Origin: Terriglobia bacterium
Lineage (GTDB): Bacteria; Acidobacteriota; Terriglobia; Bryobacterales; Bryobacteraceae
Direction of reading: 5' to 3'
DNA length: 64,000 nucleotides
Assembly (NCBI GenBank): GCA_020073265.1
Contig: JAIQFN010000014.1
Location: 1 to 64,000 of the forward strand
The notes beneath the pieces are model-generated. The model did not search any database. It was not told the origin of the DNA and saw only the letters and a program-made list of their open reading frames with translations. Made by a program: the position numbers and the translations under genes. This document shows, in pieces, positions 1 through 64,000 of this stretch; position 1 is the first letter of the stretch, and each line of letters opens with the position of its first letter.

Positions 1-833
1 TCCAGAGCGACGGCGGAATCGCTGTAGAGATTGTCGCCCTCGCGCTTGTCGCCGTTGAAGTCCGGGCCGGGATTGCCGGTGCCCCAATAGACCAGATTGA
101 GCGCCGGGTCATAGGATCCGGTGAGCCAGGCCGGCACGCCGCCGTGGCTCCAGGAGTCGGCCGCCCAGCTTTCATGTCCGGGCTCGCCGGGGCCGGGAAT
201 GGTGTAGAATTTCCAGGCTTCTTTTCCGGTGGCCGCGTCGTAGGCGGCGATGAATCCTCGAATGCCGTATTCGCCGCCCGCCACACCGACGATCACCTTG
301 TTCTTCACCACCAGCGGCGCGTGGGTGAGAGCGTATCCGAGTTTGGGATCGCCGACCACGATATTCCACAGAGGACGTCCGGTCTTCGAGTCGATGGCGA
401 TCAAGTGCGCGTCTAGCGTCGCCATGAACAATGTGTCGCCCAGCACCGCGACGCCGCGGTTCACCGAACCGCAGCAGGGGCGAGCATCGCGCGATGGCCG
501 GTAGTCGTAGTCCCAGAAGGGGCGCCCGGACTTGGCGTCCAGTGCATACAAGTGGTTGGGCGCCTCGACGACATACATCACGCCGTCGATCACCAGCGGC
601 GTGTCCTCGAATTTCTCGAGCGACCGCGCTTGAAACACCCACTGCAGCTCAAGATTCTTGACGTTCTGTGGCGTGATCTGATTGAGCAGACTATAGCGCT
701 GGCCCGAGTAACTGCCCGAGTAAGTGAGCCAGTTCTGCGGTTCGCGTTCGGTGTGCAGCAGCCGATCATTAGTAACTTGCGCCGCCAGCGCGCCGGCCAT
801 CAAAGACAACAGGCCGAGGATACGTAAATTCAT
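1..833 (-). CDS. PQQ-dependent (quinoprotein) alcohol dehydrogenase, 3' end outside window
   Basis: The first about 277 residues of a periplasmic quinoprotein dehydrogenase are visible; the gene runs off the left edge. A short signal peptide (MNLRILGLLSLMAGALA) is followed by beta-propeller PQQ repeats, for example LYALDAKSGRPFW, LIAIDSKTGRPLW and IAAYDAATGKEAW. RPCCGSVNRG carries the adjacent cysteine pair that forms the disulfide ring next to PQQ in methanol/ethanol dehydrogenases. The family oxidises alcohols or sugars and passes electrons to cytochrome c. The start ATG overlaps the stop of the upstream cytochrome c gene (ATGA), so the two are probably translationally coupled and form an electron-transfer pair. 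The substrate cannot be told from this part. Confidence 0.9.
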   Translation of the reverse strand, partial: MNLRILGLLSLMAGALAAQVTNDRLLHTEREPQNWLTYSGSYSGQRYSLLNQITPQNVKNLELQWVFQARSLEKFEDTPLVIDGVMYVVEAPNHLYALDAKSGRPFWDYDYRPSRDARPCCGSVNRGVAVLGDTLFMATLDAHLIAIDSKTGRPLWNIVVGDPKLGYALTHAPLVVKNKVIVGVAGGEYGIRGFIAAYDAATGKEAWKFYTIPGPGEPGHESWAADSWSHGGVPAWLTGSYDPALNLVYWGTGNPGPDFNGDKREGDNLYSDSAVAL

Positions 834-1600
834 GGCAAGCCTTTCAAAGAGAGCAAGTAAGTGACCAGGTCGGCGACTTCTTGAGAACTGAGTTTCCCCT
901 GGTAGGACGGCATGGGCGAGGTCTTCAGCAGCGTGTATTCTCGCAGGTCGGACTTGGCGAGCGCGACCAGGCGTTCGTTCTCGTCGATCAAAAGAACGTT
1001 GTGCGTGTCCTCATTCAGCCGCATGCCGGTGATCGTTTTTCCGTCCTTGGTGACGGCACGGACATAGCGTTGCTGGGGGAGCACGGTTTCGGCGGGATCG
1101 AGAATAGAGCGCTCCAGGGCGGCGGCGTTGCGAGTGGATCCGATGTCGCTCAGATCGGGACCCTTGCGCGAGCCTTTGCCGGCCACCCGATGACAACCGA
1201 GACATCCTCCCTTGGCCTCGAACAGCTCCCGTCCGCGCGCTGCGTCGCCCGGTCCGGCGGCGCGCGCCGATGCATCGTGCAGCGAGCGGATGTAGGCGAC
1301 GATAGCCACTCGCGACGCTTCCGGCAGATTGGTGGGCGGCATGCCGGTGCCCGGGACGCCGCTCAGAATCAACCGTACGATCTCATCGTCGGTGGAGACG
1401 CGCTTGAACTCGGCGCGGCGCATGCTGACACCTGGAACCAGATCGCCGTCCGGGCCGTGGCAGGGCTGGCAGTGGACGCTGAAGAGCTCCCTGCCGTTCG
1501 CTATCTCCGCGCCGCTATTGCTCCGCTGCTGGCCCGAAAGGAGCGGGCTCAAAACCAGCAAAACCGCCGCTGCCCGCGCGGACGAAACACAACTCTGCAT
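830..1600 (-). CDS. Secreted di-heme-type cytochrome c
   Basis: A 256-residue exported cytochrome c. After a hydrophobic leader (residues 8-22) there are two c-type heme sites, CQPCH (44-48) and CLGCH (133-137). GTGMPP (Met87) is a likely axial ligand of the first heme and Met in SPMPSYQG of the second. The segment after the second heme (ILDPAETVLPQQ to LVTYLLSLKG) resembles heme-binding domains known from Planctomycetes, Verrucomicrobia and Acidobacteria. I start at the ATG at 1600, not further upstream, because this gives a clean signal peptide and lies 9 bp after a TATAAT box. The stop overlaps the start of the PQQ dehydrogenase, for which this is the probable electron acceptor. Confidence 0.88.
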   Translation of the reverse strand: MQSCVSSARAAAVLLVLSPLLSGQQRSNSGAEIANGRELFSVHCQPCHGPDGDLVPGVSMRRAEFKRVSTDDEIVRLILSGVPGTGMPPTNLPEASRVAIVAYIRSLHDASARAAGPGDAARGRELFEAKGGCLGCHRVAGKGSRKGPDLSDIGSTRNAAALERSILDPAETVLPQQRYVRAVTKDGKTITGMRLNEDTHNVLLIDENERLVALAKSDLREYTLLKTSPMPSYQGKLSSQEVADLVTYLLSLKGLP

Positions 1601-1609
1601 ACGGACGAG

Positions 1610-1617
1610 ATTATACA
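1610..1617. promoter_or_regulatory. Shared divergent -10 element
   Basis: The only 25 bp between the starts of the cytochrome c gene (minus) and the decarboxylase (plus) contain ATTATACA. It reads TATAAT on the minus strand (1615-1610) and TATACA on the plus strand (1612-1617). Each is 8-9 bp before the respective start codon, so both mRNAs would be leaderless or nearly so. I see no good -35 box on either strand. Confidence 0.5.
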
Positions 1618-1625
1618 CTAGCTTC

Positions 1626-3050
1626 GTGACCCCAGAAGAATTCCGCAAGTTCGGACATCAACTAATCGACTGGATCGCCGACTACCGGACGCGAGTCGCG
1701 CAACTGCCGGTGATGGCTCGGACCGCGCCTGGCCAGATCAAGGCACAACTTCCGGCTCGCGCGCCCGAGCACCCGGAGCCGTTCGAGAACATCCTTCGCG
1801 ACCTGGAGAGGATTGTCGTGCCGGGCCTGTCGCACTGGCAGCATCCCAGCTTCTTCGGCTATTTTCCATCCAACGCGCTGCTGGCGAGCGTGCTTGGCGA
1901 CTATGCCAGCACGGGGCTGGGCGTGCTCGGAATTTCCTGGCAAACCAGTCCCGCGCTGACCGAAGTGGAGGAAGTGGTCACCGACTGGGTGCGCCAGATG
2001 ACCGGTCTCTCAGGCGCCTGGAGCGGCGTCATTCAGGACACTGCGTCCACGTCCACGCTGCTCGCCTTGATCTGTGCGCGCGAGCGATCGACGAACTATG
2101 GCCTCGGCCGCGGAGGACTGCAAGAGGAAGCTCAACCGTTGGTGGTCTACACGTCGGCGAGCAGCAACAGTTCAGTGGACAAGGACGCTCTGCTGGCCGG
2201 ATTCGGCCGCGATAACGTTCGCGTGGTGGGTCACGACGAAGAGTATGCAATGCGTCCCGACGCGCTGGAGGAATCCATCCGGCGCGATCTGGCTGCGGGG
2301 CTCAGGCCGTGTGCGGTGGTAGCTACCATCGGAAGCACGGCGACAACGGCGCTCGATCCGCTGGAGCCGCTCGCTCGAATCGCGCACCATTACGGGATCT
2401 GGCTGCACGTGGACGCTGCCATGGCCGGCTCGGCGATGATCCTGCCGGAATGCCGCTGGATGTGGCAAGGTATCGAGGGCGCGGATTCGCTGATCATCAA
2501 CGCGCACAAGTGGCTGGGCGCGGCATTTGACTGCTCCTTGTACTACGTCCGCGATCCCCAGCACCTGGTACGCGTGATGTCCACCAATCCGAGCTATCTG
2601 CAATCGGCGGCGGACCAGCAGGTGAAAAATCTGCGCGACTGGGGAATTCCGCTCGGCCGGCGATTTCGCGCACTGAAGCTGTGGTTTCTGATCCGCGAGC
2701 AGGGCGTAGCAGGTCTTCAAGCGCGGCTCCGGCGCGACCTGGCGAATGCGCAGTGGCTGGCCGGCGAGGTGCGCGCTTCGGAGGGCTGGCGGATTCTGGC
2801 CCCGGTTCCGCTACAAACATTGTGCCTGCGTTACGAGCCGCCGGGTCTCGAGGGCGAAGCGCTGGACCGGCATACTCTGGCGTGGGCGGATGGCGTCAAC
2901 CGGTCGGGTGACGCTTATCTCACGCCGGCCATGCTGGACGGCCGCTGGATGGTGCGCGTCTCGATCGGAGCCGCGCCCACCGAGCGCGAACATGTCGAAG
3001 CATTATGGAAGCTCGTGCGGCGGGAAGCCGAGCGCAGACCCGCGGAGTAG
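1626..3050 (+). CDS. PLP-dependent aromatic-L-amino-acid decarboxylase family protein
   Basis: A 474-residue group II decarboxylase (DOPA/tryptophan/tyrosine decarboxylase family), the normal length for the family. The N-terminus FRKFGHQLIDWIADY and the motif HWQHPSFFGYFPSN are typical. HVDAA (Asp263) contacts the PLP ring nitrogen and NAHKWLG (Lys295) is the Schiff-base lysine. The GTG at 1626 is preferred because the open frame upstream lies inside the divergent cytochrome gene. The family converts aromatic amino acids to amines and CO2; which substrate is used here is unknown, although a phenylalanine/tyrosine degradation cluster lies 6 kb away. The last 48 bp overlap the convergent glycosyltransferase gene. 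Confidence 0.88.
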   Translation: MTPEEFRKFGHQLIDWIADYRTRVAQLPVMARTAPGQIKAQLPARAPEHPEPFENILRDLERIVVPGLSHWQHPSFFGYFPSNALLASVLGDYASTGLGVLGISWQTSPALTEVEEVVTDWVRQMTGLSGAWSGVIQDTASTSTLLALICARERSTNYGLGRGGLQEEAQPLVVYTSASSNSSVDKDALLAGFGRDNVRVVGHDEEYAMRPDALEESIRRDLAAGLRPCAVVATIGSTATTALDPLEPLARIAHHYGIWLHVDAAMAGSAMILPECRWMWQGIEGADSLIINAHKWLGAAFDCSLYYVRDPQHLVRVMSTNPSYLQSAADQQVKNLRDWGIPLGRRFRALKLWFLIREQGVAGLQARLRRDLANAQWLAGEVRASEGWRILAPVPLQTLCLRYEPPGLEGEALDRHTLAWADGVNRSGDAYLTPAMLDGRWMVRVSIGAAPTEREHVEALWKLVRREAERRPAE

Positions 3051-4622
3051 CGCTGCGAGAACCCTGATCCAGGTGATCATCAAAGTAGCAAGCACGGCGA
3101 CGAACAGTACATTCAGTAACGCGAGCGGAGCGGGGCAGAGGTTGGCGAGGATCGAGTCCCGCCGCGCGGAATCCTGGAAGTACCACGCCAGCAGTTGTCG
3201 CGGGCGCGCGTGGGCTTCTTCGAATCCGCCGTATAGCGGGATTAATTTTGCGACCCAGGTGGCGAGCGCCACGTAGCCCCAAAGCGACACGGTGGCGATG
3301 GCCGTCCAGCGCCCCCAGCGCCGCCACCGCGCCAGGCCCAGGAAACAGAGCGCGATCACCGGGGCAAGCAGGACTTGCATGTACCACGGCATGGCGGCTG
3401 TTACGCTCCCGCGGCTGGAGTAGGTGAACGACAGCGTGATGTACACCAGGCCGGCACAATACATGGCGATGCCCGAGACCGTGATGACCTCGGGCAGCGA
3501 GCGCCTAAATCGCAAACCATACAGCAGCGCGGCCAGAGCGAGCAGGAACAGAACAAGGTCGAGCGTCGACGCCGAAAACGTGGTGAACGAGTTGTTGCCG
3601 GTCCACAGCGCGGAGTGCGCCATGCCGGCGATACTTTCGCGCCACGGAACGGACACGGCGGCCGAGAGCAATTCCTTCGGCCCGACGCCGGACGTGGTAT
3701 CGAGCGTAGCGGTGAGACTCCCGTAGAGAGTTAGATTCCGGACGTACCATGGACCTGCCAGTGCGAGGATGATTCCTGCCGAAACCGCGGTCAGCCGGGC
3801 CGCTTGCCGCAGGCTCGCCCGCCGTTGAATGAGTATCCATACTGGCGCGACAAATGCAAACGGCAGGAAGATCAGCAGCGAAGCCTTAATCAGAATCCCG
3901 AGCGCCATCAGGAATCCGGTCCGGGCGCTGCGCGAGAGTGTGGGCGACTGGCAGGAGTCGATCACAGCATCGAGAAAGAACATCAGCCACGGCAGCATGA
4001 GCGCATCGTTGGCAATATGGCACGCGTTCCCGTACAACATCTGGCAGGAAAAAATCGCGAACAGGCTGGCGGTTTCGGCGGGGCCTTCCAGGCCCAGGCG
4101 GCGCGCGAGGCCGCGCGTACCGAACCACAGGAGAACGATAGTAGCGATCGATAGCAGCTCGCGCAGCGCCAGTACACGCAACGGCAGCGGCGCCCCGGCC
4201 AGCAACCGGTCCACGAGAGCCAGCAGCAGGTAGGTAAGCGGAGCCTGCTTCACTTCGTAGTTGTCACGTGGCGACGGCTCGCGTTGGAAGGCCGAAGGAA
4301 TCGTGTCCAGACCGCGCCGGCGAGACTCACGCTCCGCATCCGGCAAATGGAAGTATTCCGGAAAACTTGTGCTGGGCCGGTAAACGTAGGGCTGGATGTA
4401 ATGGCTGATGGCGACATAATCGAGCGAAGTCCACAGTTCGCGCGAGAGCGACGACTTGCCAATCACCGGAAGTGTCGCGGTGGTAGAAACATGCTGGACG
4501 TAACCGTAGTGATACAGTTCGTCGAAGCCTTCCCATAACGGCAGCAGCCCGCTGTAGAGCGCCGCGCTCGCAAGCCCGTAGACCAAGACTGCAATCCGGG
4601 TGCGGGCGGTGCCGGGCCTCAT
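3003..4622 (-). CDS. GT-C-type integral membrane glycosyltransferase
   Basis: A 539-residue protein with roughly ten or more hydrophobic segments and one large soluble loop after the first. The acidic motif LWEGFDELYHYGYV after the first membrane segment is where GT-C enzymes (protein mannosyltransferase/ArnT type) carry their catalytic Asp/Glu. Such enzymes move a sugar from a polyprenyl-phosphate donor to an acceptor outside the membrane. It is the last gene of an operon with a DPM-like GT2, which would make the lipid-linked sugar, and an ArnA-dehydrogenase-like enzyme. Its 3' end overlaps the convergent decarboxylase by 48 bp. The assignment rests on topology and the acidic motif; the acceptor is unknown. 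Confidence 0.7.
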   Translation of the reverse strand: MRPGTARTRIAVLVYGLASAALYSGLLPLWEGFDELYHYGYVQHVSTTATLPVIGKSSLSRELWTSLDYVAISHYIQPYVYRPSTSFPEYFHLPDAERESRRRGLDTIPSAFQREPSPRDNYEVKQAPLTYLLLALVDRLLAGAPLPLRVLALRELLSIATIVLLWFGTRGLARRLGLEGPAETASLFAIFSCQMLYGNACHIANDALMLPWLMFFLDAVIDSCQSPTLSRSARTGFLMALGILIKASLLIFLPFAFVAPVWILIQRRASLRQAARLTAVSAGIILALAGPWYVRNLTLYGSLTATLDTTSGVGPKELLSAAVSVPWRESIAGMAHSALWTGNNSFTTFSASTLDLVLFLLALAALLYGLRFRRSLPEVITVSGIAMYCAGLVYITLSFTYSSRGSVTAAMPWYMQVLLAPVIALCFLGLARWRRWGRWTAIATVSLWGYVALATWVAKLIPLYGGFEEAHARPRQLLAWYFQDSARRDSILANLCPAPLALLNVLFVAVLATLMITWIRVLAALLRGSALGFPPHELP

Positions 4623-4667
4623 CGCGGTTGATTCCAGGCTAGCTTGAGAAGCCGCGCGCCGCTCGGG

Positions 4668-5396
4668 TCACATGGCGTGATATTTCCCACGCTTGTAGTC
4701 GAGCATCACCGACAGAACGTCGAACCCATACTTGATGGGCCGCACATGCGACTTCTCGCCGGCGTAAATGGTCGGGATGGCGATCTCGGCGATACGAAGA
4801 CCCTTGACGCGCGCCAGCACCATCATCTCCAGATCGAAATCGAACGAATTGGAAAGCTTTTCCCACGGAATCGTTTCCATGGCGCGGCGCGAATACAGCA
4901 TGTAGCCGCTGTGATACTCGGCCAGCTTCATTCCGAACGCCAGGTTTTCGAGCGCGGTGAGGGTTTTGTTGGCGATGAACTTGTAGAGCGGCATGCCACC
5001 CTTGAGCGCGCCGCCGCCCAGCATGCGGGATCCCTGGACCATATCGGCGGTATCGCGATCGAACGGCTCCAGCAGCTCGATTATTTTTTCCGGCGAATAC
5101 TGGCCGTCGGAGTGGAGCAGGATGCCCGCGCCGGCGCCCTCCTTGAGTGCGTAGCGCAGCAGGGTCTTCTCGGCCTCGCCGTAACCGCGATTTTTCTCGT
5201 GCGTCAGCACCACCAGGTTCGGGAACTGGCGCTCCAGCCTGGCCAGAGCCTCGGCGGTGTTGTCCTTGCTGCCGTCATTGACTACCACGTAGCGCCGGAT
5301 GCGCTGCCTGGCTTCCGGTGGAATCCGCTCAAAAACGCGCTCGATGGTTGCGCCTGCGTTGTAGGCAGGCATGAGCACGAAGACGTTCTCAACCAT
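4668..5396 (-). CDS. Family 2 glycosyltransferase, polyprenyl-phosphate sugar transferase (DPM1-like)
   Basis: 242 residues with a single GT-A domain and no membrane segments. Motifs: LMPAYNAGATIERVF at the N-terminus, VVVNDGSKDNTAEAL, the metal-binding LHSDGQYSPE, and QGSRMLGGGALKGGMP. This matches short soluble dolichol-/polyprenyl-phosphate mannosyltransferase-like enzymes, which transfer a sugar from NDP-sugar to a polyprenyl phosphate at the inner face of the membrane. The ATG at 5396 is chosen because it places the LMPAYN motif at the start; it overlaps the end of the upstream epimerase by 8 bp. Together with the GT-C downstream it forms a donor-maker plus transferase pair. Confidence 0.87.
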   Translation of the reverse strand: MVENVFVLMPAYNAGATIERVFERIPPEARQRIRRYVVVNDGSKDNTAEALARLERQFPNLVVLTHEKNRGYGEAEKTLLRYALKEGAGAGILLHSDGQYSPEKIIELLEPFDRDTADMVQGSRMLGGGALKGGMPLYKFIANKTLTALENLAFGMKLAEYHSGYMLYSRRAMETIPWEKLSNSFDFDLEMMVLARVKGLRIAEIAIPTIYAGEKSHVRPIKYGFDVLSVMLDYKRGKYHAM

Positions 5397-6483
5397 TGCC
5401 GGCGACGACGCTCGAAGCTGTGTTCTTCCGGTACTCGCCGACGTAGTAACGCATGGTGGTCTCGAGAATGTCGCGAATCCCCCAGCGCGGTTCCCATCCC
5501 AGCAGCTTCTGGGCTTTGCTGATGTCGGGAATGCGGCGATCGGAGTCATCGTAGCCCTGGCCGTAGAACTCTTCGCCGGTCACGCTGACGATCTCCGGCA
5601 ATCGCACGGCGGGGTCGCGGAACTTCTCGGCATAGATCTCGCGCATCAACTCCGCCATCTGGCGAATCGAAACCTCGTTCGCGGGCGAGCCGATGTTGAA
5701 AATCTGCTGGTTGCACACTCCGCCGGGATTCTCGACAATGCGGTAGGTGCACTCGATCGCGTCGTCAATGTAGCTGTAGCAGCGCCGCTGGACTCCGCCG
5801 TTCACCAGCTTCATTTGCGTTCCGTTCAGCAACGCGTCCATGAAGAACGAAAAGACGCGGGGGATGCCTTCCTTTTCGTGCAGCAGGAAGTCGATCTTCG
5901 GACCAATGAAGTTGAACGGGCGGATGATGGTGTAATTGAAACCCTGCTCGATGCCGTAGGCGTGCAGCACGCGCTCCAGAAGCTGCTTGGCGCAGGAATA
6001 GATCCAGCGATGCTTGGAGACTGGCCCGAGGATGTATTCGCTGGTGTCCTCCGAGAAAGTGGCGTGGATCGGATCCTCGGGATCCGCGACATGCGCGTTC
6101 TTCAAGGTCGCCGCGCTTCGGCCGTAGACCTCGCAGGTGGAAAACTGGATCAGCCGTTTGCCGTGCCGCACGCAGGCTTCGGCGATCTTCAGATTCTCTA
6201 CAAAATTCAACTGGAAGACTTCCAAGGGAATCCGCAGGTACAGACCCGGATTGGCGTAGGCAATCAGATCCATCACCAGGTCCGACTCCCTGACCAGGGC
6301 GTCCAAATCCCATCCGGGCTTGCGAATATCCTGTTGGAAAAAGACCAGGTTCGGATGTTCCAGGCAGTCGATTACCTTTTCTGTTTCGAGATCGACAGCG
6401 GTGACGGTGTGTCCTTCGTTGAGCAGTCGGTGCGTAAGGTGCGAGCCGATAAAGCCGCCGGCTCCGAGGTTGAGGATTTTCAT
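5389..6483 (-). CDS. NAD-dependent epimerase/dehydratase, similar to the ArnA dehydrogenase domain
   Basis: 364 residues, extended SDR fold. The Rossmann motif is GAGGFIGSHL near the N-terminus and the catalytic pair is YSCAK (YxxxK). Several stretches follow the C-terminal UDP-glucuronate dehydrogenase/decarboxylase domain of ArnA as I remember it: STCEVYG, GPVSKHRWIYS, RPFNFIGPKID, GGVQRRCYSYIDDAIE, FNIGSPANE and LGWEPRW. By analogy it may oxidise and decarboxylate UDP-glucuronate to a UDP-4-keto-pentose, or be a related epimerase. No formyltransferase domain is fused. The start at 6483 (MKILNLGAGG) puts the nucleotide motif at the N-terminus. First gene of the glycosylation operon. Confidence 0.82.
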   Translation of the reverse strand: MKILNLGAGGFIGSHLTHRLLNEGHTVTAVDLETEKVIDCLEHPNLVFFQQDIRKPGWDLDALVRESDLVMDLIAYANPGLYLRIPLEVFQLNFVENLKIAEACVRHGKRLIQFSTCEVYGRSAATLKNAHVADPEDPIHATFSEDTSEYILGPVSKHRWIYSCAKQLLERVLHAYGIEQGFNYTIIRPFNFIGPKIDFLLHEKEGIPRVFSFFMDALLNGTQMKLVNGGVQRRCYSYIDDAIECTYRIVENPGGVCNQQIFNIGSPANEVSIRQMAELMREIYAEKFRDPAVRLPEIVSVTGEEFYGQGYDDSDRRIPDISKAQKLLGWEPRWGIRDILETTMRYYVGEYRKNTASSVVAGNG

Positions 6484-6514
6484 CTTAAGGTTGATCCAAG
6501 TTTGGCAGCGCCTA

Positions 6515-6528
6515 AACTTAATCAAGTT
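6515..6528. promoter_or_regulatory. AT-rich dyad between divergent genes
   Basis: AACTT-AATC-AAGTT, 32 bp upstream of the epimerase start and 180 bp before the BON gene. It could be an operator or part of a promoter; nothing else supports this. Confidence 0.2.
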
Positions 6529-6710
6529 AACATACCATCCGCCATTGGTTCTACCCGCTCACCCCTAGGAACAATCGCCTGGAGGGTTGGCCGCCGGCGC
6601 GTACGGATCTGGCTGTTAAAGGTTTACAAATCGAAGCCACCCGTAAAGCTCTGTAAGTCAAGCAACCCGGTTGGGGGGCGGCGCATCTCAATAGTTGGGA
6701 GAAGGAGAGT

Positions 6711-7238
6711 ATGAAGAAGAAAATTCAGAACATTTCATTGGCTGTTGCTCTCGCTGTTTTCACGGTCCCCATGTTTGGCCGCAGCGACCAACCGCGGGAC
6801 CTGAACGAATCGGTCCGTCACGAACTGGTGATGCTCCCGTACTACAGCATCTTCGATGACTTGGCATTCAAGGTAGACAACGGTGTCGTCACCTTGTCCG
6901 GTGACGTAACTCGCCCGATTCTCAAGTCCGACGCTGAGAACGTGGTGAAGAAGATTCCAGGTGTTACTAAGGTGGTGAACAACATCCATGTTCTCCCGCT
7001 GTCGCCTTTTGACAACCGCATTCGAGTAGCGGAGTACCGCGCCATCTTCCGGTCCGGCGCGCTGTATCGGTACGCCTTAGGCGTCAATCCCTCGATTCAC
7101 ATCATCGTTGACAACGGGCACGTCACGCTTCGAGGCATAGTGGACAACCAGGCCGACAAGAACCAGGTGCATATTGTTGCCAATGGCGTTCCCGGCGTAT
7201 TTTCAGTGACGAATGAGTTGCGGGTCGCCGAGAGGTAG
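6711..7238 (+). CDS. Secreted protein with two BON domains
   Basis: 175 residues with a clear signal peptide (MKKKIQNISLAVALAVFTVP) and a strong ribosome site (AAGGAGAG). Two BON units follow: residues about 28-85 (VDNGVVTLSGDVTRP, IPGVTKVVNNIHV) and about 100-172 (VDNGHVTLRGIVDNQ, VPGVFSVTNELRV). BON domains are small lipid- or ligand-binding folds found in periplasmic stress proteins such as OsmY. A role in envelope protection is an inference. It is monocistronic, with a possible terminator hairpin 45 bp downstream. Confidence 0.9.
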   Translation: MKKKIQNISLAVALAVFTVPMFGRSDQPRDLNESVRHELVMLPYYSIFDDLAFKVDNGVVTLSGDVTRPILKSDAENVVKKIPGVTKVVNNIHVLPLSPFDNRIRVAEYRAIFRSGALYRYALGVNPSIHIIVDNGHVTLRGIVDNQADKNQVHIVANGVPGVFSVTNELRVAER

Positions 7239-7283
7239 TAGCGAGCCGGAGACCTGACCGAAGTTAGCGTAGGGGAAAATAAT

Positions 7284-7315
7284 CTGGCCGCCGTCGATTT
7301 CCGACCGGCGGCCAG
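7284..7315 (+). terminator. Hairpin terminator after the BON gene
   Basis: CTGGCCGCC pairs perfectly with GGCGGCCAG and an inner GTCG/CGAC pair extends the stem to 13 bp. A pyrimidine-rich but short tail (CTTTCTC) follows. The stem is strong and the tail weak, so termination is likely but not certain. Confidence 0.45.
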
Positions 7316-7361
7316 CTTTCTCAGTGCAGTGGCTGCCGGCTGCCTCGTATGTCAAACTAAA

Positions 7362-7994
7362 ATGGTGCCTGACTTCTGCACTTGCGGCGCGCAATTGCCG
7401 CCGGATGCCCGCTTCTGTCACAAGTGCGGAAAGCCGCAGTACGACTATCCAGGAATCACCGAGGAGGTCGCGCCACTGGAGGCGCCGATCCCGACGCCAG
7501 CCGCGGCCCCGATTCCGGTTCTAGAAATCAGCTTCCACAACCGTCTCGCGGTGCGGACCGGTTTTCTGGCGGCCGTGAGCGGAGTCCTCGTGTTCCTGTT
7601 TCCGTTGCCCTTCCCCTTAGTGCGGCTGCTGGTCGCTCTGCTGGCGGCCGGCTTTCTAGCGGTATTTTTGTACTCGCGCCGGTCCGGACAAATGCTGAGC
7701 ATCCGCGGCGGAGTGCGCATGGGTTGGATCACGGGCATCTTCTGCTTCGTCCTGGTCAGTCTGCTGATGACCGCGGCCATGGTGGCCATCTCGAACCAGG
7801 GTGGGCTGGCGAACTTCGTCCGCACTCAGCTGCCCGCCAACGACGCGCGCGCGGACACGCTGGCGCAAGTGCTGGGCGATCCGGCGGCGCTGGCCGGCAG
7901 CATGCTCTTCGCGCTCATCCTATTTTTCGTGATCCTCACGGCGCTGCCGATGATCGGCGGCGCACTGGGCGCCAAGGTTCTCGCAAGAGAATGA
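7362..7994 (+). CDS. Zinc-ribbon membrane protein
   Basis: 210 residues. The N-terminus has a zinc-ribbon cysteine set (FCTCG then FCHKCGKPQ). A Pro/Ala-rich linker leads to about four hydrophobic helices: two close together near residues 65-105, one near 125-145 and one near 180-200. The function is not known; zinc-ribbon plus membrane-helix proteins are common unknowns in Acidobacteria. The ATG at 7362 is used because it starts just before the ribbon. Its TGA stop overlaps the ATG of the S41 protease gene (ATGA), implying co-translation. Confidence 0.7.
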   Translation: MVPDFCTCGAQLPPDARFCHKCGKPQYDYPGITEEVAPLEAPIPTPAAAPIPVLEISFHNRLAVRTGFLAAVSGVLVFLFPLPFPLVRLLVALLAAGFLAVFLYSRRSGQMLSIRGGVRMGWITGIFCFVLVSLLMTAAMVAISNQGGLANFVRTQLPANDARADTLAQVLGDPAALAGSMLFALILFFVILTALPMIGGALGAKVLARE

Positions 7995-9292
7995 TGCGCA
8001 CCAGCCTGCGCCGGATACCGGCGATCGCGACGCGCGCCGGAGTCTTCATCGCCTCCGCGGCGCTAGCGTTCGCGCTGACTCCGCTCGAGCGCCAGCACAA
8101 CATCGAGTCATTCGAATATGTCTGGAAGACCGTCCGCGACAAGCACTGGCAGGTGAAGCCGGCCGGCCTGGATTGGCAAGCGGTGCACGATGAATTGCGC
8201 CCCGCCATCGAAAAAGCCGACAGCATGGAAGCGGCCCGCGCGGTGATGAACGACATGCTGGACCGGCTGCATCAGACGCATTTCGGCATCGTCCCGGCCG
8301 AACTGTATTCGGATCTTGGCGGCGAAGGCGCGAGCGGCGATAGCTCGGTGGGACTGGATGTCCGCATCCTTGGGACAGACGCGCTGGTCGTCGCGGTGGA
8401 CGCAGGCTCGCCGGCTGCGAAGGAGGGCGTACAGCGTGGGTGGCAGATCCTGAAAATCGGCGGCACCGGCCTTGAGCCGATCATCACGAAATTGGATGCC
8501 AGCTACAACAAGTCGACGATGCGCGAGCTGGTGTTGCGGCGAGCGATCCTCACTCGCCTGGACGCGGGCAGCGGCGAATCTGTTTCCGTCGAGTTCCTGG
8601 ACGGCGCCAACCAGCGGGTGACGAAGAGATTGGCCAAGGGCAAGCCGAAAGGCACTCTGACGCAGCTCGGCTTTCTGTACCCGGTGCACGTCTGGTTCGA
8701 TTCGTCGCGACAGGGAGGCGGCAACATCGGCTATGTCAGCTTCAACTTTTTCCTGGATCCGCCGCGATTGATGAACCTCTTCGCCGAAGCCGTCCAGTCC
8801 TGCATGAAGTGCGACGGCTTCATCATCGATGTGCGCGGCAACCCCGGCGGCCTGGGAGCGATGGCCATGGGCATGGCGGGCTGGTTCATCGACCAAGGGG
8901 ACCAGCGGCTCGGCACCATGTACATGCGCGACACCACGCTCAAGTTCATCGTGAACCCGCGCGCCAGCACCTTCGCGGGGCCAGTGGCGATCCTGGTGGA
9001 CGGCGCCTCGGCTTCGACATCGGAGATTCTGGCGGGCGGGATGAAGGACCTGGGTCGCGCGCGGATCTTTGGAACCCGCACGGCCGGCGCCGCGCTGCCG
9101 TCTCAATTCGAAAAGCTGCCCAACGGCGATGGCTTCCAGTATGCGATGGCGAACTACATTTCCGAAGGCGGGAAGCCGCTGGAAGGCCTGGGTGTGACGC
9201 CGGATGTCGAGACACCGCTGACGCGTCAGGCTTTGCTGGAGGGAAAAGATCCGGCGCTGGATGCCGCGATCGCCTGGATCAAAGCCAAGTAG
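7991..9292 (+). CDS. S41 family (tail-specific/C-terminal processing) serine protease with PDZ domain
   Basis: 433 residues. A hydrophobic N-terminal segment (about residues 15-30) suggests export. An alpha-helical region is followed by a PDZ-like domain (VAVDAGSPAAKEGVQRGW, about 125-180). The S41 core has GYVSFNFF, IIDVRGNPGG and the nucleophile region ILVDGASASTSEILAGG, then GRARIFGTRTAG. The family cleaves C-terminal tails of periplasmic proteins. It is coupled by ATGA overlap to the zinc-ribbon gene upstream. The longer open frame reaching back to 7382 is rejected because it lies inside that gene. Confidence 0.88.
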   Translation: MMRTSLRRIPAIATRAGVFIASAALAFALTPLERQHNIESFEYVWKTVRDKHWQVKPAGLDWQAVHDELRPAIEKADSMEAARAVMNDMLDRLHQTHFGIVPAELYSDLGGEGASGDSSVGLDVRILGTDALVVAVDAGSPAAKEGVQRGWQILKIGGTGLEPIITKLDASYNKSTMRELVLRRAILTRLDAGSGESVSVEFLDGANQRVTKRLAKGKPKGTLTQLGFLYPVHVWFDSSRQGGGNIGYVSFNFFLDPPRLMNLFAEAVQSCMKCDGFIIDVRGNPGGLGAMAMGMAGWFIDQGDQRLGTMYMRDTTLKFIVNPRASTFAGPVAILVDGASASTSEILAGGMKDLGRARIFGTRTAGAALPSQFEKLPNGDGFQYAMANYISEGGKPLEGLGVTPDVETPLTRQALLEGKDPALDAAIAWIKAK

Positions 9293-9301
9293 ACCGCGCG
9301 T

Positions 9302-9913
9302 TTACACCTTCGGACGGATCATGTCGAAACGATCGCCGGTGCGCGTATACGAGTTTCCGCCCATGCGGCCGACCGCCCGCAGCTTGTCGGGGTCGATCTT
9401 GAAGTTGTCGACGATCCGGTCGTCCACGTGAATGCGGATCACCTCGCCCAGCACCAGGTTGCCGCCGCCGGGCAACTCGCTGAACTCGATGGTGAGGTAA
9501 AGCTTGCACTCCATGTTGACGTGAGACTCGGCCACGCGCGGCGGTTTCACCAGATCGCTGGGAATGGCGGTGAATCCCGCCACTTCGAACTCGTCCACTT
9601 CCGGCGGGTACTCACCCGACGTCAGGTTCATTTTCGCGGCGATCTCCTCGGAGACGATGTTGACGACGAATTCCCGCGTAGTGTGGATGTTGCGCAGCGT
9701 GTCCTTGCGCTGCTCGCCGGCCGCACGCGGGCCGGGGCAAAAGCAGATCAGCGTGGGCTTCGAGCTGATGCCGGTGAAGAAGCTGAACGGCGCTAAATTG
9801 CGGATGCCGTCACTGCTGATGGTTGAGACCAGCGCGATCGGGCGCGGAACGATCGAGCCGATCAAAAGCTTGTAGATGTCCTGGTACCGTTCGGCCTTCG
9901 GATCGACGGTCAA
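9302..9913 (-). CDS. Flavin reductase-like FMN-binding protein
   Basis: 203 residues with the FMN-binding split-barrel fold: IVPRPIALVSTISSDG, NLAPFSFFTGISSKPTLICF and HTTREFVVNIV are typical of the flavin reductase (DIM6/NTAB) family, which reduces FMN with NAD(P)H for partner oxygenases. No ATG exists before the conserved region, so the TTG at 9913, directly after the homogentisate dioxygenase stop, is taken as start; GGAGAC upstream is an adequate ribosome site. It is co-transcribed with the dioxygenase, but that enzyme does not need flavin, so the link is unclear. Confidence 0.85.
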   Translation of the reverse strand: MTVDPKAERYQDIYKLLIGSIVPRPIALVSTISSDGIRNLAPFSFFTGISSKPTLICFCPGPRAAGEQRKDTLRNIHTTREFVVNIVSEEIAAKMNLTSGEYPPEVDEFEVAGFTAIPSDLVKPPRVAESHVNMECKLYLTIEFSELPGGGNLVLGEVIRIHVDDRIVDNFKIDPDKLRAVGRMGGNSYTRTGDRFDMIRPKV

Positions 9914-11032
9914 TCAGCGTGTCTCCACGGTCTTCGGTTCCATCCAACTCATCCAGTATTCCTTCCACTCGACGCCTTCTCCCGCCGGCAAGAGGTGAAT
10001 CGGATTCAGACCGTCCAGCATCACCGCGTATTCGTCCGTGTGCGTCTTCTTTTTCTGGTTGGCGAGCGCTTTGGGATGCGGGCCGTGATGGATGCCGCGC
10101 GGGTGCAGCGTGGCCATGCCGGCTTTGATGTTGTCTTTGCTGAAGAAGTCGCCGTCGTGATAGAAGATGAACTCGTCGTAGTCGGTGTTGCGGTGGAAGA
10201 AGGGGACGCGCAAGGCGTCCTCGTCTTGCTCGAGCGGCCGCGGCAGAAAGCTGCAAACCACGGCGCCCTGGGTGACGAAAGTGGTATGAGCGCTGGGCGG
10301 CAGATGCGCGCGGTGGCTCATCACCGGACGGATGTCGCGCATGTTGATCTTCCAGACCGTCAGGTCGCCCTTCCAGCCCACCACGTCCATGGGATTGAAC
10401 GGGTACACGACCTTGGAAAGCTCGTCGTCCACCTTGATGCGGATCTCCCATTCGTTGCGGTCGTCAAGCTGGGGCGCCGGCTCTGGCGTGACCACCGCCG
10501 CCGGGTCATACAGTGCGTGCTGGCCGAGCAAGCCTTTCTCCGGCTGCTCAAACTCGCTCTGCGACTGAATGATCAGGAAAAAATTGTCGTGCGTCTCGGG
10601 AACGATGCGGTAAGTGACGGCGCGCGGAATGTTGATATAGTCGCCTGTTTCGAAATCCAGCGGGCCGAAGTCGGTCTCGATCTTGCCGCTGCCACGATGG
10701 ACGAAATACAGCTCGTCGCCGTCGGCGTTGCGAAAATAGAACGGCATCGGCGCGGAGCGGCGCGAAACGTAGAGCCGCACGTCGTTGTTGCCGAGAAACG
10801 CGATGGGGGCGCCCTCGGCGTCGTCGAGATCGGTGGGCTTGAGCTGGTTCAAGTCGAAGCAGTGCGGCCGGAGCTTGCCCTCAAAGCGTATCCAGCCGGT
10901 GGGCGGATGCGCGTGGTAGAGGTGGGCGGATTTTCCGTAGAATCCCTTGCGCCCATGCTCTTCCTCGAAGGTCCCTTCCGGCAAGCCGACGTGCGCCTGG
11001 CTGGCAGTCTTGCCTTTCTTGAGCGGATACAT
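9914..11032 (-). CDS. hmgA: Homogentisate 1,2-dioxygenase
   Basis: 372 residues, shorter than the classical 430-residue enzyme. A cupin core gives the iron site: FFHRNTDYDEFIFYH supplies His and Glu, and GIHHGPHPKAL the other His. HRGSGKIETDFGPLDF is the N-terminal cupin strand pair. The enzyme opens the ring of homogentisate to maleylacetoacetate in tyrosine degradation. The start at 11032 follows an AGGAG ribosome site; the longer open frame upstream runs into the VapC gene. The flavin reductase gene follows with no gap. With HPP dioxygenase and phenylalanine hydroxylase nearby, the steps from phenylalanine to maleylacetoacetate are covered. No isomerase or fumarylacetoacetase was seen. Confidence 0.85.
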   Translation of the reverse strand: MYPLKKGKTASQAHVGLPEGTFEEEHGRKGFYGKSAHLYHAHPPTGWIRFEGKLRPHCFDLNQLKPTDLDDAEGAPIAFLGNNDVRLYVSRRSAPMPFYFRNADGDELYFVHRGSGKIETDFGPLDFETGDYINIPRAVTYRIVPETHDNFFLIIQSQSEFEQPEKGLLGQHALYDPAAVVTPEPAPQLDDRNEWEIRIKVDDELSKVVYPFNPMDVVGWKGDLTVWKINMRDIRPVMSHRAHLPPSAHTTFVTQGAVVCSFLPRPLEQDEDALRVPFFHRNTDYDEFIFYHDGDFFSKDNIKAGMATLHPRGIHHGPHPKALANQKKKTHTDEYAVMLDGLNPIHLLPAGEGVEWKEYWMSWMEPKTVETR

Positions 11033-11078
11033 GGTGATGTCTCCTGACTTCAGTATAGGGGTAGAGCAGCAGCGCGGC

Positions 11079-11480
11079 TCAAAGCACGCGAACCTTGCCC
11101 CACTTGCGGATGCGGTCGTCCGCGGTGACGAGGGTAAGATCGTGACAGCGCGCGGTGGCAACGATGATCTGGTCGGCGGGGTCGCGGTGGAAGTCATCAC
11201 CCAAGCGGACGCTCTCGGCAGCGATTTTGGAAGTCAGAGGAAAGACGTTCAACAACGGATGTTGTTCAATCTCAGAGAGCCAAGCCTCAAGGGGGACGTC
11301 AAGCTCGATCCTTCCACGTTGAATCATCTTCGCCAATTCACGCAGTGAGATCGCACTTACGCCAGAGACCTGGCCTCGTTCTTCCAGATCTTGGAGAACC
11401 TGCGCCTGCACTTTCCTCAGACGCTTGAAATCTTGACGCCACCATACCAGGATGTGCGTATCCAGGAGATAGGAAATCAA
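11079..11480 (-). CDS. vapC: VapC-type PIN-domain toxin
   Basis: 133 residues, standard for a PIN ribonuclease. The acidic residues of the active site are visible: Asp in YLLDTHILVWW, Glu in SLRELAKM and Asp in DPADQIIVATA, with LTLVTADDRI at the end. VapC toxins cut specific RNAs when freed from the antitoxin. I use the TTG at 11480, which overlaps the antitoxin stop and has GGGAGAG about 9 bp before it; an ATG at 11498 would add six residues. It lies between the aromatic-degradation genes, transcribed away from phhA. Confidence 0.88.
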   Translation of the reverse strand: MISYLLDTHILVWWRQDFKRLRKVQAQVLQDLEERGQVSGVSAISLRELAKMIQRGRIELDVPLEAWLSEIEQHPLLNVFPLTSKIAAESVRLGDDFHRDPADQIIVATARCHDLTLVTADDRIRKWGKVRVL

Positions 11481-11713
11481 TCCCGCTCGCTCTCCCATTC
11501 GTCGTCCGAAAAGTAAACGATGTCGCCGAGGATTTTCACGGAGTCCTTCCAGGTGCCGCGAAGGCGAGGTGCGGCGGTCTTTGATGGCACCACTTCGGCC
11601 ACCGGCCGGCCGCGTTTGGTGATCACGATCCGATCGCCCTTGGTCTCCACGTCCTTTAGCAACTGGAGGCACTTGGCTTTGAACTCGCTGACGGGCAACG
11701 TGATTTCCTTCAC
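11477..11713 (-). CDS. vapB: Phd/YefM-type antitoxin
   Basis: 78 residues. The N-terminal DNA-binding fold is MKEITLPVSEFKAKCLQLL, followed by DRIVITKRGRPVAEVVP, the signature of Phd/YefM antitoxins. The C-terminal acidic tail (FSDDEWESERD) probably wraps the toxin. It overlaps the PIN toxin gene, so the pair is co-translated. Such antitoxins repress their own promoter; a perfect 6-bp dyad 16 bp upstream of the start is a candidate operator. Confidence 0.87.
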   Translation of the reverse strand: MKEITLPVSEFKAKCLQLLKDVETKGDRIVITKRGRPVAEVVPSKTAAPRLRGTWKDSVKILGDIVYFSDDEWESERD

Positions 11714-11728
11714 ATCGATATTCTAACG

Positions 11729-11747
11729 TGACCATTTGAATTGGTCA
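11729..11747. promoter_or_regulatory. Candidate VapB operator (inverted repeat)
   Basis: TGACCA-N7-TGGTCA, a perfect dyad just upstream of the antitoxin gene in the divergent gap to phhA. Its position fits autoregulation by the antitoxin. It might also affect phhA, whose start is 67 bp away. Confidence 0.45.
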
Positions 11748-11765
11748 ATCCGGTACTCAATACAA

Positions 11766-11783
11766 CACCACTGAAATGTGGTG
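11766..11783. promoter_or_regulatory. Inverted repeat upstream of phhA
   Basis: CACCAC-N6-GTGGTG, a perfect dyad ending 30 bp before the phhA start and different in sequence from the neighbouring dyad. It is a candidate site for a regulator of aromatic degradation. Confidence 0.35.
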
Positions 11784-11813
11784 CTGTGCTAATATCGAGC
11801 TGGCGGGCGACGC

Positions 11814-12743
11814 ATGGATCGAACTTCGATTCACCTCACCAGTCCGGTAGGCCTCACAACCAACGCGGCCCCCTTCATCGAGCAGGCCAAGCGCGATGGA
11901 CAGCTCTACATCACGCAGCCCTACGAACTATATTCGGAAGAAAACCACACCGCTTGGCGAAAGCTGTACGCGCGCATGCTGCCGCGCTGGGAGCGCTATG
12001 CCAACCAGCATTTTCTGGAAGGCATCGGCTCGCTGTGTCTCGATCCTGAGAGGGTGCCGCGCCTCGAAGACGTCAACCGGTTTCTCGGCCCGCTGACTGG
12101 TTTTCAGGCCAAGGCGGTAAGCGGGTACATCCCCGCTTTTCTGTTTTTCAATTGCCTGCGCAATCGCGAATTTCCCACCACCATCACCATTCGACGTTCC
12201 GATCAGCTCGACTACCTGCCCGAGCCCGACATTTTCCACGACATCGCCGGCCACGTCCCGATGCACACCGACAAGCACTTCGCCGAGGCGCTGGTCCGCT
12301 TTGGGGAATGCGCTCACACCGCCGCCGACCTGGTCTCCGGGATTCGCGACCGCGAGACGCGCGTGCATTGCCTGACTAGCATTATCAAGGCCATGGCGCG
12401 ATTCTTCTGGTTCACCGTTGAATTCGGCCTGATGCGCTCGCGCGACGGCTTGAAGGTCTATGGAAGCGGGCTGCTGAGTTCCCACGGAGAGATCGCGCAC
12501 GCCATCGAAGCGCCCGAAGTGCAGCGCTTTCCGATTCAACTGGAATGGGCCATCAACCAGGCCTTTGAGATCGACCACTACCAGCCGCTGTTGTTCATCG
12601 TGGAGTCGTTCGATCACCTGTTCGGCCTGGTAGATCAGCTTGAAGCTTGGATGAAGGCCGGTAAGCTCAACAATGTCGCGCCGGGCGAGCCGGGCGTCAA
12701 TGAAGAGGACTTGCAGAGCTTCCTGAACGCGCAGCGCACCTAG
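11814..12743 (+). CDS. phhA: Phenylalanine 4-monooxygenase
   Basis: 309 residues, the catalytic domain of the aromatic amino acid hydroxylase family with a short N-terminal extension and no ACT domain. PDIFHDIAGHVPMH supplies the two iron-binding histidines and FFWFTVEFGL the iron-binding glutamate. The enzyme hydroxylates phenylalanine to tyrosine with O2 and a reduced pterin. It opens the phenylalanine branch that the neighbouring HPP and homogentisate dioxygenases continue. No pterin-4a-carbinolamine dehydratase gene is seen nearby. The ribosome site is weak (GGCGGGCG). Confidence 0.92.
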   Translation: MDRTSIHLTSPVGLTTNAAPFIEQAKRDGQLYITQPYELYSEENHTAWRKLYARMLPRWERYANQHFLEGIGSLCLDPERVPRLEDVNRFLGPLTGFQAKAVSGYIPAFLFFNCLRNREFPTTITIRRSDQLDYLPEPDIFHDIAGHVPMHTDKHFAEALVRFGECAHTAADLVSGIRDRETRVHCLTSIIKAMARFFWFTVEFGLMRSRDGLKVYGSGLLSSHGEIAHAIEAPEVQRFPIQLEWAINQAFEIDHYQPLLFIVESFDHLFGLVDQLEAWMKAGKLNNVAPGEPGVNEEDLQSFLNAQRT

Positions 12744-12802
12744 CCCGCTGAGTCCGCCGGCCCGCTGGGCGGGGCAAAGCGCAAACCTGGTCGAATCCGG
12801 GG

Positions 12803-12808
12803 CATAAT
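12803..12808 (+). promoter_or_regulatory. Candidate -10 box of the DsbA-like gene
   Basis: CATAAT, 6 bp before the GTG start at 12815, which would give a leaderless transcript. No convincing -35 box. Confidence 0.3.
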
Positions 12809-12814
12809 AAAAGA

Positions 12815-13720
12815 GTGCGCACCTGGGCTCTCACTGTCTGTTTTTCCCTGACTGCGATTGCGGTCTGGGCGCAGAAGCCTCCCGCCGAAGAAGCCTGGAA
12901 GACTTCCGAAATCCTCGGCAACGTCGACCTTTCCGGTCTGTCGGCGGTCGAGAAAAAAGCCGTGCTCAAAGTGCTTCGGGAAGAGGACTGCTCGTGCCAG
13001 TGCGGCATGAAGACGGCCGAGTGCATCATCAAGGATCCGAACTGCAGCTACAGCCGGGCCCTGGCGGCCATCGCGATCAAGGGCGTCAAGGAAGGCAAGA
13101 CCCTGATCGAGATCAGCAAGCTGATGGATGCGTCGCCCAAGGCGCACCGTCCCAAGCTGCTCGAAGACCCCGTGACCATTCCCGTAGCCGGCGCGCCGGA
13201 GCGCGGTCCCGCCGATGCGCGCATCACGCTGGTCGAGTTTTCGGATTTCGAGTGCCCGTATTGCTCGGTAGCCGTCAAGGAAGTCAGCGCCATCATGGCG
13301 GCGTATCCCAAGGACATTAAGCTCATCTACAAACAGTTCCCGCTTCCGATGCATCCGCACGCGCCGCTCGCGGCCGAGGCTTCGCTGGCTGCCAATGAGC
13401 AGGGAAAATTCTGGCCGATGCACGACTTGATGTTCGCGAATTTCCGCAAGCTTTCGCGCGAGAACATGCTGGCGTGGGCCAAGCAGATCGGCCTGGATGT
13501 CGACAAGTTCAAAGCCGATCTCGATTCGGGAAAGTTTCGCAACACCGTCAAGAAAGACGAGTCGGATGGGGAGACCGCGGGAGTCTACGGAACTCCGGCC
13601 TTTTTCATCAACGGCAAGCTGTACAACGGCCCGATGAACCTGGACGCGGTGAAGCCGATTCTGGAGGCCGAGCTGAAGGGCGGAGCGAAAGCCAAGCCGG
13701 TGGCCAAGAAGACGCCCTGA
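12815..13720 (+). CDS. Exported DsbA-like thiol-disulfide protein with cysteine-rich N-terminal domain
   Basis: 301 residues with a signal peptide (WALTVCFSLTAIAVWA). Residues about 50-110 form a cysteine-rich module: C59-S-C61-Q-C63-GM, C70 and C77, followed by a helical region (VKEGKTLIEISKLM) that recalls the CcmH fold. From about residue 125 a DsbA/thioredoxin domain follows with active site C147-PYC and the cis-proline motif YGTPAFF. It probably forms or exchanges disulfides in the periplasm. The GTG start lies 6 bp after a CATAAT box. Its convergent neighbour is the HPP dioxygenase. Role and partner are unknown. Confidence 0.85.
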   Translation: MRTWALTVCFSLTAIAVWAQKPPAEEAWKTSEILGNVDLSGLSAVEKKAVLKVLREEDCSCQCGMKTAECIIKDPNCSYSRALAAIAIKGVKEGKTLIEISKLMDASPKAHRPKLLEDPVTIPVAGAPERGPADARITLVEFSDFECPYCSVAVKEVSAIMAAYPKDIKLIYKQFPLPMHPHAPLAAEASLAANEQGKFWPMHDLMFANFRKLSRENMLAWAKQIGLDVDKFKADLDSGKFRNTVKKDESDGETAGVYGTPAFFINGKLYNGPMNLDAVKPILEAELKGGAKAKPVAKKTP

Positions 13721-13736
13721 CCGCGCTGCCCGCCGT

Positions 13737-14867
13737 TTACAGATTTCCGCGCAGCGCCTGCTCGCGTTCGATGGCTTCAAACAGCGCCTTGAAGTTTCCC
13801 TTGCCGAAGCTGCGGCTGCCCTTGCGCTGGATGACCTCGAAAAACAGCGTCGGCCGGTCCTCGACGGGCTTGGTGAAGATCTGTAGCATGTAGCCTTCGT
13901 CATCGCGATCCACCAGGATGCCGAGTTCGGCGAGCTGATTCATGGGTTCGTCGATTTTTCCGCAACGTTTTTCCAGATCGTCGTAGTAAGTGGTCGGAAC
14001 GCGCAGGAACTCGATACCTTGAGCGCGCAACTTCGAAACCGTGCCGATGATGTCGTCAGTGGCCATGGCGATATGTTGGACGCCGGGCCCGTGGTAATAC
14101 TCCAGATACTCTTCGATCTGCGATTTCTTCTTGCCGACCGCGGGTTCGTTAATGGGGAATTTCACGCGGCCGCTGCCGTCCGACATCACCTTCGACATCA
14201 AGGCCGAGTACTCGGTGCTGATGTCTTTGTCGTCGAAATGCTGGTAGAGCTGAAAGCCGAGGATGTCGCGATAAAAACCGACCCACGCGTTCATTTGTCC
14301 CCAGCCGACGTTGCCCACCATGTGATCGATGTACTTCAAGCCGACTGGGCGCGCGATCGAGTCCGGCGCTTCCACGGCCTGAAAACCGGGAAGAAAAGCG
14401 CCGCGATAATTCTTGCGTTCAATGAAGCCGTGTATCGTGTCGCCGTAGGCGGCGATCGCCGAGATCCGGACTTGGCCGTGCGAATCCTCGAAAAGCGTCG
14501 GCTCCAGCACACCGCGAGCGCCGCGACGCGTGGTCTCCTGGTAGGCCCCCTCGGAGTCGTCCACTCCGAGCGCGATCTCACGCACGCCGTCGCCATGCAG
14601 CTTGATGTGTTCGGCGATGGCGCTATCGGGATAGAGCGGCGTAGTCAGCACGAATCGGATCTTGCCCTGCTGAAGAACGTAGGACGCGCGATCGCGAGTG
14701 CCGGTCTCGGGTCCGCGGTAAGCGATCAACTGCATTCCGAAAGCAGCGCGATAGTAATAAGCTGCCTGCTTGGCGTTGCCCACAAAGAACTCGACATAGT
14801 CCGTGCCGTTCAGCGGAAGAAAATCGGCGCGGCTGCCCGAAGCCGGCTGCTCTGCTAACTGTTCCAT
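13737..14867 (-). CDS. hppD: 4-hydroxyphenylpyruvate dioxygenase
   Basis: 376 residues, with two glyoxalase-like halves. The C-terminal half carries the iron ligands: His in YIDHMVGNV, His in VQHIAMATDD and Glu in LFFEVIQRKG. GSRSFGKGNFKALFEAIE is the family C-terminal signature. It turns 4-hydroxyphenylpyruvate into homogentisate, the substrate of the dioxygenase encoded at 9914-11032. It follows a HisC-like aminotransferase gene with an 11-bp gap, so the two are probably one transcript. Confidence 0.95.
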   Translation of the reverse strand: MEQLAEQPASGSRADFLPLNGTDYVEFFVGNAKQAAYYYRAAFGMQLIAYRGPETGTRDRASYVLQQGKIRFVLTTPLYPDSAIAEHIKLHGDGVREIALGVDDSEGAYQETTRRGARGVLEPTLFEDSHGQVRISAIAAYGDTIHGFIERKNYRGAFLPGFQAVEAPDSIARPVGLKYIDHMVGNVGWGQMNAWVGFYRDILGFQLYQHFDDKDISTEYSALMSKVMSDGSGRVKFPINEPAVGKKKSQIEEYLEYYHGPGVQHIAMATDDIIGTVSKLRAQGIEFLRVPTTYYDDLEKRCGKIDEPMNQLAELGILVDRDDEGYMLQIFTKPVEDRPTLFFEVIQRKGSRSFGKGNFKALFEAIEREQALRGNL

Positions 14868-14878
14868 AGTTCCTCCAC

Positions 14879-15973
14879 TTACGAAACCAACGCGGCTGAC
14901 TTATTGATCGCTTGGACCAGGCGCTGGTTGTCCTCATCCGTTCCGGTCGAAATACGGATGCAATTTGGTAACCCGAAGCTCGCGAGCGGCCGGACGATGA
15001 TACCCTGCATCAGTAACTCGCGAGTAAGTTGATTGGCTTGGTCCGAACCCGGCAGCACGATCATGACGAAATTGGCCTCCGACGGAACCACCTTCAATCC
15101 CGAATCACGCAGCGCGCGCGTCAGGAACTCGAGGCCGCGGGCATTCAATTCGAGCGAGCGATGCAGAAATTCCTTGTCGGCGAGCGCCGCGATGCCGGCC
15201 GCTTGGGCCACGCTGCTCGGCTCAAACGGCAGTTTGACCTTCAGCAAGTTGGCGATCAGATCCTCGTGCGCGAATCCATATCCTATGCGGACTCCGGCCA
15301 GCCCATACACCTTCGAGAAAGTCCGCAGAGTAATCACGTTGTCGTAGCGATAATGCATCGAGTCCGGATAGCGAGGATTGTCCTTAGCATATTCGAAGTA
15401 GGCTTCATCGAGAATAATCAGGACGCGCTCCGGTACGTGCTTGTAAAACTCGTCGAACTCGTGCTTCGAGAAAATCGTGCCGGTGGGATTGTTCGGATTT
15501 GCGAGGTAAATGATCTTGGTCCGCTCGTTGATGGCGCCGGCTAGCGCGGCCAGATCGTAGTGCCAGTCGCGATAAGGCACGGTCCGGTACTTCACGCCGC
15601 GCGACTTCGCCAGCACTTGAAAGCCGATGAACGCAGCCTCGGTGGTGAGCACCTCGTCCTCATCGCACAGGAATGTGCGGATGATGTTCGACATGATGCC
15701 TTCCGAGCCGCTTCCAGCGATGACGTTGCCGATCTTGAGATCGAATTTCTCGGCCAGCACCCGCCTGAGGTCGAGCCCGCCGTTGGGATACAGATGCAGC
15801 GAGTCCAGCGACTTGGTGATGGCTTCGAGCGCCAGCGGCGAGGATCCCAGCGGGTTCTCGTTGGAGCCTAGTTTGCTGACGTACTGGATGCCGAATTCAC
15901 GCCGGACCTCTTCGATCGCGCGCCCTGCCTCATAAGGCCGTAGCGACTCGATATACGGCGGTACCAGTGGCAT
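14879..15973 (-). CDS. HisC-like aminotransferase, probably aromatic/tyrosine aminotransferase
   Basis: 364 residues of a fold-type I PLP aminotransferase closest in pattern to histidinol-phosphate aminotransferase. Motifs: SNENPLGSSPLALEA, LANPNNPTGT, LDEAYFEYA (PLP-contacting Asp and Tyr) and the Schiff-base lysine in TFSKVYGLAGVRIGYG. HisC-family enzymes often accept tyrosine and phenylalanine. The gene is immediately upstream of hppD on the same strand and no other histidine genes are near, so I infer that it makes 4-hydroxyphenylpyruvate from tyrosine. A second, Tat-exported paralogue is at 22052-23200. Confidence 0.88.
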   Translation of the reverse strand: MPLVPPYIESLRPYEAGRAIEEVRREFGIQYVSKLGSNENPLGSSPLALEAITKSLDSLHLYPNGGLDLRRVLAEKFDLKIGNVIAGSGSEGIMSNIIRTFLCDEDEVLTTEAAFIGFQVLAKSRGVKYRTVPYRDWHYDLAALAGAINERTKIIYLANPNNPTGTIFSKHEFDEFYKHVPERVLIILDEAYFEYAKDNPRYPDSMHYRYDNVITLRTFSKVYGLAGVRIGYGFAHEDLIANLLKVKLPFEPSSVAQAAGIAALADKEFLHRSLELNARGLEFLTRALRDSGLKVVPSEANFVMIVLPGSDQANQLTRELLMQGIIVRPLASFGLPNCIRISTGTDEDNQRLVQAINKSAALVS

Positions 15974-16002
15974 CCACTACCAGTTTGGCACAGCGTGGCG
16001 CG

Positions 16003-16040
16003 CGCACTCGTGCGTGCCGCGTTCACACTCAGGTGAGCAC
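16003..16040. repeat. Dispersed palindromic repeat family 2, copy a
   Basis: About 38 bp starting CGCACTCGTGCGTGCCGC and continuing through TTCACACT to GTGAGC. It nearly matches the copy at 42962-43000. It lies in the divergent gap between the HisC-like gene and the acyl-CoA synthetase gene. Confidence 0.6.
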
Positions 16041-16073
16041 CAGAGCAGCTAAAATAGCAATTGCCTCAAGCGA

Positions 16074-17528
16074 ATGAACCTATCTCATCTTTTTGATCTG
16101 TCTCTGGTCGGCCGCCGCGATACCGTGGCTTTGGAATTTCAAGGCGCCACCTACACGTTCGCCGACATCGACGCGCGCAGCAACCGGCTGGCGCAATTAC
16201 TGGAGCGGCGCGGTCTGAAGCGCGGCGACCGCTTGTGCGTGTACCTCTCGAATTGCGTCGAGATGATCGACCTGTTCCTGGCGTGCGTGAAGCTCGGCGC
16301 GATCTTCGTGCCCATCAATATTCTGTATCGCGACCGCGAGATCACTCACATCCTCAGCGACGCCGAGCCTGTGGCGGTGGTGTCGGCGAGCGAGTTGGCG
16401 AGCAAGGTCCCGGTCTGGAATCCAGCGGACCTCACGCGCGAAGCCGCCACGCTCCCGGACCAACGCCCGCGGATCACGATCGACGGCGACGACCCGGCCG
16501 GCATCATCTATACCTCCGGCACCACCGGCACATCCAAGGGCGCGGTGCTCACGCACAACAACTTCGCAGCGAATGCCATCAATCTCCTCACCGCGTGGCA
16601 GATCACTTCGGCCGACCGATTCCTGCTGGCTCTGCCTCTGTTCCACGTGCACGGGCTCGGCAACGGAGTGCACTGCTGGCTGGGGAGCGGATGCCGGATG
16701 CGTCTGTTGGAACGTTTCGAGCAACAGAAAGCCGCCGCTGAGTTTCTGAACTTCCGCCCCACGCTGTTCTTTGGCGTGCCCACCATTTATGTCCGGCTGC
16801 TCGACATCCCGCCCGAGCAGGCGCGTCAGATCGGCGCAAGCATGCGGCTGTTCGTCTCCGGGTCCGCGCCGCTGTCGGCGCAAACCTTCGAAGAATTTCG
16901 CGCGCTCTACGGTCACGTCATCCTGGAGCGCTACGGCATGAGCGAGACCTTCATGAATATGAGCAACCCCTACCTCGGCGAACGGCGGCCGGGAAGCGTG
17001 GGGCTGCCGCTGGCGGGCGTCTCAGTGCGCCTGCTCGATCCCGATGGGAAGCCGGTGGCCGAGACCGAAACCGGCGAGCTGTATCTCAAAGGGTCGAACA
17101 TTTTCGCGGGCTACTGGCGGCGCGAGGACGCCACCCGGGCCGCGTTCACCGATGGTTACTTTCGCACCGGCGATCTGGCCGTGCGTTCCCCGGACGGTTA
17201 CTACACGCTGTCGGGCCGCAAGAGCGATCTGATCATCTCCGGCGGCTTCAACATTTATCCGCGTGAGATCGAGGAGTTTCTGGAGGAACAGGACGGCATC
17301 CTGGAAGCGGCCGTGGCCTCGGCGCCCGACCGCGCGCGCGGCGAAGTACCAGTGGCCTATATCGTCGCCAGCCGCAGCATTGATGCGGCCGAGCTCGAAG
17401 CGCGCTGCCGCGAGAAGCTGGCCTCCTTTAAGATCCCGCGCTCGTTTGTTGTCGTGGACAAGCTGCCCCGCAACGCGCTGGGGAAAATCCAGAAACATTT
17501 GCTGCCCCGCAACGAAACTCGGCCGTGA
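16074..17528 (+). CDS. matB: AMP-forming acyl-CoA synthetase, malonyl-CoA synthetase (MatB)-like
   Basis: 484 residues, ANL superfamily. Motifs in order: the P-loop IIYTSGTTGTSKGAVLTHNN, RYGMSETFMNMSNPY, YFRTGDLAV, KSDLIISGGFNIYPREIEE, and PRNALGKIQK with the catalytic lysine. The N-rich stretch after YGMSET (NMSNPYLGERRPGSVG) matches malonyl-CoA synthetases of the Rhizobium/Rhodopseudomonas type as I remember them. Such enzymes activate malonate or methylmalonate to the CoA ester. A TAAAAT box lies 18 bp before the ATG. The GrpB-family gene overlaps its stop (GTGA). Confidence 0.8.
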   Translation: MNLSHLFDLSLVGRRDTVALEFQGATYTFADIDARSNRLAQLLERRGLKRGDRLCVYLSNCVEMIDLFLACVKLGAIFVPINILYRDREITHILSDAEPVAVVSASELASKVPVWNPADLTREAATLPDQRPRITIDGDDPAGIIYTSGTTGTSKGAVLTHNNFAANAINLLTAWQITSADRFLLALPLFHVHGLGNGVHCWLGSGCRMRLLERFEQQKAAAEFLNFRPTLFFGVPTIYVRLLDIPPEQARQIGASMRLFVSGSAPLSAQTFEEFRALYGHVILERYGMSETFMNMSNPYLGERRPGSVGLPLAGVSVRLLDPDGKPVAETETGELYLKGSNIFAGYWRREDATRAAFTDGYFRTGDLAVRSPDGYYTLSGRKSDLIISGGFNIYPREIEEFLEEQDGILEAAVASAPDRARGEVPVAYIVASRSIDAAELEARCREKLASFKIPRSFVVVDKLPRNALGKIQKHLLPRNETRP

Positions 17529-18067
17529 GCACGTTCCGCATCCAGCTCTACGAAAGCAGACAGGCTGTGTTCAGCGCCTACGATCCTCGTTCCGCCGAGG
17601 TGGCGGCTCTGCTAATTCACGCGATCGAAGAGCGGAACCAGCGCCTGCGCGCCGATCACATCGGGAGCACGGCGGTTCCGGAATGCCGCGGCAAGGGGGT
17701 CATCGATCTCGCGGTTACCTATGCGGAAGGCGATCTCGAGAGCGCCAAAACGACGCTGGACACCCTGGGCTTCCAACGCCAGGCCGGGCCCGAACCGTGG
17801 CCCGAGACCCGCCCGATGCGTGTGGCAGACGTGGTTGCATTGGACGCCACGTTCCAAGTCCACGCGCATGTCATCGCACGGGAAGGTGACGAACACCGCG
17901 TGTTGCTCGGATTCCGCGATTCCCTGCGCCGCGACCCGAAACTGCGCCGCGCCTACGAAGAGGATAAAGAGCGCATCCTCGCCAGCGGCCTCGCCGACGC
18001 GGTCGAGTATTCGAAAGCCAAAGGCTCATTTATCGACGGAGTGCTCTCCCGGATCGCCAGACCGTAG
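17525..18067 (+). CDS. GrpB family protein (nucleotidyltransferase-like fold)
   Basis: 180 residues. RADHIGSTAVPECRGKGVIDLAV is the family signature (HIGSTxVPxxxAKxxID) of GrpB/UPF0157 proteins, which share the nucleotidyltransferase fold. The C-terminal half has HRVLLGFRDSLRRDPKLRRAYE. The biochemical role is unknown. The GTG start overlaps the stop of the acyl-CoA synthetase gene by four bases, so the two are co-translated. Confidence 0.85.
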   Translation: MSTFRIQLYESRQAVFSAYDPRSAEVAALLIHAIEERNQRLRADHIGSTAVPECRGKGVIDLAVTYAEGDLESAKTTLDTLGFQRQAGPEPWPETRPMRVADVVALDATFQVHAHVIAREGDEHRVLLGFRDSLRRDPKLRRAYEEDKERILASGLADAVEYSKAKGSFIDGVLSRIARP

Positions 18068-18075
18068 AATAAGAG

Positions 18076-19689
18076 TTGGCTCAGGCGGCTTCAGAGTTAG
18101 CGCAACCGGCTTCTTCGGCGCATAGCCCGTGGAGTCCGCTTCTTTATACCTGGTTCCGCTGGCTGTGGATTGCGTCCATCGTTTCCAACATCGGAACCTG
18201 GATGCAAAACGTCGGCGCGGCCTGGCACATGGCTACACTGGCGTCATCCGCGCTGCTGGTGGCGCTGGTGCAGACCGCCACTAATCTGCCGGTTTTTTTG
18301 CTGGGCGTTCCGGCCGGCGCGATCGGCGACATTGTCGACCGCCGCAAGCTCTTGCTGGTGACACAAGCGTGGATGCTGGCCGCCGCCGCCGCTCTCGGCA
18401 TCCTGACGATCACCGGCGCCACCGGCCCGTGGACGCTGTTGTGGCTGACCTTCGCGCTGGGCCTCGGCGCCACCATGAACGGTCCGGCGTGGCAGGCCAT
18501 CATGCCGGAGCTGGTGCCGAAATCAGAACTCCCGGCCGCGATCGCGCTCAATTCGATGGGCTTCAACCTCGCGCGGGCCATCGGACCGGCGCTGGGCGGA
18601 TTGGTGGTAGCGGCGGTTGGCGCGGGCGCGGCGTTCCTGCTCAATGCGCTCTCCTTCGTTGGCGTCTTGATCGTCTTACACCAGTGGAAGCGCGCACCCG
18701 AGCATGCTTCTCAGTCCACCGAGCGGGTGATGGACGCCATCTGGGCCGGCATGCGCTATGTCCGCTTCGCACCCACCATGCACGCGGTGTTGTTGCGGTC
18801 CGGGAGTTTCGTGATTTCGGCCAGCGCGCTCTGGTCCATTCTGCCGCTGGTCGCCAAAGTGGAACTGCACCGGGAAAGCAGCGGGTTCGGCCTGTTGCTG
18901 GGATGCCTTGGCACCGGATCGATCCTGGGCGCGCTCACGATCGGCCGTGTGCGCCAGTTATTTTCGCCTGAAGTGATCGTTACGGCGGCCACCACGCTGT
19001 TCGGGCTGGTGAATATCGCGCTGGCTTACCTGGAGAGCTTCACCGCGGTGGCTTTCGTACTGCTGGCCGGCGGCGTGGCTTGGATGGCGGTGAACGCGAA
19101 CTTGAACACCGCGGCCCAGACATCGCTTCCGGCTTGGGTGCGGGCGCGCGCGCTGGCGCTGTACCTTTTGGTTTTCCAGGGCGCCATGGCGGTGGGCAGC
19201 GTGATCTGGGGCGAGGTGGCATCGCGCTTCGGGCTGCGCATCACGCTACTCAGCGCCGGCATTGCCTTATGCGCGGCCGCGGCGGCGACTGCGCGGCTCC
19301 GTCTAACGGGGTCGCGCGAACTGGACACGACGCCCTCCATGCATTTGCCGGAACCCACTCTCTTGGTGGAGCGGCATCCCGATCATGGCCCGGTGCTGGT
19401 GACGGTGGAATACTCGATCGATCCGAAACGCGGCGCCCAGTTCGCCGAAACCATGGAGGCGGTGCGCAGGATCCGCCGCCGCGACGGCGCCATCCGCTGG
19501 GGCCTCTTCGAGGACGCTGCGAATCCAGGCCGTTATATCGAGACCTTCGTCGTGGAAAGCTGGGCCGAGCATCTTCGCCAGCACGAGCGCATGACGGTTT
19601 CCGACCGCGAGATCGAAACGAACGCCTGGGCGTTCCACCTGGCCGGGGACCCGCCCAAGGTGACGCACTGGATCGCCGCACGGGAATAG
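18076..19689 (+). CDS. MFS transporter fused to a C-terminal ABM-like domain
   Basis: 537 residues. Residues 20-415 are a 12-helix MFS transporter of the EntS/MFS_3 type (SIVSNIGTWMQNVGAAWHMA near the start, GVPAGAIGDIVDRRK as the loop 2-3 motif, FNLARAIGPALGG). Residues about 430-530 form a soluble dimeric alpha/beta-barrel-like domain (VLVTVEYSIDPKRGAQFAE, WGLFEDAANPGRYIETFVVESW) resembling antibiotic-biosynthesis-monooxygenase domains. The family includes siderophore and drug exporters. The start is TTG (18076), since no upstream ATG exists. It follows the GrpB gene by 8 bp. Confidence 0.85.
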   Translation: MAQAASELAQPASSAHSPWSPLLYTWFRWLWIASIVSNIGTWMQNVGAAWHMATLASSALLVALVQTATNLPVFLLGVPAGAIGDIVDRRKLLLVTQAWMLAAAAALGILTITGATGPWTLLWLTFALGLGATMNGPAWQAIMPELVPKSELPAAIALNSMGFNLARAIGPALGGLVVAAVGAGAAFLLNALSFVGVLIVLHQWKRAPEHASQSTERVMDAIWAGMRYVRFAPTMHAVLLRSGSFVISASALWSILPLVAKVELHRESSGFGLLLGCLGTGSILGALTIGRVRQLFSPEVIVTAATTLFGLVNIALAYLESFTAVAFVLLAGGVAWMAVNANLNTAAQTSLPAWVRARALALYLLVFQGAMAVGSVIWGEVASRFGLRITLLSAGIALCAAAAATARLRLTGSRELDTTPSMHLPEPTLLVERHPDHGPVLVTVEYSIDPKRGAQFAETMEAVRRIRRRDGAIRWGLFEDAANPGRYIETFVVESWAEHLRQHERMTVSDREIETNAWAFHLAGDPPKVTHWIAARE

Positions 19690-19713
19690 ATCTCGCGCCC
19701 GACGCCGCCCTCC

Positions 19714-21294
19714 TTACGGAAGGCGACTCCGGATAAAGTTCGACACCACTTGCGGGACGCTGGCATCGAATCCGGCGACGTCCATCTGGAAGGCGTCGTT
19801 CGGATCGGCGATACTGCACTGGTTGGCCGCCATCGCGATCACCACCAGCTTGGCGGCGATGCCGGTCTGGCGGCGATAACGCTCCAGAGCCTGCACGGGA
19901 TCTCGATCACGGCTCCAGGCCGGGTTGCCGGTGACGATGACGAACGCGTCCACCGCGAGACCGCGCTCGAGGGCGTCCCGCATCGGCAGCGATGCGTCGG
20001 TACCGCGCGGCTCGCACACGATCGCCTCGCAGGCCCGGTCCAACCGGTGCTGCCGTGTGATGCCCGCGTGCCAGATCTGGTCGTGAAACGCGGCGATGGT
20101 GCAATGCAGCTCGGTCCTCGCGAACACCATCGCGAGCGCGGCCGACGCCGTCGCAACCGGCACGTTTGGCATTCCGGCGCACACGGAGTGCTGCATCGAT
20201 GCGCCGGCGTCGAGCGCCAGGCAGATGCGTTTCCCCGTGGGCTCGAGGTTGTCGAACGCCAGATGGAAGGCCCGATCGAGCGCGTCGATCACGCTCGCCA
20301 CCGGCGTCCACTCGAGCGATCCGCTGTCGCCACGGCCCTGTCTATAAGCCAGCAAGGCCGCGAGCAACGCGATTGGATGCACGCGCGACTGGGCCACCCG
20401 CTTGCGGTCGATCAGGCGCGCCACCGCCAGCGCGGTCGCCGGACTCTGCGGCGCCAGCAGTCCGACGGCCGTCAGCCTGGCCAGGTTCCCGACCAAGGCA
20501 GCGTACGGCATGGAATCGAGCAGCGCCTCCCAAACGCGAGCGGAGTTCTTCCACTCGGATGGGATCATTTCGTGGGTCAGCCGGTAATCTTCGATCAAGT
20601 GGACGACCTCGCTTTCACTGGCCGCTTTCTTCGCCAGCTCGAACGCCTGGATTTGACGCAGCTCAGCCGTCAGGACCTCGGGACTGGCCCAATGACCAAG
20701 CCCGCCCTCCACGGCCCACTGGAACAACGCATTCGAGGCCGGAGTCTCCGCCTTGGGATGCGACAGGCGCAACAGATCGCGATGCGACCACGTGCCGCGG
20801 GGCTTAAACTTGATGAGCTGATCCGCCAGCTCACTGAGCGGCTTCTTCAGATACCACTGGGCGATGGCCGACCGCAGTCCGCGGCCCCACCCGCGCAGGG
20901 ACGTTACGAACGCGGCGAAAGTGCACAAGTCCGTTCCCGTTCGAGCCACTTCCGCCAAGGCATCCAGAGCGGCGGCGTTGGTTTCCGGGCTGGCAAACTG
21001 CGGACTGGCGGCCAGTGCGAGCGCAAACAGCGCTGGATCGTTCTTGGGAGCGCGGCCGCTGGTGGACGCTTCGGCGATAGTCCGGACGACACGCAGTCCG
21101 TCTTCCTGCAGGCACTCGCGGACGGCCGCGGCGTTCTCCAGGCTCTGCTCGCGATCGCCGATGTAATAGGTTCCGCTCTCGCTTCCGAGAATCAGGAAAC
21201 GCCCGAGGCGCGTCCAATGGTCGACGGCCCAGGGGAAACGAGGGGCCGTTTGCGGCCGCTCGCCAGACTCGAATAATTGCCCTATGTAAAGCAC
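19714..21294 (-). CDS. rsr: TROVE-domain RNA-binding protein (Ro60/Rsr orthologue)
   Basis: 526 residues, close to the bacterial Ro length. The HEAT-like TROVE ring covers about residues 20-350: WTRLGRFLILGSESGTYY, GRAPKNDPALFALALAAS, TWSHRDLLRLSHPK and WEALLDSMPYAALVGNLARL. A von Willebrand A-like domain follows with the metal site LALDAGASMQHS (about 359-370) and VTGNPAW. Ro proteins bind misfolded RNAs and Y RNAs and guide exonucleases in RNA quality control. I choose GTG 21294 because a perfect AGGAGG lies 5 bp before it; the longer frame upstream lacks a site. A small cysteine protein gene precedes it. Confidence 0.93.
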   Translation of the reverse strand: MLYIGQLFESGERPQTAPRFPWAVDHWTRLGRFLILGSESGTYYIGDREQSLENAAAVRECLQEDGLRVVRTIAEASTSGRAPKNDPALFALALAASPQFASPETNAAALDALAEVARTGTDLCTFAAFVTSLRGWGRGLRSAIAQWYLKKPLSELADQLIKFKPRGTWSHRDLLRLSHPKAETPASNALFQWAVEGGLGHWASPEVLTAELRQIQAFELAKKAASESEVVHLIEDYRLTHEMIPSEWKNSARVWEALLDSMPYAALVGNLARLTAVGLLAPQSPATALAVARLIDRKRVAQSRVHPIALLAALLAYRQGRGDSGSLEWTPVASVIDALDRAFHLAFDNLEPTGKRICLALDAGASMQHSVCAGMPNVPVATASAALAMVFARTELHCTIAAFHDQIWHAGITRQHRLDRACEAIVCEPRGTDASLPMRDALERGLAVDAFVIVTGNPAWSRDRDPVQALERYRRQTGIAAKLVVIAMAANQCSIADPNDAFQMDVAGFDASVPQVVSNFIRSRLP

Positions 21295-21410
21295 TGGCTC
21301 CTCCTCTCGAATAAAACTGTTGAAAAATAAATGGCGCGGATAAATGAATGCCGCCAATGAGTCCAGCCGGCGGCGGCCGACCCGCACCTGGGGTTGTGAG
21401 AAGATTCCGG

Positions 21411-21734
21411 TTAGCCGATGTGACCCGGAATCACGTCTTCGTTTTCATTGAGACGCCGCCACTCCCGGGCGCTCAAGAATCCGATCTTTTGGCGCTTGGA
21501 GTCAACCTGCAGAACCCAGGCCAGCTCCTTCAGCGCCCACAGCGGCGGATGAGTGCGATCGACGTGTTGATTGCACTCGGTAACGCGCACCGTGACGCGC
21601 CTGTTCATGCGCATGCAGAAGACGAATTCCTCGCTGTCCGCAGCGCCGCGCGAAATCAACCCGCTCTCGCAGGAATCGCACAGACGAGGCGCGTCGACTG
21701 AGCGGGTACCGTGAAATACCTTGATTGTCGTCAT
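21411..21734 (-). CDS. Small cysteine-containing protein of unknown function next to Ro60
   Basis: 107 residues, not recognised. Four cysteines (C19, C22, C40, C54), the first two as LCDSCESG, could bind zinc. The rest is mixed alpha/beta with HPPLWALKELAWVLQVD and a charged C-terminus (SAREWRRLNENEDVIPGH). The start at 21734 has AAAGGAA as ribosome site. It is on the same strand as and 116 bp upstream of the TROVE gene, so the two may be co-transcribed. Confidence 0.65.
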   Translation of the reverse strand: MTTIKVFHGTRSVDAPRLCDSCESGLISRGAADSEEFVFCMRMNRRVTVRVTECNQHVDRTHPPLWALKELAWVLQVDSKRQKIGFLSAREWRRLNENEDVIPGHIG

Positions 21735-21958
21735 GAAATTCCTTTCTGCTGCGAGCGTGCTGAAAAACGGCTGATGCGAGTAAAAGCAATGCGACGGAGA
21801 CACTGGTCGCAACGCAAGAACTTCGGACGCAGGAACGAAACTAGCGGTGGGTTGCCAGAAGGCAGCCGGCGCGCTTGGTTACTTGGTTCGATCGAATCGC
21901 GTAATCATCACTGAGTGAAAACAAACCACTGCCTCCTTTGGGAATTTGGGACTTCATG

Positions 21959-21988
21959 AAGATAGCATGCCCGATCGCAATCAGGCAA
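21959..21988 (-). promoter_or_regulatory. Candidate promoter for the small-protein/Ro60 genes
   Basis: On the minus strand TTGCCT, 18 bp, TATCTT. The spacer is covered by the imperfect palindrome at 21965-21990, which could act as an operator. The leader would be about 220 nt. Confidence 0.35.
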
Positions 21989-21997
21989 GCATTTTTT
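21965..21997 (+). terminator. Possible plus-strand terminator in the Ro60 upstream region
   Basis: GCATGCCCGAT-CGCA-ATCAGGCAAGC (9 of 11 pairs) followed by ATTTTTT. It reads as a rho-independent terminator on the plus strand, although no plus-strand protein gene precedes it. It overlaps the candidate minus-strand promoter, so only one reading may be right. Confidence 0.35.
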
Positions 21998-22051
21998 GAT
22001 TAAGCTTGTTAACCACCAGCGCTGAGTGGCTAGAGCACACCAAGCGAAGAG

Positions 22052-23200
22052 CTACGCCATCACCTTGAGGAACGCGGCCTTGAACTTCTCCATCTCCTCG
22101 CGCGTGCCCACTGTGACACGCACGTGCGTGGGCATCGCGGGAAACAGACGGCCAATATAGATGTTCTCTTTTTTCAAGCCGTCGATCACTTCCTGGCCGG
22201 GGCGCTTCACGTCCACCATGAACTTGTTGCTCACCGATGGGACCACGCCGTAGCTGTGCTTTTCCAGGAACGCGACGGTGTCCTCGCGGATGTCGCCGAT
22301 GATCTTGCGCCGCTGCGGCACCAGGGTCTTCACCTTGAGGCTGGCCATCCCGCCGGCCACCGCGGTGGTGGGCACGGCGAAGGCGCCGTAGCTGACGATC
22401 TTCTGCAGCAGGTCGGACCGCGCGAACGCCGCGCCTAAGCGCAATCCGGCCATGCCGTAGATCTTCGAGAAGGTGCGCAGCACGATGATGTCTTTGTCCT
22501 GCGCCACCAGATCGGTGCAGGGCGTAGCCGCTTCCGCGATGTGCAGGTAGGCTTCGTCCACCATCAGGACGCTGCCGGCGGGCTTGTTGGCCAGCAGCCA
22601 TTCGATGTCCTGGCGCGACGTGAGCGTTCCCGTGGGATTGTTCGGGTTGCAGACATACAGCAGGCCCGCATTCGGATCCGCGCTGGCCATTCCTTTCACG
22701 TCGTGCGCGTAATCCTTACGCAGCGGGAGCCCGACCACTTTGGCGCCGATAAACTTGGCGGCTTCGGACCCGGCTTCATAAGTGGGTTCGCTGATGACGT
22801 AACTCTTCTGCGGCGAGCAGAACGCCAGCACAGCCTGGTGCAGCGGCGCGCTCGAACCGGAGAACGCCCGTACATACTTGGCCGGCACGCCCTCCATGGA
22901 CGCCAGTTGCTCTACAAATTCGTTGGTCTGCTCGTACATGTAGCGGCCGCCACGCGCGACGATATTGTGGATGGCATCCGCCGCCTCCGAGCAGGGGCCC
23001 ATGGGATTCTCGTTGTTATTGAGCCGGATCGCGCCAGGGGGAATGGGTCCGGCTTTTTGCGACATCTGCGCCAGCGCCGGTTCGTTGTAGAAGGGCAGCG
23101 TGGCCCCGGCCGTGAGCATGGTGGCGATGCGGCCGAAATGCCGCCGCGAGAAACCACGTCTCAAGAAGTCCTGTCGCTGCTCGGTGCTAAGCATGGACAT
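22052..23200 (-). CDS. Tat-exported HisC-like PLP aminotransferase
   Basis: 382 residues. The N-terminus carries a twin-arginine signal (FSRRHFGRIATMLTAGATL, then ALA) and the mature part is a complete fold-type I aminotransferase: LNNNENPMGPCSEA, VCNPNNPTGT, VDEAYLHIAE and the lysine in TFSKIYGMAGLRLG. PLP enzymes are usually cytoplasmic, and Tat export of a folded cofactor-loaded enzyme is consistent. The start at 23200 has GGAGG 7 bp upstream. The substrate is unknown; it resembles the tyrosine-cluster paralogue at 14879-15973. Confidence 0.88.
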   Translation of the reverse strand: MSMLSTEQRQDFLRRGFSRRHFGRIATMLTAGATLPFYNEPALAQMSQKAGPIPPGAIRLNNNENPMGPCSEAADAIHNIVARGGRYMYEQTNEFVEQLASMEGVPAKYVRAFSGSSAPLHQAVLAFCSPQKSYVISEPTYEAGSEAAKFIGAKVVGLPLRKDYAHDVKGMASADPNAGLLYVCNPNNPTGTLTSRQDIEWLLANKPAGSVLMVDEAYLHIAEAATPCTDLVAQDKDIIVLRTFSKIYGMAGLRLGAAFARSDLLQKIVSYGAFAVPTTAVAGGMASLKVKTLVPQRRKIIGDIREDTVAFLEKHSYGVVPSVSNKFMVDVKRPGQEVIDGLKKENIYIGRLFPAMPTHVRVTVGTREEMEKFKAAFLKVMA

Positions 23201-23289
23201 CACCTCGCCTCCTTCCGGTGCTCTTAAAAGCATACCTCGAAAGCAGGTTACCTATGGTTTCAGCCAGCCGAAGAGCTGCTGGTAACGGG

Positions 23290-25014
23290 TTACTGGTGGA
23301 TTGCCAGCGTGACGTTGGCTTGCGTGCTGTTCGCGCCGATCGTCACCACTACAGGAACCGCCGACCCAGTAGTGCTGCCCGCCGGAACCACAAGGTTCAT
23401 TTGCAGCAAGCCGAGCATGGACCCGGGTATCGGCCCGGCGTAGGAGACGGTAGCTCCGGCGCCCCCGATGGTGACCGTTGGCAAGGGGCTCATCTGCGGC
23501 AGCGGCGATAGATTCGCCGGGATGATGTAGCCGGTGTTGGTGGTTCCCGACAACGGCGTCAAATTGTAATCGCCCTCGCCGGTCAGATAGATCAGCACGG
23601 TATCGCCGATCTTGGCCGGATTCGCAGTGCCGTTCAGCGTATACACGCCGGTGGTCGTGTTGTAGTTCAGGGCCGCGGCCAAGCCAGAGCCCGAGCCGTC
23701 GGCGGTGAAGATCCCCGGAGACGTGGCGGCGGTGGTTACGGTGGTATTCGCGTTGGTGGCTCCGTTGGTGAGCACGACCGTTTTGCCAGCGCCGATCGCC
23801 ACCTCATACGGAATCTGAATGGTCACCTGGCTGGCGCTGACATACACCATCGGGGCATCCTTCCCGTCGACTTTGACGGAGACGCCGCTCAAAGTGGTGT
23901 CCACGTAGCCAGCAGTGATGGTCATCGAAGCAGGCGTGGACGGCCCAATATTGGTGCCGAAGATGGTAACCAGTTCTCCCGGGCTGACGGTCGCGCTGGC
24001 ATAGCTGGCCGCGTTCACCACGCCAAAGATGGTGGGAGTATTGGCCACCGCGACGGCGGAAGTAGCCGAGTCGCCGCCGGGGGCGGGATTCGACACCAGC
24101 ACGCTGAGCGAGCCGGGCGCGGTAAGCAGCGTGGCCGGAACCACAGCCAGTAGCGCCGTGGAGCTCAGGACCGTGGTGGTCAGCGGAGTCGTCACGCCCT
24201 GGACTTTCGCCAAAGTGGCGCTATAGAAGTTGGTGCCGCGGACGGTAATAGTCTGGGCCCCTCCGTCGACCGGAAGGGTGGCAGGCCACACGCTCGCGAT
24301 GGTCGGCGGCGCGCTGTTCAAGGTCAGGTTGACGGTGATGTTCTGCGACTTGGTGGTCACCGCGGCCCCTGAGGCCACCACCGTTATTTTCCCGGCGTAA
24401 GGCGTAGCCTGCGGAGCCAGGTTGGTTGGGTCCACGGTGACCGTCAAGGTCTCTGGAAAACCGGGCAACACCACTCCCACCCCGGGAGACACTGTCATCC
24501 ACGCCGCTCCGGAAGTGGCCGTGAACGAGATGGGCGATCCGTTGGTGGAAAGCGTAAGAGTCTGCGTAGTTACGGGAGTAGGCGGCGCCGCGAAGCTGAG
24601 CGTCGCGGGACTCACCGTAAGCGTCGAAGGCGGAGCCGTCACGTTCAGCGTCACGGGTATATTCACCGGACCCGCGGCACCGGTCACCGTCACCACCACC
24701 GACGCGTTGTAGGCCCCCACCGCCAGGCTGGTCGGATTCACCCGGATACTCAGGCTGGCCGGAAGCTTGCCGCTGTCCGGGCTCACCGTCAGCCACAGCG
24801 CCGTGTTGGGCGCGACCGCGGTAGTGTATGCCTGGCTGCCGGCCTTGACGGAGACCGTCTGAGCCGCCGGCAGCGTTGCCGCGCCGGACTGACAAGTGAA
24901 CGTCAGAGAAGCCGGAGTCGCCGTAACCGTAACGGTTTGCGCCTGACACGCCAAAGCCAGGACGCCGAGTAAGAGAGATGCCTTGCCCACGCATTGCTTA
25001 TCGGTAAGCAGCAC
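23290..25014 (-). CDS. Secreted BACON/IPT-TIG protein with Solibacter-type C-terminal domain
   Basis: About 574 residues, exported (LLLGVLALACQAQ). Two BACON-like Ig domains (about 27-125 and 130-230; e.g. LWLTVSPDSGKLPASLSIRV) precede an IPT/TIG domain (ASVWPATLPVDGGAQTITV). The C-terminal 240 residues (VVNAASYASATVSPGELVTIFG to LLQMNLVVPAG) match the domain first described in Candidatus Solibacter. These proteins are probably surface or secreted adhesion/carbohydrate-binding proteins; no catalytic site is seen. The start is uncertain: GTG 25014 or GTG 24990, both with weak ribosome sites. Confidence 0.85.
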   Translation of the reverse strand: MLLTDKQCVGKASLLLGVLALACQAQTVTVTATPASLTFTCQSGAATLPAAQTVSVKAGSQAYTTAVAPNTALWLTVSPDSGKLPASLSIRVNPTSLAVGAYNASVVVTVTGAAGPVNIPVTLNVTAPPSTLTVSPATLSFAAPPTPVTTQTLTLSTNGSPISFTATSGAAWMTVSPGVGVVLPGFPETLTVTVDPTNLAPQATPYAGKITVVASGAAVTTKSQNITVNLTLNSAPPTIASVWPATLPVDGGAQTITVRGTNFYSATLAKVQGVTTPLTTTVLSSTALLAVVPATLLTAPGSLSVLVSNPAPGGDSATSAVAVANTPTIFGVVNAASYASATVSPGELVTIFGTNIGPSTPASMTITAGYVDTTLSGVSVKVDGKDAPMVYVSASQVTIQIPYEVAIGAGKTVVLTNGATNANTTVTTAATSPGIFTADGSGSGLAAALNYNTTTGVYTLNGTANPAKIGDTVLIYLTGEGDYNLTPLSGTTNTGYIIPANLSPLPQMSPLPTVTIGGAGATVSYAGPIPGSMLGLLQMNLVVPAGSTTGSAVPVVVTIGANSTQANVTLAIHQ

Positions 25015-25103
25015 CTGGTATTTAAGAAAAATGTTGGCTTTATTTTGAGGACGGTTTGGCCGCCGCCTGGAGTTCCACCCGATCGCGATGCTACAGTGGC
25101 CTG

Positions 25104-25946
25104 GTGCCGCGCCTACCGCTCCACATCGGCTGGCCGATCGCGGTGGTTCTCGCTTCCGGAGTGCTGTACTTTCTCGCTAATCGGGCGCTGTACTATCCCA
25201 CCAAGTTCCCGCAAGGCTGGTGGGATCAACAGGCGCAACTGGGTGCCACCGACGTCTGGCTGGAAACACAGGACCGCGTCCGCCTGCATGCCTGGTGGGT
25301 TCCCGCGGACGGTTCGAGGCTGGTGACCTTATTCCTGCATGGCAACGCAGGCAACGTCACGCACCGCGCCGGGCAGATCCGGGAAATTGTCGCCGCCGGG
25401 TCTTCGATTCTGATGCTGGACTATCGCGGGTACGGCAAGAGCGCCGGCCGGCCGACCGAGAAGGGACTCTACGCCGACAGTGAAGCCGCTTATGTTTACC
25501 TGCTGGGGCTGGGCTATCGCGGGCGGCAGATCATACTGCACGGCGAATCGCTGGGGTCGGCCGTCGCCGTGGACCTGGCCTATCGACGGCCCTGCGCCGG
25601 GCTGGTTCTGGAAGCGCCCTTTACCTCCGCGAGCGACGTCGCAGGCACCGTGCTGCCCGTCCTGGGACCGGCGCTGGTGCACGGTTACAATTCAATCCCC
25701 AAGATCCGCTGGCTGCTGGCGCCCAAGCTCTTCCTGCAAGGCGACCGGGACGAGATCATCCCCCTCCGGCTGGGCCAGGCGCTGTACGCCGCGGCGCAAG
25801 AGCCGAAGTCGTTTTGGATCGTCCAAGGGGCGGGTCACAACAACATCCTGGAAAAAGCCGGTCCAGCCTACCGCGAGCGATTACAAACCTTCTACGCCAG
25901 CCTTGCCATCACGACCCCAACCAGGAACAGAATGCGCTTCCGCTAA
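25104..25946 (+). CDS. Membrane-anchored alpha/beta hydrolase
   Basis: About 280 residues. One N-terminal membrane helix (IAVVLASGVLYFLANRAL) is followed by an alpha/beta hydrolase of the YfhR/ABHD13 type: oxyanion motif LFLHGNAGN, YRGYGKSAG, nucleophile HGESLGSA, acid in LQGDRDEIIP and histidine in GAGHNN. The family cleaves esters or thioesters; the substrate is unknown. The GTG at 25104 is preferred because the longer frame adds residues unlike the family. Confidence 0.82.
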   Translation: MPRLPLHIGWPIAVVLASGVLYFLANRALYYPTKFPQGWWDQQAQLGATDVWLETQDRVRLHAWWVPADGSRLVTLFLHGNAGNVTHRAGQIREIVAAGSSILMLDYRGYGKSAGRPTEKGLYADSEAAYVYLLGLGYRGRQIILHGESLGSAVAVDLAYRRPCAGLVLEAPFTSASDVAGTVLPVLGPALVHGYNSIPKIRWLLAPKLFLQGDRDEIIPLRLGQALYAAAQEPKSFWIVQGAGHNNILEKAGPAYRERLQTFYASLAITTPTRNRMRFR

Positions 25947-25953
25947 TAAGAAA

Positions 25954-26046
25954 GGCCAAGCCGCTACCACCTGGACGGCGCCGGTGGACTCTCTCCTATA
26001 TCTAAAGAGTAATTGCCGCTTGGCCTTGTCCAGCTAAACTGGGCAG
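25954..26046. repeat. Tandem structured repeat, unit A
   Basis: First of two about 92-bp units spaced 106 bp apart. Ends GGCCAAGC/GCTTGGCC pair; inside are CCACC/GGTGG and ACTCT/AGAGT stems, and a CCAG/CTGG hairpin follows. Read on the minus strand, unit A is followed by TTTCTTATT. See unit B for the comparison. Confidence 0.7.
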
Positions 26047-26059
26047 AAAGAAAAACAAA

Positions 26060-26151
26060 GGCCAAGCCGTTTACCACCCGGAACGACGCCGGTGGGCTCT
26101 TCAACATCCCAAGAGCATTGCGGCTTGGCCCTGTCCAGCTAAGCTGGGCAG
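26060..26151. repeat. Tandem structured repeat, unit B
   Basis: Same layout as unit A. The outer stem GGCCAAGCCG/CGGCTTGGCC is a perfect 10 bp. The stem GCTCTT/AAGAGC replaces the ACTCT/AGAGT type in unit A, so a G-C pair replaces an A-T pair, and CTGTCCAGC-TAA-GCTGGGCAG forms a 9-bp hairpin. On the minus strand the unit is followed by TTTGTTTTT. The pair lies in the gap after the CBS gene (minus) and after the hydrolase gene (plus). Confidence 0.7.
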
Positions 26152-26174
26152 CTCGTACTACACTGACCGGCGCT

Positions 26175-26639
26175 CTAGAGCGCGACGGCCAGACCCTGGA
26201 AGGCGCTGGTGTGCTCGCAGATCGACTTCGAGGTCTCGATCACATCGGCATAGCTGAGCTCGCCTTTTTCCTCCGCGAACAGCACGATGTCATCCAGACA
26301 CAGGATTCCTTCCAACGCTCCCTTGCTATCGATCACCGGCAGGCGGCGCACCTTCTGCGCGCCCATGGTCTGCAGCGCGACGTGGATGTCATCGTCGGCC
26401 GCGCAGTAGAACAACTTCGGCAGGCTGACCTCTCTGACCAATGCGTCGGACGCTTTCACATTCCGCGTGCCCAGAGCGATCGCGATGTCGCGGTCCGTGA
26501 TCACCCCCAGCACCCGGCCGTTCTCGACCACCGGCAGCGTCCCGCAGCCTGCTTTCCATAGGATTTCGCTGGCAGCCGCCAGATTCAATCCGGGGCTGCA
26601 AAACTTCACGTTCGTTATCATTACGTCTCGCACTCTCAT
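26175..26639 (-). CDS. Tandem CBS-domain protein
   Basis: 154 residues made of two CBS domains and little else: MRVRDVMITNV to GVITDRDIAIALG, then FYCAADDDIHVALQTMGAQKVRRLPVID to GILCLDDIVLF. Stand-alone CBS pairs usually sense adenine nucleotides and regulate partner proteins. The ribosome site (AGGAGG) lies inside a long hairpin with the upstream leader, so translation may be controlled. The neighbour upstream is a recombinase-like gene on the same strand. Confidence 0.88.
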   Translation of the reverse strand: MRVRDVMITNVKFCSPGLNLAAASEILWKAGCGTLPVVENGRVLGVITDRDIAIALGTRNVKASDALVREVSLPKLFYCAADDDIHVALQTMGAQKVRRLPVIDSKGALEGILCLDDIVLFAEEKGELSYADVIETSKSICEHTSAFQGLAVAL

Positions 26640-26642
26640 AAG

Positions 26643-26699
26643 CCCTCCTCGACCGTGCCCAGGACTAGGATTGTCGTCCTAGTATTGTGCACGGGAGGG
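26643..26699 (-). promoter_or_regulatory. Leader hairpin covering the CBS-gene ribosome site
   Basis: On the minus strand CCCTC, CCGTGC and ACTAGGA pair with TCCTAGT, GCACGG and GAGGG, giving 18 bp with a 5x5 internal loop and a one-sided bulge. The last arm is part of the AGGAGGG Shine-Dalgarno, 3 bp before the ATG. If transcribed, it would hide the ribosome site. The inner ACTAGGA/TCCTAGT dyad could instead be a protein operator. Confidence 0.5.
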
Positions 26700-26766
26700 T
26701 CCTGACAGTTGCCCGTTGATTCTGGGAAGGATAGGATAACGCGAAGTGCCCGTTTGACCGATTTGG

Positions 26767-26783
26767 CTCACCCGCTGGGTGAG
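26767..26783. repeat. Short perfect hairpin
   Basis: CTCACCC-GCT-GGGTGAG in the gap between the recombinase-like gene and the CBS gene. No T-run follows on either strand, so it is not a typical terminator. Confidence 0.4.
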
Positions 26784-26844
26784 TGTTGCAACGCTCAGAC
26801 TGCACACCGGCCTCGACCATATGCGCGATTGCGTCGCCCGCCAC

Positions 26845-27282
26845 TCAGACGAAGTTCATCAGCCGGCCCCTTCGAACCACCCATTCTTCGCTGGTGAAGA
26901 CCCTCGGACCGACTTCTATCAGACGCGGTAGCATGTCAAATACCGTTCCGGGCGTCCAACTGGTGTTGTGGCGGGTGCGGAAGCCGCGCTGGTTTAGCGA
27001 CTCGGCGATCTCAGAGAGCGGCTTATCCTGGATGATCATCTCGAGCATCGCCAGCAGCGCCTCTTTCTCCTGGATGTCCTGTTCCAGCTCCAGGCAATTC
27101 TCGGAAATCTTGAGGCCGTAGGGCACGCCCTCGGCGATATTGGCGGCCTCCGCTTGGCCATCTTCCACCCGGCGTTCCCATACCACCGCCACCGGCTGCC
27201 AGCCCTGGGCGGACTTCAGCTCTATATACGCCGCGGTCAGCGGTCCCGGCAAAACTTCGCGCATGCGTTCCACTCGCGCCAT
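26845..27282 (-). CDS. Protein of unknown function with a recombinase-like helix motif
   Basis: 145 residues with a good ribosome site (GGGAGGA). The N-terminal half is mixed (LPGPLTAAYIELKSAQGW, VAVVWERRVE). A helical middle (CLELEQDIQEKEALLAMLEM) leads to LSEIAESLNQRGFRTRHN and SWTPGTVFDMLPRL, which resembles the DNA-binding part of large serine recombinases. The catalytic domain is absent, so it is not an active recombinase. A small DNA-binding regulator is one possibility. Confidence 0.6.
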   Translation of the reverse strand: MARVERMREVLPGPLTAAYIELKSAQGWQPVAVVWERRVEDGQAEAANIAEGVPYGLKISENCLELEQDIQEKEALLAMLEMIIQDKPLSEIAESLNQRGFRTRHNTSWTPGTVFDMLPRLIEVGPRVFTSEEWVVRRGRLMNFV

Positions 27283-27449
27283 TGGATCCTCCCTGGTTAC
27301 CTACCGGCTGCCAGATTCAGCAAATCGGCTGCCATCGGGATATGCCGTGGTTTGTTTTACTTCGCTCGCTTGGCCCACCCGCGGCATGTCCGCTGATGGG
27401 AATCGCCGAACGGTCTTGCGGCTAGCGGCGGGAGATAGAATGAAGGCAC

Positions 27450-27998
27450 ATGCCAGTTCAAATCGGCCGCAAGGAATCCGACTTTTCCGATCCATTGGGA
27501 CTGCTCAGCGATTGCCATCGCCGCATCGAGCACTTTCTGGATGTTCTAATCCGCGTCTGCGAAAAGACCAAGGGAGGTCAGTTGACCGCGGACGAGCGGG
27601 CTGCGCTGGAGAAGGCGCTGGTCTACTTCCGCAATTCGGCGCCCAGGCATACCGCGGACGAAGAGGAATCGCTTTTCCCTCGCCTACGGGAATCCGGACA
27701 GGCGCAATCCTCGCTCGAATGCCTGGCTGAGCTGGAGAAGGACCACGTGGCCGCCGCGCGCGATCACGAGCTGGTGGATACGCTCGGCCGGCGCTGGTTG
27801 ACTAGCGGGGCGCTCGAAGGCGGCGAAGTGGATCAGATCCGGCAGGCGCTCCAGCGTTTGTCAGGCACCTACACGCGCCACATCGCCATCGAAGATCAGC
27901 AACTCTATCCCTTGGCGGGCCGGGTATTGCAGCCGGAGCAACTCGCTGAAGTCGGCCGCGAGATGGCCGAGCGGCGCGGCGTCTCAGTGGGCGCATGA
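27450..27998 (+). CDS. Hemerythrin-like HHE domain protein
   Basis: 182 residues, mostly helical. Iron-ligand motifs of the HHE family are visible: CHRRIEHFL, RHTADEEESLFP, KDHVAAARDHE and RHIAIEDQQLYPLA. Such proteins bind O2 or handle iron/NO stress. A GAAGG ribosome site precedes the ATG. Its stop overlaps the ATG of the sugar isomerase gene (ATGA), an unexpected partner. Confidence 0.87.
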   Translation: MPVQIGRKESDFSDPLGLLSDCHRRIEHFLDVLIRVCEKTKGGQLTADERAALEKALVYFRNSAPRHTADEEESLFPRLRESGQAQSSLECLAELEKDHVAAARDHELVDTLGRRWLTSGALEGGEVDQIRQALQRLSGTYTRHIAIEDQQLYPLAGRVLQPEQLAEVGREMAERRGVSVGA

Positions 27999-29239
27999 AG
28001 CCTGTCCCCGCCCGAGAGCAGCGAGCGCTGATCGATCGCCTGATGGAAGCTTGCGGCGGCGGCTATCCGCCGGCGACCCGGCGCAAATATTACATCTCCG
28101 GACCGCAATGGGCGGCTGCTTACCAGGGCCAGGCGCTGTTTCACGCCCCGACGCGCGAGCCGATCGGTTTTGAAGACGTCATCCGCGAGTATTCGAAGAT
28201 CGGAATCGCGCATTGGTCGACGCACGACACCGACGTGATCCCGACCGGGGCGCTGGGCAAAGAAGAGCAAGCGCGCACCATCGAGCGCATTCAGGCGACG
28301 CTCAAGGAGCACGGCCTGCAGTGTTCCATGGTGACCGCGGAGACGTTCTTCCACGCGGTGTGGGCGGCTGGACCCGCGGCCGAGGCGCCCGAGGTCCGTC
28401 AATATGCCGCCTGGCGTCTGGCCAACACGGTGCGGATCGGCCACGAGCTGGGCGCGAAATTCGCGGTGTATTGGCCGGGATCGCTCGGCTACTACACGCA
28501 AGGCGCGATCGACGAAACGCAAACCCTGCGCTGGTACGCCGACGGGATCAATGCGGCCTGCGAAGCCGACCTTGAACTTGCGAAGCACTACCAGCGCCCG
28601 CCGTTAAAGCATTGCCTGGAGGCCAAGCCGTTCGAGCCGCAGGCCGAGATCCTGCTGCCCACCAGCGACGCCATGCTCGCGTTCATCGGCTCCGGGCTGC
28701 TGAAACATCCCGAGATGGTGGGCCTGAATCCCGAGTATCTGCACGAGCTGATGTGGGGCGGCGCGCCCCGAGCCGCCTTGGCCCGCGCGCTCGTGGCCGG
28801 AAAGCTGTTCCACTTCGACATCAACGACGGATATCGCCTGAAGCACGACGTCGACATCGCGATCGGCCTGGTGAATCCGCTGGATTGGCTGAACGTGCTG
28901 GTGCTGCTGCGCAGCCACAATTACAACGGCCCGTTCAACCTGGACTACAAGCCTCCGCGCACCACCAGCAGCTACGGTGTGTTCGCGGTCAGCTTTCCGT
29001 CGGCGGTGGATCGCTTCATCACGCTGTGGGAGATGGCCGGCGACGTCATTTCAGATCCAGTGATCCAAGAGGCGACCGAGGCGTTGAAGGCCGGAGGCGC
29101 GCCCGCCGATCCTTTGGATGCCGAGGCCGTCACCGCGGCCAATCGCGAGCTGCTCACGCTGCACGAGCTGATCGCGCACCGCATGGTGCAGATCCTGATC
29201 GGCCAACACCGCGGCCGCTCGTACTCGGTGGGAAAATGA
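27995..29239 (+). CDS. xylA: Xylose isomerase family protein
   Basis: 414 residues, TIM barrel. Several stretches follow actinobacterial xylose isomerases as I recall them: STHDTDVIP (catalytic His/Asp), LEAKPFEPQAEILLPT (metal-binding Glu), GLNPEYLHELMWG, AGKLFHFDIND and FNLDYKPPRTT. The reaction is aldose-ketose isomerisation (xylose to xylulose or glucose to fructose). It is translationally coupled to a hemerythrin-like gene, and no xylulose kinase is near, so the natural substrate may differ. Confidence 0.85.
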   Translation: MKPVPAREQRALIDRLMEACGGGYPPATRRKYYISGPQWAAAYQGQALFHAPTREPIGFEDVIREYSKIGIAHWSTHDTDVIPTGALGKEEQARTIERIQATLKEHGLQCSMVTAETFFHAVWAAGPAAEAPEVRQYAAWRLANTVRIGHELGAKFAVYWPGSLGYYTQGAIDETQTLRWYADGINAACEADLELAKHYQRPPLKHCLEAKPFEPQAEILLPTSDAMLAFIGSGLLKHPEMVGLNPEYLHELMWGGAPRAALARALVAGKLFHFDINDGYRLKHDVDIAIGLVNPLDWLNVLVLLRSHNYNGPFNLDYKPPRTTSSYGVFAVSFPSAVDRFITLWEMAGDVISDPVIQEATEALKAGGAPADPLDAEAVTAANRELLTLHELIAHRMVQILIGQHRGRSYSVGK

Positions 29240-29243
29240 ACGC

Positions 29244-29459
29244 ATGAGCCTGGGCCGGATGCTGATCGTGCTGGGCGTGATCGTGCTGGCGCTGGGCGTG
29301 ATCGTCTCCATCGGGGAGAGAATTCCGATCCGCTTCGGCCGGCTGCCGGGCGACATCGTGATCCGAGGGAAGCACTCGGTCTTCTATTTTCCGATCGTCA
29401 CCAGCCTGCTCCTGAGCGTCGTCCTGTCGTTCGTGCTGTGGCTGTTCAGCCGCCGCTGA
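29244..29459 (+). CDS. Small two-helix membrane protein (DUF2905 type)
   Basis: 71 residues. Two hydrophobic helices (MLIVLGVIVLALGVIVSI and IVTSLLLSVVLSFVLWLF) flank a loop with RIPIRFGRLPGDIVIRG, the signature of the DUF2905 family. The function is unknown. It begins 4 bp after the isomerase stop. The palindromic repeat follows. Confidence 0.85.
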   Translation: MSLGRMLIVLGVIVLALGVIVSIGERIPIRFGRLPGDIVIRGKHSVFYFPIVTSLLLSVVLSFVLWLFSRR

Positions 29460-29463
29460 CCGA

Positions 29464-29554
29464 GTGGGGCAGCCAATCGTGGCTGCAGCCGCCTTTAGGC
29501 GGCTCTCGTATGGCGCCGGCTAAAGCCGGCGGCGGGCAGGATTGCCCGCCCCAC
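29464..29554. repeat. Dispersed palindromic repeat family 1, full copy
   Basis: GTGGGG and CCCCAC ends enclose four hairpins: AGCCA/TGGCT, GCCGCC/GGCGGC, GCCGGC-TAAA-GCCGGC and GCGGGCA/TGCCCGC. It sits between two convergent genes. It resembles REP/BIME elements and matches the copy at 50446-50532. Confidence 0.8.
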
Positions 29555-29559
29555 AGTTC

Positions 29560-30325
29560 TCACAATCCGGTGAACACACCCGCGAAGCGCAGCGGCATCC
29601 AACGCGGCGCGGGCGGCTCGCAGAACATCCACGCTTCTCCCATGACCGTTTCCACCGTCACCGGCAGCGCCGGAAGCAATCGCTGCTGGAGTTGCGTGAC
29701 CGCATAGATCGACCCGAGCGCGCGCCATCCGAGCTGCGGCGCGATGTAGAATCCCGACCGCCAGCCCTCGCCGGCGAGAAATGGCCGCTGCAGCGCCAGC
29801 ACAGGCAACAACGTTCGCGTTGGTGTCAAGGACTGGACCGGCACCAAGGGCGGCACGAAGGCGTACAGGCTGACGGCCGCCGAATAGGTGGACAGCTCGA
29901 ACAGGCCCGAACCCCAGGAAGGCAGCCGGGAACGCGACGAAGCCTCCAGCGGACCCACGAAACTGGCCGGGCGATCTGTCGCGCGCGCTCTTCATCCATC
30001 GGTGTGCCCTCGGGAAGCTCCAATTGCAGGCCATATGTGGACGGCTCGAGAAAAAGCTCGGGAGCGATGCCGGCCTTCCGCATCGCCGGCGACACGTGCA
30101 CCGAGTTCCGGCCGAGCGACCCCGCGATGCCGTTTTCCCCGAACACCACTTCGTCCACCGCCTGGTCGCCGGCCAGCATGGTGAGCACGGCTTCCGAGCC
30201 GCGCCGGCCCGGGAACTGCGCAAGAATCTGCGTGATCCGGTCAACTGCGGGTGCGTCACCGCACCCAGCCCATCCGGCGTGCCGAAGACAAACCCAACGG
30301 AGGCTGCGCTCAATGCAAGTGGCAC
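29560..30325 (-). pseudogene. Frameshifted secreted-protein gene of unknown function
   Basis: Coding-type sequence (high GC at third positions) continues through this stretch but in three frames. It starts with a possible signal peptide (LALSAASVGFVFGTPDGLGA, from 30325), moves to a second frame near 30240 (ITQILAQFPGRRG, LTMLAGDQAVDEVVFGENG, ELFLEPSTYGLQLELPEG) and to a third near 29965 (LFELSTYSAAVSLYAFVPPL, GFYIAPQLGWRALGS), stopping at 29560. Either two frameshifts have broken the gene or the assembly has two indels. The family is not recognised. Confidence 0.6.
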
Positions 30326-30364
30326 GTGCCGTGCATCTTAGACGTGCAGCAGAGAGGTGTCCTT

Positions 30365-30853
30365 ATGACGACTCTGGAACGTTGTCTGGAATTTCTCGAT
30401 AGGTCCCGCATCTGGTACGCGCACACCCGGCACTCGCTCGCATTCACCGCCTTCGAGGTTGCCGTTGCGGAGCACCTTTCGCCACACAAGTTGGCCAAGA
30501 CGGTGGTCTACGCCGGCACTCAGGGTTATGGACTGGCCGTGCTCCCGGCCGACAGCCTGATCGACATGGAAACGCTGGGAGGTTTCTTGAACGATCCCGC
30601 CATCCGCCTGGCCAGTGAACAGGAGCTGGGCCAGCTTTTCCCGGAGTGCGAACTGGGCGCCATGCCTCCACTGGGTGCTCTGTTCCATCTCCCCGTGATT
30701 GTCGACACCAGCATCGCCGAGCAGGAGTTCATCGCCTTCAACGCCGGCACGCATCTGGACGTGATCCACATGAGCTACGGCGATTACGCCCGCATCGTGG
30801 ATCCGGCAGTGGGCAAGTTCGCCTTTACGGCAGTCGAGCAGACGACGATCTAA
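30365..30853 (+). CDS. YbaK/ProX-type aminoacyl-tRNA deacylase domain protein
   Basis: 162 residues with the YbaK fold: an N-terminal helix, HTRHSLAFTAFEVAVAEH, LAKTVVYAGTQGYGLAVLPA (the conserved lysine), and LFHLPVIVDTSIAEQEFIAF near the end. The family removes wrongly attached amino acids from tRNA, or acts as a domain in other proteins. AGAGAGG precedes the ATG at 30365; the in-frame extension upstream has no ribosome site. A repeat-rich gap follows. Confidence 0.83.
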   Translation: MTTLERCLEFLDRSRIWYAHTRHSLAFTAFEVAVAEHLSPHKLAKTVVYAGTQGYGLAVLPADSLIDMETLGGFLNDPAIRLASEQELGQLFPECELGAMPPLGALFHLPVIVDTSIAEQEFIAFNAGTHLDVIHMSYGDYARIVDPAVGKFAFTAVEQTTI

Positions 30854-30858
30854 AGGCT

Positions 30859-30943
30859 GGTGTCAGGTGTCAGGTGTCAGGCGGCGCTCGACCACCCGAC
30901 ACCCGGGACCTGAAACCTGGCGCCTGAAACCTGGCACCTGTAT
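30859..30943. repeat. Short tandem repeats between ybaK-like and trmFO genes
   Basis: GGTGTCAGGTGTCAGGTGTC is three direct copies of a 7-bp unit. Further on, ACCTGAAACCTGGCGCCTG and a second CCTGAAACCTGG form a related pair. The two blocks are partly complementary and can fold back on each other. Confidence 0.65.
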
Positions 30944-30954
30944 CCTTGAGATGA

Positions 30955-32289
30955 ATGGCTCGCTTCCAGATCCTCGGCGGCGGCCTGGCCGGCTGCGAGG
31001 CGGCTTGGCAGATCGCGCGCGCGGGGCTTGAGTGCACGCTGGTCGAGATGCGGCCGCTGCGGTCGACCGCCGCGCACAAGACTGATCGGCTGGCCGAACT
31101 GGTCTGCAGCAATTCCTTGAAAAGCGAGTCCGAGAACTCCGCGCCCTGGCTGCTGAAGGAGGAATTGCGCCGGCTGGATTCGCTGCTGCTTACCGCTGCT
31201 CAGAAAGCCCGCGTGCCGGGCGGCCACGCGCTCACCGTCGATCGCGACGTCTTCGCTCAGGAGATCACCGCCTGCATCGAGCAAAATCCACGCATCGAGC
31301 TGCGACGCGAGGAAGCAACTGCCATTTCCGATGACGGCATCAGCGTCGTCGCCACCGGGCCTCTGACCAGCGGCGCTCTGGCTGATGAGATCGGACGCAT
31401 CACCGGCGCCGAGCGGTTGTTCTTCTACGATTCGATCAGCCCCATCGTGGACGCCGAGTCCATCGATCTGGCCATCGCCTTCCGCGCGTCGCGCTACGGC
31501 AAATCGCTGGATGGCAGCGACGACTACTTGAACTGCCCGCTGGACCGCGAACAATACGAGCGGTTCGTGGACGCGATTCTCGCCGCTGAAGCCGTTCCCG
31601 CTCACATCCCCGAAGACCGGACCCCGTTCTTCGAGGCGTGCCTGCCGATCGAGGAGATCGCCCGCCGCGGCCGGGACACGCTGCGCTTCGGACCGATGAA
31701 GCCGGTGGGCCTGACGGACCCGCGCACCGGACGGCGGCCCTACGCGGTGGTCCAACTCCGCCAGGAAAACCTGCGCGCGGCCAGCTACAACCTGGTCGGC
31801 TTTCAGAACCACATGCGATTCGGCGAGCAGGCGCGCGTCTTCCGCCTGATCCCGGGCCTGGAGAACGCGGAGTTTCTGCGCTACGGTCAGATCCACCGCA
31901 ACACGTATATCAACGCTCCCGCGCTGCTTGCGCCGACGCTGCAGCTGCGCGCACGTCCGCAGGTCTTCTTCGCCGGCCAGATTTCGGGCGTCGAAGGATA
32001 CGTCGAGTCCATCGCCACGGGCCTGGTGGCCGGAAGACACGCGGCGGAGTTGGCGCTGGGCGAACCGCTGCGGCCCTTTCCGCGCGAGACCGCCATCGGG
32101 TCGCTGTGCGCTTACGTCTCGGGCGCCGATCCGCGGAACTACCAGCCGGCCAACATCACCTTCGATCTGCTGCCCGCGCTCGATGAAACGACGCGCACTC
32201 GCCTGCGTCATGATAAGCGCGCGCGACACGCCGAAGTCTGCCGGCGGGCATTACAGAAACTGGACGAATACCGTTCCGTGTATGCCTGA
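30955..32289 (+). CDS. trmFO: tRNA (uracil-5-)-methyltransferase, folate/FAD-dependent
   Basis: 444 residues. An N-terminal FAD site (ILGGGLAGCEAAWQIA), VEMRPLRSTAAHKTD, LVCSNSLKSES and the C-terminal QISGVEGYVESIATGL are TrmFO signatures. The enzyme makes ribothymidine at tRNA position 54, with methylenetetrahydrofolate as carbon donor. The gene overlaps xerC by 8 bp; trmFO-xerC is also the order in many Firmicutes. An in-frame ATG 4 bp upstream (30951) is out of frame with the protein and not used. Confidence 0.95.
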   Translation: MARFQILGGGLAGCEAAWQIARAGLECTLVEMRPLRSTAAHKTDRLAELVCSNSLKSESENSAPWLLKEELRRLDSLLLTAAQKARVPGGHALTVDRDVFAQEITACIEQNPRIELRREEATAISDDGISVVATGPLTSGALADEIGRITGAERLFFYDSISPIVDAESIDLAIAFRASRYGKSLDGSDDYLNCPLDREQYERFVDAILAAEAVPAHIPEDRTPFFEACLPIEEIARRGRDTLRFGPMKPVGLTDPRTGRRPYAVVQLRQENLRAASYNLVGFQNHMRFGEQARVFRLIPGLENAEFLRYGQIHRNTYINAPALLAPTLQLRARPQVFFAGQISGVEGYVESIATGLVAGRHAAELALGEPLRPFPRETAIGSLCAYVSGADPRNYQPANITFDLLPALDETTRTRLRHDKRARHAEVCRRALQKLDEYRSVYA

Positions 32290-33187
32290 TCTCGGCGGCC
32301 ACATCCGGCGATTTCTCGAGGAGCTGCGCCGCCAGAATGCTTCCGCGCATACTCTGCGCAACTACGCCTCGGACCTGGAGCAGTTTCTTTCGTACTTCAC
32401 GCTCCACGATCAGCCGCCGCCAAAAGTGGAAGCCATCGACGCGTTGGCCATCCGCGAGTGGCTGGGTCATCTTTACGAGCAGCGCCTCACTGCGGTCAGC
32501 ATGCGCCGCAAGCTGGCGGCTGTCCGCTCGCTCTTCAAATTCCTGATGCGCGAAGGCGTCATCTCGAACAACGCTGCGCGCCTGGTCCGTACGCCCAAGG
32601 CGCCCAAGTCGCTGCCCGTAGTCATGACCGCCGAACAGACCAACACACTGGTGGACGCCATCCCGGCCGCGGCGGACAAATTGGAGCGCCTTTTTCCAGC
32701 GCGCGACCTCGCCATCTTCGAGCTGCTGTATGGCTGCGGCCTGCGCATCAGCGAGCTGGTGGGTTTGAACCTGGACGATTTCGATTTCGGCGAGCGCTGG
32801 GTGCGCGTGCGCGGCAAGGGCCGCAAGGAGCGCCAGGTCCCGTTCACCGGCAAGGCGGCCACGGCGCTGGACCGCTACCTGGCCGCGCGCAGTCCCGCTG
32901 TCGCCGGCGAGCGCGCGCTGCTGCTGAACCATCGCGGCCGCCGCCTCACCGACCGCGGCGCTCGCGGCATCGTGAAATTCTACGCCCGCATGATCACCGG
33001 CGATTCTTCCATCCATCCCCACAGCCTGCGCCACGCCTACGCCACGCACCTGCTCAGCGATGGCGCCGACCTCCGCGCCATCCAGGAACTATTGGGCCAC
33101 GCCCAGCTTTCGACGACGCAGAAATACACGCAGGTTTCGCTGGCAGACCTGATGGCCGTCTACGACAAAGCGCATCCCAAGGCGTGA
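32282..33187 (+). CDS. xerC: Tyrosine recombinase XerC/XerD family
   Basis: 301 residues. N-terminal core-binding domain (SAHTLRNYASDLEQFLSYF) and C-terminal catalytic domain with the conserved set: Arg in GCGLRISELVGL, Lys in GKGRKERQVP, His/Arg in HPHSLRHAYATH, His in LLGHAQLSTTQ and Tyr in KYTQVS. Length and position next to trmFO suggest the chromosome-dimer-resolving recombinase rather than a mobile-element integrase. The ATG overlaps the trmFO stop by 8 bp. Confidence 0.9.
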   Translation: MPDLGGHIRRFLEELRRQNASAHTLRNYASDLEQFLSYFTLHDQPPPKVEAIDALAIREWLGHLYEQRLTAVSMRRKLAAVRSLFKFLMREGVISNNAARLVRTPKAPKSLPVVMTAEQTNTLVDAIPAAADKLERLFPARDLAIFELLYGCGLRISELVGLNLDDFDFGERWVRVRGKGRKERQVPFTGKAATALDRYLAARSPAVAGERALLLNHRGRRLTDRGARGIVKFYARMITGDSSIHPHSLRHAYATHLLSDGADLRAIQELLGHAQLSTTQKYTQVSLADLMAVYDKAHPKA

Positions 33188-33208
33188 TACGCAGATCCCG
33201 GGCCACTA

Positions 33209-33214
33209 TATAAT
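33209..33214 (+). promoter_or_regulatory. -10 box TATAAT
   Basis: TATAAT, 7 bp before a GTG that opens a 23-codon frame and 75 bp before the secreted-protein gene. No good -35 box was found (GATACG at the 17-bp spacing). Confidence 0.45.
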
Positions 33215-33221
33215 TAACCGA

Positions 33222-33293
33222 GTGAGCGTCGTCAAGAGCCCAGGCCACCCTTCCGCCGAAGCGCCGGGATCCCGCTGGAAAGCGCTGGGATGA
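33222..33293 (+). CDS. Possible leaderless 23-residue upstream ORF
   Basis: GTG, 23 codons (VSVVKSPGHPSAEAPG, then SRWKALG) and a TGA that overlaps the ATG of the next gene (ATGA). It begins at the predicted transcription start of the TATAAT box. It may couple translation of the secreted protein gene or be chance. Confidence 0.35.
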   Translation: MSVVKSPGHPSAEAPGSRWKALG

Positions 33294-34054
33294 TGTCGCA
33301 CGCTCGCGCCTTCGTGCTCCTGGTGGGATTGCTCGGCTCTGCCCCGCTGCTGCTTGCTCAAAGATTGACCTGGTACGAACGGATGATCCTGTTGCCCGAG
33401 CCGCGCACTCTGTCGGGCTGGGTGGTGGACTCATCCGGCGCGCCGATCGCCGGCGCACACATCGACCACTCCGACGGGCGCGAGCAGGAGCAGCTCTTCA
33501 CCGACGAGATGGGGCGCTTCTATGTGGAGACGCGCGCCTCGGCGCTGGTGGTCCGCATGCATGGCTTCGACGGACAGCTCATCCGTACCGATCAGAAGGA
33601 ACCGCTCCGCATCGTGCTGCAGCGCGCCGGACCTCTGCAGGCTTGCAAGTCCGTCTGCGTCGGGCTGACGAGCTCCCACAGCGCGTTTTGTCTGCCCTCG
33701 ATCTCCGGCATTCACGTCAGCGAACAAGGCCGCATGGGCGACAGCGTCATGCGCGAGGTCATGATTCCCACCAACGACGGACCGCGGGAATTGCTGTTCG
33801 GAAGCGGCCCCAACTGGAGCCTGGGCATTCCCTACACCGGCGATGTCTGGGAATCCACCGAATACTCGGAGAAGACTTACACCATCGGAGACGTGGACGT
33901 GATCGATGCGCGCGGCAAGAACAGCGACGGCAAGCTGTGGCGCTATGTGGGGACGTTCGGAGAATCCGCATCCTATTACGAAGTAGATCCGCGCGACGCC
34001 GCGCTGCCCGATCGTTTTCTCGATGGCGTGTGCTCTGCCGCGGGAAAAGAATAG
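33290..34054 (+). CDS. Secreted protein with carboxypeptidase-like regulatory domain
   Basis: 254 residues with a signal peptide (FVLLVGLLGSAPLLLA). Residues about 42-110 form a CnaB/carboxypeptidase-regulatory-like Ig fold (LSGWVVDSSGAPIAGAHI, TDEMGRFYVETRAS). The remainder is unknown, with three cysteines (CKSVC, FCLP). The next gene starts at once after its stop, so they form an operon. Confidence 0.7.
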   Translation: MMSHARAFVLLVGLLGSAPLLLAQRLTWYERMILLPEPRTLSGWVVDSSGAPIAGAHIDHSDGREQEQLFTDEMGRFYVETRASALVVRMHGFDGQLIRTDQKEPLRIVLQRAGPLQACKSVCVGLTSSHSAFCLPSISGIHVSEQGRMGDSVMREVMIPTNDGPRELLFGSGPNWSLGIPYTGDVWESTEYSEKTYTIGDVDVIDARGKNSDGKLWRYVGTFGESASYYEVDPRDAALPDRFLDGVCSAAGKE

Positions 34055-35374
34055 GTGGCTGTGCGGCTTAGATTCGTCAAGCTGCTCGCGATTTGCGCGT
34101 TGCCGCTCCCTGCGGCCACGCCGGTGCTCTTCGAAGGCGCCCGGCTGATTGTCGATGCGCGCCGTCCGCCCATCGAGAACGCGGCGTTTCTAGTCGACAA
34201 CGGCCGGATCGTAAGAGTCGGACGCAAGGGCGCGGTCAAGGCGCCGCCCGGTGTAGCGCACGTCGATCTCAGCGGCAAAACCGTGATGCCCGCGCTCATT
34301 GATGCGCACGTCCACCTCGGCTATCAGAAGGATCTCGTCTACTCAGCCGGCAATTTCACGCGCGAGAATCTCATCGACCAACTCAATCGCTACGCCTATT
34401 GCGGTATTGCCGCGGTGCTGTCGCTAGGCACCGACCTCGGCGATCTGCCGTTCGAGCTGCGCGCCGAGCAGCAATCCGGAAAACTCGGCGGCGCGCTGTA
34501 TCGAACCGCGGGCCGAGGTTTCGCCGCGCCCAACGCCGGCCCCGGCACGCCGGAGCTGAAAGCGTCGGCCTACGGCGTCACTACCGAAGAAGAAGCGCGC
34601 CGGCTCGTGCGCGTCGAGATCGCCCGGCACGTGGACTTCATCAAGATCTGGGTGGACGATCGCAACGGCACCGTCCAGAAGCTCAGCCCCGCGCTCTACC
34701 GCGCCATCATCGACGAGGCCCACCGGCACCGCACGCGCGTCATCGCGCACGTCTACTACCTGGACGACGCCAAGGAGCTGGCGCGCGCCGGCATCGACGC
34801 CTTCGCGCACCTGGTCCGCGATCGCGAAATGGACGGCGAGGTGATCGCGCTGATCAAGCAGCACAATGTCCTGGTCATGCCCAACATCGCCATCAGCGAG
34901 AACGGCGTGCACGCCCAGCCGCCCGCCTGGCTGGACGATCCGCTGCTGCACGAAGTGGCTCCCGCCGCCGTGATCGACCGTGTGCGCGGCTCCTACGCAC
35001 GCCGAACGCCCGAAGGCGTCGCGCGCGCCCAGAAAATCTATCGCGACATGCAGCGCAGCCTGGCGAAACTCAACGCGGCCGGGGTGAGGATCGGCCTGGG
35101 CACTGACGACGGTGCGATCCGCGATCATTTCTACGCCTACACCGCGCTGCGCGAGCTACAGCTCATGGTCGACGGCGGCATGACCCCGGCGCAGACGCTC
35201 ACTGCCGCAACCGTGACATCCGCCGAGTTTCTGCGCCTACCCGATCACGGCACGCTCGACCCAGGCAAGAGCGCCGACTTCGTGGTGCTGGACGCGAACC
35301 CGCTGGACAACATCGCCAACGCGACGAAAATCGCCCAGGTCTACCTGCGCGGCCAGGAAATCCATCGCCGCTGA
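34055..35374 (+). CDS. Secreted amidohydrolase
   Basis: 439 residues, exported (LLAICALPLPAA). Metal-dependent amidohydrolase of the imidazolonepropionase/prolidase-like group: ALIDAHVHLG (HxH), KIWVDD, RVIAHVYYLDD, FAHLVRD and LGTDDG, with the C-terminal DFVVLDANPL and VYLRG strands. Substrates of such secreted enzymes are typically dipeptides or cyclic amides. The GTG start follows the previous stop with no gap. It is followed by a palindromic repeat. Confidence 0.85.
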   Translation: MAVRLRFVKLLAICALPLPAATPVLFEGARLIVDARRPPIENAAFLVDNGRIVRVGRKGAVKAPPGVAHVDLSGKTVMPALIDAHVHLGYQKDLVYSAGNFTRENLIDQLNRYAYCGIAAVLSLGTDLGDLPFELRAEQQSGKLGGALYRTAGRGFAAPNAGPGTPELKASAYGVTTEEEARRLVRVEIARHVDFIKIWVDDRNGTVQKLSPALYRAIIDEAHRHRTRVIAHVYYLDDAKELARAGIDAFAHLVRDREMDGEVIALIKQHNVLVMPNIAISENGVHAQPPAWLDDPLLHEVAPAAVIDRVRGSYARRTPEGVARAQKIYRDMQRSLAKLNAAGVRIGLGTDDGAIRDHFYAYTALRELQLMVDGGMTPAQTLTAATVTSAEFLRLPDHGTLDPGKSADFVVLDANPLDNIANATKIAQVYLRGQEIHRR

Positions 35375-35378
35375 CATA

Positions 35379-35420
35379 GTGGGGCAGCCAATCCTGGCTG
35401 CCGCCGGCTTTCAGCCGGCG
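35379..35420. repeat. Dispersed palindromic repeat family 1, short copy
   Basis: GTGGGGCAGCCAATCCTGGC followed by the GCCGGC/GCCGGC hairpin; the second half of the full element is missing. It separates two convergent genes. Confidence 0.7.
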
Positions 35421-35432
35421 CGGTTGTGACCG

Positions 35433-36512
35433 CTACCGGCCCTCAAGAAATCGTCCAATCTTCTCGTTCAGAAATTTCCCATCCGCCGGATTGCTGGCCG
35501 CGCCCGCCGTGTGCCCCCACAGCGACGGGATCGGCGTCAGAGTTGCGCCTGGAATAAACGCCGCCTCGTAGCGCGCGTCGCCGATCGGAAAGTAAAGGTC
35601 CGTCTCCGATGGCATGTACAGCAGCGGAACCTGGATCGACCGCAGCGCGCGCTCCACGTCTCCACCGAACCCCTTGGTCCCGCCCACGTCGTGCCGTTCC
35701 CAGGTGCGCATTTGCAGAATCAGATCGTTCGCGTCCGCGCCGGTGATGAAGTGCGTGCGGCGGTCCTCGAAATACTTTTCGAACGTAGTGCCGGCCGGCG
35801 CCGTGGCGCGCCACAACTCTCGGCGCCACCATTCCTGCGAGTAGAGCCATCCCAGCCACACCGTCGCAAAGGCCTCCAGACCCTTGGCGGGCGGCGAGGT
35901 GTAGTCGCCATTCTTGAACGCGGCGTCGGTTGCGATCGCGGCGATCTGCCCTTCCAGGCGCACCACTCCGTGCGGGTACGTTTTCGCGGTGCCCGAAGTC
36001 GCCACGATGCGATCGGCGAAATTCGGATAACTGACCGCCCATTGGAAGGCCTGCTGCGCGCCCATCGAGAAGCCAACCACCGCGCGCAGGTGCGTGATCT
36101 TCAGTTCCTCGGTCAGCAGCCGGTGCACCACCTCGACATTGTCGCGAATGGTCATCACCGGAAAGCGCGGACCATGATACGGCTCCGGCGTGTTGCTGGG
36201 CGACGATGAATTGCCGTTGCCGAACAGCTCCGTCGCCACCAGAAAGAGCTGCGACGCGTCCAGAGCGCGGCCCGGTCCGATCAGCCACTCGTAGCCGTGG
36301 AAGTTCGCCATGTAGTGCGACGGCAGCAGCACTGCGTTGTCCCTGGCGGCGTTCAGATGTCCATAAGTTCCATACACGACGCGCGCCTGAGGCAGCGTGA
36401 CGCCGCTCTCAGTGTGGAAGTTCGAGATCACGAACTCGTGCCGCTCGCCGCTTGGCGAACTTTGAGCCAGGACTCTCGCCGCCATTGCGAGCACCAGAAT
36501 GAACTGCTTCAT
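35433..36512 (-). CDS. Secreted MetX-like alpha/beta hydrolase
   Basis: 359 residues with a signal peptide (FILVLAMAARVLAQ). The mature protein follows homoserine O-acetyltransferase: ARVVYGTYGHLNAARDNAVL, the nucleophile in VVGFSMGAQQAFQW and SETDLYFPIGDARY near the acid. Real MetX enzymes are cytoplasmic, so an exported relative probably acts as an esterase or acyltransferase on another substrate. Last gene of a three-gene unit with a methyltransferase and a membrane protein. Confidence 0.82.
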   Translation of the reverse strand: MKQFILVLAMAARVLAQSSPSGERHEFVISNFHTESGVTLPQARVVYGTYGHLNAARDNAVLLPSHYMANFHGYEWLIGPGRALDASQLFLVATELFGNGNSSSPSNTPEPYHGPRFPVMTIRDNVEVVHRLLTEELKITHLRAVVGFSMGAQQAFQWAVSYPNFADRIVATSGTAKTYPHGVVRLEGQIAAIATDAAFKNGDYTSPPAKGLEAFATVWLGWLYSQEWWRRELWRATAPAGTTFEKYFEDRRTHFITGADANDLILQMRTWERHDVGGTKGFGGDVERALRSIQVPLLYMPSETDLYFPIGDARYEAAFIPGATLTPIPSLWGHTAGAASNPADGKFLNEKIGRFLEGR

Positions 36513-36527
36513 ACTACGGCGATTCTC

Positions 36528-37262
36528 CTACAAAACCGCGTGCGGCCGCCCAATCAGGTAAGGCACGCCCGCAGGCAAGCGCGGGATCTCAATCAGCCCC
36601 GCTTCCCAGCGGTAGTCCGGCGACTGAAGGTCTCTTGTGAATTCTTCCAGTTCCTCGACCGAATAGGTCCGCAGTTGCGACACCAGGCCGTCCCAGAAGA
36701 TCAGCAACGGCAGAATCGGAACCAGATACGTGAACAGAATCTGCACCCACGACACTGGCCGGACCACGGGCGTGAGCACGAGAACAAGCAGCGGAATCAA
36801 AAGCGCCGATGCGATCGCGGCCGGCGTCCGCGAGGTTGCTTCGAAAATACAGATCGCCCGCCGGTGCTCAAGGGCGTCCCGCAGAATTCGCCGCGCCGCA
36901 TCCGGGCGGAAGTGATGGAAGGCGGCGAACATGGTCCGCGTGCCCGTCAACGCCGAAGGTACGTGCGTGGCGTCCACCGGTTCCGGCCAATAACGTATCG
37001 AAGGAGACTCGCGCGCCGCGTTGGCGTTCGGGAACAAGTCCGTCAACGTCACGCGCACGCGAAGCCCGCGGGCCTCGAGTTCCTTCAACACGCGAACGAC
37101 GGGGCCGCCAGCGCCGGAGCCCAGGTCCACGATCTCAGCGACATCGTCTTTGCTCAAGAGCTTCGCAATGCGATCGGCCCACAGCTTGGGAAACGGCGTG
37201 ATCCCGTACGTAGTGGCGAGGTAGGCCCCGTCATCGCCTTTCTCAGCGGGGCCGGGAACCAT
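36528..37262 (-). CDS. Class I SAM-dependent methyltransferase with membrane segments
   Basis: 244 residues. Motif I is EIVDLGSGAGGPVVRVL, followed by VTLTDLFPN and MFAAFHHFRPDAARRIL. After the catalytic half come two hydrophobic helices (LLIPLLVLVLTPVV, ILFTYLVPILPLLIF), which suggests a membrane-bound substrate. The substrate is not known. It starts 43 bp after the membrane-protein gene and ends 15 bp before the MetX-like gene. Confidence 0.72.
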   Translation of the reverse strand: MVPGPAEKGDDGAYLATTYGITPFPKLWADRIAKLLSKDDVAEIVDLGSGAGGPVVRVLKELEARGLRVRVTLTDLFPNANAARESPSIRYWPEPVDATHVPSALTGTRTMFAAFHHFRPDAARRILRDALEHRRAICIFEATSRTPAAIASALLIPLLVLVLTPVVRPVSWVQILFTYLVPILPLLIFWDGLVSQLRTYSVEELEEFTRDLQSPDYRWEAGLIEIPRLPAGVPYLIGRPHAVL

Positions 37263-37305
37263 GCCTGGTCCTCAAATTCGAAAAGATGGACCCGCCGAGA
37301 CAGGG

Positions 37306-37989
37306 CTAAGTCTCCCTTAACTCGCCATACGTGAAGAACAACACCTCCGCCGCATAGATCGCCGTCAGGCAAACCAGGAACAGGATTCTCAGCATCGAGC
37401 GATGGCTCTCGCTCTCTGCCAGCGACTGCAGGGCCGGCCATGGCGCGAGCACCCGCGACCACTGGTTAAGGAGGATCAGCAATAGCGCGCCCCACGTCGC
37501 GACCGCGTGGATCCGCGGCAGCGAATTTCGAATCCAGCCAGGCACTCTTTGCCAGTCGCTGTTATCGGTAACGTCCGGACTCGCCATCTTCCGTCCGCAA
37601 TACAGCAGTCCGATGGCTCCCAGCACCAGCGGCCAATCCGCCCAACGCCCTGGCCACTCGTTGTGGAAACAAGCTGAGGCGAGCCGGATGATCGCCAATG
37701 CCAAGCCAGACTCCGCGAGCACTTTGAGCTGGCGGCGATGCAAGACCAGGAACTGAGTCTGAGGTGTGTCCGGTTTGACTTGCTCGGGCGCATCGGGATC
37801 AAAGCGGAGATAGTAGCGGCCGGCCATGATCAGCCCGACGCCAATTGCGACAAGAAACGTCACGACCGCCAGGGTCTGCCTAATCGGTCCCGACCAGCCC
37901 TCAGTGAAGGTCACATAGCAGAGAATGACAAAAGGTACACAGCCGACCGCGATTGCGAACGTCCCGATGACTCGACTCGCCAGTCTCAT
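37306..37989 (-). CDS. Integral membrane protein of unknown function
   Basis: 227 residues with about six hydrophobic segments (FAIAVGCVPFVILCYVTF, TLAVVTFLVAIGVGLIMA, LVLGAIGLLYCG, VATWGALLLILLN, ILFLVCLTAIYAAEVL). No family is recognised. I use the ATG at 37989; the open frame continues upstream, but only across the ssb coding region. It heads an operon with the methyltransferase. Confidence 0.6.
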   Translation of the reverse strand: MRLASRVIGTFAIAVGCVPFVILCYVTFTEGWSGPIRQTLAVVTFLVAIGVGLIMAGRYYLRFDPDAPEQVKPDTPQTQFLVLHRRQLKVLAESGLALAIIRLASACFHNEWPGRWADWPLVLGAIGLLYCGRKMASPDVTDNSDWQRVPGWIRNSLPRIHAVATWGALLLILLNQWSRVLAPWPALQSLAESESHRSMLRILFLVCLTAIYAAEVLFFTYGELRET

Positions 37990-38054
37990 GCCTGCGTCAA
38001 AACGCCAAACCCGCCACAGTACGCGTGTCCAAACGCGCCGAGACGCCTCACGCC

Positions 38055-38522
38055 CTAGAACGGCACGTCGTCGTCCGTGATCCCCTGGTCGGCGCCGTGA
38101 TCCTCGGCTGGTTGCGCCGGCTGGGACCTCTGCGCGCTGCGCGGCATCGACACCGGCTGCGGACCGGCCTCCGCCCCCGCCTCGCCTCCGCGCCCGCCCA
38201 GCAGCAGCACGTCTTCGGCAACCACCTCGGTGACGTATTGCTTCTTGCCGTCCTTGTCGTCGTAGTTCCGGGTCTGCAGCCGCCCCTCTACGTAGACTTG
38301 CTTGCCCTTGGTGAGGTAGTTGGCCAGGTTTTCCTGCCGCCAGAGCACGACGTTCGCCCAGTCGGTCTCCTCTTTCCACTCACCGGTCTGCTGATCCTTC
38401 CAGCGGCGATTGGTCGCCACGGAAAACTTGGTTACGGCTACGCCGGCCGGCGTGAACCGCGTCTCGGCGTCCCGTCCCAGGTGGCCGATCAGAATCACTT
38501 TATTTATGCTGCGCGATGCCAT
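38055..38522 (-). CDS. ssb: Single-stranded DNA-binding protein
   Basis: 155 residues. The OB fold spans residues 1-108 (SINKVILIGHLGRDAETR, TDWANVVLWRQENLANYL, QVYVEGRLQTRNY). A low-complexity linker leads to the acidic tip DDDVPF, which binds partner repair and replication proteins. A CTGAAA-N17-TACATT promoter 9 bp before the ATG is possible. Confidence 0.95.
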   Translation of the reverse strand: MASRSINKVILIGHLGRDAETRFTPAGVAVTKFSVATNRRWKDQQTGEWKEETDWANVVLWRQENLANYLTKGKQVYVEGRLQTRNYDDKDGKKQYVTEVVAEDVLLLGGRGGEAGAEAGPQPVSMPRSAQRSQPAQPAEDHGADQGITDDDVPF

Positions 38523-38668
38523 TACCCAAGCAATGTATCACACCGGGTAACGTTTCAGTTTTTTTCGCCGCGCGTCTACCGGATGGCGCGCCAAACGACG
38601 ATAGGACTGCTGGAACCAAGATTGCTCTTATGCTTCGCCAGACGTGCTCCAGCCGGCGAGATTTCTGT

Positions 38669-38696
38669 TTGCCTGAGCTGGTTCTGGATGTACAAT
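38669..38696 (+). promoter_or_regulatory. Sigma-70-type promoter
   Basis: TTGCCT, 16 bp, TACAAT, followed by a 25-bp leader with GAGAGAGG before the ATG at 38722. Confidence 0.5.
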
Positions 38697-38721
38697 AGTG
38701 GCAATCTTTACGAGAGAGGGT

Positions 38722-39975
38722 ATGCAGAGGCCCTGCTGCTTTAGTTCCGCGAGAGTCGGCGGATGGTTGTTTCTGGCCGGTCTGCTGCTGAATTCCGTGC
38801 CTGCCTATAGCCAGATGATGCTGGCGGGCTCGGGGCCGAACGGCACCGTCAACATCTTCAACACCGACCTGGCAATCCTGGAAGCGGGCGAAACCAGGAA
38901 GGATCTGGGCTGCACCGTCACCCCCAGCAAACCCGCCGTGGGTTTCGATCTGCGTTTCCACGCCGGCTACCAGGTCACCATTCCACTCAAGGACCTGGCC
39001 GGCGGCGAGAACATGCTCACCATTCTGTTCCGCGTGGAACCGCAGGAGCACCGCGACCAACCCGTTTACTTCGCGCAACATATCCGCGTCCCGTCCATCG
39101 AGGAAGACGCCCGGGGCGATGCCTATTTGCAAGGCGCTTTCGACCTGGGTGAAGGCCAGTATCACGTCGATTGGCTGATGCGCGACCGCGGCGAGCGGAT
39201 CTGCTCCTTCTCCTGGGACTCTGAAGCCGTGCTCACCGCCAAGGACCGCCCGCTCACGCTCGCGATCGCGCCCGGTTCTATCCAGCGAACCGACGGCGAG
39301 CAGTTCAAGGACGAACCCCCGGTTCAGCGCGCGCCCAACGAGCCGCCGCTCAACGTCAAGGTTCTGGTGAATTTTGCACCGCAAAACTCCCTTTCGGCCG
39401 CCCTGCAGCCGCTGGATACCTCGGCGCTGGTCTCCATCTTGCGCAGCATCGTGCGCGACCCCCGCATCGGGAAGTTCTCCATCGTCGCCTTCAACATGCA
39501 GGAGCAGCGGGTGGTCTATCGCCAGGAGGACGTGGACCGGATCGATTTCCCGGCCCTGGGCGAGGCCCTCACCTCCCTGAACCTGGGTACCGTGGACCTG
39601 AAGCGGCTCAGCGAGAAACATGGGGATACCGATTTCCTGACCGACCTGGTTCGCAAAGAAGTGGTCCCCGCCCCAGGCGACCACCCCGACGCCGTGGTGT
39701 TTGCCGGTCCTAAGGTGCTGCTGGATTCAAATGTGCCTCAAGATGCCTTCAAGGACGCCGCCGACATCGATTTTCCCGTCTTTTACATGAATTACAACCT
39801 GTACCCCCAGGCCGTCCCGTGGAAGGACGCCATCAGCCGCACGGTCCGCCTCTTCCGCGGCTACGAGTACACCATCACCCGCCCCCGCGACCTGTGGGTG
39901 GCCGTGTCCGAAATGGTGTCCCGTATCGTAAAATCAAGGAACGGAAGAGCGAGCGCAGCCATCTCTAGTCAGTAG
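38722..39975 (+). CDS. Secreted acidobacterial protein of unknown function
   Basis: 417 residues with a signal peptide (WLFLAGLLLNSVPAYS). Two beta-rich N-terminal stretches (GFDLRFHAGYQVTIPLKDL, QHIRVPSIEEDARGDAYL) and a C-terminal domain resembling a VWFA-like fold (LNVKVLVNFAPQNS, IVAFNMQEQRVVYR, DAVVFAGPKVLLDS), but without a DxSxS motif. Such proteins seem frequent in Acidobacteria; no function is known. A sigma-70-type promoter and GAGAGG ribosome site support the ATG at 38722. The methyltransferase gene follows after 5 bp. Confidence 0.65.
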   Translation: MQRPCCFSSARVGGWLFLAGLLLNSVPAYSQMMLAGSGPNGTVNIFNTDLAILEAGETRKDLGCTVTPSKPAVGFDLRFHAGYQVTIPLKDLAGGENMLTILFRVEPQEHRDQPVYFAQHIRVPSIEEDARGDAYLQGAFDLGEGQYHVDWLMRDRGERICSFSWDSEAVLTAKDRPLTLAIAPGSIQRTDGEQFKDEPPVQRAPNEPPLNVKVLVNFAPQNSLSAALQPLDTSALVSILRSIVRDPRIGKFSIVAFNMQEQRVVYRQEDVDRIDFPALGEALTSLNLGTVDLKRLSEKHGDTDFLTDLVRKEVVPAPGDHPDAVVFAGPKVLLDSNVPQDAFKDAADIDFPVFYMNYNLYPQAVPWKDAISRTVRLFRGYEYTITRPRDLWVAVSEMVSRIVKSRNGRASAAISSQ

Positions 39976-39980
39976 GGGTC

Positions 39981-40565
39981 ATGCACAAAACAAGTAGGGC
40001 GGCAGCCCTGGGTTTAGTGGTACTCAGCGGGTTTCCTGCATTTTCACAGGGGCTGCTCTACGGGCAACAGCACGCTAAGCATTACGCCAATAGCCTGGCC
40101 CCCTATGTGGTATCGCCACAGCAGATCGTCGACCGGATGCTGGAGCTGGCGGATCCCAAGCCCAACGAGACGGTGTACGACCTGGGCAGCGGCGACGGTC
40201 GCATCCTGATTACGGCCGTGCAGCGCTATCGTGTCAAAGCGGTCGGAGTCGAAATCTCGGACGACCTGGTGCAGAGCACCAGCGACCGCATCCGCCGGCT
40301 CGGCTTGCAAAACGACGCCCGGGTGATTCACGGGGATCTGCGCAAAGTCGATCTTAGCGCGGCCGACGTGGTCACCATGTACCTGGCCACCGATGTCAAT
40401 GAAATGATGCGGCCCAACCTGGAGAAGTATCTGAAGCCGGGTGCGCGCGTAGTGTCGCACGATTATCCCGTCCCCGGCTGGAAACCCAAGCTGGTGGACA
40501 AAGACCTTCCGCAGGCACACAACCACGTCATCTATCTCTACGAGATGCCGGCTCAGAAAAAGTAG
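39981..40565 (+). CDS. SAM-dependent methyltransferase with signal peptide
   Basis: 194 residues. The first 23 residues look like a signal peptide (AALGLVVLSGFPAFSQ). The mature part is a class I methyltransferase: VYDLGSGDGR (67-74), AVGVEISDDLV, VIHGDLRKVDLS, VVTMYLATDV and a C-terminal HVIYLYEMP. SAM is not expected outside the cytoplasm, so the leader may be a membrane anchor, or the enzyme may bind another ligand. It is co-transcribed with the secreted protein upstream. Confidence 0.75.
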   Translation: MHKTSRAAALGLVVLSGFPAFSQGLLYGQQHAKHYANSLAPYVVSPQQIVDRMLELADPKPNETVYDLGSGDGRILITAVQRYRVKAVGVEISDDLVQSTSDRIRRLGLQNDARVIHGDLRKVDLSAADVVTMYLATDVNEMMRPNLEKYLKPGARVVSHDYPVPGWKPKLVDKDLPQAHNHVIYLYEMPAQKK

Positions 40566-40583
40566 CGCGCCGCGCTTCTCCAC

Positions 40584-41552
40584 TTGCCCCCCGTTCCTTC
40601 ATTCGACGTAGTTGGCGTCGGGCTGAATGCCACCGATACGCTGATCCTGCTGCCGCACTTTCCCTCTTATGGCGGCAAGGTGGCGTTCGAGCGCGAGATC
40701 CTGAGCCCGGGCGGCCAGGTGGCCAGCGCCCTGGTGACGTGCGCCCGGCTGGGACTGCGCGTGAAGTACATCGGCACGCTGGGCGACGACGAGCGCGGCC
40801 GGATTCAGCTCGCCAGCCTCGAAGAAAGCGGCATCAACCTGCAGGACGTCGAGATCCGCCAGAATTGCGCCAACCAGACCGCCTATATCTTAGTGGACCA
40901 GACCACCGGCGAGCGCACCGTTCTCTGGAAGCGCGACGAATGCCTGCGCCTGCATCCGGAAAGCATCACGGAAGAGAAGATCACCTGCGCCCGCCTGCTG
41001 CACATCGACGCCCATGACACGCCCGCCGTGGCGCGCGCGGCGGAACTCGCGCGCCGGCATCAGATTCCGGTGACATTGGATGTCGACACCATCTACCCGG
41101 GCTTCGATCGCGTGCTGCCGCACGTCGATTATCTGATCTCGAGCTCCGAATTTCCCGAGCGCTGGACCAGCGAGGCGGATCCGTTTCGCGCGCTGGAGCT
41201 GATCCAGGACGAATACCGCATCCCCGTGGTCGCCATGACGCTCGGCTCCTACGGCGCCCTGGCGCGCGCGGGCGGGCGCTTCCTCTATTCGCCCGCCTTC
41301 GTGGTCAACTGCGTCGACACTACCGGCGCCGGCGACGTGTTTCACGGTGCGTTTTGTTATGCTGTGATCCAGAACATGCCACTCGGCGAAACGCTGGAGT
41401 TTTCCAATGCCATGGCGGCTCTCAACTGCACCGCGCTGGGCGCGCGCGGAGGGATCTCCAATATCCCGGGCGCGCGGGCGCTCATCGAACGCGCCGAACG
41501 CCGCTCTCACCGCGACTTCGAGCAGCGCGTCGAGAGCCGGACCGGCCGATGA
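40584..41552 (+). CDS. PfkB/ribokinase-family sugar or nucleoside kinase
   Basis: 322 residues. Ribokinase fold with GGQVASALVTCARLG (substrate loop) and DTTGAGDVFHGAF (anion hole and catalytic Asp). The family phosphorylates sugars, nucleosides or related alcohols with ATP. The start appears to be TTG 40584, since no ATG precedes the first strand. Its stop overlaps the rhomboid protease gene (ATGA). Confidence 0.85.
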   Translation: MPPVPSFDVVGVGLNATDTLILLPHFPSYGGKVAFEREILSPGGQVASALVTCARLGLRVKYIGTLGDDERGRIQLASLEESGINLQDVEIRQNCANQTAYILVDQTTGERTVLWKRDECLRLHPESITEEKITCARLLHIDAHDTPAVARAAELARRHQIPVTLDVDTIYPGFDRVLPHVDYLISSSEFPERWTSEADPFRALELIQDEYRIPVVAMTLGSYGALARAGGRFLYSPAFVVNCVDTTGAGDVFHGAFCYAVIQNMPLGETLEFSNAMAALNCTALGARGGISNIPGARALIERAERRSHRDFEQRVESRTGR

Positions 41553-42205
41553 TCCCGCTTCGTTCCTCGGAACCGCACTACAGGGCCCCCACCGTCACCT
41601 TGCTGCTGATCGTGGCCAACGTGCTGGTCTTTCTCTATGAGCTGAGCCTGCCCAGTTGGATGTTGAACCGCTTCATCTCGCTGCATGGGATCGTGCCGGA
41701 CCACTTGAACCTCTCGTCCATCGTCACGTCCATGTTCATTCACGGCGGGTTTCTGCACATTTTGGGAAACATGTGGTTCTTCTGGATCTTTGGCCGTGGA
41801 ATCGAGGACATCCTGGGCCACGGAAAGTTTCTCTTCTTCTACCTGGCCTGCGGCGTGGCAGCGGCCCTGGCCCACGTTCTGCTGAACTTCAACTCCACGG
41901 TTCCCACCGTCGGCGCGAGCGGCGCCATCGCCGGAGTGATGGGGGCCTACCTGGTGAAATTCCCGCGCGCCCGCATCGTCACACTGGTTCCGATCATCAT
42001 CTTCCTGACCACCGTCGATATCCCAGCGGCGTTTCTGCTGCTGTACTGGTTCGCGATTCAGTTCTTCAACGGAGTGGGTTCGGTGGGATATTCGCAAGCC
42101 TCCAGCGGCGATGTGGCGTGGTTTGCGCACGTGGGCGGATTCATCGCGGGCATCGCACTGATCCTGCTGCTGCCCAATAAGCAGCGCGCCCGCTCTTATT
42201 ACTGA
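41549..42205 (+). CDS. Rhomboid-family intramembrane serine protease
   Basis: 218 residues, six membrane helices. The catalytic pair is Ser in VGASGAIAGVMGAY and His in FAHVGGFIAG; HILGNMWFFWIFG supplies the conserved Asn and the loop before helix 2 carries SMFIHGGFLH. The enzyme cuts within or near membrane helices. The long frame upstream overlaps the kinase gene and is not used. Coupled to the kinase by ATGA. Confidence 0.9.
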   Translation: MIPLRSSEPHYRAPTVTLLLIVANVLVFLYELSLPSWMLNRFISLHGIVPDHLNLSSIVTSMFIHGGFLHILGNMWFFWIFGRGIEDILGHGKFLFFYLACGVAAALAHVLLNFNSTVPTVGASGAIAGVMGAYLVKFPRARIVTLVPIIIFLTTVDIPAAFLLLYWFAIQFFNGVGSVGYSQASSGDVAWFAHVGGFIAGIALILLLPNKQRARSYY

Positions 42206-42207
42206 CC

Positions 42208-42957
42208 ATGTTTCAGGAAGTGAACTCGCCTTCGGCTGGAATCGAGCGGCCGCTCGACATCCTGGCCATCGCCGCCCATCCGGACGACGTCGAGCAGACT
42301 TGCGGCGGCACGCTGATCCGCATGGCCGAAGCGGGCTACCGCACCGGGGTGCTGGATCTCACCGCCGGCGACATGGGATCGCGCGGCACGCCCGAGATCC
42401 GGCTGAAGGAATCCGACGCGGCCGCCTGCCGTATGTTGCTTCGCTGGCGCGGCAACATGCGCTGGCCGGATGCGCGGCTCGAAAACACCGTGAGCGTGCG
42501 GATGAGCCTGGCGGCCGAGATCCGGAACCTGCGCCCGCGAGTGGTGATCCTGCCGTATTGGGAAGCGCGCCACCCGGACCACTACCGCGCCTCCGAGATC
42601 GGATTCGAGGCCTGCTTCCTGGCCGGCTTGAAAAAGCTGGACGAGGAGACCCAGCCGCACCGCCCGCACAAGATCATCTACTCGTCGCTGTACGCCAACG
42701 TCGCGCCGTCCTTCGTGGTGGACATCTCGGCGCAATTCGAGCGCCGGATGGCGGCTTTGTTCGCCTACGAATCGCAATACGGCGAAGCGCCCGAGGCGGC
42801 ACACCTGTTTCCCCAGCAGCAGGAAATCCGCGAGCGCCTGGCCGCCCTGGCGCGTTTCTACGGCAACCTGATCGGCGTAAAATACGGCGAGCCGTTCGTG
42901 CTGAAAGAAACCATGCGCGTAGACGACATCACCGCCATGGGCGTCCGCAGCCTGTAG
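42208..42957 (+). CDS. bshB1: Bacillithiol biosynthesis deacetylase (PIG-L family)
   Basis: 249 residues. AIAAHPDDVEQTCGGTL is the zinc-binding PIG-L motif; LDLTAGDMGSRGTPEIR, ARHPDHYRASEI, PSFVVDISAQFERRM and LIGVKYGEPF follow bacillithiol deacetylase BshB1. The enzyme removes acetate from GlcNAc-malate in bacillithiol synthesis. This suggests that the organism uses bacillithiol; bshA and bshC are not in the window. It follows the rhomboid gene by 2 bp. Confidence 0.88.
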   Translation: MFQEVNSPSAGIERPLDILAIAAHPDDVEQTCGGTLIRMAEAGYRTGVLDLTAGDMGSRGTPEIRLKESDAAACRMLLRWRGNMRWPDARLENTVSVRMSLAAEIRNLRPRVVILPYWEARHPDHYRASEIGFEACFLAGLKKLDEETQPHRPHKIIYSSLYANVAPSFVVDISAQFERRMAALFAYESQYGEAPEAAHLFPQQQEIRERLAALARFYGNLIGVKYGEPFVLKETMRVDDITAMGVRSL

Positions 42958-42961
42958 CGCA

Positions 42962-43000
42962 CGCACTCCTGCGTGCCGCGTTCACACTGGTGTGAACGCC
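42962..43000. repeat. Dispersed palindromic repeat family 2, copy b
   Basis: CGCACTCCTGCGTGCCGCGT followed by the perfect palindrome GTTCACAC-TG-GTGTGAAC. Nearly identical to 16003-16040; located between convergent bshB1 and acyl-CoA carboxylase genes. Confidence 0.65.
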
Positions 43001-43007
43001 ACGTCAT

Positions 43008-44555
43008 TTATAGCGGAATGTTCCCGTGCTTTTTCCGCGGCATCGTGTCCACCTTGTTCGCCAGCATCCGCAGCGCCCGGATCACCTTGGGGCGCGTTTC
43101 GTGCGGCTCAATCACGTCGTCGATGAAGCCGCGCTCGGCCGAGATGAACGGGTTGGCGAAGCGGTCGCGAAATTCCTCGGTCTTTTGTTTTCGCACCGCC
43201 TCTTTGTCCGCGGCCGCCGCCAGCTCGCGCCGGTACACGATGTTCACCGCTCCTTCCGCGCCCATCACCGCGATCTCCGCCATCGGATAAGCGAAATTCA
43301 CATCCGTCCTCAGATGCTTCGACCCCATGACGCAATACGCCCCACCGTAAGCCTTGCGCGTGATCACCGTGATCTTCGGCACCGTCGCCTCCGAGTACGC
43401 GTACAGCAGCTTGGCCCCCTGGCGAATGATGCCGCCGAACTCCTGATCGGTGCCCGGAAGAAAGCCCGGCACGTCCTCAAACGTGAGGATCGGAATGTTG
43501 AACGCGTCGCAGAAGCGCACGAAGCGCCCGCCCTTCACCGAAGAATTGATGTCCAGGCATCCGGCCAGGAACGCGGGCTGATTGGCTACGATGCCGACGC
43601 TCTGACCGCCCATGCGCGCGAACCCGACCACGATGTTCTTGGCCCAGTGCTCGTGGATCTCTAAGAACTCGCCGTCATCCACCACGCGCTGAATGATGTC
43701 CTTGATGTCGTACGGAAGGTGCGAATCGGCTGGAACCAGCGTGTCGAGCGACGGGTCCATGCGCTCGATAGGATCGGCCGAAGCCTTCAAGGGCGCATCG
43801 TCGCGATTGTTCTGCGGAATGTAAGTGACCAGCTCGCGGATCATGCGCAGGCATTCGGCGTCGTCGTGCGCGTTGAAATGAGCAACGCCGCTGATGGAAT
43901 TGTGCGTCTCCGCGCCTCCCAGCTTTTCCTTGGTCACGTCTTCGTGCGTCACGGTCTTGATCACGTCCGGCCCGGTGACGAACATGTGGCTGGTGTGCTC
44001 CACCATGAACACGAAGTCGGTCAAGGCCGGCGAGTAGACGGCGCCGCCCGCGCACGGCCCCATGATCGCGGAGATCTGCGGAATCACGCCGCTCGCCAGC
44101 ACGTTGCGCAGGAAAATTTCCGCGTAGCCCGCCAGCGACGCCACGCCTTCCTGGATGCGCGCGCCGCCGGAATCGTTCAGCCCGATCACGGGCGCGCCGT
44201 TCTTGAGCGCCAGGTCCATGATCTTGCAGATCTTCAGCGCGTTGGCTTCCGACAGCGAGCCGCCGAACACCGTGAAGTCCTGCGCGAAGACATACACCAG
44301 GCGTCCGTGGATTCGGCCGTAACCGGTGACGAAGCCGTCGCCGTCGATCACCTGCTGGTCCATGCCGAAGTCGGTGCAGCGATGCCGCACCAGCTTGTCC
44401 ATCTCCTCGAAGGTGGCTTCGTCCAGCAGCAGGTCGATGCGCTCGCGCGCCGAGAGCTTGCCCTCCTGGTGCTGCCGCTGCTTGCGTTCTTCACCCCCAC
44501 CCGCTTCGGCGTTAGCGTGCCGGCGGCGTACTTCGGCCCAACGGTCCGTGGACAT
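43008..44555 (-). CDS. pccB: Acyl-CoA carboxylase carboxyltransferase (beta) subunit
   Basis: 515 residues, the standard length. Two crotonase-like halves carry [46 protein letters not shown] and [13 protein letters not shown]. The family moves CO2 from biotin to propionyl-CoA (or acetyl-/methylcrotonyl-CoA). The biotin carboxylase/carrier subunit is not in the window. A malonyl-CoA-synthetase-like gene is 27 kb away, so no direct link. A palindromic repeat lies upstream of the start. Confidence 0.92.
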
Positions 44556-44576
44556 ACGAAATTACAGTAGCAGCTT

Positions 44577-44617
44577 GTGGGGCAGGCAATCGTGCCTGCA
44601 GCAGGTTTTCAACCGGC
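44577..44617. repeat. Dispersed palindromic repeat family 1, diverged short copy
   Basis: GTGGGGCAGGCAATCGTGCC, i.e. GCAGGCA/TGCCTGC hairpin, then CAGGTTTTCAACCGGC. It fills the gap between acyl-CoA carboxylase and VWFA genes. Confidence 0.6.
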
Positions 44618-44624
44618 CTTCTCG

Positions 44625-45545
44625 CTACTGTGCGTAGTACCCGCTGCGCGTCCGAAGTTCCGCGGCCGGATATTTCCTGAGCGCCTCGGCCGACAGTTTC
44701 ACGTTGATATGGTGAAACGTTCCCGGCGGCGACGGTGGCTCGTGGTAGGCCAGCATGTAACGGGTGCGGATGCGCTCGATCATTTCGCTGAAGGTTTCAT
44801 CCGCTTGCCCGGCCTTCACCCATTCGCCGCCGGTTTCCTCCGCCAGGTGGAACACGTTGGACGGTGTGAAATCGGGATTGGGGAACATGCTGGGTCCCGG
44901 CGGATTGGGCCGGATGGCGCGCCCGGTCACGATCGCGTTGAACACTGTGTCGGCTTTTTCCAGCTCCCGGATCACCTGCCCGTCGGTGAGCTGATAGCTG
45001 GTGCTCAGATTGTCGGTGAGGATCAGAATCGCGCGCCGGCCTTCGGATCCGGCGTGTGCCTGCATGTAGTGCGCTGCGTCCACCACCGCCGAATTGATCA
45101 GCGTGGTGGTGCCGACGTCCCATTCCTTCACCGCCGCTCCGATCTGACGCGCGGTCTCCGCCAGGTTGTCGCTGAAGCCCTGGTGCACGGCCGTCTTGCG
45201 GGCAAACACCATGATGGCCACGCGATCGCCCGGACGCAGATGCCCCAGCGCACGGCGCGCGGTTTGGGCAATCTGCTCGATGTACTTCTGCATGCTGTCG
45301 CTGATGTCGAAAAGCAGCAGCAGGTTCAGGCGCTCGTCGCCGTGAGCGAAGGAGAGAATGTCCTGCGGCCGGCCTTCATCGGTCACGATGAAATGATCCT
45401 TGGTCAGGTCCTTGACCAGCTCCTTGCCCTGCGTCACCTGGACGTCCACGCGCACGTCCGCCACGCCGGTCTTGAAAACCACCGGAGCTTCATCCTGCGC
45501 AGCCAGAGGCGCTAGGATGAAGATCGTCGAGATGAAAAACATCAT
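44625..45545 (-). CDS. Secreted VWFA-domain protein (acidobacterial type)
   Basis: 306 residues. A short signal peptide (FFISTIFILAPLAA) precedes the Ig-like VDVQVTQGKELVKDLTKDHF and a VWFA domain with LFDISDSMQKYI (DxSxS metal site), RVAIMVFARK and AILILTDNLS. The C-terminus is GTFHHINVKLSAEALRKY. Such proteins are very common in Acidobacteria; the ligand is unknown. The start ATG (45545 or 45542) overlaps the divergent selB start region. The longer frame into selB is not real. Confidence 0.82.
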   Translation of the reverse strand: MMFFISTIFILAPLAAQDEAPVVFKTGVADVRVDVQVTQGKELVKDLTKDHFIVTDEGRPQDILSFAHGDERLNLLLLFDISDSMQKYIEQIAQTARRALGHLRPGDRVAIMVFARKTAVHQGFSDNLAETARQIGAAVKEWDVGTTTLINSAVVDAAHYMQAHAGSEGRRAILILTDNLSTSYQLTDGQVIRELEKADTVFNAIVTGRAIRPNPPGPSMFPNPDFTPSNVFHLAEETGGEWVKAGQADETFSEMIERIRTRYMLAYHEPPSPPGTFHHINVKLSAEALRKYPAAELRTRSGYYAQ

Positions 45546-47394
45546 AATCGGCACCGCGGGCCACATCGACCATGGGAAGACCGCCCTGGTGCGCGCCCTC
45601 ACGGGCATCGATACCGACCGGTTAAAAGAAGAAAAACAACGGGGCATTTCCATCGACCTGGGGTTCGCGCACCTCGACCTCGAGGAAAATCTGCGCCTCG
45701 CTTTTGTAGACGTACCCGGCCACGAAAGGTTCATCAAAAACATGCTGGCCGGGGTAGGCGGCATCGATCTGGTTCTACTGGTCATAGGCGCCGATGAATC
45801 TATTAAGCCACAAACTCGCGAACATTTCGACATCTGTTTGTTGTTAGGCATCCGCACCGGCATCGTGGTGCTCACCAAAGCCGACCTGGTGGACAGCGAT
45901 CTGGTGGAGCTGGCGCGCCTGGAAGTGGATGAATTCGTGCGTGGCTCGTTCCTGGAAAACGCTCCGGTGGTGGCGGTCAGCTCGATCACCGGCGCGGGCC
46001 TGGACGAGCTGCGCGCCGAAATCGCGAAGATCGCGGTTGCCATCCCGGAGAAGGACGCGTCGCGGTATTTCCGGCTGCCCATCGACCGCGCTTTCAGCAT
46101 GCGCGGCTTTGGCGCGGTGGTGACCGGCACGCTGGTTTCCGGATCGGTGCGCGTCGACCAGGAAGTCGAACTGCATCCGGCCGGCCGCCGCGTCCGCGTG
46201 CGTGGCATTCAGGTGCATGGCGCGAGCGTCGCGCAAGCCACCGCCGGACAAAGGACCGCGCTGAATCTCGCGGGCGTGGAAGCATCCGATGTCGGCCGCG
46301 GCATGCTGCTGGCCGAAGCCGGACGGTTCCGCACCACCCGTCAAATCGACTGCTCCTTCGAGCTGCTCAAATCGAGCAAGCCCTTGAAACATCGCGCGCC
46401 CGTGCATTTTCACGCCGGCACCGCAGAAGTGGAAGCCGAGGTGCGGCGGCTCAAGGGCGCCGATCCGCTGGAACCCGGCTCGCGCGAATATGTCCGCTTC
46501 CTGCTCAGCGAACCGCTGCTGCTGGTTCCGGGCGACCGTTTCATCGTGCGCCGGTTCTCGCCGGTGGTGACCATCGGAGGCGGTATCGTTCTCGACATCG
46601 CACCTCCGCGCCGCGGACCGCTGGAGCGCTTGCGAGTTCTCGAGAGTTCGCCGCCCGGCGAGAAAATTGCCCTGCTTGCGAGCGAGTCCCGTTACGGCAT
46701 GGGGATGCCGGACCTGGTGGCGCGCACCGGACTGCTGGAAGGCGACATCCGGAAAGCAGCCGCTGCCTCGCCGCGCGTACTGGTCCTCGACGCGCCCCAC
46801 TTTTGGATTTTGGACGCCCAGTGGGCCGCGCGCCAGTTGGAAGTCATCCACGAACATCTCAAGCAATTCCATCGGCGGAATCCGCTGCTGGCGGGAGTAT
46901 CCAAGGAAGAATTGCGCAGCAAGCAGCTCCCCGGCGCGCCGCCTTGGTTGATGGACGCGCTGCTGGTCCGCTCGAAGACGCTGGCAGTCGACGGAGAAAC
47001 CGTGCGCCTCGCGTCGCACAAGATCTCGTTCAAGCAGGATGAAGAGGAGGCGTCTCAAAAAATCGAGACCGCCTTTCGCTCGGCCGGCCTGGCGGTGCCT
47101 TCCCTCGCCGAGGTGCTCGGAAAGTCGGGAGTGGAACCGAACCGCGCCCGCACCATTCTCCAGTTGCTGTTGCGGGACAAGCGGCTGGTGCGCGTGAGCG
47201 ATGAACTGGTGTTTCATTCCACAGCGCTCGAGTCGCTGCGCCGGCTGCTGGCTCAAAAGAAAGGCGCGCGCTTCGCGGTCCCCGAGTTCAAGGACTGGAC
47301 CGGCATCTCGCGCAAGTACGCCATTCCGCTGCTCGAGTTCCTGGATCGCGAGCACGTCACGCGCCGCGACGGCGATGCTCGCGTGGTCCTTTGA
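45532..47394 (+). CDS. selB: Selenocysteine-specific elongation factor SelB
   Basis: About 620 residues. A GTPase domain (GTAGHIDHGKTALVRAL, FVDVPGHERFI, LTKADLVDSD) is followed by beta-barrel domains and four winged helices at the C-terminus that bind the SECIS stem loop (e.g. FRSAGLAVPSLAEVLGKSG). SelB delivers Sec-tRNA to UGA codons. I start at ATG 45532, giving the normal MKNIIIGTAGHIDHG; ATG 45517 adds five residues. The start overlaps the divergent VWFA gene. No selA, selC or selD is seen in the window. Confidence 0.93.
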   Translation: MKNIIIGTAGHIDHGKTALVRALTGIDTDRLKEEKQRGISIDLGFAHLDLEENLRLAFVDVPGHERFIKNMLAGVGGIDLVLLVIGADESIKPQTREHFDICLLLGIRTGIVVLTKADLVDSDLVELARLEVDEFVRGSFLENAPVVAVSSITGAGLDELRAEIAKIAVAIPEKDASRYFRLPIDRAFSMRGFGAVVTGTLVSGSVRVDQEVELHPAGRRVRVRGIQVHGASVAQATAGQRTALNLAGVEASDVGRGMLLAEAGRFRTTRQIDCSFELLKSSKPLKHRAPVHFHAGTAEVEAEVRRLKGADPLEPGSREYVRFLLSEPLLLVPGDRFIVRRFSPVVTIGGGIVLDIAPPRRGPLERLRVLESSPPGEKIALLASESRYGMGMPDLVARTGLLEGDIRKAAAASPRVLVLDAPHFWILDAQWAARQLEVIHEHLKQFHRRNPLLAGVSKEELRSKQLPGAPPWLMDALLVRSKTLAVDGETVRLASHKISFKQDEEEASQKIETAFRSAGLAVPSLAEVLGKSGVEPNRARTILQLLLRDKRLVRVSDELVFHSTALESLRRLLAQKKGARFAVPEFKDWTGISRKYAIPLLEFLDREHVTRRDGDARVVL

Positions 47395-47563
47395 GGCCGT
47401 GAATCCTGCCCGGCAGGTACATCGCCAGGCTGACCACCATCCCGACCACGAAAACCCAGAACAGCACCTTGGCCATCAGCGCCAACGTCGTGGCGCTGCC
47501 CGCGAATCCTAGTATGGCAACTATGACGGCTGCTATCAGAAAAGCGACAGCCCAACCCAACAT
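47357..47563 (-). CDS. Small DUF1328-type membrane protein
   Basis: 68 residues. Two hydrophobic helices (LGWAVAFLIAAVIVAILGFA and VLFWVFVVGMVVSLAMYL) match the DUF1328/UPF0391 family; the charged tail (GLKGPREHRRRGA) is longer than usual. AAGGGG before ATG 47563. Its 3' end overlaps the selB 3' end by 38 bp (convergent). Function unknown. Confidence 0.82.
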   Translation of the reverse strand: MLGWAVAFLIAAVIVAILGFAGSATTLALMAKVLFWVFVVGMVVSLAMYLPGRIHGLKGPREHRRRGA

Positions 47564-47694
47564 TTCGACCCCTTCGTAACGTTGGACGCCACTTGCACCT
47601 GATTTGTGACGGGTGGCTTTCACTTAGGCCGGCACGGCCCAGGCCCAGGCTTGACAACTGGCGAAGCAAAGGCGAAAATCATCCGGGGTATCTT

Positions 47695-48720
47695 ATGTTG
47701 TTTGACTGCGATCCCGCTCCCAAACTGGTGGGCATCGCGCGCTTGGCCGCCTCCAGCGAACTACTGGAATCCAAACGTCAGGTCGAGTACCTCGAACTGG
47801 AGACTAGGCGATTCATCGGACGCGGCTCGGGCCGCATGCGATCCATCTGGACCGTCAACCCCTACCGCGGCTGCGAATTCGGCTGCAAGTATTGTTACGC
47901 GCGTTACGCCCACGAGTTCATGGAGCTGCGCGACCCCGAGCTTTTCGAGCGCAAGATCTACGCCAAGCAATTCAACGCGCAGGCGTTTCGGGCCGAGTTG
48001 CGGCGCGTGAAGCCGGGCCAGTCGATCTGGATCGGAACAGCCACCGATCCCTATCAGCCCGCCGAGCGCCGTTTTCGGATCACGCGCGGAATGCTGGAAG
48101 TGCTGGCTGGAGCGCGGGGTCTGGATCTCGGGATCACCACCAAGTCGGATCTGGTGAGCCGCGATGCCGATCTCCTGGCTCGGATCGCGCGCCACAACAC
48201 GGTGCGCGTCCACCTCACCATCACGACGCTGGATGAGGCGCTGGCACGGCTGCTCGAGCCGCTAGCGCCTCGTCCGGCGCTCCGGCTGGGCGCGGTGCGG
48301 AAGCTCAGCGAATCCGGCATTCCGGTCTCGGTTCTGGCGCACCCGGTGATGCCGCTCATCAACGACAGCGAGAAGAGCCTGGACGCAGTGTGCGCGGCCT
48401 CGGCGAGCCACGGCGCGTCGGCTTTCAGCGCGGCGCCGCTGTTTCTCAAGCCCTGCTCGCAGCAGGTGTTCTTTCCTTTTCTCGAACAGCGATTCCCGCA
48501 TCTGGTGCGGCGCTACCGGGAACGCTTCGAAAAGAACGCGTATCTCAAGGGGCAATATCCGGAATTGATCCAGGAGCGGGTGCGGCGTATCCGGGCGCGT
48601 CACAAGCTGAAGCCCTGGCAGACGCCCGAGTGGCCGCTGGGCGACCAGTTGGAACTGTTCGCCGAGCCCGGTACCGTCCAAACGGATGGTACTTTACAAC
48701 GCAAAGTCGATCCAGTATAA
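47695..48720 (+). CDS. Radical SAM protein (SPL-like family)
   Basis: 341 residues. The iron-sulfur motif is [10 protein letters not shown] (Cx3Cx2C), followed by [23 protein letters not shown] and [18 protein letters not shown]. This fits the spore-photoproduct-lyase-like radical SAM group (Rv2578c type), which is widespread and mostly uncharacterised. The ATG at 47695 is chosen over the longer frame that crosses the DUF1328 gene. No partner gene identifies its substrate. Confidence 0.83.
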
Positions 48721-48721
48721 T
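48693..48721 (+). promoter_or_regulatory. Near-consensus sigma-70 promoter, leaderless gene
   Basis: TTTACA, exactly 17 bp, TATAAT, inside the end of the radical SAM gene. The ATG of the next gene is 6 bp after the -10 box, at the predicted transcription start. Confidence 0.7.
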
Positions 48722-48727
48722 CGGCAC

Positions 48728-49342
48728 ATGGCGATCGTTCAGCCCATTCGCGGCGTCCGGCCTGCACCGGTTTCGCTGCACAGCCATGCGATGGACAATC
48801 TGCAGTTCATCCGGGAAACGATGGAACGCGCCGGCTCGTTCACGGCGGTGCCGGGTTGGGGAGGTTTCGCGATGGGAGTGAGCGCGCTGGCCGCGGCCTG
48901 GATCGCGTCGCGCGAATCGTCGGTCGACGCCTGGCTGGTCACCTGGCTGGCCGAGGGCATTCTCGCGATCGCGCTGGGAGCGCTGGCCATGAAGCGCAAG
49001 GCGGATTCGGCGCAGGTCCCCATGCTATCGGCGCCGGCCCGCAGATTTGTCCTCAGCTTCGCGCCGCCCTTGCTGGTGGGCGCGCTGCTGACCGTGGTTC
49101 TGTATCGCGCCGGACTTCCCGCGGCCATCCCGGGAACGTGGCTGCTGCTGTATGGCACCGGCGTGGTGACGGGCGGAGCATTCTCGGTGCGAGTGGTCCC
49201 GGTGATGGGGCTGTGCTTCATGCTGATGGGCGCGGTGGCGTTGTTCTGCCCGCTGGCCTGGGGCACGGCGCTGCTGGCTGCCGGATTCGGCGGCTTGCAC
49301 CTGATTTTCGGATTGATTATCGCCTGGAAGTATGGCGGTTAA
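48728..49342 (+). CDS. Membrane protein of unknown function
   Basis: 204 residues. A soluble N-terminus ([24 protein letters not shown]) is followed by about six hydrophobic segments ([57 protein letters not shown] and others). The [18 protein letters not shown] stretch seems typical of a conserved unknown family that is paired with winged-helix regulators. It is followed by such a regulator 10 bp downstream, so a membrane sensor/transport unit with its repressor is possible. Confidence 0.7.
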
Positions 49343-49352
49343 CGAGGTAACA

Positions 49353-49727
49353 ATGGCGAAACAAAACACAGCCCGGAAGGATCCGCCCATGGAAAAGCCG
49401 GCGGGCGCGCGCGCTCTGGCGGGCGGCAAAACGCTTCCCGAACTGGACCGGTTGATCCACGAGCGCATGCGCTTGGGCATCGTGAGCGCCCTGGCAGCCA
49501 ACCAGGCCTTGACGTTCAATGAACTGAAGAAACTGCTCAAGACCACCGATGGCAACCTGAGCGTGCATGCGCGCAAACTGGAGGAAGCCAACTACATCGC
49601 CTGCACCAAGTCGTTCGAAGGCCGCATGCCCAAGACCGAGTACCGGCTGACCGAGTCCGGCCGCCGGGCGCTCGAAAAATATCTGGATCACATGGAAGCG
49701 CTGATCCAGGCCGTGCGCGAGCAGTAG
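49353..49727 (+). CDS. Winged-helix transcriptional regulator
   Basis: 124 residues. The winged helix is [23 protein letters not shown] followed by [19 protein letters not shown] and the wing [11 protein letters not shown]. This is the MarR/ArsR-like HTH_34 type. GAGG before the ATG at 49353; an ATG at 49332 overlaps the membrane-protein gene. It probably controls its own operon with the upstream membrane protein. Confidence 0.83.
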
Positions 49728-49752
49728 GCGATTTTTTTTGGAGTCTTACTTT

Positions 49753-50442
49753 ATGCCTCAAAGAACTTCTGATTCGCTGCACGCGGCCATCATCATGGAT
49801 GGCAACGGGCGCTGGGCCACGGCGCGCGGCCTTCCCCGCGTAGCCGGCCATCGCGCTGGCGCGGAGGCGTTGCGCCGCACCGTGGAAGCCGCTCCGGATC
49901 TGGGCGTCGGGACGCTGACGGTGTACGCGTTTTCTTCCGACAACTGGCAGCGTCCGCCCGTGGAAGTTTCCGCGCTGATGAAATTGTTCCACGTCTACCT
50001 GCGCCGCGAACAGGCCCGGTGCATCGAGCAGGGCGTGCGAGTTTCCGTGGTCGGCCGGCGCGATCGCCTGCCCCGGATGCTGTTGCCGGTGATCGAAGGC
50101 TGCGAGCAAGCCACCGAGCGGGGCCGGAAACTGCACCTGCGGCTGGCGGTGGATTACTCCTCGCGCGACGCGATCGTCCGCGCGGCGGCCCGGCTCAAGA
50201 AGCAGGCCACTCGCGATGACTTGTCCAAGGCGCTGGGCGGCGAAGACGTGGACCTGCTGATCCGCACCGGCGGCGAGAAGCGCCTGAGCGATTTTCTGCT
50301 GTGGGAGTGCGCCTATGCCGAGCTGGTGTTCACGCCCGTGATGTGGCCGGACTTCGACGCATCGCATCTGGCGGCCGCGCTGGCCGAGTTCCGCTCGCGC
50401 GAACGGCGCTTCGGAACGGTGCCGAAAGTGGCTCTGGGGTAG
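49753..50442 (+). CDS. uppS: Polyprenyl (undecaprenyl) diphosphate synthase
   Basis: 229 residues, on the short side. [17 protein letters not shown] holds the catalytic Asp; [42 protein letters not shown] are the family motifs. The enzyme adds isopentenyl units in cis to farnesyl diphosphate to make the lipid carrier for cell wall synthesis. The ATG at 49753 is used; TTG 49738 is possible. A family 1 palindromic repeat follows the stop. Confidence 0.93.
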
Positions 50443-50445
50443 GGC

Positions 50446-50532
50446 GTGGGGCAGCCAATCCTGGCTGCAGTCGCCTTTAGGCGGCCCTCACTGCCGGCTA
50501 AAGCCGGCTGCGGGCAGAATTGCCCGCCCCAC
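50446..50532. repeat. Dispersed palindromic repeat family 1, full copy
   Basis: GTGGGGCAGCCAATCCTGGC, then GCCGCC-type, GCCGGC-TAAA-GCCGGC and GCGGGCA/TGCCCGC hairpins and CCCCAC at the end. Nearly identical in layout and mostly in sequence to 29464-29554. Located between convergent uppS and the sigma-54 activator. Confidence 0.8.
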
Positions 50533-50576
50533 ACGAGCCAGCTTCAGAGTGATGGATTGAGTTGGGTGGATGGAAT

Positions 50577-52496
<1,920 letters not shown>

Positions 52497-52615
52497 CTCG
52501 ACGGTTCGCTCTTTGGTATGAGTATAGCGGATCAGCGTCTGTTTTCGCGTCCTCCCGAGGGGTTACGAGGCGTGCGCGCCGGGAGACGGCCAGTGCGGCC
52601 CGGCCTAAGGGAAAC

Positions 52616-52637
52616 ACCCTATCCGCCAGGATAGGGT
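52616..52637. promoter_or_regulatory. Perfect palindrome, candidate activator binding site
   Basis: ACCCTATCC-GCCA-GGATAGGGT, 9-bp arms. It is 141 bp upstream of the sigma-54-type promoter and 120 bp from the activator start, a usual place for an enhancer site of a Fis-type regulator. Confidence 0.6.
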
Positions 52638-52639
52638 TT

Positions 52640-52655
52640 CTATCTGTTTGGATAG
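52640..52655. promoter_or_regulatory. Second related dyad
   Basis: CTATC-N6-GATAG, directly after the first palindrome and sharing its CTATC/GATAG core, as expected for tandem sites of one dimeric protein. Confidence 0.45.
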
Positions 52656-52662
52656 CCGAAAA

Positions 52663-52675
52663 GGCCTCAGAGGCC
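52663..52675. repeat. Third short palindrome
   Basis: GGCCT-CAG-AGGCC, unrelated to the other two in sequence. Role unknown. Confidence 0.35.
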
Positions 52676-52777
52676 CTAAGAGTGCTTGCCGCCGCTTGCC
52701 GGATTCTGTTACTATCCCTCGCTTTTTCAGCGTATTAGATCACTTTAGTACGGTGCAGTTTAGAGTAGTGGTACGCT

Positions 52778-52793
52778 TGGCAATAGGGTTGCA
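52778..52793 (+). promoter_or_regulatory. Sigma-54-type (-24/-12) promoter
   Basis: TGGCAAT-AGGG-TTGCA. The GG and GC pairs are separated by 10 bp as required, and TGGCA and TTGCA match the consensus exactly. Predicted transcription start is near 52804, 44 bp before the peptide ATG. Confidence 0.7.
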
Positions 52794-52847
52794 TTCCTAA
52801 GGGCGTTCAGCAAGACCAAGCAGTAATCAACGAAGGAGGGAAAAGCG

Positions 52848-52898
52848 ATGAGGACCAAGACCAAGATCAAGGCTGGCGTGGTTATCTGGGAGCCCTAA
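52848..52898 (+). CDS. 16-residue peptide gene of unknown function
   Basis: ATG to TAA encodes MRTKTKIKAGVVIWEP. AAGGAGGG, one of the best ribosome sites in the window, lies 7 bp upstream. The peptide is basic at the N-terminus (four Arg/Lys in the first eight residues) and hydrophobic at the C-terminus. The sigma-54-type promoter before it and the terminator after it make it the only reading frame of a short transcript. A RiPP precursor, signal peptide or regulatory leader are possible; no modifying enzyme is adjacent. Confidence 0.6.
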   Translation: MRTKTKIKAGVVIWEP

Positions 52899-52958
52899 CC
52901 AAGCGGCCCCTGCAGTCAAAACGAGTCTGGCTAATACACCGGCTCGCATAAATTTTAG

Positions 52959-53003
52959 AAACCGCGGCTTCACCTTGCAGTGGAGCCGCGGTTTCGCGTT
53001 TTT
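52959..53003 (+). terminator. Rho-independent terminator
   Basis: AAACCGCGGCT and AGCCGCGGTTT form an 11-bp stem, extended by CAC/GTG in the loop, and TTTTT follows. It ends the peptide transcript before the ABC permease gene. Confidence 0.8.
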
Positions 53004-53026
53004 GAGCCTCCCTTTCAAGCGCGGTC

Positions 53027-53032
53027 TATAAT
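53027..53032 (+). promoter_or_regulatory. -10 box of the ABC permease gene
   Basis: TATAAT, with TTGAGC 19 bp upstream as a weak -35. The ATG of the permease gene is 20 bp after it. Confidence 0.5.
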
Positions 53033-53052
53033 GCTACTTACAAGCAATTGGG

Positions 53053-55491
53053 ATGCAACACCTGGGGAAGGACATTCGGTACGGGCTCCGCACGTTGTCA
53101 AAGACCCCAGGTTTGACGGCCGCGGCCATCCTCACCCTGAGCTTGGGGATCGGCGCCAACAGCGCCATCTTTAGCGTCATTGACGCGATTCTGATCCGGC
53201 CGCTGGCTTACAGAGACGCCGGCAACCTGGTCCTGGTGTATGGCGACCGGCCGGACAAGGGTGTCAGGCGGCTGCCCGTCGCGCCTCCGGATTTTAGAGA
53301 CTTCGCCGCTCAGAGCCGCTCTTTCGACCAGATCGGGGCCTTCCGCTCGCAGCCTTCCGTGCTCACCGGCCGGGACCTCGCGGAGCGAGTGGAAGCAACC
53401 GCGGTTTCTCCCAGCATCTTCGAACTATTGGGCGTGAAGGCCAGGCTCGGCCGCCTGTTCGCGCGCGACGAGGATCAAGCCGCCAAAAATTCGGTGGCGA
53501 TCCTGAGCGATGGGCTGTGGCGCCGCCGCTTTGGCGGCGATGCGGGCGTGCTTGGTTCCTCGCTGACCTTGGCCGGCAGGAGCTACACGATCATCGGAGT
53601 GGCTCCGGAGAAATTCCGGCTTCTGGACAATCCCAGCGATCTCTGGATTCCGTATTCGCCCGATCCGGAGGAACTGGCTCCGTTGAAACGCGGCTATCGT
53701 TCACTGACGGTGATCGCTCACCTGCGGCCTGGAGTTACTCAAGCACAGGCCGAAACCGAGATCGAGGCGGTGGCGCGGCGAATCGCGGACGCGAATCCGC
53801 AGACCAACGCGGGCTACGGCGCCGAAGTGGTCCCGCTCAAGGAGCAGATGGTGGGAGATATCCGGCCCACGTTGTGGACCTTGCTGGGAGCGGTCGCCTT
53901 CGTGCTTCTGATCGGGTGCGCCAACGTGGCCAATCTGATGCTGGCGCGGGCGGGCACTCGCGAAAAAGAAATCGCGGTGCGGACCTCGCTGGGGGCCAAT
54001 CCCGCGCGGCTGATCGGGCAATTGCTGACCGAGAGCGTGGTGCTGGCGGTGATCGGCGGACTGGCCGGCCTGCTGCTAGCCTACTGGGCAACTCCGGCTC
54101 TGGTGAAGCTGGCGCCTGCCAACATTCCCCGCGCCGACGAGATTTCGCTGGACTGGCGCGTGCTGGTGTTTACGCTCGCGATCTCGGTGGTAACGGGAAT
54201 CGTGTTTGGGCTGGCGCCCGCGCTGCTGACTGTCTCGAGCGATCTGAACTCGATCCTGAAGACCAGCGGCCGCAGCACCACCGGGTACCGGACCCGCAGC
54301 CGCGCCCGGGACGCATTCGTGGTTTCCGAGATCGCGGCGTGCGTGGCCTTGCTGATCGGGGCCGGGCTTCTGATTCGCAGCTTCGAGCGCTTGCAGGACG
54401 TGAATCCGGGATTCCGCGCCGATCACCTTTTGACCATGCAGATCTCGCTGCCGGAGACGCGTTACTCCGGGCTGAAGGTTGCCTTGTTCTACCAGCAACT
54501 GCTGGAGCGGGTCCAGGCGCTGCCGGGTGTGAAGGCCGCGGGAGTGTCCCGTTTTCTGCCCCTGGGCGGCGGCGATGCGAGCGCCAATTTTCAGATCGCC
54601 GGCCAGCCGAGCGGCGCCATCGCCGATCAGCCGCGCGCCAAGTTCCGAGCCACCAGCGAGGCCTACTTCGCCGCGGTGGGCATCCCTCTGCTCCAGGGCC
54701 GCCTGTTCGACCGCACGGATGGCCAGAACTCGCCCAAAGTGGTGATCATCAACGACCTGGCTCGACGCCGCTATTGGCCCAACCAAGACCCGATCGGCAA
54801 GCGCATCCAGGCCGGCTTCGATGAAAGCAACTGGGCGACGATCATCGGCGTGGTGGGCAACGTAAGACACGCCGGCTTGGACGCCGAGATCAGCCCCGAG
54901 ACCTACTATCACTACCTGCAGATCCCCCCGGAGGTAATGAACTTCGCCGAAGGAACCATGGCGCTGGTGCTTCGAACCAGCGGAGATCCAGCGGCGCTCA
55001 CGCCGGAGGTGCGGAACGAACTGCGAACCCTGGATCCGAACCAGCCGGTGTTCAACGTGCGGACCATGGCGGAGGTGATTTCAGGATCGGTGGCACAGCC
55101 GCGCTTTCGCACTCTACTGCTGACGATTTTCGCCTCGCTCGCTCTGCTGCTGGCCGCCATCGGGCTGTACGGAGTGATGGCCTACTCGGTGACGCAGCGG
55201 GTCAACGAGCTGGGAGTACGCGCGGCTCTGGGCGCGCAGCCCAGCGACATTCTGAAGCTGGTGGTGGGACACGGCCTGCGGCTGGCGCTGGTGGGAATCG
55301 GGGCTGGAGTTCTTCTCGCTTTGGCCGGCAGCCGCATCATCTCGCGGTTGCTGTTCGGTGTGAAGGTGATCGATCCGCTCACCTTCGGCGTGACTTGTCT
55401 GGGAATGCTGGCGGTCTCTACGCTTGCATGTCTGGTTCCGGCCTTGAAGGCCACCCGAGTGGAGCCGGCCAAGGCGCTGCGCGCCGAGTGA
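53053..55491 (+). CDS. MacB-like ABC transporter permease (acidobacterial duplicated orphan type)
   Basis: 812 residues. Two FtsX-like membrane units: the first with LGKDIRYGLRTLSKTPG, AAILTLSLGIGANSAIFS and a MacB periplasmic domain, followed by three helices (GAVAFVLLIGCANVANLMLA), then a second periplasmic domain and C-terminal helices (VMAYSVTQRVNELGVRAALG). No ATPase gene is adjacent, as is usual for this expanded acidobacterial family. Substrate unknown. It lies downstream of the peptide gene but has its own promoter. Confidence 0.88.
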   Translation: MQHLGKDIRYGLRTLSKTPGLTAAAILTLSLGIGANSAIFSVIDAILIRPLAYRDAGNLVLVYGDRPDKGVRRLPVAPPDFRDFAAQSRSFDQIGAFRSQPSVLTGRDLAERVEATAVSPSIFELLGVKARLGRLFARDEDQAAKNSVAILSDGLWRRRFGGDAGVLGSSLTLAGRSYTIIGVAPEKFRLLDNPSDLWIPYSPDPEELAPLKRGYRSLTVIAHLRPGVTQAQAETEIEAVARRIADANPQTNAGYGAEVVPLKEQMVGDIRPTLWTLLGAVAFVLLIGCANVANLMLARAGTREKEIAVRTSLGANPARLIGQLLTESVVLAVIGGLAGLLLAYWATPALVKLAPANIPRADEISLDWRVLVFTLAISVVTGIVFGLAPALLTVSSDLNSILKTSGRSTTGYRTRSRARDAFVVSEIAACVALLIGAGLLIRSFERLQDVNPGFRADHLLTMQISLPETRYSGLKVALFYQQLLERVQALPGVKAAGVSRFLPLGGGDASANFQIAGQPSGAIADQPRAKFRATSEAYFAAVGIPLLQGRLFDRTDGQNSPKVVIINDLARRRYWPNQDPIGKRIQAGFDESNWATIIGVVGNVRHAGLDAEISPETYYHYLQIPPEVMNFAEGTMALVLRTSGDPAALTPEVRNELRTLDPNQPVFNVRTMAEVISGSVAQPRFRTLLLTIFASLALLLAAIGLYGVMAYSVTQRVNELGVRAALGAQPSDILKLVVGHGLRLALVGIGAGVLLALAGSRIISRLLFGVKVIDPLTFGVTCLGMLAVSTLACLVPALKATRVEPAKALRAE

Positions 55492-55727
55492 GCGTCACGC
55501 CCGGTGCCATAACGCCTAACTCGCCTCGTTCGAAGCAAATAACAGCATAAAGCTCCATTGTCCGGCAGCCGATAAAAGCGGTGTGGACAGGTTTCTCAGG
55601 CGGTCTCCCGGATGTTGGTAGGTAGCTCGATTCGGGAAAGCAAGAAACAAGTGGATGATCTTTTGTTTGTAAGGATTAGCAGCGGCAGCCGCCGCCCCGC
55701 GCCGCTCTGACGTCCGAGGAAGAACCA

Positions 55728-58172
55728 GTGCAAAAAGCAAAACCGCAGGGCATGCCGGTTGTCGCGAGAGTGTTTATCGCGGCCGTCGGTGTGGCAGGCC
55801 TGGCGGGCATGGTGATAACTTTCGCCGGCTGGCAGCCCGAACTGCGTTCCCGGTTCGTCTTCTACCTGCTCATCGCTCTGGCCAGCTCCGGAATGAAGGT
55901 CCGGTTCCCCGGCACCAAGAGCAGCATCTCGGCGAACGATGTCTTCACCATGCTGGGGCTGCTGGAACTCCGGCTTCCAGAGACCCTGATCCTGGCGACC
56001 GCGGGCGCGATTGCGCAGTTGTGCTGGCACGCCAAGGGCCGGGTGAAAATGGTCGGCCTGTTCTTCAACAGCACCAGCGTCGCCCTGGCGGTGTTTTCGG
56101 CGGCCTGGATGTTCGGCCGCCCCTGGTTCACCAACATGCCGGAAGGCGAACTGTTGCGGCTCGCGCTGGCCGGCGTGGTGTACTTTGTCGTCAATACCGT
56201 TCCGGTTTCGGTGGTGATTGCGCTGCACGAGCATCGCAGCGTTCAGACCGTCTGGAAAGAGAACTATTACTGGCTGTTCTTTTACTACATGGTCGGCGTT
56301 TCGCTGGCGGAGGTGGTGCACACCGCCACGCAGCGAATCGGTTTTGCGTTCACCTTGGCCTTGCTGCCTCTGGCCTACGCGATTTACCGTTCGTACAAAC
56401 TGTACCTGGGAAAGCTGGAGCAGGAGAAGGTGCATGCCGAGAGCATGGCGTCGCTGCACTTGAAAACCATCGAGGCGCTGGCCATGGCCATCGAAGCCAA
56501 GGACGAATGCACGCACGAGCATCTTCGGCGCGTGCAGGTGTATTCGCTCGAACTGGGCAAGTACTTGGGCCTGCCTCCCGACCAGGTGCACGCGCTGCAG
56601 GCGGCCTCGATTCTGCACGACATCGGCAAGCTGGCGGTGCCGGACTACATCATCTCGAAACCCGGCAAGCTGACGCCGGAAGAATTCGACAAGATGAAAA
56701 TCCACACCATCGTGGGCGCGGAGATACTGGAGCAAGTCGGGTTCCCCTACCCGGTTTCGCCGATCGTGCGATCGCATCACGAGAAGTGGGATGGCACCGG
56801 CTACCCGGACGGCCTCAAAGATGAGGAGATTCCGATTGGCGCCCGGATTCTGTCGGCGGTGGACTGTCTGGATGCGTTGGCCAGCGACCGGCAGTACCGG
56901 CGCGCGCTGCCGTTGGACGACGCGATGAACTATGTGGCGTCGTTGTCGGGCCGCAGCTTCGATCCCAAGGTGGTGGAAGTGCTGAAGCATCACTACCGCG
57001 ACTTCGAGCGCCTGGCCCAGAGCACGCCGCTGCAAAGCACGCGTCTGCGGAAGGACATTGTGGTCAGCCGCGGCGATGCGCCGGACGCGGGCTTCGAGAA
57101 GAGCCCCGGAGCGGCGGTGGAATCGACCGAAGAGCTGGTGAAAGCACATGCGGCGTCGGTGGCGTCGGCGCGCCGCGAGATGCAAACCGTCCTGGAGCTG
57201 GCGCAGGATGTCAGCGGCTCGCTGCGCCCGCAGGAGCTGCTCTCCGTGTTGGCCGAGCGGCTCAGGCATATCGTGCCTTACGACTGCATCGCGGTCTACT
57301 CGCGCGATGGCGAGGTGCTCCGGCCCAAGTATGTAAACGGGGAGAACAGCCGCACCTTTGCCGCGCTCGAGATTCCGGTGGGCCAGGGACTCTCCGGGTG
57401 GGTGGTGGAGAACGGCAAGCCCATCATCAATGGAAATCCTTCGGTGGAACCGGGCTACCTCAAGGATCCCAGCAGGTTCAGCGTGCTGAACTCGGCGCTA
57501 TCCATTCCCCTGCGCGACGAGGCCGGCCAGGTGAACGGGGCGCTTACCTTGTATGGTGCGGAGAAAGACGCTTACAGCCGGGATCAACTGCGAGTCCTGC
57601 TGGCGGTTGCCGACAAAGTGGCTCGCGCGATTGAAATCTCGATCAAGGCCGGCCCGCCGCAGCACTCCACCCGCGACGAACTGACCGGACTTCCGAACGC
57701 CGATTCACTGTATTCGCATTTGCAGAAAGAACTGGGACGCTGCGAGCTGGAGGGCAAGACTCTGGCGATTCTGGCTTGCGACCTGAGCGGCGTCAAACAA
57801 GTGAACGCCCGCTACGGCCATCTGAACGGCGACGCGCTGTTGAGACGCGTGGCCGAAATCCTGCAGAGCAAGTGCCGCAGTTCCGATTTCGTGGCGCGCA
57901 TGGGCGGAGACGAGTTCGCGGTGGTGTTGAACGGAATGCGCGCCAGCGAATTGGCGGGCCGAGTGGAGTCGCTGGACTCCATGGTCCGCGCGGCGAGTCT
58001 GGAGATGTTCGGTGACGAGAGCGTCGGCATGAGCGTGGGTGTGGCCTGCTTTCCGGAACATGGCGCCGACGTCGACTCGCTGCTGTCGCATGCCGACCAG
58101 GAGATGGAGCGCTCCAAGCGCGAGCAGAAGGCGGGCAACGGCGTGCTGGAACTGGCTCGCTCGCTCAAGTAG
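55728..58172 (+). CDS. Membrane HD-GYP, GAF and GGDEF protein (cyclic-di-GMP metabolism)
   Basis: 814 residues. About seven to eight N-terminal membrane helices (1-215) are followed by HD-GYP at about 250-440 (ILHDIGKLAVPDY near residue 297, SHHEKWDGTGYPDGL), GAF at about 490-635 (QTVLELAQDVSGS, GQGLSGWVVENGKP) and GGDEF at about 650-805 (RDELTGLPNADSL, RMGGDEFAVVL at 724-734). HD-GYP degrades cyclic-di-GMP and GGDEF makes it. The usual DxDxFK motif reads DLSGVKQVN, so cyclase activity is uncertain. GTG start with GAGGAAG. The 236-bp gap upstream shows no clear structure. Confidence 0.9.
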   Translation: MQKAKPQGMPVVARVFIAAVGVAGLAGMVITFAGWQPELRSRFVFYLLIALASSGMKVRFPGTKSSISANDVFTMLGLLELRLPETLILATAGAIAQLCWHAKGRVKMVGLFFNSTSVALAVFSAAWMFGRPWFTNMPEGELLRLALAGVVYFVVNTVPVSVVIALHEHRSVQTVWKENYYWLFFYYMVGVSLAEVVHTATQRIGFAFTLALLPLAYAIYRSYKLYLGKLEQEKVHAESMASLHLKTIEALAMAIEAKDECTHEHLRRVQVYSLELGKYLGLPPDQVHALQAASILHDIGKLAVPDYIISKPGKLTPEEFDKMKIHTIVGAEILEQVGFPYPVSPIVRSHHEKWDGTGYPDGLKDEEIPIGARILSAVDCLDALASDRQYRRALPLDDAMNYVASLSGRSFDPKVVEVLKHHYRDFERLAQSTPLQSTRLRKDIVVSRGDAPDAGFEKSPGAAVESTEELVKAHAASVASARREMQTVLELAQDVSGSLRPQELLSVLAERLRHIVPYDCIAVYSRDGEVLRPKYVNGENSRTFAALEIPVGQGLSGWVVENGKPIINGNPSVEPGYLKDPSRFSVLNSALSIPLRDEAGQVNGALTLYGAEKDAYSRDQLRVLLAVADKVARAIEISIKAGPPQHSTRDELTGLPNADSLYSHLQKELGRCELEGKTLAILACDLSGVKQVNARYGHLNGDALLRRVAEILQSKCRSSDFVARMGGDEFAVVLNGMRASELAGRVESLDSMVRAASLEMFGDESVGMSVGVACFPEHGADVDSLLSHADQEMERSKREQKAGNGVLELARSLK

Positions 58173-58186
58173 CCAGGCGGCGTCAA

Positions 58187-58435
58187 TCAATTCATGCGCG
58201 TGACGAGGTGTCCTATGATTTCGCCATTCCGCACCAGCGCGACGCCGGCCCGTCCGGCGAGGTGCCGCCAGCTGTCCAGCGGGCTGACGAAACTCCATAG
58301 CTCGTCGCCTTCCGCCATCTGAGACTTCATCTGCTCCCATTGGCCTTGCAGTCGCCCGAACGGCCGGCCGTCATGCATGTGTTCGGCCTCGGCTTGGGCA
58401 ACCGTAAGTTTTCGGTCCAACCATTGCCGGTCCAT
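58187..58435 (-). CDS. Small protein of unknown function
   Basis: 82 residues, soluble. WEQMKSQMAEGDELWSFVSPLDSWRHLAGRAGVALVRNGEIIGHLVT. This reads as a compact alpha/beta domain, but I do not recognise the family. GAGGAATT precedes the ATG at 58435. It is convergent with the HD-GYP gene and divergent from the CHAD gene. Confidence 0.6.
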   Translation of the reverse strand: MDRQWLDRKLTVAQAEAEHMHDGRPFGRLQGQWEQMKSQMAEGDELWSFVSPLDSWRHLAGRAGVALVRNGEIIGHLVTRMN

Positions 58436-58551
58436 AATTCCTCGCTGGGGTTCCTCGCTGGACGTATTCTAACCCGGCGCTCGTGGAGCGGCCAGACAGC
58501 CCTCCGCCAGGGCGCGAATCATGTAAGAATGGTTAATCGACGATTACAAAG

Positions 58552-59493
58552 ATGGCGCTGCCCACCGAGACGAGAAAGTTTGCTGCTGAGCAAACCAGCA
58601 AGTTGCTGCGGCGCCTGGCGTTTCAGATTAACCGCGGCCTGAAGTCCCGGGATGCCGCTGCGATTCACGATCTCAGAGTTTCCATCCGCAGGTTCACGCA
58701 GGCGCTGGTGGTCTTCAAGCCCTGTTATCGCGGCAAGGAGATGCGCAAGATCCGGCAGCGGTTGAAGCGGATCATGATCCCGGCCGGAGAGGTGCGAAAC
58801 CACGACATCGCCTTGAAGCTGATCTCCAAGTCACCCCGGGGGGACGCCTCTGAACTGCGGTCGAAACTGCAGGGCCGGCGCAAGGAATCGGAGCGTCTGC
58901 TGATGAGTCTCCTCAAACGTTGGACGGAGCGAAGATCCTCGCAGAAATGGCGGGCCGAACTGGAAGCCGCGCTGGCCAGACCCGAGCAGCCCGCCGGCAG
59001 CATGGCGGTGGAAGAGCTGGCTCGCGAGACGCTGTGCCGGATGGCGAAGGATTTCTTCGTACGTGGAAACGCGGCTGCCAATCCGAAAGCGGCCCCGGAG
59101 GAATTGCACCGTTTTCGAATCGCAGCCAAGAAGTTTCGCTACTCGCTGGAACTGTTGACGCCGCTGTACGGCGCCACGTTGATGCGCTGGCTGGAGAGGA
59201 TCAAAGGAGTTCAAACTCTGCTCGGCGACATCAACGATTACGAGACGGTGCGGCAGATGGTGGCACCCTACAAAGGCGGGGCCGAAGTGGTGGCCTGGCT
59301 CAAGAAGAGGGAACGCAAGAGCATGAGTGAGTTTCGCCAATACTGGAGCGAAGAGTTTGGCGACCGCGACCGTGCGCGAAGCTGCCTGGATTACCTGCGC
59401 CACCCGATCGCCAGGGCGAAAGCTCCGAAAAAACCGATGGCACGCACGGCCGCAGCATCCGCCGCCAGCCAGGCGCCCCAGGCCGTTGCGTAA
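58552..59493 (+). CDS. CHAD-domain protein
   Basis: 313 residues of a helical CHAD domain rich in basic residues: DAAAIHDLRVSIRRFTQALV, GEVRNHDIALKLI, LHRFRIAAKKFRYSLELL and LGDINDYETV. The conserved His/Arg/Lys pattern binds polyphosphate. CHAD proteins associate with polyphosphate granules. No CYTH triphosphatase or polyphosphate kinase gene is next to it. Confidence 0.9.
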   Translation: MALPTETRKFAAEQTSKLLRRLAFQINRGLKSRDAAAIHDLRVSIRRFTQALVVFKPCYRGKEMRKIRQRLKRIMIPAGEVRNHDIALKLISKSPRGDASELRSKLQGRRKESERLLMSLLKRWTERRSSQKWRAELEAALARPEQPAGSMAVEELARETLCRMAKDFFVRGNAAANPKAAPEELHRFRIAAKKFRYSLELLTPLYGATLMRWLERIKGVQTLLGDINDYETVRQMVAPYKGGAEVVAWLKKRERKSMSEFRQYWSEEFGDRDRARSCLDYLRHPIARAKAPKKPMARTAAASAASQAPQAVA

Positions 59494-59499
59494 TCGCGC

Positions 59500-59922
59500 T
59501 TAAGACGTAGCCGCCGGGTTGGCCGATACCGGTTGCGGACGCAGGATCTCGTCGATCAGAAACAGATCCGTGAGCAGCGCGCGCAGGTGGATCGAAGCGT
59601 TGAGGTTGTCGACCAACTGCGAACTGATGGAGGGCTGGGCCAGAACCAGACCCATGGCAGCGAGCGCATCCTTGGCGTCACGCTCCAGCACGGTCAGGAA
59701 CGCCTGGTAGGGTTCCGGAGGCTGCAGACCCGCCTGCTTTACAGCCTCTGAGTAAGCAGCGGCGAGACCGGACAGCGCTTCAACCGCACGGCGCAGAAAT
59801 TCACGCACCTGGCCGCCCGACTGGCTTCCCTGGTCGCCCGGCAGCCCCTGTGCGGCGTAGCCAAGCATCAACTCGTAACACTCTTCGATGGCGTTACAGC
59901 GCTCGCGGACGCCGGCCAGCAT
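59500..59922 (-). CDS. Helical protein of unknown function, last gene of the molybdoenzyme operon
   Basis: 140 residues, all-helical pattern (VREFLRRAVEALSGLAAAY, YQAFLTVLERDAKDALAAMG). No known family. The ATG lies 3 bp after the cytochrome b stop, so it belongs to the molybdenum hydroxylase operon and may be an assembly factor or subunit. Confidence 0.6.
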   Translation of the reverse strand: MLAGVRERCNAIEECYELMLGYAAQGLPGDQGSQSGGQVREFLRRAVEALSGLAAAYSEAVKQAGLQPPEPYQAFLTVLERDAKDALAAMGLVLAQPSISSQLVDNLNASIHLRALLTDLFLIDEILRPQPVSANPAATS

Positions 59923-59925
59923 GCC

Positions 59926-60771
59926 TCAGGCCGACGCTCCCCTCGAAGACGAGCTGGAAGTCTCGACCGACCAGCGCTCCGGATCGTGGTGTTCCAGATA
60001 GTAGTCCTTGGGGAGCGAGCCAAAGACCATCGACTTGGTGATGACGAACTTCTCGGGCCGGACCGCGAAGTAGACGTGAACCATAACGAGGGCGATCAAG
60101 CCCACGCCCGCCAACCCGTGCAGCACGTACATCAGGCCCCAGGTCATGTCGCCGAAAAGATACGGATTCCGCGGGAAGAACGCGGTGCGCACGCGGAACA
60201 TCATGAAGACGCCGGTCAGGATCACGGCCAGACCAGTCAGCACGATGACGGCGTGGTACATCTTGTTTTCGAGCGGGTACTTGCCGAAGCGGCGAGGCGC
60301 GGGCGCTTCCTGGCCCATGAAGCGCTTCAATCGCCGGGAGGCGTCTTGCATATCAGTTTTGTCCGGCCAGATGGACCAGAAGTCCATCCAGAAGGTGGCG
60401 TGCAGGATGTGATAGATGATGGACACGGTGAGCACCGCGCCCGCGATCCAATGGTAGGTCACCCAGGGGAACTGGACGCCAACCTTCGGAAGGAAAGCGG
60501 TGATGAGCAGCGCGAACATGGAGGCCGCCATGATCCAGTGGAACATCCGGGCGGCCAGCGAGTGGCGCGCGACGCGGTCCGGCACGTGCGCAACGGCTGC
60601 AGCCGACGCGCCGCCGGAGTACTCCTCCTGCTTGGCGAAATACCGGACATAGATCGCGTGCACGACCAGGAAGATCAATCCTCCGATCGCCGCCACGTAG
60701 ATCAATGCCCAGGCGATGTGAATGGGGACATCCTGTCCCCACGGACTCCTGGCCCACTCTATGATGCCCAA
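59926..60771 (-). CDS. Membrane cytochrome b (formate-dehydrogenase-gamma/b561-like)
   Basis: 281 residues. About five hydrophobic helices, with heme-binding histidines in HIAWALIYVAAI, FHWIMAASMFALLI, TYHWIAGAVLTV, YHILHATFW and LHGLAGVGLIALVMVHVYF. It resembles the cytochrome b subunits of formate dehydrogenase and thiosulfate reductase, which pass electrons to quinone. It overlaps the FAD-subunit gene by 13 bp. This links the molybdenum enzyme to the membrane. Confidence 0.85.
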   Translation of the reverse strand: MGIIEWARSPWGQDVPIHIAWALIYVAAIGGLIFLVVHAIYVRYFAKQEEYSGGASAAAVAHVPDRVARHSLAARMFHWIMAASMFALLITAFLPKVGVQFPWVTYHWIAGAVLTVSIIYHILHATFWMDFWSIWPDKTDMQDASRRLKRFMGQEAPAPRRFGKYPLENKMYHAVIVLTGLAVILTGVFMMFRVRTAFFPRNPYLFGDMTWGLMYVLHGLAGVGLIALVMVHVYFAVRPEKFVITKSMVFGSLPKDYYLEHHDPERWSVETSSSSSRGASA

Positions 60772-61778
60772 GTTGCCACCTCCACGCCGCTGATGGAGCG
60801 CTTCACCAGGTTGCGCATCAGCGGAATTTTATACGCGTTGAACTGCAAAGGAACCGCGCCTTCGACGGCCAGCTTGCCGGCCATCTCTCCGGTTGCGGCG
60901 TTGCGCGGCTTGCCGACGATGGCGTTCTCGACTGCCCGCAAGCGCAGCGGACGCGCGGCAGCTCCGTTCACCGCGATGCGAGCGCGCTCGATGTTGCCTC
61001 CCGACACAACCATGGCCGAGGCGACGTTCAGCAGCGCGAAGTCCCACACGTTGCGGTCGCGGATTTTTTCGAAGAAGAACTGCGCTCCGGCCCAGGTGCC
61101 GGGAATCCGGATGGCGGTGAGCAGGTCGCCGGGCCGCAGGATGTTCAGGTGCGTGATGTCGATGTCGGGACCGATGAAGTAGTCTTCGGCATCCACCACG
61201 CGCTCGCCCTTGGACCCGCGGATAACGAACTTGGCGTCCAGAGCGATCAAGGCCGGGGCGGAGTCCGACGGATTGACGGCCACGCAGCGGTCGGCGTTGA
61301 GAATCGCGTGCTCGCGGTTGCGGCCTTCCGGCGTATCGGCGTAACAGATATTTCCACCGGCGCGGTAGCAGGGCCAGCCGGCGCGATAGTAGTGGCAGCG
61401 GGCATCCTGCGACACGTTGCCGCCGATGGTGCCCTGGTTGCGGATCTGCGGGGAAGCCGCCAGTTCCGCGCCCTCGGCCAGCAGGCCGAATTTCTGCTTG
61501 ATGATCGGGTTCTTGACCACCTCGGTGAGCGTGGTCATGGCGCCGATCTCGACGCCCCCGTCGGAAGCGGTGCGAATCCCGCGAAGCTCGTCGACGCCGC
61601 TCAAGTCGACCACAACCTTGGGTTTCTTGATGCGGTCCTTCAGCCAGTCGAAGCTGTCGAGTCCTCCAGCCAGCACCCAGGCGTCGCGTCCATGTTGCTC
61701 GAGAAGTTTCTGCGCGTCAGCCGCGGTAGTGGGCTGCAGCAGATCGAAAGCGGGCATGACATCTCGTATAACGGCCAT
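60759..61778 (-). CDS. FAD-binding subunit of a xanthine-dehydrogenase-family molybdenum hydroxylase (PaoB-like)
   Basis: 339 residues. FAD motifs VLAGGLDSFDWLK and SPQIRNQGTIGGNVSQ. Four cysteines (C128, C137, C145, C165) lie in an inserted loop, matching the [4Fe-4S]-binding loop of E. coli PaoB and of 4-hydroxybenzoyl-CoA reductase beta; NREHAIL and NPSDSAPALIALDA agree with PaoB best. The subunit moves electrons from the molybdenum subunit. It lies 19 bp after the large-subunit gene. The small 2Fe-2S subunit is not in the window. Confidence 0.88.
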   Translation of the reverse strand: MAVIRDVMPAFDLLQPTTAADAQKLLEQHGRDAWVLAGGLDSFDWLKDRIKKPKVVVDLSGVDELRGIRTASDGGVEIGAMTTLTEVVKNPIIKQKFGLLAEGAELAASPQIRNQGTIGGNVSQDARCHYYRAGWPCYRAGGNICYADTPEGRNREHAILNADRCVAVNPSDSAPALIALDAKFVIRGSKGERVVDAEDYFIGPDIDITHLNILRPGDLLTAIRIPGTWAGAQFFFEKIRDRNVWDFALLNVASAMVVSGGNIERARIAVNGAAARPLRLRAVENAIVGKPRNAATGEMAGKLAVEGAVPLQFNAYKIPLMRNLVKRSISGVEVATWAS

Positions 61779-61797
61779 GGCTCTTCTCCTCTCTCCT

Positions 61798-64000
61798 TTA
61801 GATATGGGCCATCAGCGGGTGCTGCATGGGCTTACCCGCCTCGAGCGACTCCAGAATGGTGTCGGGGTTCACCGGCGCGCGCCGGATCACTTCGTCGCCG
61901 ACCGCGTCGGTCAGCGCGTTCAAAATAGCTGCGAAACCGCCGCCCACCGGGGGCTCACCGATACCGCGCGAACCCACCGGAGTCTCGGGATCCGGAATGT
62001 CCAGAGCGTTCCACTTCATGTTGGCTGGAACGTCCAGAATCGTAGGGGGCTTGCTGTGGTGGAATCGCTTGGAGAGCGTGGCTCCGTATTGCGGATCCAT
62101 CACCCACTTCTGCCCGATCGCATGTCCGATGCCCAGCGTCGAGCGCCCCAGCACCTGGCCGCCCAGCGCTCTGGGGTGAAGAACGGTTCCGACGTCGGCA
62201 TAGGTCATGAAGTCGACGATGTGGTATTTGCCGGTTTCGAGGTCCACTTCGACCTCGGCGAAGCTGGCGACGTAAGAATGGGTCTGGCCGTCGCGCGGAT
62301 ACTTGTCGCGCGCGGACGCCACAAAGCCCTGGCCGGCGAGCGCGGCAACCGATGCCTTGGTCACTTTGTTTACGTCCGGGTTGGCTTCGTGACCGTCGTA
62401 GATGCCGCCCATCTGGATGGCTTTCTGCGCGGCTTGGGCGAGCGTCATGCCCGCGCCACCGCCCTTGCGGAAGACGCGTTCGTTGGCGACCTCGTAATTC
62501 TCGGGACTGCCGCCGAGGCTTTTCGCCGCGATTTCCTGGAGCCGCTTCTTAGCTTCCATGGCCACCGCGTGCGCGGCGCGCGTCATGGCGTGAGTAGTCT
62601 GGCTGCCGCCGGAGACGCAACTCCAGGGCAGATTCTTCGCGTTGGTGCCCCAGCACACATCGCACTTCTCCCATGGCACGCCGAGGATCTCGGCGCCCAC
62701 GCGATGGACGTCGATCACCGACTCAGTACCCAGGTTGCCGATTCCCGATTGGAAGCAGATGTGCCCGTCGGGCTTGATGAGCAGCAGGCCGTCGAACCCG
62801 GTGGAGCCGCCGACATAGCAACCCATCGCCACGCCGACGCCCCGCACCTTGGTCCCGATGCGCTTGGGATTGCGCGCGATTCGTTCCTTGTAGTTGAACT
62901 CTTCGGATCCGCGATTCAACGCTTCCTTGATGAACGCGCTGGTGGCATAGCCGCGCTTGCCTCGAATCGCGGGACCCAGCGGAGCCTTGCCCTCGGGTGC
63001 GTTGATGGTGCGGATGGCCACCTGATCGAGATTCAGCTTGCGGCCCGCCTTCGACACGATTTGCTCCATGATGGTGGTGCCCTGCATGCCGCCCGGCGAG
63101 CTCTGGGCGCTGCGCGGTGGCGTGTTGGTCATCACGGTGAGCCCGCGGAACCGCATGGTCTCCGGCTGGTACAGCAGCGACACGATGCGGCCGGAAGACG
63201 GAGCATCGCCCACTGGATCGTACGGACCGGTGTTGACCAGGACGAACATGTCGAGCGCCGTGATACGGCCTTCTTTCGAAAACCCGACCTTCATGCGGCC
63301 CATCATGCTGGGCCGCGCGCGCCCGATGAAACTCTCTTCCTCGCGCGACAGCCGCATCATGACCGGGGCGTTGCATTTCTTAGAAAGCAGGGCCGGGATG
63401 ATGAGAGAAATGGCGCCTGTGATCTTGCTGCCGAATCCGCCGCCGGTGTACTCGCTGATGAGCACGACGTTCTCCGGTTTGATGTTCAGCCAGCGGCCGA
63501 TGGCCGGAACAGTTTGGATGGTGCTCTGCGTTCCGGTGTGGACGTACACCTTGCCGTTCTGCCAGTAGGCCATCGCGCTGCGCGTTTCCATGCAGTGGTG
63601 GCTGGTGTCCGGCGTGACGAAGGTCTCGTCCAGAACCAGGGCGGCCTTCTTGAAGCCTTCCTCGATTTTGCCAACCGACCAGGAGTTCGCGGGATCCTCG
63701 GGCAGCTTGCCCATCGGCAATTTGCCTTCCTTGGCGTCGGCGAAGTCGGCTTCGGTCCACTTCCATTCCTTCGGCTCGATCGGAGGAGGAGGCGGTGGCG
63801 GGTGGCCGGGCGTGGCAGCCGGCGCGGGCGGACGCACCCAGATGTTTCCTCCCACTCTGGCGTTGGGACTGCCGGGCCGCAGTGTTTCGAGAGGATCGAT
63901 GACGAAAGGCAGGTGCTCGAACTCGATCTTGATCTTCTCAATGGCTTCCGCTGCCGTCAGCTCATCCACCGCCGCGACAGCCAGGATCGGCTCGCCCTGA
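61798..64000 (-). CDS. Molybdopterin-binding large subunit of a xanthine-dehydrogenase-family enzyme, 5' end outside window
   Basis: At least 734 residues, with the N-terminus beyond the right edge. The first visible residues GEPILAVAAVDELTA belong to the a/b hammerhead domain. Further motifs: GGGFGSKITGAISLI, a Pro-rich insertion (PGHPPPPPPP), CVSGGSQTTHAMTRA and GSRGIGEPPVGGGFAA with the catalytic Glu near the end. The family hydroxylates aldehydes, purines, CO or aromatic CoA esters. First visible gene of the operon. Confidence 0.9.
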   Translation of the reverse strand, partial: QGEPILAVAAVDELTAAEAIEKIKIEFEHLPFVIDPLETLRPGSPNARVGGNIWVRPPAPAATPGHPPPPPPPIEPKEWKWTEADFADAKEGKLPMGKLPEDPANSWSVGKIEEGFKKAALVLDETFVTPDTSHHCMETRSAMAYWQNGKVYVHTGTQSTIQTVPAIGRWLNIKPENVVLISEYTGGGFGSKITGAISLIIPALLSKKCNAPVMMRLSREEESFIGRARPSMMGRMKVGFSKEGRITALDMFVLVNTGPYDPVGDAPSSGRIVSLLYQPETMRFRGLTVMTNTPPRSAQSSPGGMQGTTIMEQIVSKAGRKLNLDQVAIRTINAPEGKAPLGPAIRGKRGYATSAFIKEALNRGSEEFNYKERIARNPKRIGTKVRGVGVAMGCYVGGSTGFDGLLLIKPDGHICFQSGIGNLGTESVIDVHRVGAEILGVPWEKCDVCWGTNAKNLPWSCVSGGSQTTHAMTRAAHAVAMEAKKRLQEIAAKSLGGSPENYEVANERVFRKGGGAGMTLAQAAQKAIQMGGIYDGHEANPDVNKVTKASVAALAGQGFVASARDKYPRDGQTHSYVASFAEVEVDLETGKYHIVDFMTYADVGTVLHPRALGGQVLGRSTLGIGHAIGQKWVMDPQYGATLSKRFHHSKPPTILDVPANMKWNALDIPDPETPVGSRGIGEPPVGGGFAAILNALTDAVGDEVIRRAPVNPDTILESLEAGKPMQHPLMAHI

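Follow-up and report, generated by a model that had tools for sequence, protein, structure and literature searches.

What does the cell make from the gap between a divergent sigma-54 activator gene and a plus-strand permease gene, at positions 52497–53052 of the window (the whole 64,000-nucleotide stretch analyzed here)? The earlier note had seen a complete regulated unit whose only product would be a tiny peptide or a small RNA. Our reading, to which we assign a probability of roughly 70%, is that the gap encodes a sigma-54-controlled precursor that would be cut after Gly10 and exported as a signaling hexapeptide. C39 peptide export is a known kind of process; the unusually small precursor and its sigma-54 control would be new.

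The elements that had been pointed out are all present. The activator gene (50577–52496, minus strand; 639 aa) has the proposed FHA-GAF-AAA+-Fis architecture, as indicated by Pfam matches to FHA, GAF, Sigma54_activat (PF00158, 250 bits) and a Fis-type HTH (PF02954) that barely exceeds its cut-off (23.1 vs 22 bits). Two related palindromes of the form CTATC-N6-GATAG lie at 52619–52634 (CTATCCGCCAGGATAG, inside ACCCTATC..GATAGGGT) and, 21 bp further on, at 52640–52655 (CTATCTGTTTGGATAG); they are the only two in the 64 kb, with 0.01 expected, and are probable activator sites. On the plus strand follow CTTTAGTAC (52743–52751), which the alignment suggests is part of a genus-conserved stretch with GGTAC at 52770–52774, and the putative sigma-54 promoter TGGCAATAGGGTTGCA (52778–52793), a TGGCA-N6-TTGCA site with correctly spaced −24 GG and −12 GC elements. 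This site occurs once in the window, with 0.12 expected and at least one in 12 of 100 shuffles; by itself the match is weak evidence, but it is conserved in relatives, and the genome encodes RpoN (G000:C85:304319-305881, 400 bits, over the cut-off). From the usual promoter spacing, transcription would start near 52804. A ribosome-binding site, AAGGAGGG (52833–52840; AGGAGG-like in relatives), precedes the 16-codon gene MRTKTKIKAGVVIWEP, which runs on the plus strand from an ATG at 52848 to a TAA ending at 52898, with a putative leader MRTKTKIKAG and a presumed core VVIWEP. The strong terminator that had been noted is a 16-pair stem (52958–52995) followed by T5, the whole spanning 52958–53003 on the plus strand. 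Elsewhere in the window, two copies of the REP-like sequence GCCGGCTAAAGCCGGC(T/G)GCGGGC lie at 29515–29537 and 50493–50515; none occurred in 100 shuffles.

Loss of the frame or promoter in relatives had been named as one outcome that would speak against the proposal; both are kept in the five genomes examined from the genus and in G032, which belongs to another genus. At the nucleotide level, a search of 101 genomes with the 509-base region matched four at E 0.01 or better, its own included. In other genomes it aligned best over the ribosome site together with the frame's first half and, for G001, over the palindrome pair; within its own genome the region found only itself, its terminator arms matching each other, and chance-level pieces. 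Comparison of loci showed that frame, sigma-54 promoter and palindromes recur beside orthologous activators in all five genus genomes, with one to three peptide genes each, and in G032. The activator orthologues are 78–81% identical in the four other genus genomes examined. G001 and G002 encode MRTKTKIKSGCAVWGT, MRTKTKIKAGCAVWGT or MKTKTKIKAGIAVWGT, and MRTKTKIKAGIAVWGT, the array of G001 being split over two contigs; G003 encodes MKTKTRVKAGAATWGT and MRTKTKVRAGAATWGT, and G004 MRTKTKVRAGNSSWGS. Each of these genomes has a TGG[CT]-type site 59–70 nt before the ATG of at least one peptide gene; in G003 the first peptide gene lacks a clear sigma-54 site. In G032 an activator of 58% identity, palindromes and TGGTAAGGCGATTGC are followed by five tandem frames (two copies of MKVTTKVKSGSAVWGT and three of MKVTSKVRAGGSVWGD, a run of N lying within the series) and then an ADOP gene. 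Conserved alignment blocks comprise the palindromes, an element around CTTAGTAC/GGTAC, the promoter, the ribosome site and the frame, while the remainder varies.

These comparisons bear on whether the product is a peptide or an RNA. Across 13 distinct ORFs, pooled pairwise dN/dS is ∼0.19, which supports rather than proves coding because the ORFs were chosen with a loose amino-acid pattern that biases toward low values; four separate pairs show 15 synonymous against 6 changing single-base codon differences. A small regulatory RNA with an incidental frame would also explain a short terminated transcript with its own regulated and conserved promoter. However, the amino-acid pattern is kept across genera despite different codons, and little is conserved beyond the palindromes, the short upstream element, the promoter, the ribosome site and the codons. 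The leader RNA is less structured than its shuffles (z +1.49; 188 of 200 fold at least as well), and an Rfam scan of 51.5–54.0 kb found no family near its gathering score (best E 2.3). We regard the small RNA as very improbable. Of the two products that the earlier note had left side by side, the comparison thus favors the precursor peptide, and coding of the 16-codon frame is well supported.

The plus-strand neighbor (53053–55491) is a clear ADOP-family permease, scoring 994 bits against a TIGR03434 cut-off of 622; it is presumably its own transcription unit, and its role in the peptide system is uncertain. ADOP genes stand behind the peptides not only in the window but also in G001, G002 and G004 and, at 50% identity, in G032, so that the peptide might instead be a leader or partner of the permease, acting by attenuation or as its substrate or regulator, and not C39 cargo. 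This idea is weakened by the strong terminator between the two genes and by the 29 ADOP genes over cut-off in the genome, which make such a neighbor less telling. Arrays of up to five peptide genes, each with its own ribosome site, are unlike an attenuator. Nor was an ADOP match found in the ∼1.5-kb flanks of the G158, G163, G164, G264 and genus g50 loci described below, or in the 1.3 kb behind the G003 peptides, up to the contig end. A partnership with the permease is therefore improbable, and we return to an independent precursor peptide.

We looked for further members among 237 genomes of the bacterial family. The pattern M[KR]TKTK[IVM][KR][AST]G with one mismatch occurred at 25 places in 12 genomes (reversed control, 1) and brought in relatives starting MKTKTN[VIM]KAG; a Trp14 DNA pattern for window-like peptides hit 31 places on 18 contigs of 15 genomes (reversed control, 0). 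The loci examined hold 27 distinct window-type peptides, listed only where a ribosome-site-like motif lies upstream, and in all of them a basic stretch of 10 residues closing with [AS]G is followed by a short, variable end, in most cases xxxWGx. Among the 25 sixteen-mers, Met1, Gly10 and Trp14 never vary, V or I fills position 7 and A or S fills position 9, all as the sixteen-mer search required (Gly10 and Trp14 also being required by the Trp14 pattern). Gly at position 15 (22 of 25) was not a search requirement; positions 11–13 and 16 vary. The core from the window ends in WEP, unlike the common WGx. A relaxed pattern allowing up to two mismatches found, in the genome of the window, the copy in the window itself and one two-mismatch place (control, 1).

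More distant forms extend the family. Across 399 genomes of the class, a looser pattern gave 20 places in 6 genomes (reversed control, 0). Many of the finds are single frames of 14–38 codons, frequently arranged in tandem, in which the start is constant and the end variable, such as KAG-GFPFVG and KAG-GVPFVD, among others, at locus L086, and KAG-GVKGPG and KAG-GYHPG at L078. The minus strand of L086:1300-2540 carries five 16-residue frames, with starts 160–320 nt apart and GFPFVG, GVPFVD, GFPFVD, GFPFTG and SFPFIG after KAG; no exporter gene was recognized by eye in the 6 kb examined there. Long precursors are also found in Acidobacteriota (L147:12387-13490, minus strand; L074:2866-3426; L113; L125). 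These repeat a leader-like unit, xVKTxVKAG ... NHNQ/NHND, over up to 367 residues, some with paired Cys, and look like multi-core versions of the 16-residue peptides. A scan of the genome collection for ATGARRACNAARACNAANRTNAARGCNGG returned 23 stretches, all in metagenome-derived draft genomes, with records named Acidobacteriota, Chloroflexaceae, Gamma- and Deltaproteobacteria, and Binataceae.

NCBIfam and Pfam gave nothing convincing for peptides of several types, including with the NHLP/Nif11 precursor models of NCBIfam, and among the open-literature matches listed there was no paper on this peptide family, subscription journals being mostly uncovered. The short sigma-54-linked peptides thus form an unnamed family, in that no family model searched and no listed paper names it. 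A weak T6SS Hcp match of L065 and family-model matches of the 367-residue repeat protein were taken as chance, and the one match of that protein in a plasmid collection (24% identity) is probably unrelated.

How closely is the family tied to the activator and to sigma-54? On 10 of the 18 contigs with Trp14-pattern peptides, the peptide genes have an FHA-type sigma-54 activator as neighbor (G000, the genome of the window; G001 C300; G002; G003; G004; G032; G158 C15; G163; G164; G264), the activator match being cut by the end of the examined locus in G158 C15, G163, G164 and G264. HlyD adjoins the peptides on four (G123, G126, G130 and G136 C270), and neither gene was seen on the remaining four (G001 C275, G027, G136 C84 and G158 C4). 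The sigma-54 link is not universal, since no sigma-54-like site was seen before the peptides of genus g50, G163/G164 or contig C4 of G158. At L198 in G264, duplication of a ∼400-bp unit that contains a sigma-54 site and a peptide gene gives each peptide its own promoter.

The palindromes, with their predicted binding role, accompany the activator in 5 of 5 genus genomes and at 5 of 26 other activator loci; they are absent from the other 21, some of which have little or no upstream sequence. They also stand upstream of activators without such peptides (L025, L031, L035 and L038). At L035 (G081), a protein of ∼145 residues that begins with a hydrophobic stretch lies downstream of tandem palindromes and a TGGCTGCGCGATTGCA site, an arrangement indicating that this activator type has other kinds of target. 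The activator at L025 (G038), at 61% the nearest one outside the genus, is accompanied by palindromes and TGGCACGGGGATTGCA; no KAG peptide was seen behind it. Because a palindrome search of the genome of the window gave two further sites (C91 and C95) and the control three, we claim no palindrome regulon. The layout of tandem palindromic upstream sites, a −24/−12 promoter and an AAA+ activator resembles NtrC/NifA-type sigma-54 systems, with the differences that the target here is a 16-codon gene and the input domains are FHA and GAF.

Exporter genes lie beside some of the peptides. At L078 and L077, the peptides are directly followed by genes for an HlyD protein and for an ABC exporter whose N-terminal domain is a C39 peptidase, and at L081 a peptide lies behind a C39-peptidase ABC exporter (all C39 assignments by Pfam). 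This exporter subfamily occurs in 15 of 399 class genomes, including that of the window (on G000:C57), and in 35 of 237 family genomes; all 35 of 35 exporters have the catalytic Gln, Cys, His and Asp. The exporter of the genome itself (G000:C57:17499-20105), whose C39 domain matches PCAT1 and ComA, has a shortened HlyD before it and a second ABC protein after it, and pieces of an apparently broken ADOP gene lie ∼5 kb before it (G000:C57:11021-12838). This shortened HlyD, of 145 residues, has no Pfam match. In all, short forms precede C39 at L146:8065-8502 and L148:9018-9437 (139–145 residues) and at L166 in G128 (∼160 residues); those of G000 and G004 align with residues 1–59 and 285–380, the two ends of full HlyD, the middle being absent. 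In the genome of the window, peptide gene and exporter lie on different contigs. The complete regulated unit that had been proposed therefore holds as to its elements and fails as to self-containment, because the C39 exporter of the family is encoded elsewhere.

Direct linkage is found in other genomes. The exporter adjoins the activator of the peptide locus in G004; a peptide gene stands directly before HlyD and C39 in G123, G126, G130 and G136 (genus g50), and before a shortened HlyD and C39 in G128. G225 (L147) combines in a single locus the activator, sigma-54-type sites, peptides, TPR, HlyD, C39 and a second ABC protein, with domains confirmed by Pfam; it has a 38-residue and a 30-residue peptide gene and also encodes the 367-residue repeat precursor. 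Upstream of 35 exporter loci, a peptide gene was found within 2.2 kb in 10, against 0 of 35 in the reversed control. The 35 loci come from 31 of the 35 family exporter genomes plus G081, RYN_603, JOPF126 and UBA1466, with G132, G172, G197 and G274 not counted because they were partial or lacked a usable exporter locus. Excluding the 12 genomes matched by the earlier peptide pattern searches, 6 of 23 loci still have an upstream peptide, four of them window-like (MKVKSNVKAGRAVWGA, ..KGLWGA, ..RTVWGA and MKVKSSVRAGQSIWDS). Misses are expected in these counts, as the upstream stretch was often ∼1.4–1.5 kb long and only 292 and 442 bases in G125 and G179; the upstream peptide of G123 was missed in the 35-locus count and found later.

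Co-occurrence extends beyond linkage. The exporter is present in 14 of 15 Trp14-peptide genomes against 21 of 222 others (Fisher 2e-12, a value inflated by relatedness). Counted by genus, the exporter is found in 16 of 76, and these include all 6 peptide genera (chance 4e-5). The association is not mere linkage, because peptide and exporter lie on different contigs or far apart in nine genomes (G000, G002, G003, G027, G032, G158, G163, G164 and G264). The one peptide genome without an exporter at threshold, G001, is a 94% complete draft. Against a general rule stand the 21 genomes with the exporter but without the Trp14 peptide type, and the palindrome-bearing activators without peptide. Overall, comparison supports the peptide–exporter link well. 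Retention of the intact peptide inside the cell, where it might for instance regulate a membrane or nucleic-acid target, would suit the basic N-terminus, the lack of a conventional signal peptide and an exporter encoded in trans in the genome of the window; the strong co-occurrence, the direct linkage elsewhere and the variable core beside a constant leader nevertheless make this unlikely, and export remains the preferred fate.

A constant, basic beginning that closes with [VI]-x-[AS]-G, followed by a short variable stretch, is what would be expected of leader and core. The PCAT/AMS systems (ComA-ComC, LahT and PCAT1) likewise join a constant leader and variable core to a C39-peptidase ABC exporter, here with Q/C/H/D, and their substrates share the hydrophobic −4 position (I7 in the window peptide; V/I in 25 of 25, as the search required). 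The HlyD partner recalls Gram-negative type I secretion. According to the available text of PMC6363468, double-glycine leaders carry GG, GA or GS at −2/−1 and hydrophobic residues at −4, −7 and −12. Here, in contrast, the presumed cut follows AG (19 of 25) or SG (6 of 25), position −7 is Lys in 22 of 25 and Thr or Asn in the rest, and the leader, only 10 residues long before a core of ∼6, has no −12. We suggest that the peptide resembles a double-glycine substrate in its working but, with only −4 in agreement, do not assign it to that class.

Other known systems are partial parallels. In Synechococcus elongatus, small secreted proteins with a GG motif take part in biofilm development (PMC4997328, in the part available); compared by description only, the likeness lies in small size, a Gram-negative host, a GG secretion motif and group behavior, and the difference in a canonical GG there against 16 residues with AG/SG here. 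The NHLP/Nif11 systems (TIGR03794/03796/03797) also have HlyD, a C39 ABC protein and a second ABC protein. However, in a cut-off test covering the exporters of L078 and L081, the L078 exporter scored 168 and 169 bits against cut-offs of 853 and 709, and the HlyD of L078 scored 40 bits against 156. PatS and HetN of heterocystous cyanobacteria are Gram-negative examples of a tiny gene with a short active C-terminal peptide. The available part of PMC10986499 describes the C39 exporter HetC as suggested to export PatS/HetN-type peptides, its substrate unproven, and states that hetC has no membrane fusion protein gene in its vicinity. By description only, the tiny gene, the short peptide and the C39 exporter are common to that system and to ours.

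Taken together, the FHA-GAF activator would bind the two palindromes ∼125 bp upstream and, with RpoN, would open the sigma-54 promoter, yielding a short terminated transcript that would be translated into the 16-residue precursor; these steps rest on conserved sequence of the activator, the promoter and the message elements. The first ten residues, M[KR]x[KTN][TS]x[VI]x[AS]G, would serve as a minimal leader recognized by the C39 ABC exporter. In the genome of the window the probable partner is G000:C57:17499-20105, encoded on the other contig, as suggested by co-occurrence and by the arrangements in G004 and G225. The exporter may cut after Gly10 and release the hexapeptide VVIWEP (mostly xxxWGx in relatives), which would act outside the cell, most likely as a signal.

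Instead of a signal, the exported product might be a bioactive peptide of some other sort, for instance a small one resembling a bacteriocin, or a RiPP whose maturation enzyme is encoded at another place. Bacteriocins and RiPPs are common cargo of C39/HlyD exporters, according to the part of PMC6363468 available, Cys or NHNQ motifs recur in the repeat units of the related long precursors, and tandem variable cores would fit a toxin or natural-product library. Six residues would be very short for a bacteriocin, though, and in the ORFs inspected by eye next to the peptides no modification enzyme stood out. We consider this possible rather than probable, and continue to favor a signal.

Genes of 16 codons fall below usual annotation limits, and to our knowledge there are few documented cases in Gram-negative bacteria of short peptide signals whose exporters are defined. 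In its available text, PMC10986499 considers functions of such exporters beyond toxin export in Gram-negative bacteria probable, with evidence lacking. The present comparison supplies a leader motif together with a candidate exporter, a promoter and a regulator, which makes the idea testable. Only tentatively do we go further, to a new form of Gram-negative peptide signaling in which sigma-54-switched, often tandem 16-codon genes would each supply a Trp-containing hexapeptide (xxxWGx), released by a dedicated C39 exporter by way of a minimal 10-residue leader, and the FHA-GAF activator would close an autoinduction loop, the leader unit being reused in Acidobacteriota precursors of up to 367 residues and single-unit peptides occurring in several phyla. 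The product is probably a secreted mini-peptide, perhaps a cell-to-cell signal, and it would open a peptide family spread over Acidobacteriota and, judged by its leader, also present in records carrying the names of other phyla.
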